A stretch of DNA of 64,000 bases from a bacterium (GTDB lineage Bacteria > Armatimonadota > Zipacnadia > Zipacnadales > UBA11051): the NCBI GenBank assembly GCA_030604405.1, contig JAUVVY010000016.1, positions 1-64,000 on the forward strand, read 5' to 3'. The stretch's first letter is position 1. Every line of letters begins with the position of its first letter. A program made the position numbers and the translations under genes. The notes beneath the pieces are model-generated. The model made no database searches. It saw only the letters and a list, made by a program, of their open reading frames with translations, and was not told where the DNA came from. Below are positions 1 to 64,000 of the stretch, in pieces.

Positions 1-144
1 GCCCTTCGTCGGCCTGGGTCTCAGCGGCCCGCTCGGCCTCCGCCTCAGGCCCTTCGTCGGCCTGGGTCTCAGCGGCCCGCTCGGCCTCCGCCTCAGGCCC
101 TTCGTCGGCCTGGGTCTCAGCGGCTTGCTCAACCTCCGCCTCAG
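1..144 (-). repeat. 48-bp tandem repeat encoding an acidic 16-residue unit
   Basis: Three consecutive 48-bp units (1-48, 49-96, 97-144) differ only slightly; the first two are identical. In the tig frame each unit reads EAEAERAAETQADEGP, or EAEVEQAAETQADEGP for the 97-144 unit. A partial, diverged unit follows at 145-160. The unit is an exact multiple of three, so copy-number change would keep the frame. More copies may lie outside the window. Confidence 0.9.
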
Positions 145-1612
145 GCCCTTCGTCGGCCTCACCTTTCGCCTGGTCGCCTGCGGCGTCCGGTACTGTTTCC
201 TGGTCCTGGGCGGCATCTGGGACGGCCTCGACAGCTTCGTCGGCGGCCGCGGCTTGTTGTTCAAGCTTTTCGCGTTCTCGTTCCTTTACCTCTTCGTACT
301 CCTCGCGCGGCACCTCTTCGATCTCAGTGTTTTCAACGACAAAGTTGATTGTCTGGTTCCGCATCGCACGTTCGCGAAGCTGCTCTTCAAGCCCCTCCTG
401 GACTTGTAGGGACTGTCGGACGAAATCTGCATCCACGCCGGCAGACTCGGCGAACCGGGCGATCTCAGCCTCGAAGTCCTCCTCATCAAGTTCGAGTTCC
501 TCGAGGCGCCTGATCTCGTCGAGGACAAAGTGCAACTTAAGAGATGCCTCGGCCCGCGCTGTCTCGTTGGCCCTGAGCTCGTCTTCCTCAACCTGTGCGA
601 TCTCAGTGAAGGCTTGCAGAGAAAGCCCTTCGCGCTCGAGGTTGGCCTGGAAGTTGTCGAAGCCTTCGGCCGCAGCCCTTTCCACCAGGCTTTCGGGCAG
701 GTCAATGCGTGTCCCTGCCAGTATGGCGGCCAGAGCGTTGTTCTCGGCCTCCTGCCGGGCCTGCTGTTCAAATTGACGCGCCAACTGCTCCGTGAGAGCC
801 TCTGTCAGCTCTTCGAGCGTCTCGAAGTCGCCCTGCGTCGCCGCGAACTCGTCATCAAGTTCAGGCAGCTTCCGCTCCATAATCTGGTCTATTGTCGCTG
901 AAACAGTCGTCTTCTTGCCCGCCAACTCGGCGTCCTCGTGGTCTTCAGGGTACTCGTATTCGCGGCTGACAGTATCGCCGATCTTCTTGCCGATCATTTC
1001 CCGGTCTATAGCCGGGTCATAGCGGTCGCTGCCCACGACAAAGTCCTGCTCGCCCTCGGTCAGCGGCTCCTCGGCACCATCGGGCACCACTGTCAACGTG
1101 GCCGTGACCACATCACCTTCGGCCACCTCCTCGCGGTCAACCTCGACATCCTCGGCTTCCGCCTGGCGGAAGTCTTCGAGGGCTTCCTCAATATCCTTTT
1201 CGGTCACTTCCGCCGATGGCTTGAAGACATGCAGCCCCTTGTACTGCTCGATTGTGGGGCGTGGCCGCACTGTCAGGGTGATGCTGAAGTCCACAGGCTT
1301 GTTCTCACCGAAATCCAGGTTCTTCAGATCGGGAAAGATGGGGTCTTCAAGCGGCTCCAACTTTTCGTCTTCTACAATGGTTGGATAATGCTCCTCGATA
1401 AGGCGCACCCACGCCAGCTCCCGCAGCATGTCCTCTTCATAGCGGCGGCGGATAATCACTGGCGGCGCCTTGCCAGTGCGGAATCCCGGTATCCCTCCCT
1501 GGTCTGACAATTCCTGGAACACCCGACCGTATGCTTCATCTACATCTTCAGCCGATATCTGCAGTTTCAGTTCAACGCGACTGCCAGGGAGTTGTGTCTT
1601 ATGCACCTGCAA
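1..1612 (-). CDS. tig: Trigger factor (ribosome-associated chaperone, peptidyl-prolyl isomerase), 3' end beyond window
   Basis: Trigger factor binds the ribosome exit tunnel and shields nascent chains. The minus-strand reading starts MQVHKTQLPGSRVELKLQIS and soon has GGIPGFRTGKAPP, the family's ribosome-binding signature. A central FKBP-type region and a long acidic helical C-terminal part follow. I place the start at the TTG at 1612: an AGGAG lies 8 nt upstream and a stop codon directly precedes it, so no upstream start is possible. About 537 codons are visible, already longer than the usual 430-450, because the C-terminus carries a Glu/Ala-rich tail ending in 16-residue repeats that run off the window edge. 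It follows the tRNA cluster on the same strand after about 185 nt, so it may be co-transcribed or use its own weak promoter. Family identity is secure; the tail length is unknown. Confidence 0.93.
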   Translation of the reverse strand, partial: MQVHKTQLPGSRVELKLQISAEDVDEAYGRVFQELSDQGGIPGFRTGKAPPVIIRRRYEEDMLRELAWVRLIEEHYPTIVEDEKLEPLEDPIFPDLKNLDFGENKPVDFSITLTVRPRPTIEQYKGLHVFKPSAEVTEKDIEEALEDFRQAEAEDVEVDREEVAEGDVVTATLTVVPDGAEEPLTEGEQDFVVGSDRYDPAIDREMIGKKIGDTVSREYEYPEDHEDAELAGKKTTVSATIDQIMERKLPELDDEFAATQGDFETLEELTEALTEQLARQFEQQARQEAENNALAAILAGTRIDLPESLVERAAAEGFDNFQANLEREGLSLQAFTEIAQVEEDELRANETARAEASLKLHFVLDEIRRLEELELDEEDFEAEIARFAESAGVDADFVRQSLQVQEGLEEQLRERAMRNQTINFVVENTEIEEVPREEYEEVKEREREKLEQQAAAADEAVEAVPDAAQDQETVPDAAGDQAKGEADEGPEAEVEQAAETQADEGPEAEAERAAETQADEGPEAEAERAAETQADEG

Positions 1613-1798
1613 CTAAATCGCTCCTGTCGTGGCCACTGAGTAGCGCGACAAACTGCGGCCTCGATAGACTTGCGCCGCCCAGAGCCCCGGACGACGTCGG
1701 GTATGTGTAACTGTCATTGGGGGAATGTTTTTGCACGCTGCCGATGCGAGACAATCCGCCCCACAGCTACTCGTGCTTGTATATGGCGGATACAAGAT

Positions 1799-1883
1799 TG
1801 GTGGGCGCGGCGAGATTCGAACTCGCATGGGTTGCCCCACATGATCCTAAATCATGCATGTATGCCAATTCCATCACGCGCCC
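1799..1883 (-). tRNA. tRNA-Leu (anticodon TAG)
   Basis: The minus strand folds into a cloverleaf with acceptor arms GGGCGCG / CGCGCCC, a T-loop GTTCGAATC, an anticodon loop TTTAGGA closed by CATGA/TCATG, and an enlarged variable region as expected for leucine. CCA is encoded at 1799-1801. It is the last tRNA of the cluster. Confidence 0.93.
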
Positions 1884-1963
1884 ACCCAACCAGCCGTGCA
1901 ACCAAGAGCCGCCCTCTGCGCAACGCAACGAAAGGACTCTCCACCACCGCCTTGAGTCATTGG

Positions 1964-2039
<76 letters not shown>

Positions 2040-2069
2040 ACTTTGTTGTCAGTTGCTGTTGGTTGCTGA

Positions 2070-2146
2070 TGGCGCGCCTGGAGGGATTCGAACCCCCGAC
2101 CCACGGATCCGAAGTCCGTTGCTCTAATCCACTGAGCTACAGGCGC
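2070..2146 (-). tRNA. tRNA-Arg (anticodon TCG)
   Basis: Minus-strand cloverleaf with acceptor GCGCCTG / CAGGCGC, anticodon stem ACGGA/TCCGT around loop CTTCGGA, giving TCG. CCA is encoded at 2070-2072. Confidence 0.93.
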
Positions 2147-2196
2147 TCACCACGCTGCTGCAACACATTGCATTGCCTATGTGCGGCGGCAAGGAT

Positions 2197-2272
2197 TGGG
2201 GTGGGCGAGGGGACTCGAACCCCCAGCCACTTGAGCCACAGTCAAGTGCTCTACCCTTGAGCTACGCCCACC
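2197..2272 (-). tRNA. tRNA-His (anticodon GTG)
   Basis: Minus-strand cloverleaf with acceptor GTGGGCG / CGCCCAC and anticodon loop CTGTGGC, giving GTG. An encoded extra G at 2272 faces a C discriminator, the G-1:C73 pair required by histidyl-tRNA synthetase. CCA is encoded at 2197-2199. Confidence 0.94.
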
Positions 2273-2280
2273 ATGTGCTC

Positions 2281-2356
2281 TGGCACGCCCGGCCCGATTC
2301 GAACGGGCGACCCGCGGCTTAGAAGGCCGCTGCTCTGTCCCCTGAGCTACGGGCGC
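2281..2356 (-). tRNA. tRNA-Arg (anticodon TCT)
   Basis: Minus-strand cloverleaf with acceptor GCGCCCG / CGGGCGT, anticodon stem GCGGC/GCCGC around CTTCTAA, giving TCT. CCA is encoded at 2281-2283. It lies only 8 nt upstream of tRNA-His in the transcript. Confidence 0.93.
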
Positions 2357-2373
2357 TCAAAAAAGATCTAGAT

Positions 2374-2449
2374 TGGAGCGGGCGACGAGGCTCGAACTCG
2401 TGACATTCAGCTTGGAAGGCTGACGCTCTACCAACTGAGCTACACCCGC
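2374..2449 (-). tRNA. tRNA-Gly (anticodon TCC)
   Basis: Minus-strand cloverleaf with acceptor GCGGGTG / CGCCCGC, anticodon stem TCAGC/GCTGA around CTTCCAA, giving TCC. Discriminator U; CCA is encoded at 2374-2376. Confidence 0.94.
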
Positions 2450-2521
2450 AGCCAAAACGGTCAGCAATGTCAGGAACTACGAATTTGCGGCCAGCCGGCT
2501 ATCGAGTCACCGGCCACCTGA

Positions 2522-2599
2522 TGGTCGGGGCGGCCGGACTTGAACCGGCGACCTTCGGCTCCCAAAGCCGACGCGCTAGCCAAACTGCGCCACGCCCCG
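2522..2599 (-). tRNA. tRNA-Pro (anticodon TGG)
   Basis: Minus-strand cloverleaf with acceptor CGGGGCG / CGCCCCG, T-loop GTTCAAGTC and anticodon loop TTTGGGA, giving TGG. CCA is encoded at 2522-2524. It is the promoter-proximal member of the seven-tRNA cluster. Confidence 0.94.
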
Positions 2600-2625
2600 A
2601 CGCTATCTGACCTGGATGAACATAT

Positions 2626-2654
2626 AGTATAGCGGAGCAGGCCGATACCGTCAA
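2626..2654 (-). promoter_or_regulatory. Promoter of the tRNA cluster
   Basis: On the minus strand TTGACG (2654-2649) and TATACT (2631-2626) are separated by exactly 17 nt, a near-consensus housekeeping sigma promoter. The first tRNA begins 27 nt downstream of the -10 box. Confidence 0.8.
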
Positions 2655-2677
2655 GTCAGACGAAGGGCGTCGGCAGC

Positions 2678-2707
2678 TTGCCAATTGGCCGTCGTTGTTG
2701 CTATACT
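2678..2707 (+). promoter_or_regulatory. Divergent promoter for the 2763 gene and following operon
   Basis: TTGCCA (2678-2683) and TATACT (2702-2707) are spaced by 18 nt and point away from the tRNA promoter. Predicted transcription would start near 2714, leaving a leader of about 48 nt before the first gene. Confidence 0.65.
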
Positions 2708-2762
2708 TGCTGAACCCGCCTGCTCATTAAATGTCCTGAGACCGCCCGAGGAGTGGACAGCT

Positions 2763-3533
2763 ATGGCAGAAGAGCGAGCAACATCCTACGTGCTTACTGT
2801 TGCAGCCGGTAAGCGCCTCATCGGCAAGGCAGTCGCAAATATGGACTGCGTAAAAGCTGCCATGGAAAGAGGCATGGTGGCCGTGGGAAAAGGCACAACC
2901 AACGCCTACGTCCTCGAGGAGCTGCTGGGACACCCTATAGATAAAGGCGCGTACTGCCTGGGCAATACGGTGCCGCCCGGGTTCGACCGCGCCAGCGAAG
3001 TATTCGGCGGCCACATGGATGAGGTAGTGTTCGATAACGGCGAGATAGTCGAGAGGCTGGGCGTCAAAGAGGCCGCACCGGAGATGAGGCCAGGAGATGT
3101 GGTCATCAAGGGCGCCAATGCGCTGGACTATCCCAACAGGTGCGCGGGCCTGCTGGTCGGAGACCCCAGAGGCGGCACCTGGGGAGGCTTAGTCGGGCCG
3201 GTACATGGCCGCGGGCTGCATGCCATCATCCCCGTCGGCCTAGAAAAGCAGGTGGCCGAGCCCTTGCGCGAGACCGCCCGTGACCTCGCCAGTATGCCCG
3301 AAATCTTTCGGCCCCACGTGCCCGGACTGTGGATTATGGAAGGCGACATCGTCACCGAGCTGGAGGCGCTGCATATATTGACCGGAATATGGGACCCGTA
3401 TCAGATCGGCGCCGGCGGTGTCTGTGGCGCAGAAGGCTCAGTACGCATCGCAGTACGCGGCACGGCGGAGCAGGTCGCGGCCGTTGACGAGTTAATCGCC
3501 GAGGTGGAAAACGAACCGTTGTTCGGAGAATAG
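2763..3533 (+). CDS. Conserved protein of unknown function
   Basis: A 256-residue soluble protein starting MAEERATSYVLTVAAGKRLI. I chose the ATG at 2763 because GAGGAG sits 9 nt upstream and the divergent promoter lies just before it; the open frame extends 26 codons further without a ribosome site. There are no membrane segments. Visible features are an N-terminal lysine-containing AAGKRLIGKAV segment, a glycine-rich middle (GGTWGGLVGPVHGRG, near residue 142) and a C-terminal alpha/beta segment resembling a small ACT/PII-like fold (SVRIAVRGTAEQVAAVDELI). I do not recognise the family and assign no function. It sits 18 nt before the AmrS gene, with which it is probably co-transcribed, so a link to that system is possible but untested. 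Confidence 0.85.
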   Translation: MAEERATSYVLTVAAGKRLIGKAVANMDCVKAAMERGMVAVGKGTTNAYVLEELLGHPIDKGAYCLGNTVPPGFDRASEVFGGHMDEVVFDNGEIVERLGVKEAAPEMRPGDVVIKGANALDYPNRCAGLLVGDPRGGTWGGLVGPVHGRGLHAIIPVGLEKQVAEPLRETARDLASMPEIFRPHVPGLWIMEGDIVTELEALHILTGIWDPYQIGAGGVCGAEGSVRIAVRGTAEQVAAVDELIAEVENEPLFGE

Positions 3534-3551
3534 AAAGCGGAGCGTTGTCGT

Positions 3552-4559
3552 ATGGGCGATGAAGAGCTTCACGAGGCACGCTACTGGCATGAACTGGATG
3601 AGCAGGCCGTAGAATGTCTGCTGTGCCCGTGGCACTGCCGCATCAAGCCGGGTAATAGCGGCCGGTGCGGGGCACGAGAGAACCAGGACGGTACGCTCTA
3701 CTCGATAAACTATGGCCAACTGACCTCGGTAGCACTGGATCCTATCGAGAAGAAGCCATTGTATCACTTTTACCCGGGCAGCAGCATCATCTCGGTGGGG
3801 AGCTTCGGCTGCAATCTGAGCTGTAAGTTCTGCCAGAACTGGCAGATATCACAGGGCCGACCACATACCGAATACATGAGCCCGCAGAACCTGGCCAGGC
3901 TGGCCGCAGAGCGCCGCCGACAAGGCAACATCGGAGTAGCATACACGTACAACGAGCCGATGGTGTCCTTCGAATATGTCACCGAGGCCGCACGGCTGGT
4001 TTCCGAGGCAGGCATGGTCAACGTGCTGGTGACAAACGGCATCGTCGAGGCGGAGCCGCTGGAGGAGCTGCTGCCGCACGTTGATGCGATGAATGTGGAC
4101 ATAAAGTCCATGGATGACGATTTCTACAAGCGTCTGTGCGGCGGGCGAGCGCTGCCGACACGCGCCACCGTCGAGCGGGCCATCTCCGATTGCCATGTAG
4201 AGATCACCAATCTGCTGATTCCCGGGGAAAACGATTCAGAAGAGCAGGTACGGGCGCTGGTTGACTGGGCCGCCGGGCTGTCGGCGGACTTGCCGCTGCA
4301 CTTTTCGGCTTACCATCCGGCACACAAGTTTGACGCTCCGCGCACGCCGCCGGAAACGTTGAAAAGGGCATTTGAAATAGCCAGTGAGAAGCTCAGCTTC
4401 GTGTATGTGGGCAATGTGCACATAGACGGCACTGCTGATACGAGGTGCCCCAGTTGCGGGTCGGTTGCAGTCAGACGCGGCGGCTTTGCAGCAGGCCTGG
4501 CAGCGATTTCGGAGGGAAGGTGCTCCAACTGTGGAGCCGAACTCAACATTACCCAGTGA
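3552..4559 (+). CDS. amrS: AmmeMemoRadiSam-system radical SAM enzyme (PflA-like)
   Basis: A 335-residue radical S-adenosylmethionine protein. The iron-sulfur motif is CNLSCKFC with cysteines at about 87, 91 and 94. An N-terminal cysteine cluster (residues 22, 25, 29, 39: ECLLCPWHC then GRCGAREN) is typical of the AmrS branch of pyruvate-formate-lyase-activating-enzyme homologues. The C-terminus ends in a zinc-ribbon pair (CPSCG and CSNCG). In other genomes the family goes with AMMECR1- and MEMO-like proteins; neither is in this window. The physiological substrate is not established. The start is the ATG at 3552 behind GCGGAG. It belongs to the plus-strand block, following the unknown protein and preceding maf. 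Confidence 0.88.
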   Translation: MGDEELHEARYWHELDEQAVECLLCPWHCRIKPGNSGRCGARENQDGTLYSINYGQLTSVALDPIEKKPLYHFYPGSSIISVGSFGCNLSCKFCQNWQISQGRPHTEYMSPQNLARLAAERRRQGNIGVAYTYNEPMVSFEYVTEAARLVSEAGMVNVLVTNGIVEAEPLEELLPHVDAMNVDIKSMDDDFYKRLCGGRALPTRATVERAISDCHVEITNLLIPGENDSEEQVRALVDWAAGLSADLPLHFSAYHPAHKFDAPRTPPETLKRAFEIASEKLSFVYVGNVHIDGTADTRCPSCGSVAVRRGGFAAGLAAISEGRCSNCGAELNITQ

Positions 4560-4598
4560 GCTTGCCAGCGTGCTGCGGACGGGGCGGTTTTAGCAACA

Positions 4599-5294
4599 AT
4601 GGCACGCTCAGATGCGGCATCCAGCGGCCGGATTGATTTCAGAGAAGCGCTGCGGACACCACTAATACTTGCTTCTGCCTCGCCCAGGCGTCAGAATATA
4701 CTGCGGGAAGCAGGAATGGCGTTCATCGTCCGAGTCAGCGACGCGGAGGCGGAGTTGGAGGAGGAAGACATCGGCGATTATCAGGGCGCAGATGCGCAGC
4801 AAGGCCCGGGCGCTGCTGCGTGCTTTGCGCTGCGGGCTGCGCGGATGAAGGCGCTCGATGTCGCGGGGCGCAACCCCGGGTGGCTGGTAGTCGGCGCCGA
4901 TACTGTGGTGGCGGTGGGTGAGCAGATGCTGGGCAAGCCACAGGACGCGGCCGATGCGGCCCGGATGCTGCGGGGCCTGAGTGGCAGAGCCCACCGGGTC
5001 AGCAGCGCGCTGGCGATCGCTTATGACAATGGCGAGGGCGCGGTGGTCGTGGCCGAAGATTACGAGACATCGAAGGTAGTCTTCAAAGAACTCACCGAGC
5101 AAGAGATCGCAGATTATGTCAGCAGCGGCGAGCCAATGGACAAGGCCGGGGCCTACGCAGTGCAGGGCCTGGGGCGAGAGCTAGTTGAGAAGGTTGAAGG
5201 GTCATTTCTGAATGTGGTCGGTCTGCCGATTGTCAGATTGCAGTCAATGCTGGAGCAGGTGGGCTGGCAGCCGGCAGAGCACACAGAAGACTGA
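4599..5294 (+). CDS. maf: Maf-family nucleoside triphosphate pyrophosphatase
   Basis: A 231-residue Maf protein, a house-cleaning pyrophosphatase that hydrolyses nucleotides such as dTTP, UTP or modified pyrimidines. The nucleotide-binding motif ILASASPRRQNIL is at about residue 23, VVGADTVVAV carries the acidic active-site residue, and DKAGAYAVQG is the conserved C-terminal signature. The first 20 residues are an extra N-terminal stretch and the ATG at 4599 has no obvious ribosome site, so translation could begin later. It lies directly upstream of mreBCD, an arrangement seen in many bacteria. Confidence 0.92.
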   Translation: MARSDAASSGRIDFREALRTPLILASASPRRQNILREAGMAFIVRVSDAEAELEEEDIGDYQGADAQQGPGAAACFALRAARMKALDVAGRNPGWLVVGADTVVAVGEQMLGKPQDAADAARMLRGLSGRAHRVSSALAIAYDNGEGAVVVAEDYETSKVVFKELTEQEIADYVSSGEPMDKAGAYAVQGLGRELVEKVEGSFLNVVGLPIVRLQSMLEQVGWQPAEHTED

Positions 5295-5322
5295 AGGCGT
5301 TTGTGAGGTGTAGCAGGCCGAG

Positions 5323-6399
5323 GTGCAAGACTACTCAGGCGATGGTTGGATAGCGTACCTGTACGAGGGAGCCAGCAGGTCGGTCAGACACTGGCTGTCG
5401 CGGTTTTCGTGCGACATGGGCATTGATCTGGGCACCGCCAACACGCTGGTGCATGTCAAGGGCCAGGGCATCTTGCTGCGGGAGCCGTCGGTGGTTGCCA
5501 TAGACCACGAACGCCACGCGGTGTGCGCAGTCGGTGAAGAGGCGAAACGGATGGTGGGGCGGACACCTGCGAGTATCTCGGCGATCCGGCCGCTGCGCGA
5601 TGGTGTGATCGCTGACTTTGAGGTCACCGAGGCGATGCTGCGTTACTTCATCAGGAAGGCGCACTCGGGCCGGTGGCTTGCCCATCCGTATATCGTCATC
5701 GGCGTACCAGCCGGTATCACGGAGGTGGAGCAGCGAGCAGTTGTGGATGCCGGGCGGCAGGCGGGAGCGTGGGAGACCGAGATCATTGATGAGCCGATGG
5801 CGGCAGCGATCGGCGCGGGTATGCCGGTCGCCGAGCCGGTCGGCAATATGATCGTTGACATCGGCGGCGGGACCACCGAGGCGGCGGTCATATCGCTGGG
5901 CGGCATCTGTACGCAGCGCTCAATGCGCACCGCCGGCGAAGAGATTGACGAGGCCATCAGCAACTACATCCGCCGCGAATTCAACCTCTTCATCGGCGAG
6001 ACCACCGCCGAGCAAATCAAGATACGCCTGGGCTCGGCGTTTCCAAGGGCCGATGAGGAAAGCATGCTGGTGCGGGGCAAGGATCTGGTCTCGGGCCTGC
6101 CGAAGAGCATTACCATCCATTCGGGCGAGATCCGCGAGGCGACATCGGAGCCGATCTCAGCTATCGTGGACCTGGTCAAGGAGACGCTGGACGCCACAGC
6201 GCCGGAGCTGGCGGCAGATGTGATGAACCGTGGGATCGTGCTGGCCGGCGGTGGGGCACTGCTGCAGGGCCTGGACCAACTAATCAGCGCTGAGACCGAT
6301 ATACCGGTTTATGTCGCCGACGACCCGCTGACATGTGTGGTTTTGGGCGCGGCGCATTACTTGGAACAACTTCACGTCCGGCGGCCAACGAGCTTGTAA
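5323..6399 (+). CDS. mreB: Rod shape-determining actin homologue MreB
   Basis: MreB forms membrane-associated filaments that guide lateral peptidoglycan synthesis. The phosphate-binding loop DMGIDLGTANTLV starts near residue 31, followed by EPSVVAID, the second phosphate loop VDIGGGTTEAAVIS and the adenosine-site VLAGGGALLQGL. The protein is 358 residues with the GTG start at 5323, about ten more than usual. An ATG at 5416 begins exactly at the core but would remove the membrane-binding N-terminal segment (WLSRFSCD), so the longer form is preferred. MreC follows after 3 nt. Confidence 0.95.
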   Translation: MQDYSGDGWIAYLYEGASRSVRHWLSRFSCDMGIDLGTANTLVHVKGQGILLREPSVVAIDHERHAVCAVGEEAKRMVGRTPASISAIRPLRDGVIADFEVTEAMLRYFIRKAHSGRWLAHPYIVIGVPAGITEVEQRAVVDAGRQAGAWETEIIDEPMAAAIGAGMPVAEPVGNMIVDIGGGTTEAAVISLGGICTQRSMRTAGEEIDEAISNYIRREFNLFIGETTAEQIKIRLGSAFPRADEESMLVRGKDLVSGLPKSITIHSGEIREATSEPISAIVDLVKETLDATAPELAADVMNRGIVLAGGGALLQGLDQLISAETDIPVYVADDPLTCVVLGAAHYLEQLHVRRPTSL

Positions 6400-6402
6400 G
6401 AG

Positions 6403-7248
6403 ATGTTGAGCAAACCACAGTCTCCCCAACTCAGAGTCAAGTGGCTTGCGGTGTTGTGCACGCTGGCCGTCGCGCTGACCTGCTGGCAACACCGCGCCCA
6501 CCGCAGCGGGCAGCAAAGCGCGCCGGAGAAGGCCGCCCAGCGAATCATGTGGCCGCTGCAGTCCGGGGTGACGTCCGCGCTCGGCCGCGGACATGACGTG
6601 TTTGTATCGCTGATCCACGCACGCTCGCTGGCCGAAGAGAACCGCAAGCTGAAAGAAGAGATAGACCGCCTGGCAGCCGAAAAGCTGCAACTGCACGAGT
6701 ATTACCTGGAGTATAAGGACTTGTGCGAAAAGCTCGGCTTCGTCATTTCGGGTGAAGCCAAGGGCGTCCCGGCGAGGGCGATCAGTCGCTCCAGCACCCC
6801 CGGTGGGCCGAAGGTAACCATCGAATCGCTCGACGGGCGGGAGCTGGAAGTCGGCAATATGGTCATGACCCAAAAGGGGTTGGTAGGCCGGGTGGTGGTG
6901 GCGCAGAAATCGGTAGGCGAAGTCATGCTGCTCACCCACTCCGATCATGCGGTGGCCGGGATGGCACAGAGGTCGCGCGACCAGGGGATGATCTACGCCG
7001 CGAGTCCAACCGACGCCAGTGAGCCGCTGCTGCAGATGGAGAAGGTTCGGGGTGAAGCGGACCTGCGGGTCGGCGACGTGATCCTCACCGCCGGTCTCAG
7101 CGAGATATATCCGGCCAGTGTGCGCATCGGCACAGTCATACGGGTTCAGACCGCGCCGGCAAGCAGCCGCACTCTAAGAGCCATCATCAAACCTGCCGCC
7201 AACCTTACCAGTATCACCTACGTTCTAGTTGTCCGAAGTGCGAAATAG
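6403..7248 (+). CDS. mreC: Rod shape-determining protein MreC
   Basis: A 281-residue bitopic protein that links cytoplasmic MreB to the periplasmic cell-wall machinery. One membrane segment lies near residues 13-28, followed by a coiled coil around residues 70-105 (LAEENRKLKEEIDRL) and then the double beta-barrel domain with typical motifs (ARAISRSSTPGG, VMTQKGLVGRV, GDVILTAGLSEIYP). It starts 3 nt after mreB, so the two are almost certainly translated from one message. Confidence 0.93.
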   Translation: MLSKPQSPQLRVKWLAVLCTLAVALTCWQHRAHRSGQQSAPEKAAQRIMWPLQSGVTSALGRGHDVFVSLIHARSLAEENRKLKEEIDRLAAEKLQLHEYYLEYKDLCEKLGFVISGEAKGVPARAISRSSTPGGPKVTIESLDGRELEVGNMVMTQKGLVGRVVVAQKSVGEVMLLTHSDHAVAGMAQRSRDQGMIYAASPTDASEPLLQMEKVRGEADLRVGDVILTAGLSEIYPASVRIGTVIRVQTAPASSRTLRAIIKPAANLTSITYVLVVRSAK

Positions 7249-7278
7249 CCGGCGCGGCTGGTTGGGAGCGAGGGTGTC

Positions 7279-7764
7279 TTGTTCTACGCTATCAGCGGAT
7301 TGCTGCTGCTGCTAAGTGTCGCGACGGTATATGCGTGGCCGCCGTGGCTGCATATCCGGGGGGCGCGCCCGGAACTGGCGCTTGTGGCAGTACTCAGCAT
7401 CGGCCTGATGCGCGGGCCCACAGCCGGCTGCGTGGCGGGTTTCTTTGCCGCATATCTATCCGCCAGCATCGGTTCATTACCAATGGGCGGGCAGTTCATC
7501 ACTCTCATGGGAATTGGGCTGCTGGCCGGCCTGCTACGCGGCGGACTGTTCTCGACCCGTATCACGGTAGCAGTTGTGGCCTCATTTGTCGGCAGCATTG
7601 CGGCCTGGCTGATCAACCTGATACTCGCTCCGCCGGCGGAGCCACTGTCGTGGTTTCGTTTGATGATGATGACAGCGCTGAGTACGGCGGTGTGGAGCAT
7701 TCCCGTATTTGCCCTGTTCCGGGCCGTCGGCAGAAGATTCGCTACAGACACAGATGATTACTAG
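7279..7764 (+). CDS. mreD: Rod shape-determining protein MreD
   Basis: A 161-residue, mostly hydrophobic protein with about five predicted membrane spans (MFYAISGLLLLLSV at the start, then repeated aliphatic stretches). Sequence similarity within MreD is low; the identification rests on size, topology and position directly after mreBC. The start is TTG at 7279 with GGGAG about 10 nt upstream; no ATG is available in this frame near the first membrane segment. The transglycosylase/transpeptidase partners MrdA and RodA are not in the window. Confidence 0.82.
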   Translation: MFYAISGLLLLLSVATVYAWPPWLHIRGARPELALVAVLSIGLMRGPTAGCVAGFFAAYLSASIGSLPMGGQFITLMGIGLLAGLLRGGLFSTRITVAVVASFVGSIAAWLINLILAPPAEPLSWFRLMMMTALSTAVWSIPVFALFRAVGRRFATDTDDY

Positions 7765-7809
7765 CCTCAGCTCGACTGAACTTGCGCCAGATAAGGCCGG
7801 GCCAGTGCC

Positions 7810-8307
7810 ATGATCGAGGACAAGGTGGTGCCGCTGCAGGAGTTGGAAGCCATCGTCGCCGGCCTGCGCCGCGAAGGTCGTACGATAGTGACTACCAACG
7901 GCTGCTTCGACCTGCTGCACGTCGGCCATGTGCGCTACCTGGAAGAGGCATCCAAGCACGGCGATGTGCTGGTCGTGGGTGTCAACTCCGACAACTCAGT
8001 GCGGCAGCTCAAAGGCCCGGGCCGGCCGATTGTGCCCGAAGCTGAAAGAGCGACGGTAGTCGCGGCTCTGGAGTCGGTTGACTATGTGACGATATTCGAC
8101 CGGCTGAACCCCATCGAGCTGGTGGCATTGCTGCGGCCTGACGTGCACGTCAAGGGCCAGGACTATGACCCGAAACGGATGCCGGAGACAGTGCCTGTGC
8201 GACAGTGGGGCGGACGGGTTGTGACGGTCGAATTGTCCGAGGGGCACTCGACTTCGGAATTGATTGGGCGGATACAGGCTCTCGGCGGGGAAGATGACGA
8301 GGAATGA
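7810..8307 (+). CDS. rfaE2: D-glycero-beta-D-manno-heptose 1-phosphate adenylyltransferase
   Basis: This 165-residue cytidylyltransferase-fold enzyme activates heptose 1-phosphate with ATP on the way to ADP-heptose for the lipopolysaccharide core. The nucleotide-binding motif TNGCFDLLHVGHVRYL is at about residues 38-53, and VKGQDYD near residue 118 is the second conserved motif. Only the adenylyltransferase half of HldE is encoded, so this organism appears to use a split kinase/adenylyltransferase (HldA plus HldC type); the kinase is not in the window. It leads directly into the KDO genes. Confidence 0.92.
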   Translation: MIEDKVVPLQELEAIVAGLRREGRTIVTTNGCFDLLHVGHVRYLEEASKHGDVLVVGVNSDNSVRQLKGPGRPIVPEAERATVVAALESVDYVTIFDRLNPIELVALLRPDVHVKGQDYDPKRMPETVPVRQWGGRVVTVELSEGHSTSELIGRIQALGGEDDEE

Positions 8308-8313
8308 TTGCTG

Positions 8314-9090
8314 ATGCGTGTGGCCGCAGTGATACCCGCGCGTTATGGCTCCACACGGCTTGATGGCAAAGTCCTGGCTGACATTGCCGGCAAGCCGATG
8401 GTGCAACACGTCTATGAGCGGGCCACAGAGGCCGGCTGCTTTGAGGCCGTAATCGTGGCAACTGATGACGAACGGGTCGCCGAGGCTGTCAGGGATTTCG
8501 GCGGAACGGTCGAGATGACGCGCGCAGACCACGCCTCTGGCACCGACCGCATCGCCGAGGTGGCTGGCAAAAGCGATTATCAACTAATAGTCAATATCCA
8601 GGGCGATGAGCCGCTCATGGACCCGCAAGCCATACAAGCCGTGGTGCAGCCATTCTCCGAAGAGCCCGGCCTGCGCATGAGCACCATCGCAACGCGCATT
8701 ACCGACCAGGAGGAACATCTGAATTCGGCGGCGGTGAAGGTAGTGGTTGACCGAGCCGGCTTTGCGCTGTATTTCTCGCGGGCGCCGATTCCCTACTTCC
8801 GTATTGACGGCCAACAGGCCCCGCCAGATGCGTCGCGGCAACATCCGTGCGGGTTGTGGCCTCTAAAACACTGTGGCATGTATGCCTACACCAAGGCGAC
8901 GCTGTTGTGGGTCGCAAGCCTGCCTCCGACGCAATTGGAGCAGACCGAAGGCCTGGAGCAGTTGCGGGCGTTGGAACACGGCTGCCCCATCCGAGTGGTG
9001 GAGGTAGATTACTCCCCTATCGGGGTTGATACGGCGGAGGACCTGGAAGTGGTGCGCAAGATAATGGAGGAGAAAGCTACCAATGAGTGA
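8314..9090 (+). CDS. kdsB: 3-deoxy-manno-octulosonate cytidylyltransferase (CMP-KDO synthetase)
   Basis: KdsB couples KDO to CMP for transfer to lipid A. The nucleotide-binding start VAAVIPARYGSTRLDGK is clear, as are FGGTVEMT with HASGTDRIAEV and NIQGDEPLMDP. I chose the ATG at 8314, 10 nt after GAGGA, over the in-frame TTG at 8308, which would sit too close to that site. The product is 258 residues, normal for the family. The stop overlaps the start of kdsA by 8 nt. Confidence 0.95.
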   Translation: MRVAAVIPARYGSTRLDGKVLADIAGKPMVQHVYERATEAGCFEAVIVATDDERVAEAVRDFGGTVEMTRADHASGTDRIAEVAGKSDYQLIVNIQGDEPLMDPQAIQAVVQPFSEEPGLRMSTIATRITDQEEHLNSAAVKVVVDRAGFALYFSRAPIPYFRIDGQQAPPDASRQHPCGLWPLKHCGMYAYTKATLLWVASLPPTQLEQTEGLEQLRALEHGCPIRVVEVDYSPIGVDTAEDLEVVRKIMEEKATNE

Positions 9091-9931
9091 TACTGTACGG
9101 CAGATCACCGCCGGCGATTGTACCATAGGCGGAGAGCGGCTGGCTTTGATCGCCGGCCCGTGTCTGGTCGAGGACGAGGAGACAACCTACGAAATAGCCG
9201 CCCGGCTCCGTGACATCACCGCCGAACTGGGTGTGCCGTTCATCTTCAAGGCATCGTGTGATAAAGCGAACCGGACTTCGATTGACTCGGAGCGCGGCCC
9301 GGGGTGGCGAGTGGGCCTGCAGATTCTGGCCAAAGCGGCCCGGCGCGCAAAGGTGCCGGTGACCTCGGACGTTCACGAGGTCGCTCAGGTCTCGCCGGCG
9401 TCCGAGGTGTTCGACATGCTGCAAATCCCGGCGTTTCTTTGCAGACAGACGGACTTGCTGGTGGCCGCCGGTGAAGCAGGAGTGCCGGTCAATATCAAGA
9501 AAGGCCAGTTCATGGCGCCGGAGGATATGGCCCACGCCATCGCCAAGGTCACAGCCACGGGTAACCGGTCCGTGTGCGTAACCGAGCGGGGCACGAGCTT
9601 CGGCTATCACAACCTGGTGGTTGATATGCGCGGCTTGGTGATGATGCGACAGTTCGGTCATCCGGTGGTGTTCGACGCCACCCACAGCGTGCAACTGCCC
9701 GGCGGGGCGGGCGGGGCCTCCGGCGGACAACGAGCCCTGGCACCGGCGCTGGCACGAGCGGCCGTAGCCGTTGGGATAGACGCGCTATTCATCGAGGCGC
9801 ATCCTGACCCCGACTCGGCGCCCTGCGATGGCCCCAATATGCTGCATCTGGACAGTGTGGCCGGGTTGCTGAAAGAGCTTCTGGCGATACGCGAGGCCGT
9901 GCAGGCTATCGAAGAACAGGAGACCGACTGA
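9083..9931 (+). CDS. kdsA: KDO 8-phosphate synthase
   Basis: KdsA condenses phosphoenolpyruvate with arabinose 5-phosphate. Key motifs are LIAGPCLVEDEE, FKASCDKANRTS, FLCRQTDLL, KKGQF and the ATHSVQLPGG segment. The Cys in GPCLVE is where metal-dependent KdsA enzymes (Aquifex type) have their metal-binding cysteine, whereas metal-independent enzymes have Asn, so a metal-dependent enzyme is inferred. The protein is 282 residues. It overlaps kdsB by 8 nt and is followed by kdsD after 6 nt. Confidence 0.95.
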   Translation: MSDTVRQITAGDCTIGGERLALIAGPCLVEDEETTYEIAARLRDITAELGVPFIFKASCDKANRTSIDSERGPGWRVGLQILAKAARRAKVPVTSDVHEVAQVSPASEVFDMLQIPAFLCRQTDLLVAAGEAGVPVNIKKGQFMAPEDMAHAIAKVTATGNRSVCVTERGTSFGYHNLVVDMRGLVMMRQFGHPVVFDATHSVQLPGGAGGASGGQRALAPALARAAVAVGIDALFIEAHPDPDSAPCDGPNMLHLDSVAGLLKELLAIREAVQAIEEQETD

Positions 9932-9937
9932 CACGAT

Positions 9938-10921
9938 ATGGACCGACAAGATATTCTTGCACAGGCAAAGAAAACGTTAGATATCGAGCATCATGCCATC
10001 GAGCAGGCAGCGCAGCGCCTTGGCGACGACTTTCTGCGGGCCTGCCAGATACTGCTGGATATGAAGGGTCGCGCGGTGCTGTGCGGGATCGGCAAGTCCG
10101 GAGCCGTGGGGCGCAAGCTGTCAGGCACCTTCGCCAGCAGCGGCACGCCGGCCTTCTTCATGCACCCCACCGAGGCCATCCACGGAGACCTGGGCATGGT
10201 GGTTGATGAGGATGTCATCATCATGCTGTCCAACAGCGGCGAGACCGATGAGCTGTCGCAGATCCTGCCGGCGCTCAAACGGCGGGGTGTGCGAATAATC
10301 GCCATCTGCGGCGCGGAAGACTCCACATTGGCCTCGGAAGCCGATGCGATCATTGACTCGACAGTGGAGCGAGAGGCCTGTCCACTTGGGTTGGCCCCCA
10401 CTGCCTCGACGACCACCATGATGGCGCTGGGGGATGCGCTGGCGATGGCTGTGATGTACGCGCGCGGGTTCTCCGCCGAGGAATTTGCGGCCGCGCATCC
10501 GGGCGGGACGATAGGCCGACGCCTGCTCGACCGCGTCTCCGACGTGATGCACGGCGGCGATGATAATCCGACCGTAACTCCTGATGCCACCGTGCTGCAA
10601 TGCCTGCTGGCCATGACACAGGCCGCGGTGCGGGGAGTGGTGAGCGTGGTTGACGACGACGGGCGCTTGCTGGGCATCTTCACCGACGGAGACTTACGCC
10701 GGCTGATGCAGACCGAACAGAAGCGTGATGAGGTGATGGACCTGCCGGTAGCCGAGGTAATGACCGCAGCGCCGATCACGGTTTCCCCGGCGACCCTGGC
10801 TACCGAGGCGCTCCGTATCATGGAGGTCAGAGAGGTGGACAACCTGCCCGTAGCGGACGCAGCGGGGAAGTCGGTGGGAGTTGTTGATATTCAGGACTTG
10901 CTGAAATTCCGGGTCATCTGA
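9938..10921 (+). CDS. kdsD: Arabinose 5-phosphate isomerase (KpsF/GutQ family)
   Basis: This 327-residue enzyme makes the arabinose 5-phosphate used by KdsA. An N-terminal SIS domain (about residues 35-180) contains CGIGKSGAVGRKLSGTFAS, the HPTEAIHGDLG loop and a SNSGETDEL phosphosugar-binding motif. Two CBS domains follow (about 205-260 and 270-327), typical of the full-length family. With kdsB and kdsA directly upstream, the KDO role is firmer than for orphan KpsF homologues. The KDO 8-phosphate phosphatase gene kdsC is not in this window. Confidence 0.94.
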   Translation: MDRQDILAQAKKTLDIEHHAIEQAAQRLGDDFLRACQILLDMKGRAVLCGIGKSGAVGRKLSGTFASSGTPAFFMHPTEAIHGDLGMVVDEDVIIMLSNSGETDELSQILPALKRRGVRIIAICGAEDSTLASEADAIIDSTVEREACPLGLAPTASTTTMMALGDALAMAVMYARGFSAEEFAAAHPGGTIGRRLLDRVSDVMHGGDDNPTVTPDATVLQCLLAMTQAAVRGVVSVVDDDGRLLGIFTDGDLRRLMQTEQKRDEVMDLPVAEVMTAAPITVSPATLATEALRIMEVREVDNLPVADAAGKSVGVVDIQDLLKFRVI

Positions 10922-10940
10922 AGGCGGCGCGCGGGCTGCT

Positions 10941-11666
10941 ATGACGCCGATTACGGTGATACAAACCGCCGACATGCATGGTCGGCTGACGCTGGAGATC
11001 GCCAGCCGGCTGGCCGAACTCAAGCGCGGCGAAAGCGCCCTGTTGTTCGACTGCGGCGACAGCCTGGATCTGCCCAACTACCTGCCGCTCCCCCGCAAGC
11101 CCGAAGTGATCGCCGCGATGAACGCCGCCGGCTACGACGCCATGGTGCTGGGTAACCGGGAATACGGGTGGCGGCGATCAACCACGGCGGCGAAGCTGGC
11201 CGGACTGGAGTTCCCGGTGCTCTGCGCCAACATCGCCAGCGGCGGAGCCGGCTCCGAGATCCTGAAGCCCCATGTTACACTGCGCCTGGGCGAATGTACC
11301 GTAGGCGTATTCGGTCTGAGCCCGAATATGGCGCCCAGCGGCAGCATCGCTCAACGCACCTCGGATGTCCGATTCATAGATGCCGAGGAAGCAGGCCGGC
11401 AGGCAATTGCCGATCTGCGCTCGGAAAGTGACATCGTCATCGGCCTGCTGCACTGGGGAACAAACATGGAGCAGCAGACACGGCTTGTGGAAAAGCTACC
11501 CGGGCTGGACCTGGCGCTTGCCGCACACTGGCACGTGACCGCAGGGTCGCTTGTGCAGGTGGGCGATGTTGCCGTGAGCCGCTGCGCCTGCCATGCTCGA
11601 CAAGCCGCGATTCTGCGACGACAGCCTGACGGCGACTGGGAGCAGGAGTTGGTGGGTCTGCAATGA
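10941..11666 (+). CDS. Metallophosphatase of the 5'-nucleotidase (UshA/YunD-like) fold, variant active site
   Basis: A 241-residue calcineurin-like phosphoesterase without signal peptide. Metal-binding motifs are visible: DMHGR (residues 11-15), DCGDS (33-37), LLHWG (about 167) and AAHWH (about 193). The usual GNHE motif reads GNREYGW: the metal-ligand Asn is kept but the catalytic His is Arg. Some YunD-like relatives also vary here, so activity cannot be excluded. It has no C-terminal nucleotidase domain. It lies 19 nt after kdsD, the spot often held by kdsC, and overlaps coaX by 4 nt (ATGA). A role in dephosphorylating KDO 8-phosphate is only a hypothesis. Confidence 0.8.
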   Translation: MTPITVIQTADMHGRLTLEIASRLAELKRGESALLFDCGDSLDLPNYLPLPRKPEVIAAMNAAGYDAMVLGNREYGWRRSTTAAKLAGLEFPVLCANIASGGAGSEILKPHVTLRLGECTVGVFGLSPNMAPSGSIAQRTSDVRFIDAEEAGRQAIADLRSESDIVIGLLHWGTNMEQQTRLVEKLPGLDLALAAHWHVTAGSLVQVGDVAVSRCACHARQAAILRRQPDGDWEQELVGLQ

Positions 11667-12436
11667 GTTTTCGCTTGTACGCCGACCTGGGCAATATGAC
11701 GCTGCACTGGGGCATTTTCCGAGATGGACAATGGCTGGCCTTCAGCCGCGTTTCCAGCAGCGAAGCCCTGAGCGACCGCTGTGCGGCATCGCTGAACTGT
11801 ATGCTGGAGGAAACCGGCGAGAGCCTGGATAGCTACAGCGGGGGCCTGCTTTGTAGCTCCAGCCCACGCCTGACCGGCGAGTTTCTGGAAGGATTGAAGG
11901 AGCGGCTGAGCATTGTCCTGCCCGAAGTGAGCCCTGAAATGCTGGCCGGCGTACCGACATTGTATCACAACCGCGAGCAGATAGGCCCCGACCGGCTGGT
12001 CAACGCCGCTGCGGTGCGTGCGCACTACGAATGTCCCGCGATCGTCGCCGACCTGGGCAGTTGCATCACTGTTGACCTGGTGGACGCCGACGGCGTGCTG
12101 GTGGGAGGCGCCATCGCACCAGGTCTGCCGGCAATGAAGGTCGGCCTGATCGCCCAGACGCCGCACCTACGGTCCGCGCTCGATAGGCTTGCGCCGCCGG
12201 CTGGTCTCGCCAGCCCGGGCCGCTCAACAGCCGAATGTATTTCCCTGGGCCTCTATACCAGCCTGATCGCCACCACCCGCGAACTGTGCCAGAACTTTGC
12301 CGCAGACCTGAACGAGGTACGGATCTTGCTGACCGGTGGTGACGCGGCATGGGTGCGGTCGGCGACCGGCTTTGGCGATGTCCTCGACGAAACTCTGACC
12401 TTGAAGGGCCTGCAGAGCCTTGACCGGGACGACTAA
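11663..12436 (+). CDS. coaX: Type III pantothenate kinase
   Basis: CoaX phosphorylates pantothenate in the first step of coenzyme A synthesis. The 257-residue protein has the ASKHA-fold motifs: DLGNMTLHWGIF at the N-terminus, QIGPDRLVNAAA near residue 109, ADLGSCITVDLVD near residue 129 and a late LLTGGDA. Two substitutions against the usual pattern are seen (DxGNT reads DLGNM, and GTA/GTC reads GSC); both are conservative. The ATG overlaps the upstream stop by 4 nt, so translation is probably coupled. Confidence 0.85.
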   Translation: MSFRLYADLGNMTLHWGIFRDGQWLAFSRVSSSEALSDRCAASLNCMLEETGESLDSYSGGLLCSSSPRLTGEFLEGLKERLSIVLPEVSPEMLAGVPTLYHNREQIGPDRLVNAAAVRAHYECPAIVADLGSCITVDLVDADGVLVGGAIAPGLPAMKVGLIAQTPHLRSALDRLAPPAGLASPGRSTAECISLGLYTSLIATTRELCQNFAADLNEVRILLTGGDAAWVRSATGFGDVLDETLTLKGLQSLDRDD

Positions 12437-13430
12437 GGGCGCGGCAGTCAGGCATGGGCCGGGCAGACTGGTCATCGGGAGCCTGGAGATCAACCCGCCG
12501 CTGGTGCTGGGGCCGATGGCAGACCATACCAACCTGCCATTCCGCCTGCTGTGCCACCGTGGCGGCGCCGGCCTTGTGGTCGGCGAGATGATTTCCGCCA
12601 AAGGTCTGCAATATCGTAACAAGAAGACTCAACTGCTCACGAAGACCTGCCCTCAGGAGCGGCCCGTGGCTCTGCAACTGTTTGGCGATACTCCTGAGGT
12701 GTTGTATAATAGTGTCCGTGAGTTGGAGGCGGCGGGCGCCGATATTATTGACCTGAATATGGGCTGCTGTGTGCCCAAGGTACGCTCGGCAGACGCCGGA
12801 ATCGAGCTAATGGCCGACTCCGAACGCGGCATCGCATGTGCCGCCGCAATGGTAGATGCCGCGTCGGTGCCCGTGACAGTCAAGATGCGCACCGGCCTGG
12901 CCAGCGGCGATATGCGCTATCTTGATATCGCCGTCAAGCTGGCGCAAATCGGGGTCAGCGCCATAGCTCTGCACGCCCGCAGCGCCGAGCAGAAAATGCG
13001 CGAAAAGGCTGACTGGTCACACATAGCCAAGCTGGTGGAGGTCGTGAGCATCCCGGTAATTGGCAATGGCGATGCCGTCAGTGGGGGCGATGCTGCGGCT
13101 ATGATCGAGCAGACCGGCTGTGCCGGGGTGATGTACGGCCGGGCGGCGTTGGGCAAGCCGTGGCTATTCGGCCAGGCCGCAGCGGCTCTGGATGGCTGTG
13201 TGGTGCCACCTGATCCGAGCGCGGCGGACATCATGGCCATAGCGTTGTGCCACGCGCAGATGCTGGCGCTGCACTATGACGAGCGAGTGGCGATGCACCA
13301 GATGCGCGGGCAGATGGCACACTATACCAGGGGTCTGCCTCACGCCCTGCAACTACGGCGGCAGGTACACAGCGTCCGTTCGCTGCAGGATCTGAAGCAG
13401 CTTATCTGTGAATACGTAGGATCATTGTAG
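12420..13430 (+). CDS. dus: tRNA-dihydrouridine synthase (DusB-like)
   Basis: A 336-residue FMN-dependent TIM-barrel enzyme that reduces uridine in the tRNA D-loop. The start of the barrel reads LVLGPMADHTNLPFR, a variant of the family's APMAGVTD. The catalytic cysteine lies in NMGCCVPKVRSADAG. HARSAEQ, GNGDAVSGGDA and VMYGRAALGKPWLF are the FMN-phosphate region. The best start is TTG at 12420, inside the 3' end of coaX; there is no ATG, GTG or TTG nearer the core. In other bacteria dusB frequently neighbours lysS or coaX, as here. Confidence 0.92.
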   Translation: MTGTTKGAAVRHGPGRLVIGSLEINPPLVLGPMADHTNLPFRLLCHRGGAGLVVGEMISAKGLQYRNKKTQLLTKTCPQERPVALQLFGDTPEVLYNSVRELEAAGADIIDLNMGCCVPKVRSADAGIELMADSERGIACAAAMVDAASVPVTVKMRTGLASGDMRYLDIAVKLAQIGVSAIALHARSAEQKMREKADWSHIAKLVEVVSIPVIGNGDAVSGGDAAAMIEQTGCAGVMYGRAALGKPWLFGQAAAALDGCVVPPDPSAADIMAIALCHAQMLALHYDERVAMHQMRGQMAHYTRGLPHALQLRRQVHSVRSLQDLKQLICEYVGSL

Positions 13431-13437
13431 AGCGCTC

Positions 13438-14355
13438 ATGGCGGAAATAACTCGTATCGCCAGTATAAGTCTGGGGCCTTCGTCCCGGGACAAGACCGTG
13501 GAGCTTGAGCTTCTCGGCAGACGCTTCATGCTGGAGCGTTTGGGCACAGACGGGCATATAGGGCGCTTTGCCCGCTTTCTGCGGCAGTACGACGGGATCG
13601 CCGACGTGCTGTGTGTGGGTGGCATCAACCTCGGCGTCCAGTGGGGCGACAGGTACTATCCGTTCACTCAGGTCCGCCGCATACTAAGGGACGTCAAACA
13701 GACGCCGGTGGTTGACGGGGCAGGGCTGAAGGCGACGCTTGAGCCGAGGACTGTGCAGATACTGCAGGAGCGCGGGATCATAGATTCGGCCCGAACTCGC
13801 GCTCTGGTGATGAGCGCCTTTGACCGCTACTGGCTGGCCGAGGCGATTGCTGGATGCTGTGATGAGGCGATCTACGGGGATCTGATCTTCAGCCTGGGCA
13901 TTCCGCGGGCGGTGCGATCTCTGGAAGCGATGGGCTCCTGGGCACGCGTGCTGCTGCCGATAATTACCAGGCTACCGCACAACTGGGCGTTTGCGACGGG
14001 CGTCCACAGCGACAGGATTGTGCCCAAGTTCGAAGACTACTATGAGTGGGCGGACTTGGTTGCCGGTGATTTCGCTTACATCAGGCACTACTTGCCGGCC
14101 CAGCTTGCAGGCAAGATAATCCTGACCAACACTATCACACCCGATGATGTGCTGTTGCTGCAGGCTCGCGGGGTGAAATATCTGGTCACAACCAGCCCGC
14201 AGATCGAGGGCCGCGCCTTTGCTACTAATGTTATGGAAGGAGTGTTCGTGTCGCTGCTGGGCCGGCCACCGCAGGAGTTGCGCGCTGATGACTACCTGCG
14301 GCTGGCCGAAGAGATCAAGTGGGAACCGGTCATCAGAGAGATCTCGACCGCCTAG
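13438..14355 (+). CDS. Conserved protein, usually labelled quinate 5-dehydrogenase-like; function uncertain
   Basis: A 305-residue soluble protein opening ITRIASISLGPSSRDKTVEL, with conserved-looking stretches FMLERLGTDG, VCVGGINLGV, YGDLIFSLGIP and GRAFATNVMEGV. From memory, homologues in Firmicutes and related phyla carry the label quinate 5-dehydrogenase and sit beside a COG5322-type dehydrogenase, as this one does (18 nt gap). I see no Rossmann GxGxxG motif, so a dehydrogenase activity of its own is doubtful. The pairing suggests that it works with the product at 14374. The ATG at 13438 overlaps no neighbour and begins 7 nt after dus. Confidence 0.72.
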   Translation: MAEITRIASISLGPSSRDKTVELELLGRRFMLERLGTDGHIGRFARFLRQYDGIADVLCVGGINLGVQWGDRYYPFTQVRRILRDVKQTPVVDGAGLKATLEPRTVQILQERGIIDSARTRALVMSAFDRYWLAEAIAGCCDEAIYGDLIFSLGIPRAVRSLEAMGSWARVLLPIITRLPHNWAFATGVHSDRIVPKFEDYYEWADLVAGDFAYIRHYLPAQLAGKIILTNTITPDDVLLLQARGVKYLVTTSPQIEGRAFATNVMEGVFVSLLGRPPQELRADDYLRLAEEIKWEPVIREISTA

Positions 14356-14373
14356 CCCGACACACACAGCGCT

Positions 14374-15462
14374 TTGACGAGATTTGCCTTTGTACTTCAC
14401 GCACTCGACACCAGCGATGTCGCCCGGAAATATGCAATAGCCAAGTACCTGCCCGACTGGATTGTGGAGCCGGTTTTGCGGCATATACCCGCGCGTACGC
14501 TCAGTCAGATAACCGGCATCAGGTCAGCGACCGGCGCAGAGACCAGCGGATGGTTCGTAGGTTGCACGCTGACCTCGCGACAACTGCTCAATGACCCGCC
14601 CGAGCGCTCGACCGCTAAGATCGTCGAGTCGTGCAAGTTGGCCGCCGACCTGGGCGCTGACATCGTCGGGTTGGGGGCGCTGACGGCTGTTGTGGGCGAT
14701 AAAGGGATTACTATCGCCGAGCAGCTTGACATCGGTGTGACCACCGGCAACAGCTACACTGTGGCGACCGCCATTGAGGGGCTTGCGAAAGCGGCACAGA
14801 TGATCGGCCATGATCCGAGGCGCTCAACGGTGGCGATCCTGGGGGCCACCGGCTCGATCGGCAGCGTCTGTGCGAAGCTGCTGGCCGATGATATGGCTCG
14901 CGTTATTCTGGTTGGCCGTAGGCGAGATGCGCTCGACGAACTGGCCGGCGAGATTACCGGCTCCGCTGTCGTGGAGACCAGCACCGATATTTCGGAGGCG
15001 CTTTCCAAAGCGCCACTGGTGGTGGCGGTGACCTCTTCGGTGGAGGCGGTGGTGGAGCCGCACGATCTGCTGCCCGGCGCGGTCGTGTGCGATGTCGCCC
15101 GCCCGCGCGATGTCGCCAAAGCAGTGGCCGAGAAGCGGGCCGACGTGCTCGTAATCGAGGGCGGCGTCGTCGCCGTGCCCGGTGATGTCAACTTCAACTT
15201 TGACTTCGGCTTCCCGCCCAAAATGGCGTACGCGTGTATGGCCGAGACGATGATACTGGCCCTGGAGGGGCGCGGCGAGGACTACTCGCTAGGTGGCGAT
15301 CTGGGCATTGACCGGGTAAGAGAAATTCAAGAGCTGGGTGAAACACACGGCTTCAAGCTGGCCGGCTTCAGATCCTTCGAGCGGGCCGTGGAACAGGATA
15401 CCATAGACCGCGTGCGCAAGCTGGCCGGCGAAGCAATTGAGTCATACCAGCAGGCCGACTGA
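14374..15462 (+). CDS. Acyl-ACP reductase-like / predicted dehydrogenase (COG5322 family)
   Basis: A 362-residue protein with an N-terminal region matching the cyanobacterial long-chain acyl-ACP reductase pattern (DITALGG-like DIVGLGALTAVVGDKG, then TTGNSYTVATAIEGL near residue 128) and a Rossmann domain starting VAILGATGSIGSVCAKLL near residue 152. IEGGVVAVPGDVNFNF and YACMAETMILALEG complete the family's C-terminal pattern. In cyanobacteria this fold makes fatty aldehyde from acyl-ACP; in other phyla the substrate is unknown. The cysteine expected for the acyl-enzyme is not obvious to me. The start is TTG at 14374 without a clear ribosome site. The next gene follows after about 140 nt. Confidence 0.7.
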   Translation: MTRFAFVLHALDTSDVARKYAIAKYLPDWIVEPVLRHIPARTLSQITGIRSATGAETSGWFVGCTLTSRQLLNDPPERSTAKIVESCKLAADLGADIVGLGALTAVVGDKGITIAEQLDIGVTTGNSYTVATAIEGLAKAAQMIGHDPRRSTVAILGATGSIGSVCAKLLADDMARVILVGRRRDALDELAGEITGSAVVETSTDISEALSKAPLVVAVTSSVEAVVEPHDLLPGAVVCDVARPRDVAKAVAEKRADVLVIEGGVVAVPGDVNFNFDFGFPPKMAYACMAETMILALEGRGEDYSLGGDLGIDRVREIQELGETHGFKLAGFRSFERAVEQDTIDRVRKLAGEAIESYQQAD

Positions 15463-15497
15463 CGCGGTCGGGGAAAATGTCGGCTTTGGCAATCGGA

Positions 15498-15516
15498 GTC
15501 GGGCAGGATGCCCGAC
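15498..15516. repeat. Short perfect hairpin between the 14374 gene and lysS
   Basis: GTCGGGC and GCCCGAC flank a 5-nt spacer. There is no T-run, so it does not look like a terminator. The rest of 15463-15603 shows no gene and no clear promoter. Confidence 0.4.
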
Positions 15517-15603
15517 CCACGGGAGTATGTTGGAAAGCCCGAGCCACGCAATCTATTGTCATATCGTTCGGAAGCATTGTGACGGGTTTGGTGAGATACT
15601 CAG

Positions 15604-17109
15604 ATGCCTTCTGATGAGGATCAGGTACGGCAGCGCAAACAGAAGCTGCAGGAGTTGAAAGAGCAGGGGCAAGACCCCTTCGACATTCACTCCTTCGACC
15701 GCACGCACACCTCGGCGCAGGTAGTGGCGGCGATCGAGGCGGCTGAAACCGCCGCCGGCGATGAGGATATAGACTGGCAGGCATCCGGTTTCGAGACTAC
15801 AGTAGCCGGTCGCCTGATGGCCGTGCGCGACCAGGGCAAGTCAATATGGGCCGACTTGCACGACGCCAGCGGCAAGATTCAACTGTGGGTCACGGAGAAT
15901 GAGTTGACTGGAGCAGCCTTCGAGAAGTTCAGGGAGCTCGATATCGGCGACATAATCGGAGTGAGAGGTCATGCCTTCCGCACTCGCCGCGGTGAGCCGA
16001 CTGTGCAGCTCTCGGAGTTTCAACTGCTGGCCAAGTCGCTGCGGCCGCTGCCGGAGAAATTCCACGGCCTGCAGGATGTGGAAATACGCTACCGGCGCAG
16101 GTATCTGGACCTGCTCGCCAACCCACAGGTGCGGGAGGTTTTCGCCAAGCGCACCGAGGCGCTCAAGGCGATCCGCAGTTACTTCGATGGTCGCGATTTT
16201 CAGGAAGTCTCCACCCCGATGATGCAGCCGCTGTACGGCGGGGCCAACGCCCGACCATTCATCACGCACCACAACACGCTGGATATGGACCTGTATCTGC
16301 GCATCGCCCCCGAGCTTTATCTGAAACGGCTGGTAGTCGGAGGCATGGAGCGGGTATATGAAATCGGCCGCGTCTTTCGCAACGAAGGCATTGACGCTCT
16401 GCACAACCCCGAATTCACCATCCTCGAAGGCTACCAGGCCTACGCCGATTATACAGACATGATGGCGCTGTTCGAGGAGCTGCTGCGAGACATCGCACTT
16501 GCCGTCAACCGGTGCTTGCAGTTTACCTACCGTGGCCATGATATAGACCTGGAGCCCGGCTGGGAGCGGAAGTCGCTACTGGATGCGATCAAAGAGGCGT
16601 GCGGCGTGGACTTCTCGCAGCTAAGCACCGACGAAGAGGCACGTGAGGCCTGCAGGGACCTGGAACTGGGCGATATGACGCAGGACAACTGGGCGGCACT
16701 GCTGGACAAATGCTTCGACCGCTATGTAGCGCCGAACCTGATTCAGCCCACCTTTGTGATCGACTATCCCGTTCGAGTCTCTCCGCTGGCCAAACGACTG
16801 CCCGACAGGCCGCATCTGGTGGCCCGCTTTGAACCCTTCATCGGCGGCGAAGAGATCGGCAACGCCTTCAGCGAGCTGAATGACCCCGTTGACCAGCGCG
16901 AGCGCTTTGAGGCGCAGGCCAGAGCGGGCCTGGCGGGCGATGCGGAGGCCCATCCGTTGGATGAGGATTACCTGATGGCCATGGAGTACGGCCTGCCACC
17001 TACCGGCGGCATGGGCATGGGCGTTGACCGGGTGATTATGCTGCTGACCGGCTGCACTAACCTGCGGGAGGTAATCCTGTTTCCGCAGTTGCGCCCCGAG
17101 GAGAGTTAG
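15604..17109 (+). CDS. lysS: Lysyl-tRNA synthetase, class II
   Basis: A 501-residue class II synthetase. The N-terminal OB-fold anticodon-binding domain (about 60-155) contains [19 protein letters not shown]. Catalytic motif 1 spans the [19 protein letters not shown] region, motif 2 is [18 protein letters not shown] and motif 3 is [15 protein letters not shown] near the C-terminus. It is preceded by a charged helix ([14 protein letters not shown]) usual for LysS. The ATG at 15604 has no strong ribosome site but matches family length. A tRNA-Lys gene is in the left part of the window. Confidence 0.96.
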
Positions 17110-17112
17110 AGG

Positions 17113-17994
17113 ATGGGCCTGGTTCAGGACATCGCGCAGTCAATGCGACCACAGCAGTGGACCAAGAACCTGCTGGTATTCGCCGCGATACTGTTTGCGG
17201 GCAAAGCCGGCGACGCGGAGGCGGTAGGAGAGGTCCTGGTCGGCTTTGCGGCTTTCTGTCTGTTGTCCGGGGCGACCTATCTGCTCAACGATTCGCTCGA
17301 CGCCGCGCAGGACCGGCAGCATCCGGAAAAGTGCGATCGCCCGATAGCCGCCGGTCGCATCCCGGTCTATGAGGGCCTTCTGCTGGCCGTCTTCTTCGGT
17401 CTCTTGGGCCTCGTGATGTCGTACTTCATCACCTGGGGCTTTTTCATCACTGCGGTCTTGTACCTGGTGCTGACCACGGCCTATTCGTTGTGGCTCAAGC
17501 ACATCGTCATCTTAGATGTGCTGGCGGTGTCGCTCGGATATGTGCTGCGGGCGGTGGCAGGCGCGGCGGCAATCAGTGTCGAGATTTCGCCTTGGCTGAT
17601 CATCTGCACGCTGCTGCTGACGCTGTTTTTGGCGCTTGCCAAGCGGCGCGGTGAGCTTGTGCAGCTTGAAGAAGGGGCTATCGATTATCGCAGAATCCTC
17701 GATGAGTACAGCCCGCAGTTGCTGGACCAGATGATAGCTGTTGTGACGGCCTCCACGGTGGTGGCCTACTGCCTGTACACGGTAGATGCGCGCACCCTCC
17801 AGGTGGTCGGCACGCACAACCTCGTCTATACCGTGCCACTGGTCATATACGGGATATTCCGCTACCTGTATCTGATGCACGAGAAAAAGCTGGGGGACCA
17901 TCCCGACCAGCTCTTGCTTACAGACGGCCCGCTGCTGTTGACGGTGGCGCTCTACGCTGCTGCAGTGGGCGTCATACTCTATTTCATCCCCTGA
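17113..17994 (+). CDS. UbiA-family prenyltransferase, decaprenyl-phosphate phosphoribosyltransferase-like
   Basis: A 293-residue polytopic membrane enzyme. It starts with RPQQWTKNLLVFAAIL and carries the Mg-binding motif NDSLDAAQDRQHPEKCDRPI (residues 60-79), with a second acidic loop around KRRGELVQLEEGAIDYR. This combination matches the UbiA branch that transfers a phosphoribosyl group from PRPP to polyprenyl phosphate in cell-envelope arabinan pathways, rather than the quinone branches. It begins 3 nt after lysS. Its last 16 nt overlap the convergent gene at 17979. Confidence 0.8.
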   Translation: MGLVQDIAQSMRPQQWTKNLLVFAAILFAGKAGDAEAVGEVLVGFAAFCLLSGATYLLNDSLDAAQDRQHPEKCDRPIAAGRIPVYEGLLLAVFFGLLGLVMSYFITWGFFITAVLYLVLTTAYSLWLKHIVILDVLAVSLGYVLRAVAGAAAISVEISPWLIICTLLLTLFLALAKRRGELVQLEEGAIDYRRILDEYSPQLLDQMIAVVTASTVVAYCLYTVDARTLQVVGTHNLVYTVPLVIYGIFRYLYLMHEKKLGDHPDQLLLTDGPLLLTVALYAAAVGVILYFIP

Positions 17995-19532
17995 GCCGGT
18001 GCCGCTTTGGTGCGTGATGCCTCGACCAGCCGCGAATTAGGCCCGTTGCGGTTGACAAAAACTGTTGCCTGCGGGTCGCGGTACACAGCCGCCCAGTTGC
18101 CCTTATCCTGTACCGCCGCCGCGAGCGGCACACCGGGCTGGACAATGCCCCACTGCACGTTGTAGCTCTCAGCCACCTCTTCCCAGCCTTCCCTGGTTTC
18201 GCGGATAGTCAGCCAGTCTGCGAATACCTCTCTGCCATACATATCCACACGCCCGTCAATGAAGACCTTGTGACGCGGGTAGAGCCGGTGGATAAGATAA
18301 CCGCCCCAGTGGTAAGGGTTGTACATGTTGCCCCGCAGATCATGTGTATCTATCCACTCCACTGCTGCGACGGGAAACAGATTCTCGTTGAGCGCGCGTT
18401 TTGCCGTCACCGGCCGATAGATAGACATCACGCCGACGAGGGCGATGACAACCATAGCAAGCGGCAGGATACGCTCTGGCGCTGTCTTAGAATCGCCGCT
18501 CCAGCCCAACAGAGTGGGTGAAAGCTCCCGCAACCATTCGCTTAGCACGGGGGTCAGGACCCAGGCCATTATGATGGCGGCCGGCATCGCGGCCCTGCCC
18601 CAGCGTAACCCCATCATCACCATCAGCCCTGCCAGCAGCAACTGAAACAGCGACACCCGGCTCATCCTGACCAGCACTACGAGCGCGCCGCCGATCAGTA
18701 CTACCGTCGTCGCCGCCATCTCAAGGGAGGCGAGTGTCGGAGCCTGCCATTCTTGTAGCAGCTGCGCGTGGTAGGAATAAGCGCCGCCAGGGAGGTAGTT
18801 GAGCGAATAAAGCAGCAACTTGAATCGGACCGGGTTAAGAACACTTGCTGCAATGCAGGCCAGTAGCAGCGAGGCACCCTCCACAACTCCCGGTGCCGAG
18901 AGCCGGAGCCCATCACTCACCCTTTGCCGCGAGCCCAGCGCCCTGTGTACCAGCCAGAAGCCCACAATAGCCAGCCCCAGCGTGAAGCTGGCATGGGTGT
19001 TGGCCCACAGTACGAACAGCAGCGGCACCAGCCACTTCAGCCACGGTCGGCTGGTACTGCCTTCAAGGAGGCTTACCAGCGCCAGCAGCAGAAGCGGCAT
19101 CATCAAGTGCGGGCGGCAAGTCACGTTAGGCATGCTCGCCGCCGCCACCAACACCAGGACCACCACTGTGAGCAGATAGGAGGATTTCCGGCAAACCAGC
19201 AGCACCGCCAGCAACCCCAACGCAAACGCCGCCAGAATCATGCGCAGCCACACTAAGGCGCGATCCTGGCCCAGCCTGTATGTTGCGGCCTGCACCACCT
19301 CAAAGAGCCACTGCTGCGGGGGCCGGAAGTTGCCGGCTGCGGTGTGGGAGTATTCGTCGTATAGGCCTATGTCGCCGGTGCGGATGATGTCCTGGCCGAG
19401 CTGCTGATGCCACCAGACATCATACGAGCGGATATGGCCGGAACCGATCATCCCGCCCAGCAACAGGCCCAGGACGTACAGCAAAATCACAAACCGGCGA
19501 TGATGTGGCTGGCGCATGGCTTTCGTCAACAA
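17979..19532 (-). CDS. Polytopic membrane protein, GT-C glycosyltransferase-like
   Basis: About 510 residues with roughly ten membrane spans followed by a soluble C-terminal domain (from about residue 390). The first extracytoplasmic loop reads SYDVWWHQQLGQDI, placing an acidic residue where GT-C lipid-sugar transferases have their catalytic Asp, and the tail has GNMYNPYHWGGYLIHRLYP and KVFIDGRVDMYG. A GT-C fold is inferred from topology; no specific activity is assigned. The start is ambiguous: two TTG codons (19532, 19529) directly follow GGGGAGG, with an ATG at 19517. It lies 21 nt after the ceramidase-like gene and its 3' end overlaps the UbiA gene antisense. Confidence 0.72.
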   Translation of the reverse strand: MLTKAMRQPHHRRFVILLYVLGLLLGGMIGSGHIRSYDVWWHQQLGQDIIRTGDIGLYDEYSHTAAGNFRPPQQWLFEVVQAATYRLGQDRALVWLRMILAAFALGLLAVLLVCRKSSYLLTVVVLVLVAAASMPNVTCRPHLMMPLLLLALVSLLEGSTSRPWLKWLVPLLFVLWANTHASFTLGLAIVGFWLVHRALGSRQRVSDGLRLSAPGVVEGASLLLACIAASVLNPVRFKLLLYSLNYLPGGAYSYHAQLLQEWQAPTLASLEMAATTVVLIGGALVVLVRMSRVSLFQLLLAGLMVMMGLRWGRAAMPAAIIMAWVLTPVLSEWLRELSPTLLGWSGDSKTAPERILPLAMVVIALVGVMSIYRPVTAKRALNENLFPVAAVEWIDTHDLRGNMYNPYHWGGYLIHRLYPRHKVFIDGRVDMYGREVFADWLTIRETREGWEEVAESYNVQWGIVQPGVPLAAAVQDKGNWAAVYRDPQATVFVNRNGPNSRLVEASRTKAAPAQGMK

Positions 19533-19553
19533 CCTCCCCGGGTTCAGAACTGC

Positions 19554-20855
19554 TCAAACGGCAGCTTGTAGCGAGCGGATATGTTCTATGCCTTTGTTGA
19601 TCAGCACCGCGACCGACTCGGGCTTGTAGCCCAGCGGCCTTGGCTCGGGCGTCAGCGAGTAGAGGAACGCTGTTTCCACCTCGTAGCCGCCTTCGGAGTG
19701 CGCGCCCAAAGAGGCCACATAGGAGCGCAGAAGGTTGGAGTAGCCGAGTGTCCACAGTTTCAAGTCGGACAGCTTCTGTTTGAGTTCCAGGCCGATTTCA
19801 CAGCTTATCTCGCCGCCCATGCCGATGATGTACAGGTCACCGATCTTCAGCACCTGGACTTCCACCGGCAGCGTGTCAGCAAGGCCGCCCTTCTCGGCGA
19901 TGGCCTTGCGGGCCGCCTGCGCATACGCTTGCTCCCAGTCGTGCCCCGCCTCAAGCTCGGAAAGCTGCTGCTCCGTGGGTGTGCCCCGAGTCGGCAGGTC
20001 GGCGATGGCGCTGCTGCCCGCCAGTTCATCGCCCAGCTCTTCTGGCTCGCCGCACAGCGCGGCTGCGACCGCACGGCCCAGCTCGCGGCCGATCTCATAC
20101 ACCGTCTCCACCGTAGCCGCGCCGAAGGTTTTGCTGACCGGGTCAACTGAGCGCGGCTTGACATCGCCACCGCAGCCCTGCAAGAAAATCGGCAGGCAAC
20201 CGGGGATCGCTTCGCGCAGCAGACCTCTGGCCGGGCCCGGGTAGTCGGTGCCGATGAGCTGCCCGCCCATCGTGGTCGGATGACACGCGTAGGAAAACAG
20301 CACCGCACGCACTTCGCCGTCGGGCGTAAGCACGCGCATAACGGGCACGTCCATGTCAGTCGGCTTGCTCGGGGCGGGTAACATGCCGGCGCATGTTCCG
20401 TCCGGATTTGCGCGGCGGCGGTTGATACCCAGCGTGCAGGAGCCGACGGCATAGTCCAGCTTGCTGTCCTGCAAGTCGGCCACAGCTTCCTGCAAGAGAG
20501 CAGATAGCTTCTCTTTCAACTCCGTCAGCCATTCGTCATCAAATTTGCGGATTGAACCCCTGACCACGCGACATGCCGGCGCGCAGTGGGTGTGACTGGT
20601 GTTGACCAGCATTCGTTCCGGGGCAATGCCGAGTGTACCGGCGGCCTCGCGTATCGGCGCCAGCAGAAACTCGTCAACGCCAACAAGGTCCAGGGCCATG
20701 ACGCCCGCGCGCACGTCGCCGTTATCAAAGACCACCACGGATGCTTCGAGGTCGTTATAGGCTCCTTCGGACGGCTCTGTCCGCGCCGCAAATCCGGTCA
20801 TCCAGATCGGGCGGTCGGGAGTAATCGTAGCATTGGCGATGCCGACTTTCATCAT
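19554..20855 (-). CDS. Neutral/alkaline ceramidase N-terminal-domain-like hydrolase
   Basis: A 433-residue protein of the neutral ceramidase-like zinc amidase fold, without signal peptide. VGIANATITPDRPIWMTGFA at the N-terminus, NTSHTHCAPACR near residue 90 (zinc-binding histidines), FSYACHPTTMGG near 190 and QGCGGDVKPR near 230 are typical of the family. In this fold members hydrolyse N-acyl bonds, but the short bacterial homologues are mostly uncharacterised. The start is one of GTG-ATG-ATG at 20858-20850; the ATG at 20855 is 10 nt after GGAG. It is followed on the same strand by the GT-C-like gene. Confidence 0.78.
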   Translation of the reverse strand: MMKVGIANATITPDRPIWMTGFAARTEPSEGAYNDLEASVVVFDNGDVRAGVMALDLVGVDEFLLAPIREAAGTLGIAPERMLVNTSHTHCAPACRVVRGSIRKFDDEWLTELKEKLSALLQEAVADLQDSKLDYAVGSCTLGINRRRANPDGTCAGMLPAPSKPTDMDVPVMRVLTPDGEVRAVLFSYACHPTTMGGQLIGTDYPGPARGLLREAIPGCLPIFLQGCGGDVKPRSVDPVSKTFGAATVETVYEIGRELGRAVAAALCGEPEELGDELAGSSAIADLPTRGTPTEQQLSELEAGHDWEQAYAQAARKAIAEKGGLADTLPVEVQVLKIGDLYIIGMGGEISCEIGLELKQKLSDLKLWTLGYSNLLRSYVASLGAHSEGGYEVETAFLYSLTPEPRPLGYKPESVAVLINKGIEHIRSLQAAV

Positions 20856-20970
20856 CACTATTCATCTCCGAGATTGCGCTATTGTTTGCATGTGACTGTA
20901 GCTACCCGATGCTAATTCCCCATACGCAGGAATATGCCCTCCTGACCGCGAATATCTGACCAGAGTACAG

Positions 20971-21588
20971 GTGATAAAGGTGCCTGACCGAGGCTATTTC
21001 TGCGGCGGGGCTGGCTGTGGTGGGATACTGCTGATACTGGCGGTCTGTGTGTTAGCTGCCAGCGGCTTTGCCTATCGTCACGGCCCGCACTGGTCTTACA
21101 TGCTGCTGCACCCCCGCGCGCCCGGCGTGATCGTTCACCACAGCGCCACGGACGCCAGGGCCGGTGGCGGCAACGTCAATGCTGCCCTGTTAGATGAGGC
21201 GCACAGCCGACGCGGCTGGGAGATACGCGACAGCCACAATACCTATCACATCGGCTACCATTTCGTAATCCTGCCTGACGGCACGGTCGAGCGCGGGCGG
21301 CCGGAATGGCTGCCCGGTGCACACGCCAGAGGCAATAACCACTATCTCGGCATTTGTCTGGTCGGCAATTTCTCGTCCCAGGCCAACGCTGACGGTACCC
21401 AGCAGCCGGCACGTCCCACCGCCGCCCAACTTGCAGCGCTCAACTCGCTGCTGAAAGAGCTCATGCAAAGGCACGGGTTTTCGCCTGAGGATGTCTACGC
21501 TCACAGCGAGTTTGGGGTAACTGAGTGTCCGGGCGACCGCTTCCATATCGAAGAGGTCAGGAGGCGGCTGGCACAAAGCGGTGGCTAG
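20971..21588 (+). CDS. N-acetylmuramoyl-L-alanine amidase (PGRP/amidase_2 fold), membrane-anchored
   Basis: A 205-residue protein with an N-terminal membrane segment (about residues 13-33) and an amidase_2 domain. VIVHHSATDA provides the first zinc histidine, GYHFVILPDGTVERGR and NNHYLGICLVGNF are the central strands, and AHSEFGVTECPGDRF provides the remaining histidine and cysteine ligands. It would cleave the peptide from muramic acid on the outer face of the inner membrane. The start is GTG at 20971. It is divergent from the ceramidase-like gene. Confidence 0.86.
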   Translation: MIKVPDRGYFCGGAGCGGILLILAVCVLAASGFAYRHGPHWSYMLLHPRAPGVIVHHSATDARAGGGNVNAALLDEAHSRRGWEIRDSHNTYHIGYHFVILPDGTVERGRPEWLPGAHARGNNHYLGICLVGNFSSQANADGTQQPARPTAAQLAALNSLLKELMQRHGFSPEDVYAHSEFGVTECPGDRFHIEEVRRRLAQSGG

Positions 21589-21737
21589 ATGTAGCAAACC
21601 GGCATTGTAGGCCGCCCGTAGGCAGCGAAAAAATATCTTCTGCTTGGAGGAGTATCAGCAGAGACAGAGAATAACCCTTGTTGGTGTGTAATCTTCGTAC
21701 CTGATGACCGCTTCGCAGGATGCTCCGGAGGGATGAT

Positions 21738-22100
21738 ATGGAGACGCGTGTGAGCCCGGCTGTCGTTGTGGTAGTGTTGGTACTTGTGGCGGCAATACTG
21801 TTGGCCCTCTACTATGGGATAATCGCAAAGGCCCCCGAAACGCCATCGGAAGAAGGGGCCGCCGAACTGCCAATGCCGTCGGACTTACCTCCCGACATAG
21901 AGGCTGAACAGCCAGCGGCCGAAGCAGGCACTACCGAGGAGGGGGCCACTGCGGAAGCGGCAGAGACATCAGATGAGGCCGCCGCCGAGGAGGCTCCTGC
22001 CGAAGAGCAGCCACCAGAAGCGGCTGAAACGCCTGCGGAGAACGCCCCTGATACCAGTGAGCAAGGCGTACCCTCAGAGACAGAGACAGGCGACGAATAG
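21738..22100 (+). CDS. Small membrane-anchored protein with acidic Glu/Ala/Pro tail
   Basis: A 120-residue protein starting METRVSPAVV at the ATG at 21738, 5 nt after GGAGGG. A hydrophobic segment (residues 8-29) is followed by about 90 residues made almost only of E, A, P, T and S, with no globular region and no recognisable repeat length. It resembles wall- or periplasm-spanning low-complexity tails. I do not recognise it and the function is unknown. The region 21589-21737 upstream has no other gene. Confidence 0.65.
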   Translation: METRVSPAVVVVVLVLVAAILLALYYGIIAKAPETPSEEGAAELPMPSDLPPDIEAEQPAAEAGTTEEGATAEAAETSDEAAAEEAPAEEQPPEAAETPAENAPDTSEQGVPSETETGDE

Positions 22101-22152
22101 AGAGAAGTAGCCGCCTGCGCCATTTGCAGGTGGCAAGTCTATGATAACAAAG

Positions 22153-22178
22153 CCGACCGCCACTGACTTGGCGGTCGG
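22153..22178. terminator. Hairpin between convergent genes, likely bidirectional terminator
   Basis: A perfect 10-bp stem (CCGACCGCCA / TGGCGGTCGG) with a 6-nt loop lies between the convergent ends at 22100 and 22228. The tract after it is only modestly T-rich on either strand. A second, imperfect hairpin precedes it at 22111-22135. Confidence 0.55.
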
Positions 22179-22227
22179 TATCGCGTTTCATTCAAGCTCT
22201 GCAAGCTGTCAGCAGCCCGAATATGTC

Positions 22228-23109
22228 CTAGTCGACATTCGTCGCCTGGGCGGCGGGGTCTGTCGTTGGCTCCTCCGTCTCGGGCTGAGGGGCCATCGCC
22301 AAGCTCCAATCTACTTGCACATTCAGCGGAAACCCCCCCATGTCCACCTGGGCCTTGAATATTGCATTACCTTTGGCCTTGGTGACTACGCCGCTTTCCA
22401 AATCAAGAACCTGCCACATGTCGGTTATGGTAAGTTCGCCGTTGTTTATGGGCACCGGATCGCCGTAGCCGAGGGGATTGGGCGCCTTGAAGGTAGGCAC
22501 ATACATGGTGATCTGCGACACCAGCGACGCCTCCCGCTCCTCCTTGACCTCAACTAGCTTCGTGGTAACATTCAGCGCGATCGGCTTTGTCTTAGGGGCG
22601 AGTTGCAGCAGCGGGCTAGCCTCCCACTCCTCCCCGATGGCAACGGGGTGGTCCGGGAACCTGACCAGGTGACACAGCACAGCCAACAGTTGGCTGGGTA
22701 TTCCAGCTTGGTCGAGCTTGGTCAGGTCAGCGGTCTCAAGCTGCTCGACATCAGCCTCCCCCAGTGGCGAGACCTCGAGAGCCATGCAAGCCTCCGTGTT
22801 GCCCGCCATCATCTGCCCGTTGAACGCCTGCTGGATGTCAGTAAGCTCAAGCGTCATTGTGAAGGTTTGCGTCTCGGCGTCCAGAGCCGTGATCGTGCAC
22901 TGCAGGTTACTTCTCATCCAGCCCTCGATACCTAGCGGGTTGTTCTCCATAGACACGTTTTCAACGGTTGCGCCCAGTTGCTGCTGCACAACGAGTTCTG
23001 CTTGCGGGTTGTAGCGCAGGTCGTACTCCCTGACTGGAGCCTCCTGCGCAAGCGCAGCCCCTGCCAGTAGCGCCACAATCAGGACGCTGACAAGACATGC
23101 ATGTTTCAT
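22228..23109 (-). CDS. Secreted protein of unknown function
   Basis: A 293-residue protein with a clear signal peptide (MKHACLVSVLIVALLAGAALAQ). The start at 23109 is set by GGAGG 6 nt upstream; longer in-frame readings lack a ribosome site and would bury the signal peptide. The mature part is beta-rich with no cysteine pairs and no catalytic motif I can name; phrases such as HLVRFPDHPVAIGEEWEA recall the DUF6263-type secreted beta proteins, but only weakly. The last 25 residues are a low-complexity PETEEPTTDPAAQ tail. It is transcribed from the promoter at 23170-23198. Confidence 0.75.
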   Translation of the reverse strand: MKHACLVSVLIVALLAGAALAQEAPVREYDLRYNPQAELVVQQQLGATVENVSMENNPLGIEGWMRSNLQCTITALDAETQTFTMTLELTDIQQAFNGQMMAGNTEACMALEVSPLGEADVEQLETADLTKLDQAGIPSQLLAVLCHLVRFPDHPVAIGEEWEASPLLQLAPKTKPIALNVTTKLVEVKEEREASLVSQITMYVPTFKAPNPLGYGDPVPINNGELTITDMWQVLDLESGVVTKAKGNAIFKAQVDMGGFPLNVQVDWSLAMAPQPETEEPTTDPAAQATNVD

Positions 23110-23169
23110 TACTCGCCTCCGAGGTTTCTGCAGGACACCGGCTGCTTGTGTGCCGATAGCCGTGCATAT

Positions 23170-23198
23170 ATAATACAGTAGCGCCTGCATGGTGTGAA
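23170..23198 (-). promoter_or_regulatory. Promoter of the secreted protein gene at 22228
   Basis: Reading the minus strand, TTCACA (23198-23193) and TATTAT (23175-23170) are 17 nt apart, each one mismatch or so from consensus. The implied leader is about 55 nt. Confidence 0.65.
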
Positions 23199-23301
23199 GT
23201 GCGAAATGCTTCGCTGTCACGCTGGGTACAGCCACGTCGCAACTTGATACCGCGCTCCTATTATAGAATGTAGTAGATGCCAAAAGCAAGAGGCCCAAGA
23301 G

Positions 23302-23799
23302 ATGAGAGCCGCAGTGCTGGTAGCCGATGCCGCCGCCGTACCTGAAGACTGGGGCCCGCTGACCAACATGCTCGAAGCGGCATGTGAAGAGTACGTGGTG
23401 CTGTGCGCGGCCGAGGTCCAAATCCCCGCCGGCCGACCGCGCCGTAACATCGAGCCCAGTGATGAACTCACCGCGCTCAAGCAAGCGCTGGTCTGGAGTC
23501 GGAGAGAGCCGGTTCTACTCATTTCCGCCGAACTCGCTGCCCCTTCGGCCGAACTTGCTCGCTATCTGGAGTATGTCAAAGCCGGCTACGACGCGGTTGT
23601 ACCCATGATAGACCAGCAAACGTGCCAGCCGCTTTTCGCCATCTACACCCTCGCCTGCCTCAGTCACATCAACTCGGCCCTGCTCAGCGGGAAGTTTGCC
23701 ATCAACGACCTCCTGGACGAGCTTGCCGTCAGGTATGTAGATCCCAGTGAGGTGGCCAAGTTCGGCGAAGCGGCCGTCATTCTTTCCAGCGACGGCTGA
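23302..23799 (+). CDS. MobA-like nucleotidyltransferase fold protein lacking the nucleotide-binding loop
   Basis: A 165-residue protein. Its C-terminal half matches the molybdenum-cofactor guanylyltransferase pattern: YDAVVPMIDQQTCQPLFAIY, then a helix and INDLLDELAVRYVDPSEV. The N-terminal loop that binds GTP in MobA (LAGGxSxRMG) is absent; the sequence runs MRAAVLVADAAAVPEDWGPL. Either it is a catalytically dead paralogue or it uses another ligand. It is flanked by a divergent secreted protein and by the convergent nfnB gene (31 nt between stops). The ATG at 23302 has a weak AAGAG upstream. Confidence 0.65.
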   Translation: MRAAVLVADAAAVPEDWGPLTNMLEAACEEYVVLCAAEVQIPAGRPRRNIEPSDELTALKQALVWSRREPVLLISAELAAPSAELARYLEYVKAGYDAVVPMIDQQTCQPLFAIYTLACLSHINSALLSGKFAINDLLDELAVRYVDPSEVAKFGEAAVILSSDG

Positions 23800-23829
23800 C
23801 GAAAAGGCGAGCGGCGCGGCGCTGTACTT

Positions 23830-25254
23830 CTATTGTCTTTCAGCCGCCTGGCCGCGCAGGTAATCGTCAATGGCGGCGGCAGCGCGACGGCCCGCGCCCA
23901 TCGCTTCGATTACGGTCGCGGCACCGGTGACGATATCACCGCCGGCATAAACACCCGGAATATTGCCTGCGCCGGTGCTTTCGTCCGTGGTGATATAACC
24001 CCAGTCGTTGACGGCCAACTCCGGCGTTGTCGAGGAGATAAGCGGGTTGGCGCCTGAGCCGATGGCGATGACAGCCACATCTACGGGGAGCTCAAACTCG
24101 GAACCCTCGATCGGTACGGGCCGGCGGCGGCCGTCTTCGTCGGGCTCACCAAGCTCCATCTTCTGGATGATCGCCCCACGCAGGCGCTGCTCTTCGTCGC
24201 CCAGAAACTCCACCGGCACAGTCAGTAGCATGAATTCGATGCCCTCTTCCTCGGCGTGATGAATCTCCTCGAGACGCGCCGGCATTTCCTCGAAGCTGCG
24301 GCGATAGACGATGTATGAGTGCTGTGCGCCGAGGCGTTTGGCCACGCGCGCCGCATCCATGGCGACATTGCCGCCGCCTACTGTGATTACGCAGCGGCCA
24401 CGGATCGTCGGCGTGTCCGACTGCGGCCAGTTGTAAGCCTTCATCAGGTTGGCGCGGGTGAGATACTCGTTGGCAGACAAGACGCCGACGAGATTCTCGC
24501 CAGCAACGCCGAGGAACCGGGGCAAGCCGGCGCCCGTGCCGATGAACACCGCATCATACTCCTGCAGCAATTCTTCGACAGTCTGAGCCCTGCCGATAAC
24601 CTGGCTGGTGCGGAACTCAACACCGAGCTTGCGTAGATACTCCACTTCCTGGCCGAGGATAGCCTTAGGCAGGCGGAACTCGGGGATGCCATAGACCAGC
24701 ACGCCGCCCAGTTCATGGAGGGCCTCGAACACCACAACCTCGTGGCCCATCTTCGCCAGGTCAGCGGCGGCTGAAAGGCCTGCCGGACCGGAGCCGACTA
24801 TAGCCACTCGCTTTCCCGAGGCCGGCTCTATCTCAGGAACGGCCACCTCGCCCTGCGCCCGTTCATAGTCGGCAGCAAAGCGCTCCAAGCGCCCGACGGC
24901 CACCGGCTCGTGCTTGCCTTTGCCCAGCACGCACACTATCTCGCACTGGGTCTCCTGTGGGCAAACGCGCCCGCATATGGCCGGCAGGGCATTGGTCTCC
25001 TTTATTTTCCTGGCTGCGGCCACGAAGTCCCCCTCGTGCACGAGCTTGATAAAGCCGGAAATATCCACGGCTACGGGGCAGCCTTCCACACACTTGGGAT
25101 CCTTGCATTGCAGGCAGCGCGAGGCTTCGGCCTGCGCGAGCTGTGGGGTATAGCCGAGAGCTACTTCATTAAAATTGCGAATCCGCTCTTGCGGGTCCTG
25201 CTCAGGCATACTCTGGCGTGGCAGCCGTTTGGGTCTGGGCTTCTTTTTGCTCAT
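23830..25254 (-). CDS. nfnB: NADPH-linked electron-bifurcating transhydrogenase / glutamate synthase-like large subunit (NfnB/GltA family)
   Basis: A 474-residue flavoprotein. The N-terminal domain has two cysteine clusters for [4Fe-4S] centres (CLQCKDPKCVEGCP and CGRVCPQETQCEIVC). An FAD loop VAIVGSGPAGLSAAADLAKMG and a second NAD(P)H loop VITVGGGNVAMDAARVAK follow, then GVYAGGDIVTGAATVIEA. The start is ATG at 25254 (MSKKKPRPKR), overlapping the upstream stop as ATGA; a longer reading of the frame is noncoding overlap with nfnA. Paired with the FAD/[2Fe-2S] subunit upstream, this is most likely NfnAB (reduced ferredoxin:NADP+ oxidoreductase) or a sulfide dehydrogenase-type enzyme. Confidence 0.88.
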   Translation of the reverse strand: MSKKKPRPKRLPRQSMPEQDPQERIRNFNEVALGYTPQLAQAEASRCLQCKDPKCVEGCPVAVDISGFIKLVHEGDFVAAARKIKETNALPAICGRVCPQETQCEIVCVLGKGKHEPVAVGRLERFAADYERAQGEVAVPEIEPASGKRVAIVGSGPAGLSAAADLAKMGHEVVVFEALHELGGVLVYGIPEFRLPKAILGQEVEYLRKLGVEFRTSQVIGRAQTVEELLQEYDAVFIGTGAGLPRFLGVAGENLVGVLSANEYLTRANLMKAYNWPQSDTPTIRGRCVITVGGGNVAMDAARVAKRLGAQHSYIVYRRSFEEMPARLEEIHHAEEEGIEFMLLTVPVEFLGDEEQRLRGAIIQKMELGEPDEDGRRRPVPIEGSEFELPVDVAVIAIGSGANPLISSTTPELAVNDWGYITTDESTGAGNIPGVYAGGDIVTGAATVIEAMGAGRRAAAAIDDYLRGQAAERQ

Positions 25255-26102
25255 TCGATTTTGCTCTCCAGTTTGCAGGTCTGCTCGTACTGAGCATGGG
25301 CTTCGACCTCGGCATCGGTATAGGTTTTCTGCCGGGCCATCAGCAACTCGAAGTTGACCAGGTGTCCGTCGAACTCGGGCCCGTCCACGCAGGCGAACTT
25401 CGTCTCCCCACCGATCTCGACCCGGCAGCCCCCGCACATGCCGGTGCCGTCAACCATGATCGGGTTCAGGCTGACCATGGTCACAATGCCATGAGGCCGA
25501 GTCATTTCCGCCACTGCCCTCATCATCGGCGTCGGCCCCACGGCCAGAACAAAGTCTATCGCCATACCCTCGTCGAGAAACTGTTGCAGCACCTCAGTGA
25601 CGAAGCCGTGGTGGCCGAGCGTCCCGTCGTCAGTGCAGATCTGGACGCGCGAGCAGACCTTTGCCAATTCATCTATCAGAATCACGGCCGCCTTCGTGCG
25701 CGCGCCGTTGATCGCGATGACTTCGTTGCCGGCATCTGACAGGGCTTTGGCGATAGGCACGACAGGCGCAACGCCGTAGCCGCCGCCCAATACGACGCAA
25801 GTTCCGTAATTCTCGATATGGGTCGGCTTGCCCAAAGGGCCGGCGATCTGTTCGATACTATCCCCAACCGGCAAAGCCGCTATCTTCATGGTTGATTCAC
25901 CCACCGCCTGGAAGACGAGAGTTATCGTGCCCGCCTCGGGGTCGGAATCAACAATAGTCAGCGGTATGCGCTCGCAGCCTTCGCCACAGAATACGATGAC
26001 GAACTGCCCCGCCTGCCGCTTCTTCGCAATCGCCTCGGCCTTGACACGGATACGGTGTGTATCCGGGGCCAGCTCTTCCTTCGAGACTATCTCGTGTGCG
26101 AT
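25251..26102 (-). CDS. nfnA: Ferredoxin-NADP+ reductase-like subunit (NfnA family), apparent AUC start
   Basis: About 283 residues with FAD-binding and NAD-binding domains: HEIVSKEELAP at the N-terminus, QAGQFVIVFCGEGCERIPLT, VGDSIEQIAGPLGKPTHI, VVLGGGYGVAPVVPIAKAL, and the C-terminal [2Fe-2S] cluster (GTGMCGGCRVEIGGETKFACVDGPEFDGH). The family is about 280 residues, so the coding region must begin near 26102. No ATG, GTG or TTG exists in frame between the upstream stop (26111-26109) and 25904. An ATC at 26102-26100 lies 6 nt after GAGGTGA, a perfect match to the ribosomal anti-Shine-Dalgarno. A sequencing error in the third base of the start codon is the main alternative. The stop overlaps nfnB. 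Confidence 0.85.
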   Translation of the reverse strand: MAHEIVSKEELAPDTHRIRVKAEAIAKKRQAGQFVIVFCGEGCERIPLTIVDSDPEAGTITLVFQAVGESTMKIAALPVGDSIEQIAGPLGKPTHIENYGTCVVLGGGYGVAPVVPIAKALSDAGNEVIAINGARTKAAVILIDELAKVCSRVQICTDDGTLGHHGFVTEVLQQFLDEGMAIDFVLAVGPTPMMRAVAEMTRPHGIVTMVSLNPIMVDGTGMCGGCRVEIGGETKFACVDGPEFDGHLVNFELLMARQKTYTDAEVEAHAQYEQTCKLESKIE

Positions 26103-26303
26103 CGTCGCTCACCTCGATTTCATTCGGACGCAAAGAAAAGTCACCAGCCACAAGACGCGGTAGTGACGATAATTAGAGGCACTGTTGGACCCATCAAACC
26201 GTCCGCCAGTGCCCCTGCTTTTGCAGCATTTTACAGCTATTTCAGCCGACTTCTCAAGTGTCTGAGCCGACAGCCGCTATTTCCGCGGCACACGGCCAGC
26301 AGT

Positions 26304-27428
26304 CTATCCTTGCGGCGGTTTGACGATCTTCGGCGTGATGATCAAGGTCGGATTGGCCGACAGCTTCTCACGGTATAAGCGGTCAAAGCCCTTCAGGGAC
26401 TGGTTGAGCACATAATTGTCGCGGTGCAAGCCGGTGATGACAATGCTCTCGCCCTCGCGTATCTCAATGGCGGTCTTGGCCGACTGGTATCTGGTTATCG
26501 GCACCGCGCGGCACTCCTCCGGGCAGCACAGTTCTCCGGCCCATTCGGTCAGCCGCGGCCGCATCACCATTGCTATCGAGTCGTCCTGCCCAATTGTCGG
26601 CTGCACCCACAGCTCGATGCCCAGAAAAATGGCCTTGTGGCACCAAGCCGGAGGGTAGCGGGCCAGGCAAGGACCGACCCCGACGCACGCGGCCCCAGTA
26701 AACTGGTAGCATTGATAAGTGGCGCGGATGGGCACAACCTCGCCCAGCGCCACAATTGCCTGTGTATCGTTGACCACCGTGACCTCGCTGCCGAGGACGT
26801 GCAGCTTTGGACTTCTGCTTTCCAGGTACTTCAGCGCCACATTCTCCGGATCGATGCTGTAGCGACACGTCGGCACTTCTGCGCTGCTCTTGCCCAGACT
26901 CTTGTCGGCTACCATCGGCTGCAGCGGCATCCACTCAAGTTCCCAGCCCGTCACCTCGGGGGCCGGCACGTCCACCTGCAGCACCTCCAAGTACACCGCC
27001 AGCCGCGGTACGTCATGAGCCTTCAGGGCAACATCTGCCTCGCCAAGCGCCTTGGCTGTGCCCGTCAGCATGATCATGTTTGCGCAGAGGTCAGGACTGG
27101 GCCGCGCCGCCAGCGCGGCGGCTGGAGCTGTTGAGAGCGGAGATTGCTCCCGCGTATATGTCCAGGCGCACACCCCCTCGACCCGTCGCCGGTCGGTGTC
27201 AGGCAAGCCGTCAACGGCTTCACGGACCAGGTTGGCGGCAAAATGCGGGAAGAAGTGGCGAACCTCCATCTCGGGACGCGTCTGACCCCACAGCAGAGAA
27301 ACCAGATAGCCGGCGTCCGAATGCTGCGGCGTATAGCATTCCACGTCGTACACCGGGGCCTCCGCGGCCTGCGCCATCACCACGGCGCAAAACACTAGGG
27401 CCACCGCAACTACCACTACACTTTTCAT
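26304..27428 (-). CDS. Secretin-domain secreted protein (paralogue 1)
   Basis: A 374-residue protein with a signal peptide (MKSVVVVAVALVFCAVVMAQ). The C-terminal half is a secretin-type beta domain: VNDTQAIVALGEVVPI, FLGIELWVQPTIGQDDSIAM, AKTAIEIREGESIVITGL and NPTLIITPKIV. A short N-domain precedes it. Compared with GspD or PilQ it lacks the multiple N-domains, and the VPLLGDIP-type segment before the last strands is not recognisable. Paired cysteines near 320 (ELCCPEECRAV) are specific to this copy. It has its own promoter (27458-27486). Whether it forms a pore is unknown; no pilus or type II genes are nearby. Confidence 0.78.
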   Translation of the reverse strand: MKSVVVVAVALVFCAVVMAQAAEAPVYDVECYTPQHSDAGYLVSLLWGQTRPEMEVRHFFPHFAANLVREAVDGLPDTDRRRVEGVCAWTYTREQSPLSTAPAAALAARPSPDLCANMIMLTGTAKALGEADVALKAHDVPRLAVYLEVLQVDVPAPEVTGWELEWMPLQPMVADKSLGKSSAEVPTCRYSIDPENVALKYLESRSPKLHVLGSEVTVVNDTQAIVALGEVVPIRATYQCYQFTGAACVGVGPCLARYPPAWCHKAIFLGIELWVQPTIGQDDSIAMVMRPRLTEWAGELCCPEECRAVPITRYQSAKTAIEIREGESIVITGLHRDNYVLNQSLKGFDRLYREKLSANPTLIITPKIVKPPQG

Positions 27429-27457
27429 AGCACTCCTCCTGTTTGCACAGTCGGCTT

Positions 27458-27486
27458 ATGTTACTACACAGAAGGTGCGATTTCAA
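27458..27486 (-). promoter_or_regulatory. Promoter of secretin-like paralogue 1
   Basis: On the minus strand TTGAAA (27486-27481) and TAACAT (27463-27458) are 17 nt apart, followed by GGAGGAG and the start codon about 30 nt later. Confidence 0.6.
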
Positions 27487-27561
27487 CTGTAAATGCCAGG
27501 TATTGCTATATTCACAGCAGGCGGGAGAGCTGCGACGCCAAACCAACAGTGTGGCAGCACA

Positions 27562-28662
27562 CTAGCGTGCGGCTTGGTGCCTGATTATCTTCGGGGTTAC
27601 AACCAGGACGGGGTGAGATGTCATCCGGCGGGAGTGGCGGCTGAACATGCCGCCGAATTTCTCGTTAATCTGGTCAGTGTCGCGCAAGAGGCCGCCGATG
27701 ATCATGCTTTCGCCATCGGCCACCGTCACGGTTGTCCTGGCGGTCTGGTGGCGGGTTATCGGGATCGGTGAGGAGAACGGAATCGCCACCTCGCCGACCC
27801 ACTCGGCAAGCTCAGGCTCAAGCTGCATGGTAACCGTGTCATCGGCATTGATGCGCGGCAGCACCCAGAGCTGTATGCCCATGAATATCTCGTTTATCTC
27901 CTGGCTGGTGGCCGCCCGGTTGCCAAAGGCATCATATTCGATGACCGTGGTGAAAAACGGCATGGTCTCGCCGAAGACTACGATCGCCGGGCTGTTGTTG
28001 AAGGTGGTGACATTGGCGCCCTGCACGTGCCTGCCCCGCGAACTGGTGTCAATCGCGCTCAGGGCCACAGAGGTATCCTCACAGGCAAGCCGCACCTGCA
28101 CCCCACCGGCAGCCTGATCGGCGCCACCGGAGGCCCGCAGATCGCCACGGGTCCAGAACCAGGTCAGCCCCCAGCCCTCGACCTCCTGTTCGGGCAAGTC
28201 CACCGACCGCACATCAACATTGACCATATCCGCCGGCCGGTCGAGCATGGAAATAAGCTCCTCAAGCTGGTCAATGGCCCTGCGCGTGCCCTTAACGACC
28301 ATGGCGTTCTGGCTGGCGATTACCAGCGGCCGGCCGTAAATGCCATCAGGCAGCATCCGGCTCAGACCGCCGCTCTTGGACGCATAGGTCCTCGCGCCCG
28401 ACCCCTGCACCCATCTGCCCTCATTGCGCGGCATCCTGTCGGCGGCGTCATAGATCAGGTCAGTGGCGAATTGCTGGAGGAAATCAGCGCCGTCGCTTGC
28501 CCGCTCTTGTGGCCCCCACAGCATCGTCACCAACTGCTCCGCATCCATAAAGCGGGGCACTATTCTTTTCACCGCGAAGCTGTCGGCAGAGGCCGGCACC
28601 AGACTTGCCAGCATCAGCCCGGCAGCAGCGATGGCGGCGGTCAATTTGGTCAGACGCGACAT
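27562..28662 (-). CDS. Secretin-domain secreted protein (paralogue 2)
   Basis: A 366-residue protein starting MSRLTKLTAAIAAAGLML at the ATG at 28662, 7 nt after GGGAG, with a signal peptide ending near SADS. An N1-like domain (NAMVVKGTRRAIDQLEELIS, about residue 165) leads into the secretin beta domain: NNSPAIVVFGETMPF, GIQLWVLPRINADDTVTMQL, TTVTVADGESMIIGGLLRD and HPVLVVTPKIIRH. The TVADGESMIIGGL strand is the closest of the three paralogues to classical secretins. It lies 67 nt downstream of paralogue 3, so these two probably share a transcript. Confidence 0.8.
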   Translation of the reverse strand: MSRLTKLTAAIAAAGLMLASLVPASADSFAVKRIVPRFMDAEQLVTMLWGPQERASDGADFLQQFATDLIYDAADRMPRNEGRWVQGSGARTYASKSGGLSRMLPDGIYGRPLVIASQNAMVVKGTRRAIDQLEELISMLDRPADMVNVDVRSVDLPEQEVEGWGLTWFWTRGDLRASGGADQAAGGVQVRLACEDTSVALSAIDTSSRGRHVQGANVTTFNNSPAIVVFGETMPFFTTVIEYDAFGNRAATSQEINEIFMGIQLWVLPRINADDTVTMQLEPELAEWVGEVAIPFSSPIPITRHQTARTTVTVADGESMIIGGLLRDTDQINEKFGGMFSRHSRRMTSHPVLVVTPKIIRHQAAR

Positions 28663-28729
28663 GGGCAGGCTCCCGGAGAGGTCACAACGTTTTTGCCACT
28701 CTATTAGACATAGCGCCGCCACCTTATGT

Positions 28730-29821
28730 TCATGCTGGCCTGATCGGGGCCAGGCCGGGTCTTGTGTGCGGGATCAATCTGGGGGTTATCACCACCACTG
28801 ATTCGCAGGACAGCCGGTCGAGGACGCGGTTGGCCAGCGCGCCGAAATCCAAGCTCAGGCCGTTAATGCTGCCGCCGCCAACGACGATGATGATGCTCTG
28901 GTTCTCTGGGGTGGTGGCCACCATTTGGGAGCTGTAGTATGGCTCCAGGGGGATTTCCGCTGGTCCCGGCGGGGGCACCTCGCCGGCCCACTGCCCCAGG
29001 CTCGCGCGCACCTCCACGGTTACGCTGCCATCAGCGTTCATGCGCGGCACGAGCGAAAGCGCCACGCCTGAGAAGACGGCATTGATCGCGCCCTCTTGCC
29101 CGCCCGGGTAGTCAAAGACGTCGTTGATCGCTGTAGTAGCAAAATACGGCATGGCTTCACCCAGCGCGACGATGGATGGCGAATTGTTCGCGGCAATGAG
29201 TTCCGCCCCCTTGACGTCGGCCGCGCATGAGCAGAGCTCGATGAGCCTCACAGCGGCGGCGGACTCCAGCCGACTTACGCGCACCTCTTCCTTCTGGCCT
29301 ACTAGATCCGTCCAATCAACGCGCCAGCCGTCAATCTCTTCCGCGGGCAGCGACACGGACCGCACCTCAATATTCACCACAGACGTTGGCACATCGAGCA
29401 TGGCAATCATTTCTGCGAACTTGTCTATACCCCCCTGCGCACCCTCGACGACAATCGCGTTCTCGGAGGGCACTACCTTGACCAGGCCCTCAATGTCGCC
29501 GGGAAGAAATGCGTTCAGGGTCGCACTGGATGCTGACGAGGGATACCTTCTTGTGGCTGTGCCCGGCACCCAGAGGCCCTCCGTCTGCGGCATGCGCTCA
29601 ACCGCGTCTCTCACAAGGTCTGTGGCAAACTGCTTCAGAAAACTCTCAGGCGTCTCCTCGGCGGGCTCTTCGTCGCCTGGCCAAAAGGCTGTGGCCAACT
29701 CCCGGGCGTCTCTGAACTTCAAGACGATGTGCGCCTCCGCGGCCCCGGCCGGGACCTTCCCGCTGACAAGCAGTATTACGGCCAGTACCAAAATGCCCAT
29801 TATGAATTTATGATGTGTCAT
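28730..29821 (-). CDS. Secretin-domain secreted protein (paralogue 3, degenerate gate region)
   Basis: A 363-residue protein starting MTHHKFIMGILVLAVILLVS at 29821, with AAGGAGG 5 nt upstream. It has a signal peptide, an N1-like segment (NAIVVEGAQGGIDKFAEMIA) and a secretin beta domain (NNSPSIVALGEAMPYF, GVALSLVPRMNADGSVTVEV, SVVVITPRLIPH). The usual GGL strand reads SIIIVVGGGSINGL, so this copy is the most diverged in the gate region. It is the first gene of the likely two-gene unit with paralogue 2. Confidence 0.78.
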   Translation of the reverse strand: MTHHKFIMGILVLAVILLVSGKVPAGAAEAHIVLKFRDARELATAFWPGDEEPAEETPESFLKQFATDLVRDAVERMPQTEGLWVPGTATRRYPSSASSATLNAFLPGDIEGLVKVVPSENAIVVEGAQGGIDKFAEMIAMLDVPTSVVNIEVRSVSLPAEEIDGWRVDWTDLVGQKEEVRVSRLESAAAVRLIELCSCAADVKGAELIAANNSPSIVALGEAMPYFATTAINDVFDYPGGQEGAINAVFSGVALSLVPRMNADGSVTVEVRASLGQWAGEVPPPGPAEIPLEPYYSSQMVATTPENQSIIIVVGGGSINGLSLDFGALANRVLDRLSCESVVVITPRLIPHTRPGLAPIRPA

Positions 29822-29894
29822 GACAGCCTCCTTGTATTGCGTATTATTGTGCACATTGCACTGTCTAACTATTCGCCGCTTTGAGTTCGTTATC

Positions 29895-29919
29895 CTGCCG
29901 TGCCGAAGGAGCACGGCAG
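29895..29919. other. Hairpin in the divergent region before the 29978 gene
   Basis: CTGCCGTGC and GCACGGCAG form a perfect 9-bp stem with a 7-nt loop that contains AGGA. It lies about 60 nt upstream of the sugar isomerase start. There is no T-run. A second small inverted repeat, GTGCA-N3-TGCAC, is at 29849-29861, nearer the paralogue 3 start. The roles are unknown. Confidence 0.4.
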
Positions 29920-29977
29920 CGCTTTGTGGAATATGTATTTGGAAAGTATTTGTCTGAGCTTTTGAAGGAGACTGCTA

Positions 29978-31303
29978 ATGGCCCCGCGCATCGGTCTTAT
30001 CATCATCGGACACGCGGATTACCAGAATGACATCGGAGAACACTTTGCCAGACAGGCAGTAGAGGCGCTGCAGGCACGGGGAATTGAGGTCGTCTTTGAC
30101 TCCGTCTCCCATACCGGCGCTGTCGAAGCCGGCAAGGCCGCCCGCGAGCTCATCAAGCAGGACCTCGACGGCATTATTGCCTTCCTGGGCACCTGGATCG
30201 AGTGCTCCACGGCCCTGGCAGCCATCAGGGAATTCGAGCACCTGCCCTTCGCCATCTGGGGCTTCAACATGTTCGAGTGGGAGGGCATGCGCAATTCCAC
30301 GGGTTCGTTCGTGGCCGTATGCGTGCTCAAGGGCGCGCTCGACCGCATGGAGTATAGCCAGAAGAATCTCATCGGACTGCCCGGGGAGACCGACACTATT
30401 GACAGCGCGGCCGCCTTCTGCCATGCCGCACAGGCGGTGCAGGGTCTCAAGCGCACGCGCCTGGGGCTGGTCGGTTATGCGGCGATGGCGATGTATCCGG
30501 GCACCTTCGACCATGTGCTGTTGCGCAAGCACATCGGCCCCGAAGTCGTACACTTCGATAGCTACACTGTTATCGAGCGCGCCAGAGAAATCAGCGAGGC
30601 TGAAACTGACGCCGCCGTCGCCGACATCGTCGGACAGGCCGAGGTTCAGGCGACCGATGACCGGCTGCGCAAGTCCGTCAATGTCGGGCTGGCGCTGATG
30701 CAGCTTTGCGAGGAGCATCACCTGAATGCTCTCAACGTGAAATGCCAGTACGAGTTTTCGCAGCAGTACTGCATGACCGCCTGCCTGCCGATCTCGATGA
30801 CCGCCGACGCCGGCATCATCTCGGCGTGCGAGGGCGATGTCATCATCACCACAACGATGGCGATACTGCACTTCCTATCCGACCAGGTCATCTACTACGG
30901 CGACATCCTCGACCTGCGAGGCGATCAGATGCTGCTTTCCTCGTGCGGTTTTGCGCCGTTGAGTCTCGCCAACGAAGGCGACGACATCGTCATTCAGGAA
31001 TTCGGGCACAGGGGCTTCGATGGCCTGATCTGCTCGTTCACGCTCAAGCGGGGGCCGCTTACTTTCGCGCGCCTGGTCGAGGGCAGCCACGGCGACTACC
31101 GGCTCAATTATGGCACGGGCACCGGTGTGGATACCGAGCTGCGGCAAGGGCGCTTCCCGGGCCTGGAGGTCAAGCTCGACGGCTCGCCCGAAAAGCTCAT
31201 CGAGACGATGGCCTCTCAGCATTTTGCCATCTGCTATGGTGATGTGACCGAGAGCCTGGAGGACCTCTGCCGCTTCCTGGGCATCGAAGCCGTGCGAATA
31301 TAG
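29978..31303 (+). CDS. L-fucose/L-arabinose isomerase-family protein
   Basis: A 441-residue cytoplasmic protein. APRIGLIIIGHADY opens the first domain, followed by GIIAFLGTWIECSTALAAI, LGLVGYAAMAMYPGTFDHV and the LNALNVKCQYEFSQQYCMTA segment that corresponds to the conserved active-site strand of the sugar-isomerase fold. DAGIISACEGDVIITTTM continues the third domain. It converts an aldose to a ketose in the family; the sugar here is unknown. ATG 29978 follows AAGGAG by 7 nt. With the downstream FGGY kinase it could form an isomerase-kinase pathway. Confidence 0.75.
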   Translation: MAPRIGLIIIGHADYQNDIGEHFARQAVEALQARGIEVVFDSVSHTGAVEAGKAARELIKQDLDGIIAFLGTWIECSTALAAIREFEHLPFAIWGFNMFEWEGMRNSTGSFVAVCVLKGALDRMEYSQKNLIGLPGETDTIDSAAAFCHAAQAVQGLKRTRLGLVGYAAMAMYPGTFDHVLLRKHIGPEVVHFDSYTVIERAREISEAETDAAVADIVGQAEVQATDDRLRKSVNVGLALMQLCEEHHLNALNVKCQYEFSQQYCMTACLPISMTADAGIISACEGDVIITTTMAILHFLSDQVIYYGDILDLRGDQMLLSSCGFAPLSLANEGDDIVIQEFGHRGFDGLICSFTLKRGPLTFARLVEGSHGDYRLNYGTGTGVDTELRQGRFPGLEVKLDGSPEKLIETMASQHFAICYGDVTESLEDLCRFLGIEAVRI

Positions 31304-31321
31304 CGCAGCTCAACCTTCATC

Positions 31322-31351
31322 TGGGGGACTGTCCCTTCAGGGACTGTCCCC
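31322..31351. repeat. REP-like palindrome (GGGGACTGTCCC type)
   Basis: GGGGACTGTCCC, a short spacer and GGGACTGTCCCC form an inverted pair 20 nt after the isomerase gene. The same GGGGACAGTC / GACTGTCCCC core occurs in the 87-nt elements at 62569 and 63489. Confidence 0.6.
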
Positions 31352-31560
31352 GCCGGTTGAGTTGCAGGTCGATGGTGTGGCGTCGTTAGTCGTAATGGAG
31401 GGGCCTGTCGCAGGCGGCTTCGCTGTTTGAAGCCGACAAGCCTGGCCCAGCCGTTGTCGTTGGCCGTTTGGGTGCGCAGACCTCGCCAGGATAGCGTTCT
31501 GCGCGGGCCGGGCTCCCTGCGGAATCTTCGATTCCGCCGCTCGACACGGCCCCTCCGAGA
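31352..31560 (-). repeat. Dispersed palindromic element, copy 1
   Basis: Conserved blocks shared, in opposite orientation, with 50157-50380: GTCGTTAGTCGTAATGG at 31382, CAGCCGTTGTCGTTGGCCG at 31448, GACCTCGCCAGGATAGCG at 31479, and GCTCGACACGGCCC near 31538. Two hairpins interrupt these blocks: CGGCTTC/GAAGCCG (31415-31435) and GCGGAATC/GATTCCGC (31519-31537). The stem sequences differ from those of copies 2 and 3. Downstream, 31575-31650 carries a further inverted segment around CCTGAGCTTGTCGAAGG, a motif common in bacterial intergenic repeats. No protein gene is supported in 31304-31674. Confidence 0.8.
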
Positions 31561-31674
31561 GGCAACGTCTAAAGCTTTGAGCGCGTGGGTCGGGCTTCCC
31601 GCAGGCCCTGAGCTTGTCGAAGGGCAGCCCGAGTCGCCGTGGCCATAAGAATAATGCCCTGCAGGAGAACAAAC

Positions 31675-32463
31675 ATGCCTCTTTTCGGAGAACTTACGAG
31701 TCCTGAAATTGCACAATTCATGGAGAGAAATGCTCTGGTGCTGCTGCCGATCGGCCAGACCGAGGAGCATGGCAACCACCTGCCGCTCAACGCCGACACC
31801 GTTATCGCACAAAGCATTACCCGCGCGGCGGCTGAGCAACTCGAAGACGAGCTGCCGGTGCTGGTGATGGACGCGATATGGGCCGGCTATTCGGGCGTCG
31901 AGGTCGCAAAATGGCCCGGCACTATCCGCGTGCGCACCCGCGTGATGGCCGATTACTTCTTCGACATTATTCACAGCCTCACGGAGATGGGTTTTCGCAA
32001 GATCGCCACCGTAAACGGGCATGGGCATCACCCGGCGATACTGGAGCTGGTCGCGCGTGAGATCGCCGATGCCACCGGTGTGTATATTGCCTGCGTCGAG
32101 GCGGCGAAGATGGCCGCGCCGGCGGTGATCGAAGGCCGCAAGTCGGAGCCGGGCGGCTGCATCCACGGCGGCGAGTTTGAGACCTCGCTGCTGCTTTATC
32201 TTGGCGCGCGCGTGCAAATGGACAAAGCTCACAGCGACGATGTCTTCACCTATCATTCGTCCAACTTCCCCGGCGACGGCTTTGCCGGCTCCAAGGCCGC
32301 CTTCTGGTCAACCTGGGGAATTCAGCGCAGCGAGACCGGCATCTACGGCGACCCGACCGTGGCCAGCGCCGAGTTCGGCGAGAAGATTTTCACGACGGCA
32401 GTGGCTAACCTGTGCGATTTTCTGAGGGAGTTTCATAGCACTGAGGCGACGTGCTGGGATTGA
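31675..32463 (+). CDS. Creatininase-family amidohydrolase
   Basis: A 262-residue metal-dependent hydrolase. LLPIGQTEEHGNHLPLNADT (about residues 22-41) carries the metal-binding Glu, His and Asp, VNGHGHHPAIL is the second motif and HGGEFETSLLLYL near residue 161 provides the last ligand. The family cleaves small cyclic or linear amides such as creatinine, formamides or mycofactocin-type peptides; the substrate here is not predictable. I chose ATG 31675, 7 nt after GGAG, instead of an upstream in-frame start inside the repeat. Confidence 0.85.
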   Translation: MPLFGELTSPEIAQFMERNALVLLPIGQTEEHGNHLPLNADTVIAQSITRAAAEQLEDELPVLVMDAIWAGYSGVEVAKWPGTIRVRTRVMADYFFDIIHSLTEMGFRKIATVNGHGHHPAILELVAREIADATGVYIACVEAAKMAAPAVIEGRKSEPGGCIHGGEFETSLLLYLGARVQMDKAHSDDVFTYHSSNFPGDGFAGSKAAFWSTWGIQRSETGIYGDPTVASAEFGEKIFTTAVANLCDFLREFHSTEATCWD

Positions 32464-32509
32464 ATGCCGTCAGCTTCCGGGCTGGCTGGCACGGAGGAGA
32501 CCGAACGCG

Positions 32510-34717
32510 ATGAAAACAAGGCAAGGCAATATCAGCGTAGGGCCGCGCGCAATTCCGTGGGCAGTGGTTTTGATCCTTGCAGTGGGGATGGCAGCCCAAG
32601 CGCAGGAACCGGTAGCCAGGTTCGATTTCGGCACTGCGGACTCCCCGGTGCAGGCCGGCTTCTCGCAGGTGACGGCGACAACCGAGTACGCCACCGAGCA
32701 GGGATACGGTTGGGAGACCACCGACGGGCTCAGGGACAGCGACAAGGTCTCAGGCGATGACCTTCAGCGCGATTTCATCTACCGCTATGCCTCTAGCGGA
32801 GACCTCAAGCATGACTTCTTACTCGACCTGCAGCCAGGCAAGTACGCGCTGGCCTTTCTCGCCGGTGACATGCAGTACAATCGCACCGGCTTGCCCTTCG
32901 ATATACTCCTCAACGGTCAGCCAGTCATTGAAAACTGGCGCAACCGTGGGTGGGAGTTCAAAGTGGCGCCAGCAGAGGTGAAGGACGAGGCCTTGAGGAT
33001 CACCTTTCGATCTTCTCAGTCTCCTGACCAGCGCTATTCGTGGTGGTTCTGCAACGCGCTAATAGTTTTCGCCAATTGCACCCCCGAGGACGCCGCAAGC
33101 CAGATGCAGGCGCTGTTCGACCAGATGCGAGCAGAACGTTACGCAGAGTATGAGGAGGTAATCCCCGAACCGGCGCCCGATGAGGGCTCCATCACCGACG
33201 AGGATCGAGCCAGGGGATACGTGGCCTTCGCGCGTGACTATCTGCAGATCGTGTACCCACATACACGGCCGAGTGAGCGGGAGCGTTCAACGGAGCTCAC
33301 CTGCTGGGCCACACCGGGCGAGTACGAGCCGGTGAGCTTCGCAGTGGTGCCGCTGAAGAACCTCGGGCGGTGTAAGGTCGAGGTGACTGATCTCGCCCGC
33401 GGAGATGCCATTATTCCGGCAGATTCATGGGATGTTCGTCTGGCGGGCATTATCAAACAGCGGATCGGTCGAAACGAAAAGAAATACCGCCGCGGCCCAA
33501 AGATCCTCTACCCAGGTGCCCAGGCTAACATCCCCGAGGGCGACACGCGCTGGTGGTGGCTGACTGTTCGCGTGCCTGATGACCAGCCGGCCGGCCGTTA
33601 CGTCGGGGAAGTCGTGTTTACGCCACAAAACGCCCAGCCGTGGCGCTGCCCGGTCCGCATGCGGGTGCTGCCGTTCAAACTGGCGCACCCCGAGGGCGAG
33701 ATCTTCGGAATGTACTATGGCACCCACTATGCGTACTACCCGGAAAATCGCGCAAAGCACTTCCAGGACTTGCACAACCACCTCATCGACACCATCACCC
33801 TGTCCAACTACGCGCCGAGTGGCGGGTGGCCGGATGATGGTGAACTGAAGCTGGATTTCTCGGCAATGGATGAGTTCATCGCCGAGGCTCAAAGCTACGG
33901 GCTAACCGGTCCGATGCCGTGGGGCGGCGTGCGGCAGGTGCGCGGCCTCATTCCACAAGGGCTGTCGGATGAGGAGTGGAATCGCCGCTACCAGGAGATC
34001 ATCCGGGCGACAACGGACCATGGAAAAGAGAAGGACTGGCCGCCGCTGCTGTGCTACCCGGTGGATGAGCCGGCTCACAAGGGCGGTACTGAGCAGGCAT
34101 TGAAACTCTTGGGCCTCATCAGAAAGGTCCGCGGCGCCCTCACCTACTGCACACCCAACAGCATCGCGTCAGGAACCAAGCTCATTCACCTGATGGACTA
34201 CGCCTGCTGGCAGCATCTTTCAGCGAATGCCGACACACGCCAGATGACCCTTGATCACAGCAATGTCTTCTGGTACTACTCCAGCAACTATGGAGCTGCG
34301 ACCAGCGTGCCCAGGTTTCGCAGCGGCTTGCTTCGGTGGCGTCTGGGCGCAACTGGGATGTTCTACTGGCATTACAATGCATTCGTGGGCGACCCGTACG
34401 ATGACCTGGATGCAGGCCGCTCGGATATGTACGTGACTGCCCCGACACCTGACGGCCCGCTGCCGACGCTGGGTTGGGAGTGCGAGCGCGAGGGCATCGA
34501 GGACGTCTGGTACCTGCGAATGTTAGAGAGGCTCATCGGAGAGGCACCGGCAACCAAACGCGACAAGGTGATCGCGGCCCAAGCGACTCTGGACGAACTT
34601 CGTGCCAGCATCGTCCCCGACGGCCGCGAGAACCTCCGTATCCCTGACGGATACTCGGAAGCCACATTCCACCGCTTCCGACACCGCATTGCCGACCACA
34701 TAATGGCACTGCTCTAG
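32510..34717 (+). CDS. Secreted protein with carbohydrate-binding N-terminus and DUF4091 glycosidase-like domain
   Basis: A 735-residue protein with an N-terminal membrane/signal segment (residues 12-32, ending AAQAQ). Residues about 34-190 look like a malectin- or rhamnogalacturonan-lyase-type beta domain (RFDFGTADSPVQAGF, FAGD-like AFLAGDMQYNRTG). A beta-sandwich follows (about 250-390), then a TIM-barrel-like region with FGMYYGTHYAYYPEN, LLCYPVDEPAHKGG and GLLRWRLGATGMFYWHYNA, matching DUF4091 proteins. These are predicted glycoside hydrolases, with the Asp/Glu of PVDEPA as a plausible catalytic pair. The ATG at 32510 lies 46 nt after the creatininase gene. Confidence 0.78.
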   Translation: MKTRQGNISVGPRAIPWAVVLILAVGMAAQAQEPVARFDFGTADSPVQAGFSQVTATTEYATEQGYGWETTDGLRDSDKVSGDDLQRDFIYRYASSGDLKHDFLLDLQPGKYALAFLAGDMQYNRTGLPFDILLNGQPVIENWRNRGWEFKVAPAEVKDEALRITFRSSQSPDQRYSWWFCNALIVFANCTPEDAASQMQALFDQMRAERYAEYEEVIPEPAPDEGSITDEDRARGYVAFARDYLQIVYPHTRPSERERSTELTCWATPGEYEPVSFAVVPLKNLGRCKVEVTDLARGDAIIPADSWDVRLAGIIKQRIGRNEKKYRRGPKILYPGAQANIPEGDTRWWWLTVRVPDDQPAGRYVGEVVFTPQNAQPWRCPVRMRVLPFKLAHPEGEIFGMYYGTHYAYYPENRAKHFQDLHNHLIDTITLSNYAPSGGWPDDGELKLDFSAMDEFIAEAQSYGLTGPMPWGGVRQVRGLIPQGLSDEEWNRRYQEIIRATTDHGKEKDWPPLLCYPVDEPAHKGGTEQALKLLGLIRKVRGALTYCTPNSIASGTKLIHLMDYACWQHLSANADTRQMTLDHSNVFWYYSSNYGAATSVPRFRSGLLRWRLGATGMFYWHYNAFVGDPYDDLDAGRSDMYVTAPTPDGPLPTLGWECEREGIEDVWYLRMLERLIGEAPATKRDKVIAAQATLDELRASIVPDGRENLRIPDGYSEATFHRFRHRIADHIMALL

Positions 34718-34798
34718 CCGAATCTTCTACAACACTCAGGCGGCGTGTTGAGACTAAGATGTGTGGCCTGAGGCCGGACAAGAAGCCGCTGCGAGGTG

Positions 34799-34867
34799 GC
34801 CGTTGTCGCTCGGAGGGGCCGGCCGAGCAGCGAAAGCGCGGCTTTCGCTGAGAGCCCGGCCCGCGCA
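34799..34867 (-). repeat. Dispersed palindromic element, copy 3 (partial)
   Basis: On the minus strand, GCGCGGGCCGGGCTC, GCTCG and CGGCCCCTCCGAG match the corresponding blocks of copy 1. The hairpin between them is CAGCGAAAGC/GCTTTCGCTG with a 3-nt loop (34828-34850), unrelated in sequence to the hairpin of copy 1. The 5' half of the element is missing. It occupies the leader of the kinase gene at 34889. The remaining 34718-34798 shows nothing else. Confidence 0.75.
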
Positions 34868-34888
34868 AGAGAAGATGGGAGGCGGAAA

Positions 34889-36403
34889 GTGTCACCGAAG
34901 GCGATTGCGGCGATAGACCTGGGCACCACCTCCTGCAGGGCCGAGCTGTTTTCCCTGGAGGGCGAAACGCTGGGCCGCCATGCTGTCGAGTACCGCATCG
35001 TCAGCCACGAGCCGGACGCCGCCGAACAGGAAGCACTGGGCTGGTGGTCGGCGGCCTGCGAATGTATGCGCCAGGCCCTCAAGCAGGCCGAGATCGGCGG
35101 TGAGGATGTTATCGCCCTCGGCTTCAGCACCCAGGGGCACTCCTGGGTGCCCACTGACGCTGATTTCCGCCCCCTGCGGGCCGCCTTCACCTGGCTTGAC
35201 CGCCGCTCAGCGGGATATGCAGAAGAACTGCTGCAGGAGATGGGGGCGGAGTACTGGGGCAAGCTAGCCGGCAAGACGCCTGGCCCCTGGCACATGCTCC
35301 CACAGATCCTCTGGCTGCGCGAGCATCAGCCGCACATTCTCAAAGCCGCCCAGCATCTGCTTTTCGCCCAGGACTTCCTCATCGCCCGTCTCACCGGCAA
35401 GCCGGTCACTGATTGCACGACTGCCGCCGCGTCGCTGTTTTTTGACATTACCCATAACAGGTGGGACCCCAGGCTGCTGGAGCACTATGAGCTGGATCCG
35501 GAGCGTTTGCCGCAAGTGGCTGCGGCGGGCAGCGTCGTCGGACCTCTCACCAGAGAAGCGGCCGCGCAGATGGGCCTGAGCCCTCAGACCGTGGCCGTCA
35601 CCGGCGCGCAGGACCAGAAATGCGCGGCTTTGGGTGCAGGACTGGCTCCCGGAATCGGCACTGCCTCGCTGGGCACCGCCACTGCCATTTCGGCGCTGCG
35701 GGAGCGGCCCAAGTTCGACCCCGCCGTCCCGATACCGTGCTTCCCGTATCTGGAAAAGGGCACATGGGTATTGGAGGCGGCGCTGACCACCACCGGCGGG
35801 GCGGTCAACTGGCTGCGCGATGCCTTGAGGCCGATCAAAGAAGACCTGTCATACACCGACCTCATGCGGCTTGCCGGCGAGGCCCCCACCGGCAGCGGCG
35901 GCGTGGTCTTTTTCCCATACCCGGCCGGAGCAGGCACGCCCCACATGCGCTTTGATGCATCGGCGGCTTTTGCCGGCATTAACCTCTCAACGACCGCCTC
36001 CAGCCTCGCCCGCGCAGTGCTGGAGGGTTGCGCGTACGAGATAGCAACTGCCCTGGGTGCCATGCAGCAGGCCGGCTGCCACATAGAGCAACTGTATGTC
36101 TTCGGCGGCGGCGCCCGCAGCAAGCTGTGGACGCAGATCATTGCCGCCGTCGTAGGCGTGCCACTGTATGCGTGTCAGGAGGCTGAAACGGCCATTCGCG
36201 GTGCGGCGATGCTGGCCGCAAGAGGCGCGATGGAGCCGGAACAGGCGGCGGCATTGCAGGACGCTCTACGCTCGCCGGCTACAGCCGTGACCGTGAGCGA
36301 AAAGCTGCGGGCCCGCTACCGGGCGCTGTTTGAAAGATACGCCCGCGCGCGCGAACAGTACTGGCGTTTTGCGGACACACTCACCCAGGAGGAAGAACGA
36401 TGA
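34889..36403 (+). CDS. FGGY-family carbohydrate kinase (xylulokinase-like)
   Basis: A 504-residue sugar kinase of the ASKHA fold. The phosphate loop IAAIDLGTTSCRAELF opens the protein, GFSTQGHSWVPTD is the substrate region, and VTGAQDQKCAALGAGLAPG, PYPAGAGTPHMR and LYVFGGGARSKLWTQIIA are the second-half signatures. The start is GTG at 34889, 6 nt after GGGAGG. An ATG at 34796 is in frame but lies inside the palindromic repeat and would add 31 unrelated residues. Its ATGA overlap with the M55 peptidase implies coupled translation. Confidence 0.88.
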   Translation: MSPKAIAAIDLGTTSCRAELFSLEGETLGRHAVEYRIVSHEPDAAEQEALGWWSAACECMRQALKQAEIGGEDVIALGFSTQGHSWVPTDADFRPLRAAFTWLDRRSAGYAEELLQEMGAEYWGKLAGKTPGPWHMLPQILWLREHQPHILKAAQHLLFAQDFLIARLTGKPVTDCTTAAASLFFDITHNRWDPRLLEHYELDPERLPQVAAAGSVVGPLTREAAAQMGLSPQTVAVTGAQDQKCAALGAGLAPGIGTASLGTATAISALRERPKFDPAVPIPCFPYLEKGTWVLEAALTTTGGAVNWLRDALRPIKEDLSYTDLMRLAGEAPTGSGGVVFFPYPAGAGTPHMRFDASAAFAGINLSTTASSLARAVLEGCAYEIATALGAMQQAGCHIEQLYVFGGGARSKLWTQIIAAVVGVPLYACQEAETAIRGAAMLAARGAMEPEQAAALQDALRSPATAVTVSEKLRARYRALFERYARAREQYWRFADTLTQEEER

Positions 36404-37173
36404 AAGTCTATGTTCTCACAGACCTCGAAGGCCCCGCGATGATAAGCACCTTCGCCCAGACGCGCGATGTCACGCCCGAGGAGAAGAAACGTTCGGAATA
36501 TTTCCTCACAGGCGAGGTCAACGCGTGCATTGACGGCATACTCGACTTCGACCCCGATGCGGAGGTGATCGTCTGGGACGGGCACGGCAGCGGCGGGATT
36601 GACCACCGGCGCTTCCACAAGCAGGGCAAGCTCATCGCACGCGGGCCGATCCGGGCGCCTTACTATCTGGACGAGAGCTTCGACGCCCTGATGTTCGTCG
36701 GCCAGCACGCGAAGATGGGCGAGCGCGGCGTGCTGTGTCACACCTACTCCTCCAAGAGCATTGAGTATTACAAGATGAATGGGATCGAGATGGGGGAGTT
36801 CGGCTGCCGGGCGCTGATGGCCGGCACTATGGGCGTGCCGACGACCCTTGTGACCGGCGATGATGTGACCTTCGAAGAAGCGCAGGCGCTGGTGCCGAAG
36901 ATCGAGGGCGCTGTGGTCAAGGTAGCGCTGGCGCGGGAGCTTGCTATCCACCTCTCTCACGAGGCCGCCTGCGACCTGATACGCGAGAAGGCCCGCGTCG
37001 CCTGCGAGCGCACCGGCCAGATCGTACCGTATTTCTTCTCCGGTCCCTACACTCAGGAGATACGGGTGCTGGAAGGCGTCGGCATCCAGGGCTACCTCGA
37101 TGCAGGCGCAGAATTCGTGGACAGCCGGACGGTGCGCCTGCACAGCGAAAACATCTGCGAACTACGTATATGA
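36400..37173 (+). CDS. M55-family D-aminopeptidase (DppA-like)
   Basis: A 257-residue zinc peptidase. Metal-binding and catalytic motifs are in order: VLTDLEGPA (Asp and Glu ligands, residues 8 and 10), VWDGHGSGG near residue 60, VGQHAK near residue 105 with the following HTYSSKSI, and GEFGCRALMAG with the late Glu. In Bacillus, DppA releases D-amino acids from peptides such as D-Ala-D-Ala. It lies between a sugar kinase and an M28 peptidase, which suggests salvage of peptidoglycan-like or peptide-sugar material, an inference from context. Confidence 0.86.
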   Translation: MKVYVLTDLEGPAMISTFAQTRDVTPEEKKRSEYFLTGEVNACIDGILDFDPDAEVIVWDGHGSGGIDHRRFHKQGKLIARGPIRAPYYLDESFDALMFVGQHAKMGERGVLCHTYSSKSIEYYKMNGIEMGEFGCRALMAGTMGVPTTLVTGDDVTFEEAQALVPKIEGAVVKVALARELAIHLSHEAACDLIREKARVACERTGQIVPYFFSGPYTQEIRVLEGVGIQGYLDAGAEFVDSRTVRLHSENICELRI

Positions 37174-37234
37174 GGCGAGACGCTGACGGTTTTGGCGATA
37201 GCCCGATAAGCTACGCTGCGGGAGATGACCTGGT

Positions 37235-39211
37235 ATGTTCAAGCCGACTCTTAAGGCCATAGAGCCGCTGTTGTCCGGCGAAAACGCTCTCGACATCGCG
37301 GCCCACATTCACGACCTCGACCGCTGGTCCTCATTCGACCGGCACCGTGAGGCCAGCCGCTACTGCTGTGAGAAGATGAAGCAATATGGCCTGGAGGCCG
37401 AGCTGTTCCCGATACCGGCCGACGGGGAGAGCATCTTTGGCGACTTCGTCATGCCCCGCGCATGGGACGCCAAAGAAGGTACGCTTACACTGCTTGGAAA
37501 TGATGAGCGCGGCGAAGTCGAGCTGTGCAGGTACACCCATGAGCCGTGCTCGCTGGTGGTTCACAGCAAAGCGACGCCCCCCGGTGGCACCACGGCTGAA
37601 ATCGTGCTGATGGATGGCGGCTCGAAGGCGGAGGACTACAACAATGTTGACGTGGCCGGGAAGGTCATCTTCACACGTCTATCGCCGCGCGAGGTGAAGG
37701 TCGAGGCAATAAAACACGAGGCGGTCGGCATCATATCGGACGAGTTGCCTGAGTATCCGATGCGCCCGCCGATGGAATTGCCCGACACGGTGGCCTGGGT
37801 GCGCTTCATGTCGGACCACAGCGGCGGCGGCTGGGGCATGCGCAAGGGTGACAGCGAGTGCTGGGGCTTTATGCTCTCGCCGAGGCAGGGCCATTGGCTG
37901 CGCGAGATCATCGCCCGCGAAGGCACGGTGCGCGTTCATGCAGAAGTTGACGCCGGGCTATATGATGGTACGCTGGAGGTGGTGACCGGGTGGATACCTG
38001 GTGAGACTGACGAGCACGTCATCTTCAACGGCTATCTGCACGAGTACGGCGCTATAGACAATGCCAGCGGCGCCGGCCTGTCGATCGAGATTCTGCGCAC
38101 ACTGCGCCAACTGATAGATGCCGGCAAGCTACCGCAACCCAAACGCGGCATTCGCATGATCTTTTCCTACGAGTGCATGGGCACCATGGCGGCGGTCGTG
38201 CAGCGCCCCGATATCTTTGGGGAGAATGCCGTCGCCGGCCTGACCATGGATTGCGTCGGCGGCCGCGAGTCGCTCAACCACGCCCCGCTCGATATATGGT
38301 CCAATCCCTATGCAGCCGGCTGCTATACAGACGTTCTTCTGGCCGGCATAATGCAGCATCTGAGTGACCACGATACAGTGCTGGTCAACTGGCGTCGAAA
38401 GCCGTTCGGCGGCGCCGACAACATAATCGCCGACCCCACCATCGGCGTGCCCTGTCCCGCGCTGATCGAGTGCCCCTACACCCATTACCACGCTTCCAGC
38501 GATACGCCCGACAAGCTGGATCCGAAGAGACTTGCGTGGATCGGCAAGGCCGCCGCTACGTATGCCTATTTCATCGCTAATGCGGGCGAAGCCGAGGCAC
38601 ACTGGCTTGCCGAGCAGGTGTTCAGCGAGGCGCAGTACGCCTTTGTCGAGCAGGCTAATGAATTTGTATCGGCCTTGTACGCAGATCCGAAGCCGCGTGG
38701 TCCGGTGAAGGCGGCTAATCTGTGGCGGCGTCTCAGCTACCAGCATGCACGTTATGGCCTGGCGATAGACTCGGTGCTGCGTCTGGTCGCCAAGGGAAAG
38801 GACTCACTGGCACGGGACCTGGAGGCGTTTAAGCAAGAACTCACCAAGGCGGCGGAAGCTGCTTTCAGGCATGGTGCGCAAATCGCCGGCGTACCCGCTC
38901 GCAAGCCTCCCCCGTCGAGGAGCAAATACAAGCAGCAAGCGGCCCGACTAGTTCCCGAGCGGCTCATCATCGGCCCGGCGCGAGAGACCCGTATCCCGCT
39001 GGCCGACCGCGAAGAATGGCACGCCATCTGCGAGCGGGTCGGCGTGACCGGCAATGTGGCAATGTACGGCGAGTTCTGGGCCGATGGCCACAGAACCATC
39101 GCCGAGATTGAAGAGCTCGTCGCTGGCGAAACCGGCGAAGCTGGCTGCAAGCTGCTCGATTTCTTCAAGGGCTACGAGAAGTACGGCTATGTCAAGTTGC
39201 ACGAGGCCTGA
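37235..39211 (+). CDS. M28-family metallopeptidase with inserted PA-like domain
   Basis: A 658-residue protein without signal peptide. An N-terminal cap, a PA-like insertion (VLMDGGSKAEDYNNVDVAGKV, near residue 130) and an M28/aminopeptidase core are visible. Zinc ligands are expected in GYLHEYGAIDNASGAGL (His and Asp), YECMGTMA (Glu), MDCVGGRE (Asp) and PYTHYHASSDTPDKL (His). The first ligand motif reads YLHEYGAIDN instead of the common HLDxxxGAxDN, so the metal geometry may differ. The last 180 residues are an added helical domain. ATG 37235 is 10 nt after GGGAG. Confidence 0.82.
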   Translation: MFKPTLKAIEPLLSGENALDIAAHIHDLDRWSSFDRHREASRYCCEKMKQYGLEAELFPIPADGESIFGDFVMPRAWDAKEGTLTLLGNDERGEVELCRYTHEPCSLVVHSKATPPGGTTAEIVLMDGGSKAEDYNNVDVAGKVIFTRLSPREVKVEAIKHEAVGIISDELPEYPMRPPMELPDTVAWVRFMSDHSGGGWGMRKGDSECWGFMLSPRQGHWLREIIAREGTVRVHAEVDAGLYDGTLEVVTGWIPGETDEHVIFNGYLHEYGAIDNASGAGLSIEILRTLRQLIDAGKLPQPKRGIRMIFSYECMGTMAAVVQRPDIFGENAVAGLTMDCVGGRESLNHAPLDIWSNPYAAGCYTDVLLAGIMQHLSDHDTVLVNWRRKPFGGADNIIADPTIGVPCPALIECPYTHYHASSDTPDKLDPKRLAWIGKAAATYAYFIANAGEAEAHWLAEQVFSEAQYAFVEQANEFVSALYADPKPRGPVKAANLWRRLSYQHARYGLAIDSVLRLVAKGKDSLARDLEAFKQELTKAAEAAFRHGAQIAGVPARKPPPSRSKYKQQAARLVPERLIIGPARETRIPLADREEWHAICERVGVTGNVAMYGEFWADGHRTIAEIEELVAGETGEAGCKLLDFFKGYEKYGYVKLHEA

Positions 39212-39257
39212 AGCCCTCCGGCGACACGTTTCTGCAGGCATTTCTCACGAACGAAGA

Positions 39258-39283
39258 GGCGCCCGGCTGATACCGGGCGCCTA
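39258..39283. terminator. Strong hairpin between convergent genes
   Basis: AGGCGCCCGG and CCGGGCGCCT form a perfect 10-bp stem with a 6-nt loop, midway between the stops at 39211 (plus) and 39308 (minus). The plus-strand tail TATCTATAT is T-rich. It probably serves both genes. Confidence 0.65.
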
Positions 39284-39307
39284 TCTATATGGAAGCCATG
39301 GCTTGCC

Positions 39308-39697
39308 TCATTGGACAACGGCGTCCACCGGGCAGACCTTGGCGCCGCGTGCAACTGCCGCTTTGGAAGCGCCGACCTTGATCTTGGCTTTGCCGGTCTT
39401 CTTATCAATCTCGAAGGCTTCTGGCGCAACCCTCACGCACTTGCCGCAGCCGATGCACTTACTGGCGTCCACATAAGGCTTCTTGGCGGCTGCAGCAGCA
39501 GGGCACTTGTCCGTTCCGGCGTATGGGCAACTGGCACAGTCCCCGCCAGCATTGACAGTTGCCACCTCAGCCGTAATCTCGGTGTCTTGTGCGGGGCCCG
39601 CCGGGCTTCTGCCGACTGCCGCGTACGCCACGGCGACCAACGCCACAGCAACAACGCCTATGAGCAACGCTTTCGCGGTTGTGTTGAGCTTCATCAT
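39308..39697 (-). CDS. Membrane-anchored 4Fe-4S ferredoxin with extra cysteine motif
   Basis: A 129-residue protein with an N-terminal hydrophobic segment (residues 7-27) ending VAYAAVG, so it is exported or anchored. CIGCGKCVRVAPEAFEID and the later CPVDAV form one 4Fe-4S site of the single-cluster ferredoxin type. A second cysteine group, CASCPYAGTDKCP (near residue 54), precedes it and is outside the normal ferredoxin. ATG-ATG start at 39697 with AGGA 7 nt upstream. It is alone on the minus strand between two plus-strand genes; the partner is unknown. Confidence 0.8.
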   Translation of the reverse strand: MMKLNTTAKALLIGVVAVALVAVAYAAVGRSPAGPAQDTEITAEVATVNAGGDCASCPYAGTDKCPAAAAAKKPYVDASKCIGCGKCVRVAPEAFEIDKKTGKAKIKVGASKAAVARGAKVCPVDAVVQ

Positions 39698-39961
39698 AAG
39701 CTAGTCCTTTCTCTTTCGCTTCTCGCGACTATTGTAAGGACGTCTCTGAGCAGGCCTACATTCCCTGGATCGCATCAGCGGTCACGTTGTGGACGCAGAA
39801 TGGTGAAGAGCGGTTAGAAATTGCTCGCACGGCTGCCGGCAGGTGTGTTCCTGGCGACGGCGAAAAGCTAGCCACGAAAGCTCCAGCAGTACTGCTCCAT
39901 ACTTGGGTTTACGCATAATCCATGCTGGCGCACTGGGAGTTATGCAAGCAGGAGGCCAGGC

Positions 39962-40921
39962 ATGAAAGACAAGATCAAGCTTTATCAAGAGACCGGACTG
40001 AAGGCCGTAGAGTATCAGTTGAGCTACCAGCAGCCCGACGGCGGCTACATCTGGAACGGCTATGCCGATGACGCGTATCACAAGCAGGCCTATTCGTGGA
40101 GCGTCGCCGGCCATCTTGCCGAAGCCCACAGGCTGCTGAACTGGGTCCGAGATAACACGCTGCTGCCGGACGGCGAATTGAAAGCCTACAACGGGGACAT
40201 CTACAAGTATTCCTGGTTTTTCCAGGGTGCGCACCGCATCGGCAGGTTCGATCTGTCGTACCCCGTCATGTCGTTTTTGCTGTCCTGCCAGGCTCCCTGC
40301 GGCGGCTTTCCGTGTCGTCCCGCCGACGAATACCTGCAGTCGCTGGCGACCTGCTGGACGGGCGTATCGGCCATCTATTTCGGACGGCTCGACGTTGCTC
40401 AGAGGGCCGCTGAGTGGGCCATCAGCATGCTCGAGCAGCAGCCCGACGAAAGCAAGTTCTACTTCCGCACCACGCGCTACGGCAAGCTTGCCACACCCGA
40501 CCTCGTCCCGCAGGCGGACGCGGTACACATTGACACCACCAAGCCGAAGCAGTGGTATTGGGAAGTCGGTCTGCCGATGCAGCTCATGTGCCGGCTATAC
40601 ATGGCGACCGGAATCAAGAAATATCTGGACTTTGCCTGGCGCTTTTTCGAGTTCAAAGAGCGCTGCTATGAGGACGCGTTCAGCTTCGTCGGCAGTGGCA
40701 AGAGCAGCCTCGGCGCGGCGCTTCTGTACCAGATTACCGGCGAGGAGCGCGCCAGGGAAGCCGCCTGCACTTTCTGCGACTTCCTGGTCGAGACACAGTA
40801 CCCGGAGGGTGGCTGGCGCGACGAGGACGAACCAGACATTCCTCTGATCTACCTGGACCACGCCGCCGAGTTCAACATCTGGCTGCAGGAGGTCTCCTCC
40901 TGCCTGGCGAGTAGGAAGTAA
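39962..40921 (+). CDS. Alpha/alpha-barrel protein (prenyltransferase/terpenoid-cyclase-like fold)
   Basis: A 319-residue soluble protein built from helical repeats: QQPDGGYIWNGYADDAYHK, CQAPCGGFPCRPADEYLQS, LYQITGEERAREAACTFC and QYPEGGWRDEDEPDI. QxxDGG / xPxGGW turns are characteristic of alpha/alpha toroids such as squalene-cyclase-like or uronyl-hydrolase-like proteins. No catalytic motif is certain, so no activity is assigned. ATG 39962 follows GGAGG by 6 nt. Gene-free 39698-39961 upstream shows no clear feature except a possible minus-strand TACAAT near 39735. Confidence 0.65.
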   Translation: MKDKIKLYQETGLKAVEYQLSYQQPDGGYIWNGYADDAYHKQAYSWSVAGHLAEAHRLLNWVRDNTLLPDGELKAYNGDIYKYSWFFQGAHRIGRFDLSYPVMSFLLSCQAPCGGFPCRPADEYLQSLATCWTGVSAIYFGRLDVAQRAAEWAISMLEQQPDESKFYFRTTRYGKLATPDLVPQADAVHIDTTKPKQWYWEVGLPMQLMCRLYMATGIKKYLDFAWRFFEFKERCYEDAFSFVGSGKSSLGAALLYQITGEERAREAACTFCDFLVETQYPEGGWRDEDEPDIPLIYLDHAAEFNIWLQEVSSCLASRK

Positions 40922-40957
40922 CAGCAGCTATTGCGCTCCGCCAAGGAGGGACGGAAC

Positions 40958-42043
40958 ATGCGCAGAATGTGGGTGTGGTGCGGTGCGTTTTCGGTATTGA
41001 TGGCGATAGGCGCGGCTCCCACAGAAGACCAGAGCGCCGTATCGAAGGCCCACAGCATTCTGTTCTACAAGGGCCTCGGCCTTCACTATATCTACCGAAT
41101 GAACGCCGACGGCAGCGGACAAGCGGCGCTCAATGATGCCTGGACGTGCACACGGCGGCTCGCCCTCTCGCCCGATGGCCGCACAATTGCTGTGGTCAGG
41201 TTCGGTGGCCGGCGTCCGTCGGGTTTCCACATCTACACGCTGGGGGACGACGGTGGCAATCAGACCTGGCTTGTGCCTGGGACACACCCGGCATGGTCGC
41301 CCACAGGTGACCGGATGGCCTTCTATTATGCCGGACTGTGCGTGTTGGATACACGCTCCGGCGCGTATAGCAGGCTGGTCGCGAGCACCATCGCCGGCCC
41401 TTATATGATTGACGGGCCCGTCTGGTCGCCGGATGGCACCAGAATCGCGTTCGCCATGCTTACAGGTATTGAGCAGGGCCGGCTCCTCGGCAACATTTAC
41501 CTCATCAATCCGGACGGCACCGGCTGCCAGCGCCTTACGTCACTGCACAGGTCATATGCGCCAACATGGTCACCGGATGGGGGGAGAATCGCTTTTAGCG
41601 GTGGAACAGGTCTAGATGATGGCCTCTATACAGTCAACTCCGACGGGGCTGGCCTGAAACGGCTGACAGATCGCCGTCCGACGCGTGGAAATATCGCCTG
41701 GTCGCCCGATGGCAAAAGGATTGCGCTGGCTGGCCTGGATAAACAACTGAGGCCCGCTTTCTCCGTGGACACGCCGGGTGAGGCGAAGCCCGCAAGCAAA
41801 GGGCTTCATGTCATAAACGCCGATGGCAGTGGCCTGCAGTGGCTCACCAGTAGTGAGAGCCTACTGGTATCCGATGTAACGTGGTCACCTGATGGTGGCA
41901 GGATCGCTTTCAGCGGCCACCTGCGGACGACAGTAGATGTCTACGCGATCAACGCCGACGGCACGGGCCTGAGCAAGCTGACAGACGACGGGCAGAGTCA
42001 CGCGCCCGTGTGGGCACCACGGACGCCGCAGGCGGATAACTGA
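40958..42043 (+). CDS. TolB-like beta-propeller secreted protein (copy A)
   Basis: A 361-residue protein beginning MRRMWVWCGAFSVLMAIG with a signal peptide. It contains repeated PD40 blades with the pattern WSPDGxRIAF (for example VWSPDGTRIAFAM, TWSPDGGRIAFSG) and NADGxGLxxLT. The start at 40958 is 7 nt after AAGGAGGG. The C-terminal WAPRTPQADN and the following 240 nt match the end of the copy B gene and the start of the oxidoreductase at 45962, showing a duplication. Most of the propeller itself has diverged from copy B. Confidence 0.82.
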   Translation: MRRMWVWCGAFSVLMAIGAAPTEDQSAVSKAHSILFYKGLGLHYIYRMNADGSGQAALNDAWTCTRRLALSPDGRTIAVVRFGGRRPSGFHIYTLGDDGGNQTWLVPGTHPAWSPTGDRMAFYYAGLCVLDTRSGAYSRLVASTIAGPYMIDGPVWSPDGTRIAFAMLTGIEQGRLLGNIYLINPDGTGCQRLTSLHRSYAPTWSPDGGRIAFSGGTGLDDGLYTVNSDGAGLKRLTDRRPTRGNIAWSPDGKRIALAGLDKQLRPAFSVDTPGEAKPASKGLHVINADGSGLQWLTSSESLLVSDVTWSPDGGRIAFSGHLRTTVDVYAINADGTGLSKLTDDGQSHAPVWAPRTPQADN

Positions 42044-42076
42044 CTCGAATCTCGACTACGAAGGAATGAGGAAGCA

Positions 42077-42277
42077 GTGGCAGATAAACTGCAATTCGGC
42101 CTGATTGGCTGCGGGTCACAGGGGCGCTTTTTGTCCGAAGGGCTCAGGATGACCGACAAAGCGGACCTGGTCGCATGCGCTGATCCGAACTCTGAGGCTG
42201 CACAGACGGCGCTAGCCCGGTGCGGCTATCAGAAAGCCTACGACAGCGCGGAGGCGATGCCGATCGAGCAAGCATAA
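42077..42277 (+). pseudogene. Truncated Gfo/Idh/MocA oxidoreductase (N-terminal fragment)
   Basis: 66 codons starting GTG, reading MADKLQFGLIGCGSQGRFL, nearly identical to the first 61 codons of the intact gene at 45962. Homology stops abruptly after GAGGCGATG (42252-42260); the next bases are unrelated and lead to a stop after five more codons. Only the first part of the Rossmann NAD-binding fold remains, so it cannot be an active enzyme. It is a relic of a tandem duplication that included the 3' end of the TolB-like gene. Confidence 0.85.
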
Positions 42278-42279
42278 TA

Positions 42280-42288
42280 TGATATAAT
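42280..42288 (+). promoter_or_regulatory. Extended -10 promoter of the 42348 gene
   Basis: TGATATAAT is a perfect extended -10 element (TG, one base, TATAAT), about 60 nt before the start codon. No good -35 is seen, consistent with an extended -10 type. It lies just after the duplication breakpoint. Confidence 0.55.
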
Positions 42289-42347
42289 CGTACGGCACAG
42301 CCTCAGCCGCGCTGGTGTCCACTGATTGAGCGCAGGGAGTGACAGTT

Positions 42348-44744
42348 ATGATCCATCGGAGGCCTGCTTGCCTGCCGCTTTTGCTTGTTGTGCTTCTCTG
42401 GCTTTCTGCTCCCGTACTGGGAGATCCGGTCACCATCACCGGCCACGTCCTCGGCCCTGACGACCAACCGGTGCCGCACGCGCAGGTGCTGGTCAAGTAC
42501 CGAGATCCCGGCGACTCGCTGCTAACGGCACAGGCCGCATCCGATGCGACCGGAAACTTCTCGGTCTCTTTCGATGTCGGGGATCCTACCAAACCTGTCA
42601 CTGTAGCGGCAGTGAAGGATGGACTGGCGGTTGCGTGGAAGGCGGCCGAGCCGGGAGACGATGTTACGATTAAGCTCGGGGCTGACCTGGTCGCTTGCGC
42701 GGGCACAGTGACCGATCCCGAGGGCAATCCCGTTGTCGGGGCGGACGTATGGGTGCGAATGGTGCGCCGTGGCCGCACTGACGAAGGACCAGGGCGGCTG
42801 TTCGTCGGAAGCGAAGAGCGGCTGTGGCTCGGGGATGAGTCATTTCTGCGTGACACCACAGACGCAGTGGGCCGCTACGAAATCACGTCTCTGCCTCCCG
42901 GCACCACCGTCAACATTGAGGCAGTCGCGGAGGGCCGGGAGTTCATCATAATGTTCGACCCGATACCCGCCGACAGTCGAGACATCAGCATTGTTCTGCG
43001 GCGAGAAGCCGTCATCTCCGGGCGCATAACTCAGGACGGGGAGCCGGTCGCCGGCGTCAAGGTATCCTGTTTTTCGCGAGGCCGTCCCCCTGGTCACGGT
43101 TCGGCAGTCTCGGCGGAAGACGGTACTTACGAAATGGCCCATCTGCCGCCAGCCACTTACGACGCGATATTCTTCCCACCCGAAGGCTTGGTTGCTCGCG
43201 CGCTCGAGGGAGTCGAGCTAAAGCCGGGAGATCACTTCACCTCGGGCGACGCGGAGCTTATTGCTGGCGGGCTCGTTCAGGGCACGGTGGTAGCCGCCGA
43301 TACTGGACGCCCCTTTCCCGGAGCTTCCGTCTCCGCTTACGGCCCGTCCCGGCCGGAGCCCTGCGGCCGCGCCGAGGGCACGCACGCCGACGAGTCCGGC
43401 CGCTACACTCTGCGCCTGGCGCCGGGCCGCAACAAGATCTTTAGCCACGGGATGCCCGGCTATCCATGGTCACGGGTTGAGCCAAAGCAACAGTGGGTGG
43501 AGATCGTAGATGGACAGACGGTGACCGCTGTGGACGTAGTCCTGCACCCGCTGCTTCAAGTGCGCGGCCAGGTTCTTTTGCCCGACGGGCAGCCCGCTGC
43601 AGGTGTGGGAGTAGGTGGCATCGGCATTCGCTACCCGCAGGACTACACTGGCGTGCCCTCGTTGGAGTTCAAGGCCTCCGCATTCCGAGGCAAGACTGAT
43701 GACCGGGGCTACTTTGAACTGCAGTTCGAACGCATTAGCGGCTCTTTCGGCTGGTGGCTGATCGCATGGGCTCCCCAGCGCGGTCTGGCCGCACAGCTTG
43801 CCATGCCGGCCAATAGGGTGGCTAAGGAACCCATACAGATGCGCTTAGAAGACGGCGCATACTTGGTCGCCAGTATGGTGGATACGGAGGGCCGCCCCGT
43901 GCCGGATGTGCCGGTCACCATCAGCCTATCGTCTGACGACCGCATTCATCACGGGTACCTGTGGGGGGATCGCACGGACGAGCAGGGCCGCGTCAGGGTC
44001 GGTCCATTGCCTCCCGGCCTATACGCGCACGTGGGGCTCCGCGACAAGTTTAGCACCTTGGCTGTTGAGTTCAGAAGAGACAGCGTCTTCGCCACCGCCG
44101 GAGGCGAGCACGAGTTGGCGGCGATTGTGCTGAACCTGCAGGGCCGTCGCATTGAAGGCTGGGTCGGCGATGAGGGGCGCCGCCCGGTGAAAGACGCTTA
44201 TGTGTTCGCCTCGGGGTTGGAAGAACCGGCCCGCACTGATGATGAGGGCAATTTCGAGCTGACCGGCCTGCCGGCTTTGGGCAAAGTCTGGCTTGTCGCC
44301 ATGCACGCGACTGAGCCACTTTTCGCGGCGGAGAATGTTGACCCCGATTGGGAGTACCAGCCCGGTTTGACATTACGGCCTCCGGTAAGCGCCACCGGCC
44401 GCGTTGTGGACGAAAACGGCCGGCCGATAGAGGGCGCCAGGCTGCGTGGCCATCCGGAGTTCCCCATAAGCTGGACGGGCGAGCGCGGGTCGGGCGCGTT
44501 CAGTTACCCCTGCGATTGGGAAAATGACCTGCGCCAGCGGCTCGGGCAGCGAGGACCCTTACCCTTCCTGCACTCCGAAACTGATGCGGACGGCAAGTGG
44601 CATGTCGAGGGCCTGATCCCCGGCGCGCAATACGTGTTCTGGGTTTATGAACTCGCGGACGGCGCTGATGTGTACCGACGTTGTCAATTCATTGCCGACC
44701 CACACACAACCACGGATGCGGGCGAGATCGTGGTAAAATTTTAG
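42348..44744 (+). CDS. Secreted multidomain protein of carboxypeptidase-regulatory-like repeats
   Basis: A 798-residue protein with a signal peptide (PACLPLLLVVLLWLSAPVLG). It consists of roughly eight beta-sandwich repeats of the CarboxypepD_reg type; each has the pattern ITGHVLGPDDQPVPHAQVLV, then DATGxF or DExGRY and LPPG. Examples include AGTVTDPEGNPVVGADVWV, SGRITQDGEPVAGVKV, RGQVLLPDGQPAAGVGV and TGRVVDENGRPIEGARL. No catalytic domain is present. These modules are extracellular spacers or binding domains. The ATG at 42348 is 8 nt after GGGAG. It interrupts the duplicated TolB/oxidoreductase pairs. Confidence 0.82.
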   Translation: MIHRRPACLPLLLVVLLWLSAPVLGDPVTITGHVLGPDDQPVPHAQVLVKYRDPGDSLLTAQAASDATGNFSVSFDVGDPTKPVTVAAVKDGLAVAWKAAEPGDDVTIKLGADLVACAGTVTDPEGNPVVGADVWVRMVRRGRTDEGPGRLFVGSEERLWLGDESFLRDTTDAVGRYEITSLPPGTTVNIEAVAEGREFIIMFDPIPADSRDISIVLRREAVISGRITQDGEPVAGVKVSCFSRGRPPGHGSAVSAEDGTYEMAHLPPATYDAIFFPPEGLVARALEGVELKPGDHFTSGDAELIAGGLVQGTVVAADTGRPFPGASVSAYGPSRPEPCGRAEGTHADESGRYTLRLAPGRNKIFSHGMPGYPWSRVEPKQQWVEIVDGQTVTAVDVVLHPLLQVRGQVLLPDGQPAAGVGVGGIGIRYPQDYTGVPSLEFKASAFRGKTDDRGYFELQFERISGSFGWWLIAWAPQRGLAAQLAMPANRVAKEPIQMRLEDGAYLVASMVDTEGRPVPDVPVTISLSSDDRIHHGYLWGDRTDEQGRVRVGPLPPGLYAHVGLRDKFSTLAVEFRRDSVFATAGGEHELAAIVLNLQGRRIEGWVGDEGRRPVKDAYVFASGLEEPARTDDEGNFELTGLPALGKVWLVAMHATEPLFAAENVDPDWEYQPGLTLRPPVSATGRVVDENGRPIEGARLRGHPEFPISWTGERGSGAFSYPCDWENDLRQRLGQRGPLPFLHSETDADGKWHVEGLIPGAQYVFWVYELADGADVYRRCQFIADPHTTTDAGEIVVKF

Positions 44745-44875
44745 GCACCGGTGGTACCACAGTTGCATGAAGCTCGTCACTCCCAGAAGGTGACGACGGG
44801 CAGCAGATGATGTGGACAGCCCTGATCAATAGGCCCCGTAGATCAGAGCGTCCTCCCACGAGACGGAGGTGCGAA

Positions 44876-45928
44876 ATGCACAACCTGCGCAACTGTTGGA
44901 TGGTAGTATTGGTAGCAACCTGGCTTGCTGCAGCGGCCTATACGCAGGACAGCAGCGAGGCACAATCCGACACGATTCTTTTCCGCAGTTGGCGCGACGG
45001 AGAGTACAGCCTGTACCTGAGAGAGGTTGACGCTGCCACGGCGGATGTCAAGATCAGCGACGATGCGGCGTCCGACCTGGCAGGCGTATGGTCTCCTGAT
45101 GGCCGTCGTATCGCCTTTCTGAGAGGCTATCCTTTCACTGGCCAGGTAACTCCCGGGAATCCCCCTACTCCGCCTCCACCTTTTTCGATCTGCATAATCC
45201 ACGTCATGGACGCCGATGGGAGCAATCTAACGGAAGTGACACCGGGCGGACTCCTCTGTTGGTCCCCGGACGGGACCAAGATTGCATTCACCTACTACGG
45301 AAGGTTGCAGACAGTTAATGTTGACGGGACGGACTTGAGCACCGTAGTCGAAGATCCCGATCCACGTCATGCTCCCGCCTGGTCACCGGACGGAACCAGA
45401 ATTGCCTTCGCGGCACGGGACAACGAGAAGAAAAGTGACCTGTACCTGGTCAACGCAGACGGGACTAATCTGCGCCGGCTGACCAATCTGGACTGCGTAC
45501 TTCACCCGACGTGGTCACCGGACGGCGCGACCATCGCGTTGATCAAGCGGCGACCTGGCGTCACGGGTATCTATGTGATAGACCCTGACGCGGGTCCAGC
45601 CGAGTGCATCGCTGAACTGAAGCCGAACGCTGGACTCGACTGGTCCTCTGACGGAACGAAAATAGCATTCTCCGCCAGCGATGGCCTCTACACCGTCAGG
45701 CCGGATGGCACGGATCTAGTGAAGCTGCTTGATAAGCGGGAAATCTGGACAGTGGACTGGTCGCCCGACAGCAAGAGAATTGCTTTCGATGTCGCCAAAG
45801 AGGGGCTCCTCGATGTCGAGAGCATCTACATCATAAACGCCGACGGCACCGATCTCATCAAGCTGACGCATAGCAACCTGGATGGGGACCCGCAATGGGC
45901 GCCACGGGTGCCGCAGGCGGACAACTGA
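44876..45928 (+). CDS. TolB-like beta-propeller secreted protein (copy B)
   Basis: A 350-residue protein starting MHNLRNCWMVVLVATWLAAA with a signal peptide; the start is 6 nt after GGAGG. Blades are marked by AWSPDGTRIAFAA, TWSPDGATIALI, DWSSDGTKIAFSA and DWSPDSKRIAFDV. A proline loop (PGNPPTPPPPF) follows the second blade. Like copy A it ends in WAPRVPQADN and is followed 31 nt later by the oxidoreductase gene. TolB-like propellers outside the Tol system usually bind ligands or proteins in the periplasm; the partner is unknown. Confidence 0.82.
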   Translation: MHNLRNCWMVVLVATWLAAAAYTQDSSEAQSDTILFRSWRDGEYSLYLREVDAATADVKISDDAASDLAGVWSPDGRRIAFLRGYPFTGQVTPGNPPTPPPPFSICIIHVMDADGSNLTEVTPGGLLCWSPDGTKIAFTYYGRLQTVNVDGTDLSTVVEDPDPRHAPAWSPDGTRIAFAARDNEKKSDLYLVNADGTNLRRLTNLDCVLHPTWSPDGATIALIKRRPGVTGIYVIDPDAGPAECIAELKPNAGLDWSSDGTKIAFSASDGLYTVRPDGTDLVKLLDKREIWTVDWSPDSKRIAFDVAKEGLLDVESIYIINADGTDLIKLTHSNLDGDPQWAPRVPQADN

Positions 45929-45961
45929 CTCAAATCTCGACTGCGAAGGAATGAGGAAGCA

Positions 45962-47005
45962 GTGGCAGATAAACTACAATTCGGCCTGATCGGCTGTGGT
46001 TCACAGGGGCGCTTCTTGTCCGAAGGGCTGAAGATGACCGACAAAGCGGACCTGGTCGCATGCGCTGATCCGAACTCTGAGGCGGCGCAGACGGCGACAG
46101 CCCGGTGCGGCTATCAGAAAGCCTACGACAGCGCGGAGGCGATGCTGGATGATGCCGCGATTGATGCCGTCATCGTTGCCACAATCCACGACCAGTTGCA
46201 GCCGATGGCACTCGCCGCCGTCAAAGCCGGCAAGCATACCTTTGTCGAAAAGCCGATGGCGCTGAACGCGAGCGACGGCCAGGCGCTTGTGGATTCTGCA
46301 AAGCAGGCCGATGTCAAGCTGATGGTCGGCTACACGCTGCGCTTTATGCCGGAGCGGATCCTGATGAAGCGGCTGCTGGACGAGGGGGCAATAGGCGAGA
46401 TAACGCACGTCAGCGCCGGCCAGTGCATCGGCTTCAGCGGCGACCACTGGCTCAATGATCCTAAGCACGGCGGCGGGCCGCTGTTTTATATCGGCTCTCA
46501 TGCCATTGACAATGCACTGTGGATGATCGGCCGCAAGCCCACGCGGGTGTTTGCCGATGTCCACCGGCCTGACGACGCCCACGCCGAGGCCAGCGCCGAT
46601 GCGGTCATCAGCTTCGAGGGCGGACTGTCGCTGCATGCGTGTACATCATATCGCAGCGGCTGCTCCTACGGCTGGCTCGATATCATCGGCACAGCGGGCC
46701 GCATGCGCTGCGAGTGGCAGAGCCGCCGCCTCTACATCCACAGCCAAAAGATCGAGGCCTACAAGCAGCCTACCGAGCTGGAGGTACCGCTACAGCCGTA
46801 CATACCGGCGCTGCCTGCCACGGCTATCGGCAGCCTCGCTGCCTTCAGGTATCTGCCGATGTGGGCCGCCGAGATGCACGAGTTCGCCGACGCCATCAGC
46901 CAACAGCGCGAGCCGTCAGTCACCGGCGAGGACGGGGTAGTCCTCCTGCAGGTCGCTGACGCGATATTCGAATCAGGCCGTACCGGGGAGCCGGTAGCAA
47001 TCTAG
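45962..47005 (+). CDS. Gfo/Idh/MocA-family NAD(P)-dependent oxidoreductase (intact copy)
   Basis: A 347-residue sugar/cyclitol dehydrogenase. The Rossmann motif FGLIGCGSQGRFLSEGL is at residues 7-23, HTFVEKPMALNASDGQAL carries the conserved EKP motif, and GDHWLNDPKHGGGPLFYIGSHAID holds the GGG/H region of the C-terminal domain where substrate and catalytic His/Lys sit. The start is GTG, behind GAGGAA. It is probably transcribed with TolB copy B. Substrate is unknown; the GH95-like gene downstream suggests sugar acids or deoxy-sugars. Confidence 0.9.
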   Translation: MADKLQFGLIGCGSQGRFLSEGLKMTDKADLVACADPNSEAAQTATARCGYQKAYDSAEAMLDDAAIDAVIVATIHDQLQPMALAAVKAGKHTFVEKPMALNASDGQALVDSAKQADVKLMVGYTLRFMPERILMKRLLDEGAIGEITHVSAGQCIGFSGDHWLNDPKHGGGPLFYIGSHAIDNALWMIGRKPTRVFADVHRPDDAHAEASADAVISFEGGLSLHACTSYRSGCSYGWLDIIGTAGRMRCEWQSRRLYIHSQKIEAYKQPTELEVPLQPYIPALPATAIGSLAAFRYLPMWAAEMHEFADAISQQREPSVTGEDGVVLLQVADAIFESGRTGEPVAI

Positions 47006-47222
47006 TGGTGATTCTCAAGATTCATGCTGCATTGCCTGCAAGCGCCGTTGTAGGGCGCGGCGGTCGTAGAATGCCTGACGACTCAACGACAACGACGACG
47101 GGCTGGAAAGCCTGACCCACGCGACGGCTAACTACAAGAAAGAGCGAAGCGTCTTAAGCGAACTTGCACAACTTAGCACTAGCTCCCATCGCTTTCGAAC
47201 TGTCTGCAGGAGGCAAGACAAC

Positions 47223-49535
47223 ATGACCCGCACCACACCGGACTCATCCACCCATGATACAAGCTCATGGCACAAGCTCATCCATCACAAGGCTCCCACC
47301 CAGTGGTGCGACGGCTTCCCTCTCGGCAACGGCACGCTCGGCGTCATGGTCTGGGGCGATGGCGACCCTCTCGCTTTCACCCTCGACCATGCCGACCTCT
47401 GGGATTTGCGCAACAACACCGAGATCGCCGACCATCCCGAATACAACTACGCCGGCCTGCGCCGCGCCGTCGCCGAGGGCCGCTTCAAGCAGCTCGAAGA
47501 GGCAGTCGAGATGACTGACTATCCGGGTAGTCCTCACGCTCCCACCAAACTCTACATCGGCCGGGTGGAACTCGACCTCGGTCAGGCCCAGGAGTACCTC
47601 TGCTCCCTCGACCTCGACACCGCCACTGTCTTCGGCTCCCTTCGCACTGCCGATGCCGAGCACGAGATTCGCGCCTTTGTCCACCATGACCGCGACGTCT
47701 TCTGCCTCCGCGTTGACAATGTGGCCGCCGGTGCCGGCGTCCGGCTTATCCCCATGACTCAGACGTGCGAGGAGTTGCAGCAGCTCGGCCATCCTGACCC
47801 GTGCTTCAGCGAAGAGGCAAACCTCCGCCTGATGGTCCAGGAGATCCCTGAAGGGCCCTGCTACGCCGTGGCGTTCAACACCGATGGGCCCGACTTCTTC
47901 TTCGCCGTGGCCATCGCCGACAGCGCAGATGTAGCCAGCGCACAGGCCCGCGATCTATGGTCTCAGGCCGCTGACACAGGCTTCGACGCGCTCGCCGAAG
48001 AACACCTCGCTTCATGGCGCGAGTTCTGGTCCGCCTCTGCCGTCTATCTACCCGAGCAGCGCTTCGAGTTCCTGTGGTACTACGGCCTCTACCTGCTCGC
48101 CTGCTCATCTCGCCGCGGCCATCTGCCACCCGGGCTTCAGGGAGTCTGGGCAATGGACGGCGTCGCTCCGCCCTGGCATGGCGACTATCATAATGACATG
48201 AACGTTCAGGAGACCTTCTGGCCTGCCGGCACAACCGGCCACATTGATCTGCTCGACACCTGGTGCGACTTCATGTTCGATGTGATGCCGGCGGCCCGCG
48301 ATTTCACCCGCGACTTCTTCGGCACCGAGGGCACATTCTGGCCGTGTGCCAACTATCCCGGCTACCATACCAACGTCTCGCTGCACTGGGGCGCGGTCAA
48401 GTTCGGCTGGAGCCACACCGGATGGCTCGCCTGGCTCGTCTGGCTCCGCTGGCGCTACAGCATGGATACCGCATGGCTGCGCGAGATCGGCTACCCGCTG
48501 ATGGTGGATTTCTGGAGGTTCTACGAGGCGAATCTGGAACCGGGCGATGACGGCTGCCTCCACATCCCGCTTTCCAACAGCCCCGAATACCGCAGCGACA
48601 GCGCCGCTGCCTGGTGCTGCGACCCCAACGTTGACATCGCCCTGATCCGCCGCACCTGTGACTGGCTCATCGAGTTCGAGCAGGCTCTCGGCCTCGACGA
48701 ACTGACCACGGCTGCCCAGACGGTTCATGACGGCGTCATGCCGTATCATCTGACCGACGAGGATGTACTGTGCCTGTGGCAGGATCATCCGCTGGATGAA
48801 TCCCATCGTCATCCCAGCCATCTCATGGCCATTCATCCCGCGATGGACCTCACCATAGACGGCGACGAGCGCACCCGCCGGATCATCAACGCCAGTGTCA
48901 CGCACTTCTTCTGCCTCGGCCAGTACCTGTGGGGGGGACACACCTACGCCCAACTCATCAGTTTCGCCGCCGTACTCGGCCGCTCAGGATGGGCCTACGA
49001 CAGCTTGCTCCAGTATGCCGAGCACTGGATCGGACCGAATGCTCTCTACTTCAACCGCGATTTCAAACGCACCGGCGCGACCGGCTTCTGCCTCCCCGAA
49101 GACGAAGAGGGCCTCGCTCCCTTCACCATGGAATCGTGTTGCGGCGTCACCCAGGGCATTTGCGACATGCTGGTGCACGGTTGGAACGATCTCATCCGCA
49201 TATTCCCCGCCGTGCCGCAGCACTGGCGTGATGTGGCCTTCCGCGACCTGGTCACCGAGGGCGCATTCAGGGTCTCGGCCGTCCGCCGTGACGGCGAGAC
49301 GGTCTGGGTGCAGATTACCGCTGGGGTTGACCGTCACCTTTGCCTCAAAGACCCATTTGCCGGAGCTGAGGTCACCATCACGGGCTGCGAGACGCGCCGC
49401 GAGGGGGACACTATCGTCGCCGACCTCAGGCAGGGCCAGCAACTCGCCCTGCAGCGCGAGGGCATATCCATCAGCCTTGACGAAGCTGCCGACTTCGTCC
49501 ATCGCAGCGACACTTCACTTCTGGGCCTGCACTAG
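47223..49535 (+). CDS. GH95-like glycoside hydrolase (alpha-L-fucosidase family)
   Basis: A 770-residue protein without signal peptide. An N-terminal beta-sandwich (WCDGFPLGNGTLGVMVWG, residues 28-45; the family's PLGNGRLGAMVFG motif) is followed by an (alpha/alpha)6 barrel. GVWAMDGVAPPWHGDYHNDMN, VQETFWPAGTTGH and DESHRHPSHLMAIHPAMDL correspond to the catalytic-barrel motifs of GH95, including NDMNxQ-type residues. Low identity means other alpha-L-linkages are possible. The 217 nt upstream (47006-47222) contain no gene; a GGAGG lies 11 nt before the ATG. Confidence 0.83.
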   Translation: MTRTTPDSSTHDTSSWHKLIHHKAPTQWCDGFPLGNGTLGVMVWGDGDPLAFTLDHADLWDLRNNTEIADHPEYNYAGLRRAVAEGRFKQLEEAVEMTDYPGSPHAPTKLYIGRVELDLGQAQEYLCSLDLDTATVFGSLRTADAEHEIRAFVHHDRDVFCLRVDNVAAGAGVRLIPMTQTCEELQQLGHPDPCFSEEANLRLMVQEIPEGPCYAVAFNTDGPDFFFAVAIADSADVASAQARDLWSQAADTGFDALAEEHLASWREFWSASAVYLPEQRFEFLWYYGLYLLACSSRRGHLPPGLQGVWAMDGVAPPWHGDYHNDMNVQETFWPAGTTGHIDLLDTWCDFMFDVMPAARDFTRDFFGTEGTFWPCANYPGYHTNVSLHWGAVKFGWSHTGWLAWLVWLRWRYSMDTAWLREIGYPLMVDFWRFYEANLEPGDDGCLHIPLSNSPEYRSDSAAAWCCDPNVDIALIRRTCDWLIEFEQALGLDELTTAAQTVHDGVMPYHLTDEDVLCLWQDHPLDESHRHPSHLMAIHPAMDLTIDGDERTRRIINASVTHFFCLGQYLWGGHTYAQLISFAAVLGRSGWAYDSLLQYAEHWIGPNALYFNRDFKRTGATGFCLPEDEEGLAPFTMESCCGVTQGICDMLVHGWNDLIRIFPAVPQHWRDVAFRDLVTEGAFRVSAVRRDGETVWVQITAGVDRHLCLKDPFAGAEVTITGCETRREGDTIVADLRQGQQLALQREGISISLDEAADFVHRSDTSLLGLH

Positions 49536-49713
49536 CGTCATGCCGGTTGTTGGGTCAACTAACTGGGCGATGATTCTGAGGCGGTTGCGTTCTTTGGTGT
49601 TCATTAGTAGTTGCATCCCGGTGAGTTCGCCGCCGAACGGCAAAAACACCACTATAGGACATTTCTACTTTGCAGCAATAGGACATTTTCACGTTGCGCT
49701 TACATTATGGCCG
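49536..49713 (-). mobile_element. Remnant of an insertion sequence end with a transposase N-terminal fragment
   Basis: Directly after the GH95-like stop, the minus strand from 49611 encodes MQLLMNTKERNRLRIIAQLV, typical of the first helix of helix-turn-helix transposases, and then runs into the GH95-like gene. Upstream of it (49653-49712 on the plus strand) are two similar 20-nt units, ATAGGACATTTCTACTTTGC and ATAGGACATTTTCACGTTGC, like the repeated terminal sequences of IS21- or related IS families. No full transposase is present. Confidence 0.5.
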
Positions 49714-49720
49714 AAAAGTA

Positions 49721-49749
49721 TTGACACTTTGGCGCGAAGCAAGTAACAT
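49721..49749 (+). promoter_or_regulatory. Promoter in front of a candidate noncoding RNA
   Basis: TTGACA (49721-49726, consensus) and TAACAT (49744-49749) are separated by 17 nt. Predicted start near 49756. No protein-coding gene follows for 900 nt. Confidence 0.6.
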
Positions 49750-49755
49750 GCCGTT

Positions 49756-49988
49756 GTTTGGACGAAACTTGACTGAATACTGAATCATATAGGCACGGCC
49801 ACAATCAGCTCGCGGGCGGCTAAGCTTACCACCCGGAGTTGGCGATTGTGGCAATTGTCGCAATCAGACTATCCGCTTTCGGCGTGCGCAAGCCTTGTTT
49901 TCGCAAGAGATCGCTTGTGACGCCGCTCTTGGCAGTCAGCTGACTGCCAAATGGAAAGAGGGCCACTTCCCCCCAAGTGGTCCTTTTT
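49756..49988 (+). ncRNA. Candidate structured noncoding RNA of about 230 nt
   Basis: A promoter-like signal at the left and a rho-independent-type terminator at the right bracket a stretch with no credible open frame. Pairing visible by eye includes GCCACAATC with GATTGTGGC around an inner GC-rich hairpin, then CTTG-TTTTCG-CAAG nested in CAAGC/GCTTG, and a 22-bp perfect palindrome (49929-49950). I could not match it to 6S, tmRNA, RNase P or SRP RNA. The evidence is structural only; expression is unknown. Confidence 0.45.
49960..49988 (+). terminator. Rho-independent terminator
   Basis: GGGCCACTT pairs with AAGTGGTCC (one G-U pair) across a 6-nt C loop and is followed by TTTTT. It is the clearest intrinsic terminator in the window and serves no annotated protein gene closer than the GH95-like gene 425 nt upstream. 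Confidence 0.75.
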
Positions 49989-50156
49989 CATTGTCCGCAT
50001 TCTGGTCAGCCGTTTTGGCGTGACGCTCCTTGTCGCCGTATCGCGTTTTTGAAACCGTTAGCCCGGATTATTCGCGAAGCGACTGCAAACGGCCCCGGGC
50101 TGGAAACTGTAGTTATGCAGATTTCAAGTAAGTATAGTTTCGGGCCAATGGCCTGT

Positions 50157-50380
50157 AGTCGTCAGTCGTAATGGAAGGGCCGTGTCGAGCATCGGACGAC
50201 ACTGTCGTCCGATGGGAGGCCGGCCCACGCACAACGCTATCCTGGCGAGGTCGCCACACTCAAACGGCCAACGACAACGGCTGGGCCAGCCTTGGCTGTT
50301 TCGCTTCGCAAAACAGCCTGCGACAGGCCCTTCCATTACGACTAACGACACCACACCATCGGCCTACAACTTAAGTTGCC
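50157..50380 (+). repeat. Dispersed palindromic element, copy 2 (most complete)
   Basis: About 220 nt with terminal inverted repeats: GTCAGTCGTAATGGAAGGGC near 50161 and GGCCCTTCCATTACGACTAA near 50327, one mismatch over 22-24 nt. Inside are hairpin CATCGGACGA/TCGTCCGATG (50190-50214) and hairpin GGCTGTTT/AAACAGCC (50294-50318), separated by the conserved block shared with copy 1. No open frame in it is credible as a protein. The flanking 49989-50156 and 50381-50650 show no gene; the latter has a CCCGCC/GGCGGG inverted pair near 50441. Confidence 0.8.
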
Positions 50381-50650
50381 CAAAACTTGCATGACTACTG
50401 TAGAAAGCCTGTGCCAGGCGATAGTTGTTTTGGAGAGGCCCGCCTTCGCTAAAGGTACGGCGGGCAAGCTCGTGCCACGCGACAGAGGCAAAGCTTTTTC
50501 TGACTCGCACCACTGCGGTCTTCCTTCCGCTTGTGGGTAATGTATAGGCCCCCTGGCTGTGCGGCAGGTGCAGCCGCTTGATTGAACGAATGATAATGCA
50601 CTGATGGACAGATTCCCGCAGCGGGCGCAAACCTGCCCACATACACAATC

Positions 50651-51721
50651 ATGAAAATCGCCGACCGCTATCTGCTAAAAGAGATGCTGTGGCCATTTTT
50701 CGGCGGCCTGCTGGCATTCATTGTCATGGTCACCGGCCACATGCTCTTCCAGGCCGTTGAGGTAATGGTCGAGCACCGCGTGGAGTTGCGCGATGTACTG
50801 CGCTATTTGCTGTACCAGGTGCCGACGGCGGCGGTGCTGGCCCTGCCGGTCTCAACGCTGCTCGCCGTGGGCCTCGGCACCAACCGTCTGGCGGCCGACA
50901 ACGAGCTGCTGGCGATGCGCGCGGCGGGCATCAGCCGCTTTCGGCTGGTGCTGCCCGGCCTCTACCTCGGCCTGCTGGCGACCGGGCTCTCGATCGCGCT
51001 CTATCACAGTATCGTGCCGTGGGCTGAGGGGCGCGGCGACGTCCTTATCAGGGAAATCGCCTTCAGCCGCCGCGCGCTGCTGGTCCGCCCCGGCCAGTTC
51101 GTCAATGCCGGCCACGGCTGGGTTTTCCTCGTGGATGACACTGATCCCGACACTGGCGCACTGAAATACATGCGCGTCTTTCACCACGACCAGCCCGACG
51201 GCTTTCCGGTGCTGTTTGTCGCCAAGTCCGGACGGCTCGATGACACCAGCATCTATTTCGACCGGCCGATGTTCTACGCGATCACGCCCAAAGACGAGCC
51301 TACCACCGGAGACGCCTCGGAAGGCTTCGTCAATCTCGCCGAAGTCAGCGCGACCCTGTCGCCCAAGTCCAGTAAGCTACAGGCGATGACCTTCGACCAG
51401 CTTCTGGCCGAAGCAGACCGGATTCAGGAACAAGGCATGTCCGGCTACCGTCAATATCTTGTCGAGTTTGACAAGCGGATGGCCCTGGCTTTTTCCTGTC
51501 TGCTCTTTGCGCTGTTGGCCGGGCCGATCGTTGGCGCCTTCGGCCATACCCAGAGTCTGGTGGGCCTGCTGGCGACGCTGCTCGTCGTATTCGTCTATTA
51601 TGTGCTGATGTTGTGGCTGCAGATGCTGGCGGAGGCGGCGATCTTGCCCACTTTCGGCGTTTGGTTTCTCAACATCCTGGTTGCACTTGTCGCGTTAGGG
51701 TTACTATGGCGGCAAAGGTGA
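50651..51721 (+). CDS. LptF/LptG-family lipopolysaccharide export permease
   Basis: A 356-residue protein with the YjgP/YjgQ pattern: DRYLLKEMLWPFFGGLLAFI and two N-terminal membrane spans, ELLAMRAAGISRFRLVLPGLY (the coupling-helix region), a periplasmic beta-jellyroll (about 125-265) and three C-terminal spans. It would pull lipopolysaccharide out of the inner membrane with LptB. Only one permease is here; in enterics LptF and LptG form a heterodimer, so a second gene elsewhere or a homodimer is needed. The next gene overlaps it by 16 nt. Confidence 0.87.
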   Translation: MKIADRYLLKEMLWPFFGGLLAFIVMVTGHMLFQAVEVMVEHRVELRDVLRYLLYQVPTAAVLALPVSTLLAVGLGTNRLAADNELLAMRAAGISRFRLVLPGLYLGLLATGLSIALYHSIVPWAEGRGDVLIREIAFSRRALLVRPGQFVNAGHGWVFLVDDTDPDTGALKYMRVFHHDQPDGFPVLFVAKSGRLDDTSIYFDRPMFYAITPKDEPTTGDASEGFVNLAEVSATLSPKSSKLQAMTFDQLLAEADRIQEQGMSGYRQYLVEFDKRMALAFSCLLFALLAGPIVGAFGHTQSLVGLLATLLVVFVYYVLMLWLQMLAEAAILPTFGVWFLNILVALVALGLLWRQR

Positions 51722-54117
51722 GGTTACAGCGTGAGGCTGCTGGCGCATCGCTGGCGCGCAGTCATCTTGCTGCTGCGCTGGTGCTGCTGGCACTCGTGCT
51801 GTATTTTTCAGCTTGCCCCGTGACTGTTGCCGCCGACTCCCAGTCCGATGCCTTCTCCGAGGCGATGCAGCCGCTTGCACCGCCCGCCAAGCAACAGCCG
51901 CCTTCCCAGCCGCCGCCCGAAACGCCCCCCGAAACGGAGCAGCCCGAGCCGACCACGCCCCCGGAGGCGGGCCCGCAGCAGCCACCCTCTGAACCGCCCG
52001 AGCCATCCGCGCTGCCTGAGCCATCCCCTGACAGCGAGGTCATTTCGCTGCAGGCCGATGAGCTGTACTACACCTCCGAGGGTACGCAGGCCTCGGGCAA
52101 TGTGGCCGTCGGGTATCAGGATTACCGGGCCTCTGGCGAGATCCTCGACATTGACAAGGCGCGGGTGTGGATCAAGCTGCGCGGCGATGTGGTCATGACA
52201 AGCTCCGACATGCTGACCACCGCCGACAATCTGGAGCTTAATCTCGACACCGAGCACTGGCACGCCTTGGACACGCGGACGAAGGTGGAGCCGGCGTTTT
52301 TTGAAAGCGGCGTGGTGGAGCCGCTTTACCTTGACGGCCGCCACATTCATGGCCGCCCCGGGCAGATGGAGGTCGACTCCGGCCGGTGCACTTCCTGTGA
52401 CCTGCCGCACAAGCCGCACTATTGGCTGCAGAGCTCACACATCAGACTCGAGCCGGAGGAGTATGTGGTGTTCAGAAAGCCCACGCTGTACCTGCTCGGC
52501 CACCGCATCTTCAGGTACCCCTGGGACTTGCGCCTGTCTTTGCGGCGCCATACCAATCGCTTCCTGCCGGAGGTCGGCCAGAACGAGGTCGAAGGCTACT
52601 TCGCCAAGTTCGCCTACCTGTACTTGCTCAATGAACAGAACTCCGGAGTCCTGCGTCTGCACTTAACCCAGAAGCGCGGGACCGGTTACGGCTTCGACCA
52701 TGACTTCGACTTCGGACCCAACTACGGCGATTTGCGTTTCTTCGCCGAGCCGTCGCAGGGAAGCTGGTCCGGCAGGCTCAGCGATACTCACCAGTTCTCG
52801 GAGGGCTTCACCGCCGACCTCAGCAGCAACATCCAGCGCTACAGCGGCTACGGCACCGGCTCCACATCTCTTTCCAACAACCTTACCTTCCGCAACCGCT
52901 CGACTGACGGCCAATCGCTGGTGGGCTTTCAGCACTCGACCATGAAGAGCGCGTACAGCACCAACAAGCGGCTGACTGTGAACATGACCCACCGCCAGCA
53001 GGCCTCGGAGGACTATAGTTGGGAGGTGCGCAATGTAATGCGTCGCAACGACTACCGCGCCGATCAGCATCCCGACGAGGAGTTGAACAGCGAGTTTCGT
53101 CTGCGCGGTCGCGAGCGCAGTTACGATTGGGAGGCCATCACCAGGAAGCGTTATGATCTCGACGGTAGCGCCTACACCGGCGACGACAATTTCTATTCAC
53201 TCGATTATTTGCCGGAGCTGCAGATGAACACCGACACCTCGCGGCTTGGCGGCTATCGGCTACTTGGCAGGGCGCGGGTACGGGCCAGCCTCAACCTCGG
53301 CAGATTCAAGCAGCAGCCGGAGAACGTCGGCGTATCGCGAGCCGCAATGGACATATCGCTGCCCGGTCACAGCCGCAGCATCGGCGGCAGCAAGACACTG
53401 CACAACAGCCTGCGGTTCCGCCAGCAATTTTTCAGCGACGGCTCGGCACAGTATTACACTAATTTCCGCACCGAGCTGCGCGGCAGGTGGGGCCACACCT
53501 GGGACCACCGCTGGAGCTATAACTTCGGCTCCTCTCACGGGTATTCTCCGCTGCGGCTGGGATATGCGGGAAGAAGCAGTTATCTGAACTTCCAGGCGGT
53601 GCGCACGGTGCGGGACAAGATGCGCATTGACGTGGGCAGCGGCTACGATTTTATCAATTACTATTATCGGGACGCGACCTTCCGCGGCCAGTTCATGCTT
53701 GCCCCTGACAGCCGCCTGGAGCTGCAGACCAGCTACAGCCTTGACCGCGGCCAGTGGCGGCCGCTTAATGTCAGGTGGCTGCGCGCAACTGACAACTGGT
53801 ACTCAGCGATAACTTCGTATTATGATCTAGACAGCAACAAGCTGACGCGCGCGACTTCAGAGATTAACTGGCGGGTTAACAAGCTGTGGCATATTGATGT
53901 ACTGGCCGGCTATAGCGGCTACACGCACAAGCTGGATCAATTCGAGGTCCGGGTGCTGCGCGATCTACACTGCATGTTGGCATCGGTGACGTATAATAAG
54001 GAGCTGAGCGAGTTCAGGATCAACGTCGGGATCAAGGCGTTTCCTTCTAACGAGCGGGTATTTGGGGTAGGTGCTGGCGGCCCGCGCTTCGAAAGTACAT
54101 TCGGGCAGTATTACTAA
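51706..54117 (+). CDS. lptD: LptD-like outer-membrane lipopolysaccharide assembly protein
   Basis: An 803-residue protein with a signal peptide (LAAALVLLALVLYFSACPVTVAA), a proline/glutamate-rich linker (residues about 55-110), an OstA/LptA-type beta-taco domain (LQADELYYTSEGTQASGNVA onward, about 112-225) and a long C-terminal beta-barrel rich in alternating aromatic and polar residues. GRCTSCDLPHKPHYWLQSSH is the conserved-looking cysteine-bearing junction of LptD relatives. Start ATG 51706 within the permease gene; a GTG at 51718 forming a GTGA overlap is the alternative. Position after LptF/G supports the role. Confidence 0.82.
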   Translation: MAAKVRLQREAAGASLARSHLAAALVLLALVLYFSACPVTVAADSQSDAFSEAMQPLAPPAKQQPPSQPPPETPPETEQPEPTTPPEAGPQQPPSEPPEPSALPEPSPDSEVISLQADELYYTSEGTQASGNVAVGYQDYRASGEILDIDKARVWIKLRGDVVMTSSDMLTTADNLELNLDTEHWHALDTRTKVEPAFFESGVVEPLYLDGRHIHGRPGQMEVDSGRCTSCDLPHKPHYWLQSSHIRLEPEEYVVFRKPTLYLLGHRIFRYPWDLRLSLRRHTNRFLPEVGQNEVEGYFAKFAYLYLLNEQNSGVLRLHLTQKRGTGYGFDHDFDFGPNYGDLRFFAEPSQGSWSGRLSDTHQFSEGFTADLSSNIQRYSGYGTGSTSLSNNLTFRNRSTDGQSLVGFQHSTMKSAYSTNKRLTVNMTHRQQASEDYSWEVRNVMRRNDYRADQHPDEELNSEFRLRGRERSYDWEAITRKRYDLDGSAYTGDDNFYSLDYLPELQMNTDTSRLGGYRLLGRARVRASLNLGRFKQQPENVGVSRAAMDISLPGHSRSIGGSKTLHNSLRFRQQFFSDGSAQYYTNFRTELRGRWGHTWDHRWSYNFGSSHGYSPLRLGYAGRSSYLNFQAVRTVRDKMRIDVGSGYDFINYYYRDATFRGQFMLAPDSRLELQTSYSLDRGQWRPLNVRWLRATDNWYSAITSYYDLDSNKLTRATSEINWRVNKLWHIDVLAGYSGYTHKLDQFEVRVLRDLHCMLASVTYNKELSEFRINVGIKAFPSNERVFGVGAGGPRFESTFGQYY

Positions 54118-54908
54118 TGGAGAACAACTGCATGCACTGTATCACACCGAGACCGATCGCTGCTCTGACGCCTTTGTCGCGTCGGGTATGCGCGCGGTTG
54201 CTGATGCTCGCACTCGGCTTGTGTCTGCTGGCTGTGCTGGTTGAGCCTGTGCTTGCAAGCCCAAGCGATGATGCCGCGCTCAGCCGGCGCCCATCCAAGC
54301 AGGCCATCAGGCAGCAACTCGATGAGATACTCGCCCAGGATGAGTACCAGACCGAGGAGCAGCCGGAGGCGTGGTGGTTCAAGCCGATGGTGGCGGCCAT
54401 ACGCTTTCTTGGCAAGCTGCTCGAGCGCGTCTTTCGGGCCCGTGATGTGCTCTATGTGGCTTACCCGCTGGTGTTCTGGACGGTTGTCGTGCTGCTGACG
54501 GCTATCGTGATCGGCATTCTCGCGCACATCTATATGACCCTGACCGGCGCTTTCGGAAACGGCCGTTCGCGTCGCGGCCCGGCCGGTGTTGAGCTGCCGC
54601 CTCGCCATTCGCCCGGCGACTTGCGCGCCCGCGCACGGCAGGCGGCTGAGCGCGACGATCTCGGGCAGGCAATCGTGTATCTCTACCTGGCCATTCTCCT
54701 CCATCTCGACCGCCAGGGCCTCATCGTCTTTAACAGAGCCGATACCAACCGTCAGATCCTGCGCCAGCTCAGCGGCGATGTGAAGCTTGTTGCCACTATG
54801 GAGCCGCTTACCAACACCGTTGATGCGATAAGCTACTCAAGCTACGTGCCTACAGACGCCGAGTTTGCCCGCGTCGAGCAGATCTCTGAGGTGGTAATGG
54901 CACGATGA
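54117..54908 (+). CDS. DUF4129-type membrane protein
   Basis: A 263-residue protein with two membrane segments (about residues 24-46 and 118-143). The C-terminal part RARARQAAERDDLGQAIVYL followed by FNRADTNRQILRQL is the DUF4129 signature, seen in proteins that lie beside MoxR and DUF58 genes and often transglutaminase-like proteins. Its ATG overlaps the lptD stop by one base, and its end overlaps the DUF4350 gene by 4 nt (ATGA). The function of the family is not established; an envelope role is inferred from context. Confidence 0.75.
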   Translation: MENNCMHCITPRPIAALTPLSRRVCARLLMLALGLCLLAVLVEPVLASPSDDAALSRRPSKQAIRQQLDEILAQDEYQTEEQPEAWWFKPMVAAIRFLGKLLERVFRARDVLYVAYPLVFWTVVVLLTAIVIGILAHIYMTLTGAFGNGRSRRGPAGVELPPRHSPGDLRARARQAAERDDLGQAIVYLYLAILLHLDRQGLIVFNRADTNRQILRQLSGDVKLVATMEPLTNTVDAISYSSYVPTDAEFARVEQISEVVMAR

Positions 54909-56218
54909 GATCCGGGGCGGCTGATTTCAGAATCGTTTTCTGGCTCCTGGTGCTGCTGGTCATGATATGCACTGGTATCTACCTGTCTGAGCGCAATTCC
55001 CAGCGCCCTGACACCAGGAGAGACCATGCCATCGATTCGTACAACCGCTGGGGCACACGCGCTCTGGGCGAGCTGCTGGAGAGCCACGGCTTCGGCGTGG
55101 CAAGCTGGCGGCAGCGCCTGAGCGGCCTCGGCCCGCAGCACCAGGCGCTGGTGGTACTGTCACCATCGCGCCATTTTGTGAGCCGCGAGATCGCACACCT
55201 GCTGAAATGGATTGAGGCCGGCGGCGTGCTGTTGGTTGCACCCAGCCGTCATACCTTGCTGGGCTCGTTCCTGGTCGAAACCGAAACCATCCCACCCGTC
55301 CAGCAGATACTCGGCCCCCTGGGATTGATGGTGCGCAGGGGCGGCGACCTGGCAGGCAAGGCCGTGGGCGTGACCGACAGCCCCCTGCTCAGGGATGTCG
55401 CGGCGCTCTATGTCCCCTCGCATCTGCGGCTGCAGACGCTCGGACAAAAGGCCCTTGCCGAAGCTTACCCGGAAGCGGCTAAGTCCGATGACCTCAAGCA
55501 ATATCTGCGCCCGCAACTGAAGTCCGAGGCTTTTACCGCCCTGGCCACACGCGACGACGCCTGCACAGTCGGCGTGATATCACACGGGAAGGGCTGGGTG
55601 CTGATTCTTGGCGAGGCGGATATGCTGGGCAATTACTGGATAAATCAGCAGGACAACGCGGTGCTGGCGCTCAACTTCGCCTACCTGAGCGGCGCCGAAA
55701 CCGTCTATTTTGACGAATACCATCACGGCCTGACATTTGTCTCCATTGCCGGTCAGGAGGCGCTGGCCTCGGGTGGGTGGCGGGTGGCGCTGATGGCGCT
55801 GGGGGCGGTGGGGCTTTTCTTCATCGGGCAGATGGTACGTTTTGGCGCGGCGGTGCCATTGCAGCGCCAGGCGCGGCGCTCCGCCCGCGAATTCGTCCGC
55901 GCCCTCGCCCAGCTTTACATGCAGGCAGGCGCAAGGACCTTTGCCCTACAGATCATTGCCAGGGCGCTGAAAAGGCAGGTGGCCGCTTGCGGCCGCGTCT
56001 CTCTCAGCCGCACCGGACCCGACGCAGACAACCACCATCTGGCCCAGCGTTGTGCCGACCTCAACCCATCTGTAAGCGCGGCGACATTGAGTAGTCTTCT
56101 CGACCGCCTCGATGCCGCTGCACAGGCCGGTCGCCGCCTTAGCAACGGCGAGTTCGTCCGCCTCAGCCGGGCGGCGACGGCTATGGAAAAGGAGCTTCCT
56201 AAACGTGGAACAGACTAA
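54905..56218 (+). CDS. DUF4350-domain membrane protein
   Basis: A 437-residue protein with an N-terminal membrane segment (residues 9-26), a GATase-like/IFT52-like DUF4350 domain (DSYNRWGTRALGELLESHG, ALVVLSPSRHFVSREI, LLKWIEAGGVLLVAPS, and HGKGWVLILGEADML), and a second membrane segment near residue 300. The C-terminal third is cytoplasmic and helical. In other phyla DUF4350 genes sit between DUF4129 and MoxR genes exactly as here. It ends 14 nt inside the moxR reading frame, so all three are likely co-translated. Confidence 0.78.
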   Translation: MRSGAADFRIVFWLLVLLVMICTGIYLSERNSQRPDTRRDHAIDSYNRWGTRALGELLESHGFGVASWRQRLSGLGPQHQALVVLSPSRHFVSREIAHLLKWIEAGGVLLVAPSRHTLLGSFLVETETIPPVQQILGPLGLMVRRGGDLAGKAVGVTDSPLLRDVAALYVPSHLRLQTLGQKALAEAYPEAAKSDDLKQYLRPQLKSEAFTALATRDDACTVGVISHGKGWVLILGEADMLGNYWINQQDNAVLALNFAYLSGAETVYFDEYHHGLTFVSIAGQEALASGGWRVALMALGAVGLFFIGQMVRFGAAVPLQRQARRSAREFVRALAQLYMQAGARTFALQIIARALKRQVAACGRVSLSRTGPDADNHHLAQRCADLNPSVSAATLSSLLDRLDAAAQAGRRLSNGEFVRLSRAATAMEKELPKRGTD

Positions 56219-57167
56219 CAGCATTACCAGACAAGTTGCGCTGCAGATAAATGAGATGCTTTCCCGGGTCATCGCCGGCCAACAGCCGGTCATCGAGCAG
56301 ATGATCGTCGCCGTCATGGCCCGCGGCCATGCGCTGATCGAGGGCGTGCCGGGCACTGCCAAGACCATGCTGGTCAAGGGCTTGGCCATCTGTCTGGGCA
56401 GGGACTTTGCCCGCATCCAGCTCACCCCGGACCTGATGCCCTCTGACATTGTGGGAACTTACGTCTTCGACATGGAAAGCTCGACCTTCAATCTCCGCAG
56501 GGGGCCGATATTCACGGACTTTCTGCTGGCCGACGAGATCAACCGCGCGCCGGCCAAGACCCAGTCGGCTCTGCTCGAGGCGATGCAGGAGCGGCAGGTG
56601 ACCATCGAGGGCAACACCCAGAAACTCAGCGACGATTTCATCCTCTTTGCCACCCAGAATCCGATCGAGTATGAGGGCACGTATCCGCTGCCCGAGGCCC
56701 AGCTTGACCGCTTCAGCCTCAAGATAATCATTGACTATCCCTCGGAGGCAGAGGAGCTCCAGATCTTGCAGCAGCACCATCGCGGCTTTGATGACGCGGA
56801 CTTGACGGCGGCGGGCCTGGAGCCGATCGTTACTGCGCAGCAACTTGCCGAATGTCGGCAGCAGGTCCTCGGCGTCGAGGTCACTGACGAGATGATGAAA
56901 TATGTGGCCGACATAACCCGTTCGACGCGAGAACACGCGTCGCTGGTGCTGGGCTGCAGCCCGCGGGCATCGGCGCACCTTCTCAATGTGGCGAAGGTCG
57001 TCGCTGCGATACGCGGGCGCGGCTTCATGACGCCGGACGATGTCAAGGACATTGCTGCTGCGGCGCTGCGCCACCGCTTGCTGCTGCGCCCGGAGGCGGA
57101 GATAGACGGCCTGACCAGTGAGGACATCATCAGCGAAATCCTGTCCACAGTACCGATCCCGCGCTGA
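56205..57167 (+). CDS. MoxR-family AAA+ ATPase
   Basis: A 320-residue AAA+ protein. The Walker A motif is GVPGTAKTM, Walker B is LLADEINRAPAKTQSALLEA (with the MoxR-specific NRA), and sensor motif FATQNPIEYEGTYPLPEAQLDRF follows. MoxR proteins act as chaperone-like ATPases for cofactor or protein-complex assembly. The start is GTG 56205, 10 nt after AAGGAG; a longer frame reads back through the DUF4350 gene and is not used. A DUF58/VWA partner gene, usual next to moxR, does not follow; noncoding sequence does. Confidence 0.9.
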   Translation: MEQTNSITRQVALQINEMLSRVIAGQQPVIEQMIVAVMARGHALIEGVPGTAKTMLVKGLAICLGRDFARIQLTPDLMPSDIVGTYVFDMESSTFNLRRGPIFTDFLLADEINRAPAKTQSALLEAMQERQVTIEGNTQKLSDDFILFATQNPIEYEGTYPLPEAQLDRFSLKIIIDYPSEAEELQILQQHHRGFDDADLTAAGLEPIVTAQQLAECRQQVLGVEVTDEMMKYVADITRSTREHASLVLGCSPRASAHLLNVAKVVAAIRGRGFMTPDDVKDIAAAALRHRLLLRPEAEIDGLTSEDIISEILSTVPIPR

Positions 57168-57171
57168 GGGG

Positions 57172-57258
57172 ATCCCGTACGCAGAAAAGGCCTCGGGCTG
57201 CCCTTCGACGTTGCTCCCTTCGGCAAGCTCAGGGCGCACGCGGCAGGGCCTACGGGAT
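57172..57258. repeat. Intergenic palindromic element after moxR
   Basis: ATCCCGTA (57172-57179) and TACGGGAT (57251-57258) enclose a nested inverted segment with CCCTTCG and CAAGCTCAGGGC, the same CTTCGxCAAGCTCAGGG-type motif found near 31610. The downstream 57259-57333 includes a GC palindrome (CGGGTACCCG) and a short T-run near 57296-57300, possibly a weak terminator for the plus-strand operon. There is no gene here. Confidence 0.55.
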
Positions 57259-57333
57259 GCCTCACCCACGCCTCCAGCGCGGGTACCCGACGGGGTTTTT
57301 GGCGGAAGGCCGAGCTACGCGTTCGTGAGTGAT

Positions 57334-60300
57334 TCAGGCCAGCGGGATAATCCTGCTGGCGATAACTGAGAGGTCCAGCTTCCCCTGGCGGCTGAGTTTG
57401 CCCTCGACCAGCAGCACCGGGCTGGCATACAAATCCCGCCCGTAACGCTGGTAGGTGTGCTCGAATATGGCCGCATCCACCAGGCCCTTTTCATCCTCCA
57501 GGCTGATGAATATGGCGGTGCGCCCGCTGCGTGTGGGTGGCCGCGCTCTGGCCACTACAATCCCGGCCACCTTCACCCGGTCGCCGTCGCGATGGTTGTA
57601 AAGCTGCGTACTGTTGAGCACCCCCGTGCCATCGAGCTTCTCGCGCCAGAAGGTAAATGGATGCCGGCCAGTGCTGACGCCCATCAGCTTCAGTTCCAAG
57701 CCAATACGGCCATATTCGGTCTGCGGGTCAAGCTGTGGCAGCAGACCGAGCTTCTTGCTTTCGGTGAAGTCCAACTCGCGGGCGCTGTGGCGGCCATAGC
57801 GGTCGGCAACTGTGCTGCCGGGCATCGCTGCAAGGGTCCACAGTAGCTCAGGCACGCTCTGGCCGGTGAAATCGAAGGCGCCGACCAGTATCAGGTTCTC
57901 CACCACCGGCCTGGGCACGCTGGTGCGCTGGCAGAAATCCCGCAGCGACTTAAATAGGCCCTGCTTGCGCGCCTGCACAACTGACTGCAAGGCCGCCTGG
58001 CTCATCCCCCGAAACAGCCGCAGCCCGACGCGAATATTGCCGTCCTCGACGCTGAAACGCTCCTTGCTGCGGTTGACGCAGACCGGCAGAATGCTGAGGC
58101 CCAGCCGCTTTGCCTCCTCCGCCACCGTCCGCGACGGATAAAAGCCCATCGGCTCATTTGACAAGATGCCGGCCAGAAACTCCGCCGGATAATGCGCCTT
58201 CAGATATGCCGTCTGGTAGGATATCCTGGCGAAGCATGCCGCATGAGCCTTGTTGAAGCCGTAGGCGGCAAATCCGGCGATGGCATCAAAGATGCGGTCG
58301 GCGACAAAGCGGTCCACCCCGCGACTGATTGCCCCCTCGACGAATTCGCACCGCATGCTCTCCATGTCTTCGGCTGAGCGGCTGTGGGTCATCGCCCGCC
58401 GCAGCATGTCGCCCTGTCCGAGGGTAAAGCCGGCGATGGCCTGGGCGATCTGCAGCACCTGCTCCTGGTAGATGATGACCCCGAAGGTGCGGCGCAGTAT
58501 CGGCTCCAGGGCCGGGTGCAGGTAGGTGACCGGCTCGTGGCCGTGCTTGCGGCGCAGGTATGGTGTGATCATGTCGGACTGGACCGGGCCGGGGCGGAAA
58601 AGCGAAATGTTGGCGATGACTTCTTCGAACTCATTCGGCTGAGCGCGGCCCAGCAGGTTGCGCTGGCCGGGACTTTCCAATTGAAAAAGTCCTACGGTCC
58701 TGGTCGAGCGCAACAGGCGGAATGCCGCCTCATCGTCCAGGGGTATGGCCTCCAAATCCAGCCGCTTGCCGGTATGGCGCTCTATCTCTTCCAGGCAGTC
58801 TTCAATCGCGCTGTGAATCCGCAGGCCCAGGATATCCATCTTCAAAAGCCCCAGAGCCTCGACATCGTCTTTGTCGAAGCCGACGATGACGATCCCCTTG
58901 GCGGCCAATTCCAGCGGCGCGATGCTCGTCAGCGGCTGCTCGCTGATGACCAGGCCGCCGACATGCACGCTCAGGTGGCGCGGAAAGCCACTGATCTGCT
59001 CGCACAGCTCAAACAGCAAGCCCTTGTCAGAAAGATCAACCGGCGTTTCCCTGGCCTCGGGCAATTTCTCCAGCGCGTCCTGGACCTCCGATGCGCGGAT
59101 ATGCGGGAAGACCTCCGCCAGCGGCCCGATCTCCGCATCCGCGATGCCCAGGGCCTTGCCGATCTCGCGGATCGCCGACCGCGCGCGGAAGGTGTTGATG
59201 GTGCAGACCGCTGCCACATGCTCGGCACCGTAGCGCTCATACACATAGGCGGTCACCTCATCACGCCGCCGGGCGCAGAAATCAATATCAATATCAGGCA
59301 TGCCGCGCCGCTCGGCGCTCAGGAAACGCTCGAAAAGCAGGTCATGTGCCAGCGGGTCGGCCTGGGTAATGTCCAGCACGTAGCTGACCAGCGAATCGCC
59401 CGCCGAGCCTCTGCCGGTGGCGCGGATTTTCTGACTGCGCGCGAACCGCACGATATCCCATACAATCAAAAAATAGTCGCACAGCCCCTGGTCTTCGATA
59501 ATGCCGAGCTCGTGCTCCAGTCTTTTTCCCACGTCGGCTCTTATCTCGCCGTAGCGCCACTTGGCTCCGGCATAACAAAGCCGCCGCAGGTAGCTGCGCG
59601 CATCATCATCTTCCTGTGGCGGCGGATAGCGACCACAATTCTGCTTCCTGACAACCGCCAGATCAAAGCGGGGGAAGTGGAAATGCTCTAAATCAAGGTT
59701 GCAACTGCAGCGCCCGGCGATTTCAGAGCTGGCCTGCAGCGCCTCGGGCATATCGGTGAAAAGCTCCTGCATCTGCGCGGGGGACTTCAGGTCATACTCG
59801 CTGTTGATCTTGCGCTCCGGCTGCGGCTCATCAACCGACTGGTTGTTGTGGATGCACACGAGCATGTCCTGCAGGCGCGAATATTCCCGGGATACATAAT
59901 GCACGTTATTGGTGGCCACCACCCGCAGCCCGACACGACGCGCCAAATCGGCGAGCCGGTAGCGCAGCTTCTGCGCCGGCGGTGGCAGCAGATGGTTATG
60001 CAGCTCGATGTAGAAATTCCCCGGCCCGAACAGGCCCTTGTAGTATTGGGCGACGCGCTCGGCGTCCTGGCGATTGCCGGCCAGAAGCTGTTGGGCAATT
60101 TCCCCGCGCCGACATGCCGAAAGCACAATCAGATGCGAACAATGCCGCGCAAGATTCTCCTGCGAAAGCACCGGGTTGTCCCGGTCAACGCGCGCGTACT
60201 GCTGCGAAAAGGGCCGGGCCCGCTGCGCCGTCCCGAGATGCGCGGCGGTCACCAGCCGGCACAGGTTGCTGTAGCCCTCGTTGTTCTCTGCCAGCAGCAC

Positions 60301-60558
60301 AAGATGCGCCGGATATTTCAGCCCGGCGTCAGAGGCCGGCTCCACGGTCAGTTCCGCACCTATTATCGGCTTGATGCCATGCTTTTTGGCTGCCTGGTAA
60401 AAACGCACGGCTCCATAAAGCGCATCGTGGTCGGTAAGCGCAAGGGCCTCCATATCCAGCTTGGCGGCCGCCTCGGCAAGCGCCTCCACCGGCGCCGCAC
60501 CATCCAACAGTGAAAAGTTCGAATGAACGTGTAAATGGATGAAAGTCATGTCAGTCAT
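57334..60558 (-). CDS. dnaE2: DNA polymerase III alpha-like, error-prone DnaE2/ImuC type
   Basis: A 1074-residue C-family polymerase. The N-terminal PHP domain reads IHLHVHSNFSLLDGAAP and ALALTDHDALYG with histidines preserved. The catalytic centre includes GRGSAGDSLVSYVLDITQADP and GMPDIDIDFCARRRDEV; LFQLESPGQRNLL and GVIIYQEQVLQIA are further signatures, and the C-terminal OB region ends VEGKLSRQGKLDLSVIASRI. The length, close to 1050-1080 rather than about 1160, and the SOS-type promoter with DUF6504 upstream point to the translesion polymerase DnaE2/ImuC, not the replicative DnaE1. ImuB is not visible beside it. The ATG at 60558 overlaps the DUF6504 stop. Confidence 0.85.
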   Translation of the reverse strand: MTDMTFIHLHVHSNFSLLDGAAPVEALAEAAAKLDMEALALTDHDALYGAVRFYQAAKKHGIKPIIGAELTVEPASDAGLKYPAHLVLLAENNEGYSNLCRLVTAAHLGTAQRARPFSQQYARVDRDNPVLSQENLARHCSHLIVLSACRRGEIAQQLLAGNRQDAERVAQYYKGLFGPGNFYIELHNHLLPPPAQKLRYRLADLARRVGLRVVATNNVHYVSREYSRLQDMLVCIHNNQSVDEPQPERKINSEYDLKSPAQMQELFTDMPEALQASSEIAGRCSCNLDLEHFHFPRFDLAVVRKQNCGRYPPPQEDDDARSYLRRLCYAGAKWRYGEIRADVGKRLEHELGIIEDQGLCDYFLIVWDIVRFARSQKIRATGRGSAGDSLVSYVLDITQADPLAHDLLFERFLSAERRGMPDIDIDFCARRRDEVTAYVYERYGAEHVAAVCTINTFRARSAIREIGKALGIADAEIGPLAEVFPHIRASEVQDALEKLPEARETPVDLSDKGLLFELCEQISGFPRHLSVHVGGLVISEQPLTSIAPLELAAKGIVIVGFDKDDVEALGLLKMDILGLRIHSAIEDCLEEIERHTGKRLDLEAIPLDDEAAFRLLRSTRTVGLFQLESPGQRNLLGRAQPNEFEEVIANISLFRPGPVQSDMITPYLRRKHGHEPVTYLHPALEPILRRTFGVIIYQEQVLQIAQAIAGFTLGQGDMLRRAMTHSRSAEDMESMRCEFVEGAISRGVDRFVADRIFDAIAGFAAYGFNKAHAACFARISYQTAYLKAHYPAEFLAGILSNEPMGFYPSRTVAEEAKRLGLSILPVCVNRSKERFSVEDGNIRVGLRLFRGMSQAALQSVVQARKQGLFKSLRDFCQRTSVPRPVVENLILVGAFDFTGQSVPELLWTLAAMPGSTVADRYGRHSARELDFTESKKLGLLPQLDPQTEYGRIGLELKLMGVSTGRHPFTFWREKLDGTGVLNSTQLYNHRDGDRVKVAGIVVARARPPTRSGRTAIFISLEDEKGLVDAAIFEHTYQRYGRDLYASPVLLVEGKLSRQGKLDLSVIASRIIPLA

Positions 60559-60859
60559 GTACTGTGGCGACGCTCCAGTTGCCGGTGCTCTCGTCCTGGC
60601 ACAAATCCAGCGTCACTCCACAGGTGGTGATGACGCGGAAAAAGCGGCGATCGCCTTTGCCTTCCCACCACTTCCCGCGCCGCCGCCAGTGCCCGCCGAC
60701 CTGTCGAATTTCGTACAGCTTGCCGCGCCAGGTAAAGCGTCGGGGGAGGTCATATCCGGCAAAGAGCTCTGCTGCGTTCGGCGAAGCTTGCGTGTTACGA
60801 GATGAAGCCTCCGGAGTGGAGGGTAGTTTGTGCCTGAGTTGAAATTCGTGGCTTTGCAT
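60551..60859 (-). CDS. DUF6504-like small protein of the error-prone polymerase cassette
   Basis: A 102-residue protein starting MQSHEFQLRHKLPSTPEAS at the ATG at 60859, about 10 nt after AAGGGGG. The core PRRFTWRGKLYEIRQVGGHW, KWWEGKGDRRFFRVIT and LDLCQDESTGNWSVATVHD is the DUF6504 pattern (Trp-rich beta fold), a family found with dnaE2 and Y-family polymerases in many SOS cassettes. It overlaps dnaE2 by 8 nt and is transcribed from the LexA-type promoter. Its biochemical role is not known to me. A longer frame to 60919 starts inside the leader and is not used. Confidence 0.78.
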   Translation of the reverse strand: MQSHEFQLRHKLPSTPEASSRNTQASPNAAELFAGYDLPRRFTWRGKLYEIRQVGGHWRRRGKWWEGKGDRRFFRVITTCGVTLDLCQDESTGNWSVATVHD

Positions 60860-60909
60860 CTTGATTTTGCCCCCTTGTTTGCACAAATATATGCGCCTTT
60901 GCGTGCGCC

Positions 60910-60938
60910 ATTTTATCAAACATCCGTTCGATTGTCAA
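60910..60938 (-). promoter_or_regulatory. SOS-type promoter: LexA-like box inside the -35/-10 spacer
   Basis: Minus strand TTGACA (60938-60933), 17-nt spacer, TAAAAT (60915-60910). The spacer contains CGAACGGATGTTTG (60930-60917), which fits the Gram-positive/Cheo-box LexA consensus CGAAC-N4-GTTY. Repressor binding there would block RNA polymerase. The predicted start is near 60903, 44 nt before DUF6504. Confidence 0.75.
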
Positions 60939-61086
60939 GATAAAAAAAAGTTAGCTTTTAAGCACAATCTACAAGGACAAACACGTACACAAGATGAAAG
61001 CAACCGTAGCTATAACTCCAGCTCTATTTCGGCGAGAAATGTCGGCTGACGAGCGTTTCTGAATCACTCAAAGGAGAGAATTATCC

Positions 61087-62565
61087 ATGTCTCGACGCGT
61101 GTTCTTCTACGACGATCAGGACCTGGCCGCAAGGCACAATCTCAACCTGGTGTACGGCTCGGTGCGCAAGTTAGGCGTAGCGGACATGGAGTACCGGGAC
61201 TGCGACCAGGGCCGGCCCAATATCTTTTGTGGAAGTGTGGTGCCGCTGCCGCCAGGTGGCTACCGGCTGTACTACTCCTCCATAGCGCTGGAGGGGCTGA
61301 AGAATTTCCAGCTTGCTTTAGCTGAGTCGGCTGACGGCGTGACCTGGACCAAGCCGGACCTCGGGCAGATCCAGTATCACGACGGCGAGACCAACTGGAT
61401 TCTGCCGGAGGGCCTGACCGCCGAGCACAATCTCACCCAGCCGCAGGTGATGCTGCTGCCGGACGGCTCCTGGCGCATGTGGTTCTGGTGGCATGGCCAC
61501 GAATTCGGCCGCTGCATGTATGTGGCCGCCGCAAGCGATGACGGGATCAAGTGGCGGTGCATTGACCTGCAGATGCCGCATATCATGCACCCGTCGGATT
61601 GCGAACTGGGCCAGAACGCCCTGGTGGCCGGCCTGACCGATGCCAGTTCCGAGGACGAGTTCGGCGACCAGCGCACAATGGACTTCATGAAGGCCAAGCG
61701 GCTGCGCAGCAATGATGCGAATTTCGTGTATTACAACGAAGCGGACGGACTATTTGAGATGTACCAGGTGTGGCTGATACCGGTTGATGCAGCTACCGGG
61801 CGCATGACCCCGCACGACAACGCGCCGAGCGTGTTGCGCACCATTGCACGCCGCGAAAGCGCCGATGGCATCGTCTGGTCCGACCCGGAGATGTTGATTC
61901 TCGCCGATGAGCACGATCCGATGCACCAGCAGTTCTATTACCTGGCGGTGCACCGCGAAGGCGCCTGGAATATCGGGCTGCTGGGCAATTATCGCTGCTG
62001 GGAGCAGACGATGGACCTGGAGTTGTGCTTCAGCCGCGATACCCACCACTGGGTCCGGCCCCTGCGCGGTGGTTGGATACCCCGCGGCGGCGTTGACGAA
62101 ATAGACTACATGTCAATCTATCCGACCAGCCGCTTCATTGACGGGGGCGACACCTGGTTCGTGCTCTACAATGGCGGCAACATCAAGCACAACCGCAAGC
62201 TGCCCGAGGGCGTGACGGAGCGCCGTCAGGAGATCATGGCAGCCGAGGCGCCGAAGGGCCGCTTCGCCGGACTGAAACCGAGCGAGCGCACGGTCGGCAG
62301 TCTCATTCTCAAGCGCTTCAACCAGAGCGCCGAATGTATCACGGTCAATGGCGATATAAGGGGCCGCCTGCAGGCGGAATTGCGCGATCCCTATGACCGC
62401 CCGCTGCCCGGGTATGAACTCAATAGCTGTGTCCCGATCACCGGCGACTCGGCGTGCCACGTGCTGACCTGGGAGGGCGGCAGGACAAGCGCAGACTACC
62501 GCTACGATGTGGTAGGCTTGAGAATCGAGGTCGAGGACGGCACGATCTATTCAGTCGAAACCTGA
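61087..62565 (+). CDS. Five-bladed beta-propeller glycosidase-like protein (GH43/GH32 fold)
   Basis: A 492-residue cytoplasmic protein. Blades are recognisable by YRLYYSSIALEG, LAESADGVTWTKPDL, DGSWRMWFWWHGHEFGR, RRESADGIVWSDP and LCFSRDTHHWVRPLRGGWIPRGG; ESADGxxWxxP is the repeated propeller turn. Carboxylate residues for GH43-type hydrolysis cannot be assigned by eye. The last 80 residues form a C-terminal beta domain. ATG 61087 is 8 nt after AAGGAGAG. Gene-free 60939-61086 holds the divergent SOS promoter and no clear plus-strand promoter. Confidence 0.72.
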   Translation: MSRRVFFYDDQDLAARHNLNLVYGSVRKLGVADMEYRDCDQGRPNIFCGSVVPLPPGGYRLYYSSIALEGLKNFQLALAESADGVTWTKPDLGQIQYHDGETNWILPEGLTAEHNLTQPQVMLLPDGSWRMWFWWHGHEFGRCMYVAAASDDGIKWRCIDLQMPHIMHPSDCELGQNALVAGLTDASSEDEFGDQRTMDFMKAKRLRSNDANFVYYNEADGLFEMYQVWLIPVDAATGRMTPHDNAPSVLRTIARRESADGIVWSDPEMLILADEHDPMHQQFYYLAVHREGAWNIGLLGNYRCWEQTMDLELCFSRDTHHWVRPLRGGWIPRGGVDEIDYMSIYPTSRFIDGGDTWFVLYNGGNIKHNRKLPEGVTERRQEIMAAEAPKGRFAGLKPSERTVGSLILKRFNQSAECITVNGDIRGRLQAELRDPYDRPLPGYELNSCVPITGDSACHVLTWEGGRTSADYRYDVVGLRIEVEDGTIYSVET

Positions 62566-62568
62566 CCC

Positions 62569-62655
62569 GAAATTGGGGACAGTCACCCATTTCTCCAGAG
62601 GCGTACGAGTGGGACTTACAGAAATGGCAAGAAATGGGTGACTGTCCCCAATTTC
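62569..62655. repeat. 87-nt palindromic element, left copy
   Basis: Arms of 26 nt (62569-62594 and 62630-62655) are perfectly complementary: GAAATTGGGGACAGTCACCC then its complement, with a 35-nt loop. It starts 4 nt after the 61087 stop and abuts the stop codon of the 62656 gene. The loop is the reverse complement, with a few changes, of the loop at 63515-63555. Confidence 0.85.
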
Positions 62656-63471
62656 CTATTCTTGTCGCCATTCCGGCGGCTGCCACGAAAGCGCATGCAC
62701 CGAATACTCACCGCACCACTTGGCGTGGCCGTCACCGAACACAATATTGGCCCCGTTGTGGTGGCGGAAATCAAGCAAGTCGCGTCCGCCGGCAGCATTC
62801 CAGCCGCCGGTTGCATCAAAGGCAAGCGGCGTTTCACGCGGACTCGGTATCACTGCCATGGGCAGCATGTTCAAGCTGCCATTGTACGCGTACCCATTGT
62901 CTTGTTGCGGTGCGCTGGGGCATCTGAAAACTTCTCTATTCTTAATGTACGGGTACACTGCGTCACACCAGTTCTCCCGCATTGGCCAGACCTCGTAGTA
63001 GTCATTGGCATACATGTGCATGGCCAGACCTATTTGCTTCGTGTTGGACAGGCACGAGGCTTGCCTGGCCTTTTCGCGGGCTCTGCCGAAGACCGGGAAT
63101 AGAATGGCCGCCAGTATCGGAATAAACAGAATCATCAAGCCTGATAGGCAAATGCCAGCGATCGCCAGCTCCCGGCCACGAAGCCGCCCATCGCTTGAGC
63201 TAATCTGCGAAATCGCCAGAATGCCAAGCACCAGCCCCACCAGCCCCGTAAGTGGCCCCAGCAGGCCCAGTATCAATGAGGCGATCGCCAGCCCACTCAT
63301 ACGCGAGGGGTACTCGATTGCCGGCTCGGCTTTTGGCGGCTGCGGAGGTGGTGGCGGTGGCGGGAGTTGTGGTTCCGGGGTTGATGCGGCCGTGGCGGAA
63401 ATATCCGAGCCACACTGCTTGCAGAATCTGGCCTCCTCGGGATTCTCTGTACCACATTTTGGACATAACAC
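62656..63471 (-). CDS. Zinc-ribbon / DUF4190-like membrane / prepilin H-X9-DG fusion protein
   Basis: A 271-residue protein starting at GTG 63471, 8 nt after AAGGAGG. Order of parts: zinc ribbon (CPKCGTENPEEARFCKQCG, residues 3-21); proline-rich linker (about 33-45); two membrane segments of DUF4190 type (GLAIASLILGLLGPLTGLVG, about 58-110); then a prepilin-like helix FPVFGRAREKARQASCLSN and a DUF1559-type pseudopilin body ending RHHNGANIVFGDGHAKW. The pseudopilin region normally follows a type IV leader peptide; here it follows a membrane pair instead. The 87-nt palindromes flank it on both sides. The earlier in-frame ATG at 63510 lies inside the right palindrome and is not used. Confidence 0.75.
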   Translation of the reverse strand: MLCPKCGTENPEEARFCKQCGSDISATAASTPEPQLPPPPPPPQPPKAEPAIEYPSRMSGLAIASLILGLLGPLTGLVGLVLGILAISQISSSDGRLRGRELAIAGICLSGLMILFIPILAAILFPVFGRAREKARQASCLSNTKQIGLAMHMYANDYYEVWPMRENWCDAVYPYIKNREVFRCPSAPQQDNGYAYNGSLNMLPMAVIPSPRETPLAFDATGGWNAAGGRDLLDFRHHNGANIVFGDGHAKWCGEYSVHALSWQPPEWRQE

Positions 63472-63488
63472 TATCACTGCCTCCTTTT

Positions 63489-63575
63489 GAAATTGGGGAC
63501 AGTCACCCATTTCTTGCCATTTCTGTAAGCTCCACTCCTACTCCTCTGCAGACACGGGCGACTGTCCCCAATTTC
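63489..63575. repeat. 87-nt palindromic element, right copy
   Basis: Arms 63489-63508 and 63556-63575 pair with one mismatch, and the left arm is identical to the arm of the left copy over 26 nt. The loop resembles the inverted loop of the left copy (GCCATTTCTGTAAG block). It lies upstream of the fusion-gene start and 2 nt from the sialidase-like stop. Confidence 0.82.
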
Positions 63576-63577
63576 GC

Positions 63578-64000
63578 TCAGTCTTCGGCGTAGAACCAGT
63601 CAATGTCTATGCGGGCAACGTGCAGCCCATCGCGGGCGTGGTAGCTCATGATCGCCACATCGTCAATGAAGGTCACGCTCTGGTAGCCGTAGTCCTCAGT
63701 CCGGTCGCTGGCGATAGTGCGCTCGTTTTCCCAGGTCTCGCCGCTGTCGAAAGACAGCACCGACACCAGCGGATTGCGGCGGCCCTTGCCGTCACCGATG
63801 GTATTGCGAATCAGCAGCAGGTCGCGGCAGCGCTCACGCGGAATGCGGTGCAAGCTCAGGGCCGTGGCATTCGGCGGGGCGCTGAGTTCGGGCAGGACCT
63901 CGCCGTCGTACCAGGTCTCGCCATCGTCGGCGGAATAGGCCCGGCCCATATAGCCGCTGTAGGTGCGGAACATCATCAGCAGACGCCCGTCGTCGAGCAG
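63578..64000 (-). CDS. Sialidase-like beta-propeller protein, 5' end beyond window
   Basis: The C-terminal 140 codons of a minus-strand frame open to the window edge (LLDDGRLLMMFRTYSGYMGR). Two Asp-box motifs, SADDGETWYDG and SFDSGETWENE, and propeller strands GYQSVTFIDDVAIMSYHAR mark a BNR/sialidase-like six-bladed propeller. The catalytic N-terminal portion is not visible, so activity cannot be judged. It is the upstream neighbour of the fusion gene, separated by the right palindrome. Confidence 0.75.
   Translation of the reverse strand: MLDDGRLLMMFRTYSGYMGRAYSADDGETWYDGEVLPELSAPPNATALSLHRIPRERCRDLLLIRNTIGDGKGRRNPLVSVLSFDSGETWENERTIASDRTEDYGYQSVTFIDDVAIMSYHARDGLHVARIDIDWFYAED

Follow-up and report, generated by a model that had tools for sequence, protein, structure and literature searches.

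A 2026 survey (PMC12926913) describes a DnaE2-[ImuB-C] module in Arthrobacter alpinus and predicts a larger DnaE2-[ImuB-C]-PolY-RecA module, both in Actinobacteria only. Published models in the same source put ImuB-C, the C-terminal domain of ImuB, on the PHP domain of DnaE2. RecA-NT motifs in Y-polymerases have been described separately (PMC6511836). The 64,000-nucleotide stretch of DNA analysed here, called the window, carries on its minus strand a small DUF6504 gene followed by a dnaE gene, behind a promoter that has a LexA-type box in it. From the evidence of the sequences set out below, we consider it highly probable that a LexA operator within the spacer of this sigma-70-type promoter controls an imuB-C-dnaE2 operon, with the mutasome function proposed further on.

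The minus strand from 60938 to 60910 reads TTGACA-AT-CGAACGGATGTTTG-A-TAAAAT. A promoter scan finds a near-consensus promoter here, with a 17-nt spacer, 11 of 12 consensus bases and a TG ahead of the -10, and it is the sole match in 60500-61200. The -35 hexamer TTGACA is at 60933..60938 and the -10 hexamer TAAAAT at 60910..60915, while the operator CGAACGGATGTTTG at 60917..60930 takes up 14 nt of the 17-nt spacer, the TG of the extended -10 being its final two bases. Compared with the Gram-positive LexA pattern CGAACRNRYGTTYG, this 14-bp box has 0 mismatches. The sequence-only reading had placed a LexA-type box within the spacer of a TTGACA-17-TAAAAT promoter, and the sequence, the scan and the pattern match all bear that out. 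Because the box fills the spacer, LexA and RNA polymerase could not occupy the site together. An Rfam search of 54000-64000 gave no match.

The first gene of the unit encodes a standalone DUF6504 protein (PF20114, E = 4e-14) and the second a DnaE, the order in which the sequence-only reading had them. The program-assigned TTG start of the first gene, at 60919, cannot be the real one, as it falls within the operator. The real start is likely the ATG at 60859, preceded by a probable ribosome-binding site AAGGGGG (60870..60876, minus strand), and a G-rich stretch before the ATG is retained in several relatives. This gives a gene at 60551..60859 on the minus strand and a protein of 102 aa, with a conserved core at residues ~39-102. 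As to what DUF6504 is, PF20114 scores above its cut-off on the C-terminus of Novosphingobium ImuB and below it on that of Rhizobium ImuB, standalone DUF6504 proteins and ImuB C-termini match at E = 1e-7 in a profile comparison, and the Deinococcus deserti protein called a standalone ImuB-C in PMC8072749 is annotated DUF6504. Taken together, these matches identify DUF6504, at the level of sequence, as the standalone C-terminal domain of ImuB, and the operon then reads imuB-C-dnaE2. The predicted structure has a confident beta-strand core (pLDDT ~90); a fold search of the model against the PDB found no significant match, the best being monellin at E = 0.26 with a low TM-score, in keeping with the published statement that nothing in the PDB is closely related to ImuB-C (PMC12926913). 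In the literature searched, no paper names DUF6504. A second DUF6504 paralogue is encoded at L099:1486-1806 (G000:C19), and in relatives too (L098, L100, L101), adjoining a gene for a membrane-anchored protein that is isomerase-like by eye; it has no LexA box and was rejected as a regulon member.

The polymerase gene follows at 57334..60558 (minus strand), encoding a DnaE2-type, putatively error-prone C-family polymerase of 1074 aa. It shares the 8 nt at 60551-60558 with imuB-C, an overlap suggestive of translational coupling, and its product keeps the catalytic DIDID.

The boxed imuB-C-dnaE2 promoter is kept in all 6 of the family genomes that have the gene, with the box exact in 5 and one mismatch in 1. 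Four relatives (G002, G003, G005 and G006) have TTGACA-AT and the exact box before the DUF6504 gene, with TAnnnT one base downstream except in G002, and G001 has TTGACT-AT-AGAACATTTGTTTG at the matching position; the -10 is TATAAT or TAAAAT in G001, G003 and G005 and weaker in G002 and G006. In six genomes of the sister family f4 (G265, G268, G270, G271, G272 and G273) a DUF6504 gene is closely preceded by a spacer box, and in G265 dnaE2 follows the boxed gene. Farther out, families f43, f45 and probably f42 have a spacer box before a small DUF6504-like gene. At the loci L154-L161 from these three families the spacer LexA box is palindromic, and dinB comes after the small gene at most of the loci that were read. 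Within one phylum, ImuB-C thus seems to have different bypass polymerases as partners.

The sequence-only reading staked its case on the genome having a lexA gene and on other SOS genes carrying this box, and both turn out to be so. There is one lexA, and its product is canonical, with the DNA-binding domain, an Ala-Gly cleavage site (VAAGEPILA), a Ser/Lys dyad (GNSMINAG, ATVKRF) and a match to PDB LexA 3k2z at E = 9e-41. The scan upstream of lexA and recA that had been suggested as a check came out differently for the two genes: the box CGAACTTATGTTTG or a close variant is upstream of lexA in 7/7 family genomes, and recA has no box in its cinA-thpR-recA cluster or in the gap upstream. LexA control of recA is common in SOS systems but not universal. 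The sole Y-family polymerase gene (dinB, C27) has CGAACAGGTGTTTG upstream, and among the 6 family genomes where dinB was found its box is exact in 4 and has one mismatch in 1. A DEAD/DEAH helicase gene, boxed in 5 family genomes, has the arrangement TTGACAAT-box-ATATAAT, a layout close to that of the dnaE2 promoter in the window. Further boxed genes, in two genomes each, encode a DUF5131 protein (G000, G005) and an HD-domain protein (G003, G006). A literature search turned up nothing about LexA in this phylum. Gene content gives Armatimonadota as a guess for the phylum, on which the DnaE1 tree does not decide. The box had also been called a Gram-positive type in a diderm genome, and the presence of Omp85 is in line with a diderm; a box of this type is not exceptional in the phylum. 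By eye, an 834-aa ORF at 51613-54117 on the plus strand of the window resembles the LPS-assembly protein LptD/OstA; it has no Pfam match at 0.01.

Some other boxed loci are of interest in themselves. In G000:C17, the genes at L142:1934-3565, one for a DUF5131 protein and the other for a TcmP-like protein, correspond to PDC-M41A/B, a candidate defence pair in PADLOC, and sit behind a spacer-embedded LexA box, TTGACAT-CGAACATATGTTTG, with the box at L142:3594. DUF5131 is boxed in G005 too, and this candidate defence system may be under SOS control. In three genomes an isocitrate/isopropylmalate dehydrogenase gene is preceded by two back-to-back boxes separated by a single base, at L140:3448-3476 (G000:C57), L119 (G005:C133) and L111 (G003:C92). 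Finally, the product of L139:1643-2766 (G000:C63) is probably exported and combines a copper-amine-oxidase N-terminal domain with a staphylococcal nuclease and an Ada metal-binding domain; the box CGAACGTGTGTTTG of its gene comes directly after a TTGACA/TATAGA-like promoter.

The unit had been described as lacking an adjacent imuB. That part stands, and indeed no imuB was detected genome-wide, the single IMS match and the single IMS_C match both falling on the C27 DinB-type protein in an assembly that is 96.9% complete; what needs correction is that one ImuB domain is present, since DUF6504 is ImuB-C. A RecA profile search of the genome found RecA only, and no RecA-like ImuA. The C27 protein is of the DinB type, with its catalytic motifs SIDEAYLD and DLDAFF intact. 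It ends in LDRACDQIVERFGNGAI, matching the RecA N-terminus LDLALSQIHKQFGEGAV, and an equal score was reached in 0/5000 shuffles. Because dinB is on another contig from dnaE2, we infer the link between the two from the shared boxes and the RecA-like motif.

The mechanism that we propose runs as follows. In undamaged cells, LexA bound between the -35 and the -10 would block RNA polymerase. RecA filaments on damaged DNA would bring about LexA self-cleavage, and the promoter would then fire. The small ImuB-C would be made just ahead of DnaE2 from the overlapping frames, and is probably an adaptor that binds the DnaE2 PHP domain, a role proposed because that is where the published models put it. 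The separately encoded, LexA-boxed Y-polymerase with its RecA-like C-terminal motif, and RecA, probably complete the complex, which would bring DnaE2 to lesions for mutagenic bypass.

The operator of this family is one-sided, CGAAC-N4-GTTTG: of the 16 promoter-embedded boxes, 15 have GTTTG as their right half, which always faces the gene, whereas 14 of 17 promoter-embedded boxes from other families in the order end in GTTCG. Sites in orthologous promoters are not independent of each other, so the Fisher p of 1e-5 makes this asymmetry look more significant than it is. GTTTG puts TG one base before the -10, making it an extended -10, in the promoters of dnaE2 and in most of those of the helicase gene, and in the lexA promoters the final TTG of the box overlaps a TTGCAA-like -35. 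Since GTTTG supplies one or the other, our hypothesis is that the asymmetry may be a promoter constraint rather than an altered recognition by LexA. A bolder version, possible although we lean against it, is that the family has made a palindromic Gram-positive box into a one-way operator, a single element that governs repression as well as promoter strength and ties together a split DnaE2/ImuB-C/DinB/RecA mutasome scattered over the genome. The sister families offer a natural comparison of palindromic with one-sided LexA operators.

How far the box itself exceeds chance depends on how it is counted, and this bears on whether the palindrome might be the site of another repressor or a chance match, leaving the operon not damage-inducible. 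In the window, 0.18 matches to CGAAC-N4-GTTYG are expected and 3 are found, on 2 sites; 3 were reached in 0/100 shuffles. Genome-wide there are 14 matches against roughly 12 expected (scaled from the window's 0.18), which is no enrichment, and some of them fall within coding sequence; these counts are what the chance reading has in its favor. Hence it is the context that carries the weight. The promoter-embedded form TTGACA-N1-3-CRAAC-N4-GTTYG occurs 16 times in 7 family genomes and 56 times in 291 genomes of the phylum, where its reversed control has 0 and 7 matches respectively, and the intergenic, promoter-embedded sites precede lexA itself in 7/7 genomes. If 10 exact GTTTG-type sites were scattered at random over the 4.37 Mb genome, the probability that lexA, dinB and imuB-C-dnaE2 would each have one within 250 bp upstream is ~2e-10. 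Against this background we give the chance match or foreign repressor hardly any credence.

The class of the polymerase also has to be weighed, the alternative being a replicative or back-up replicative DnaE in place of an error-prone one. The NCBIfam scores are just under both cut-offs (988 vs 1002 bits for the DnaE1 model, 898 vs 939 for the error-prone model), so that the profile alone does not decide the class. Most PHP ligands are retained as well, the only change in the metal site being D to N in ATNNV, and G001 keeps the D. Most DnaE2 proteins have lost the PHP metal site, though not all have. These points could suit a replicative enzyme, but the genome has two DnaE proteins, and the other one, on contig C10, is a full-length DnaE1 in a 1177-aa frame with the QNSLF clamp motif and GPGRGSA, so the window enzyme is not the sole replicative polymerase that the sequence-only reading had allowed it might prove to be. 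The window protein has no C-terminal tau-binding domain (its OB domain runs to residue 1073 in a protein of 1074), no QxxLF clamp motif (ARELDF where DnaE1 has GQNSLF) and no replicative GPGRGSA motif. In two trees all sampled DnaE1 proteins are separated from it with 100/100 support, and it forms its own branch, apart from both the ImuA-ImuB-linked DnaE2 (DnaE2A) and the DnaE2 of the Deinococcus cassette. The published criteria for DnaE2 are absence of the CTD, an atypical clamp motif and co-occurrence with DnaE1 (PMC3919608); the window polymerase has all three, with the loss of the PHP site partial, and a replicative role is very improbable. A search for DUF6504 or a Y-polymerase in the neighborhoods of the DnaE2-query matches, which are mainly DnaE1/DnaE3 proteins, found none. 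A different sort of alternative leaves the box real and makes DnaE2 and ImuB-C a two-part enzyme without Y-polymerase or RecA, as in Arthrobacter alpinus. The operon contains these two genes only, as it would in that case, but the larger module accounts better for the sole Y-polymerase, with its LexA box and RecA-NT-like tail, and we regard the two-part enzyme as rather unlikely.

The preferred reading, an imuB-C-dnaE2 operon under LexA whose products act with the boxed Y-polymerase and RecA, can now be set beside the known systems. The ImuA-ImuB-DnaE2 cassette likewise has a LexA-controlled DnaE2, as predicted here, and DUF6504 is homologous to the ImuB C-terminus, but here neither an ImuB protein nor a RecA-like ImuA was found in the genome. 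In the E. coli recA promoter the operator is between the -35 and the -10, and repressor and polymerase are mutually exclusive; the dnaE2 promoter shares that placement, while the LexA motif, CTGT-N8-ACAG in E. coli, differs. The Gram-positive box GAAC-N4-GTTC of Bacillus subtilis and Mycobacterium (PMC3323433) has the identical half-site and spacing, and what sets the family apart is its GTTTG right half. The D. deserti cassette also has imuB-C directly before dnaE2 and SOS control, which we infer here, and its ImuB-C is a DUF6504 protein of 80 aa; the operon here is without lexA and imuY, the catalytic motifs of the Y-polymerase are intact rather than predicted inactive, and DnaE2 is on another branch. 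An Abditibacteriota plasmid, AP024153.1, has at L229:2407-8478 a lexA, two hypothetical genes (one of 418 aa), an ImuB-C-like gene and dnaE2, an arrangement resembling the Deinococcus cassette, and no promoter site matching CGAAC-N4-GTTYG was seen in it.

Close, too, is the likeness to the predicted DnaE2-[ImuB-C]-PolY-RecA module of Actinobacteria. Its parts are present, with DnaE2 beside a standalone ImuB-C and, at a separate locus, an intact PolY with a RecA-NT-like motif, no imuB or RecA-like imuA being detected; judged by sequence, they match that module. The differences are that the uncultured lineage here bears Omp85 and that the Y-polymerase is encoded apart, sharing the LexA box. The mechanism is ordinary SOS control of a familiar design. 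What is new is the wider taxonomic range of the DnaE2-[ImuB-C] module, the recognition of the operon's DUF6504 as ImuB-C, and the one-sided operator. If so, this type of mutagenesis enzyme extends beyond Actinobacteria and parts at separate loci can share one damage switch, while DUF6504 gains a clear identity together with a test system of few parts.
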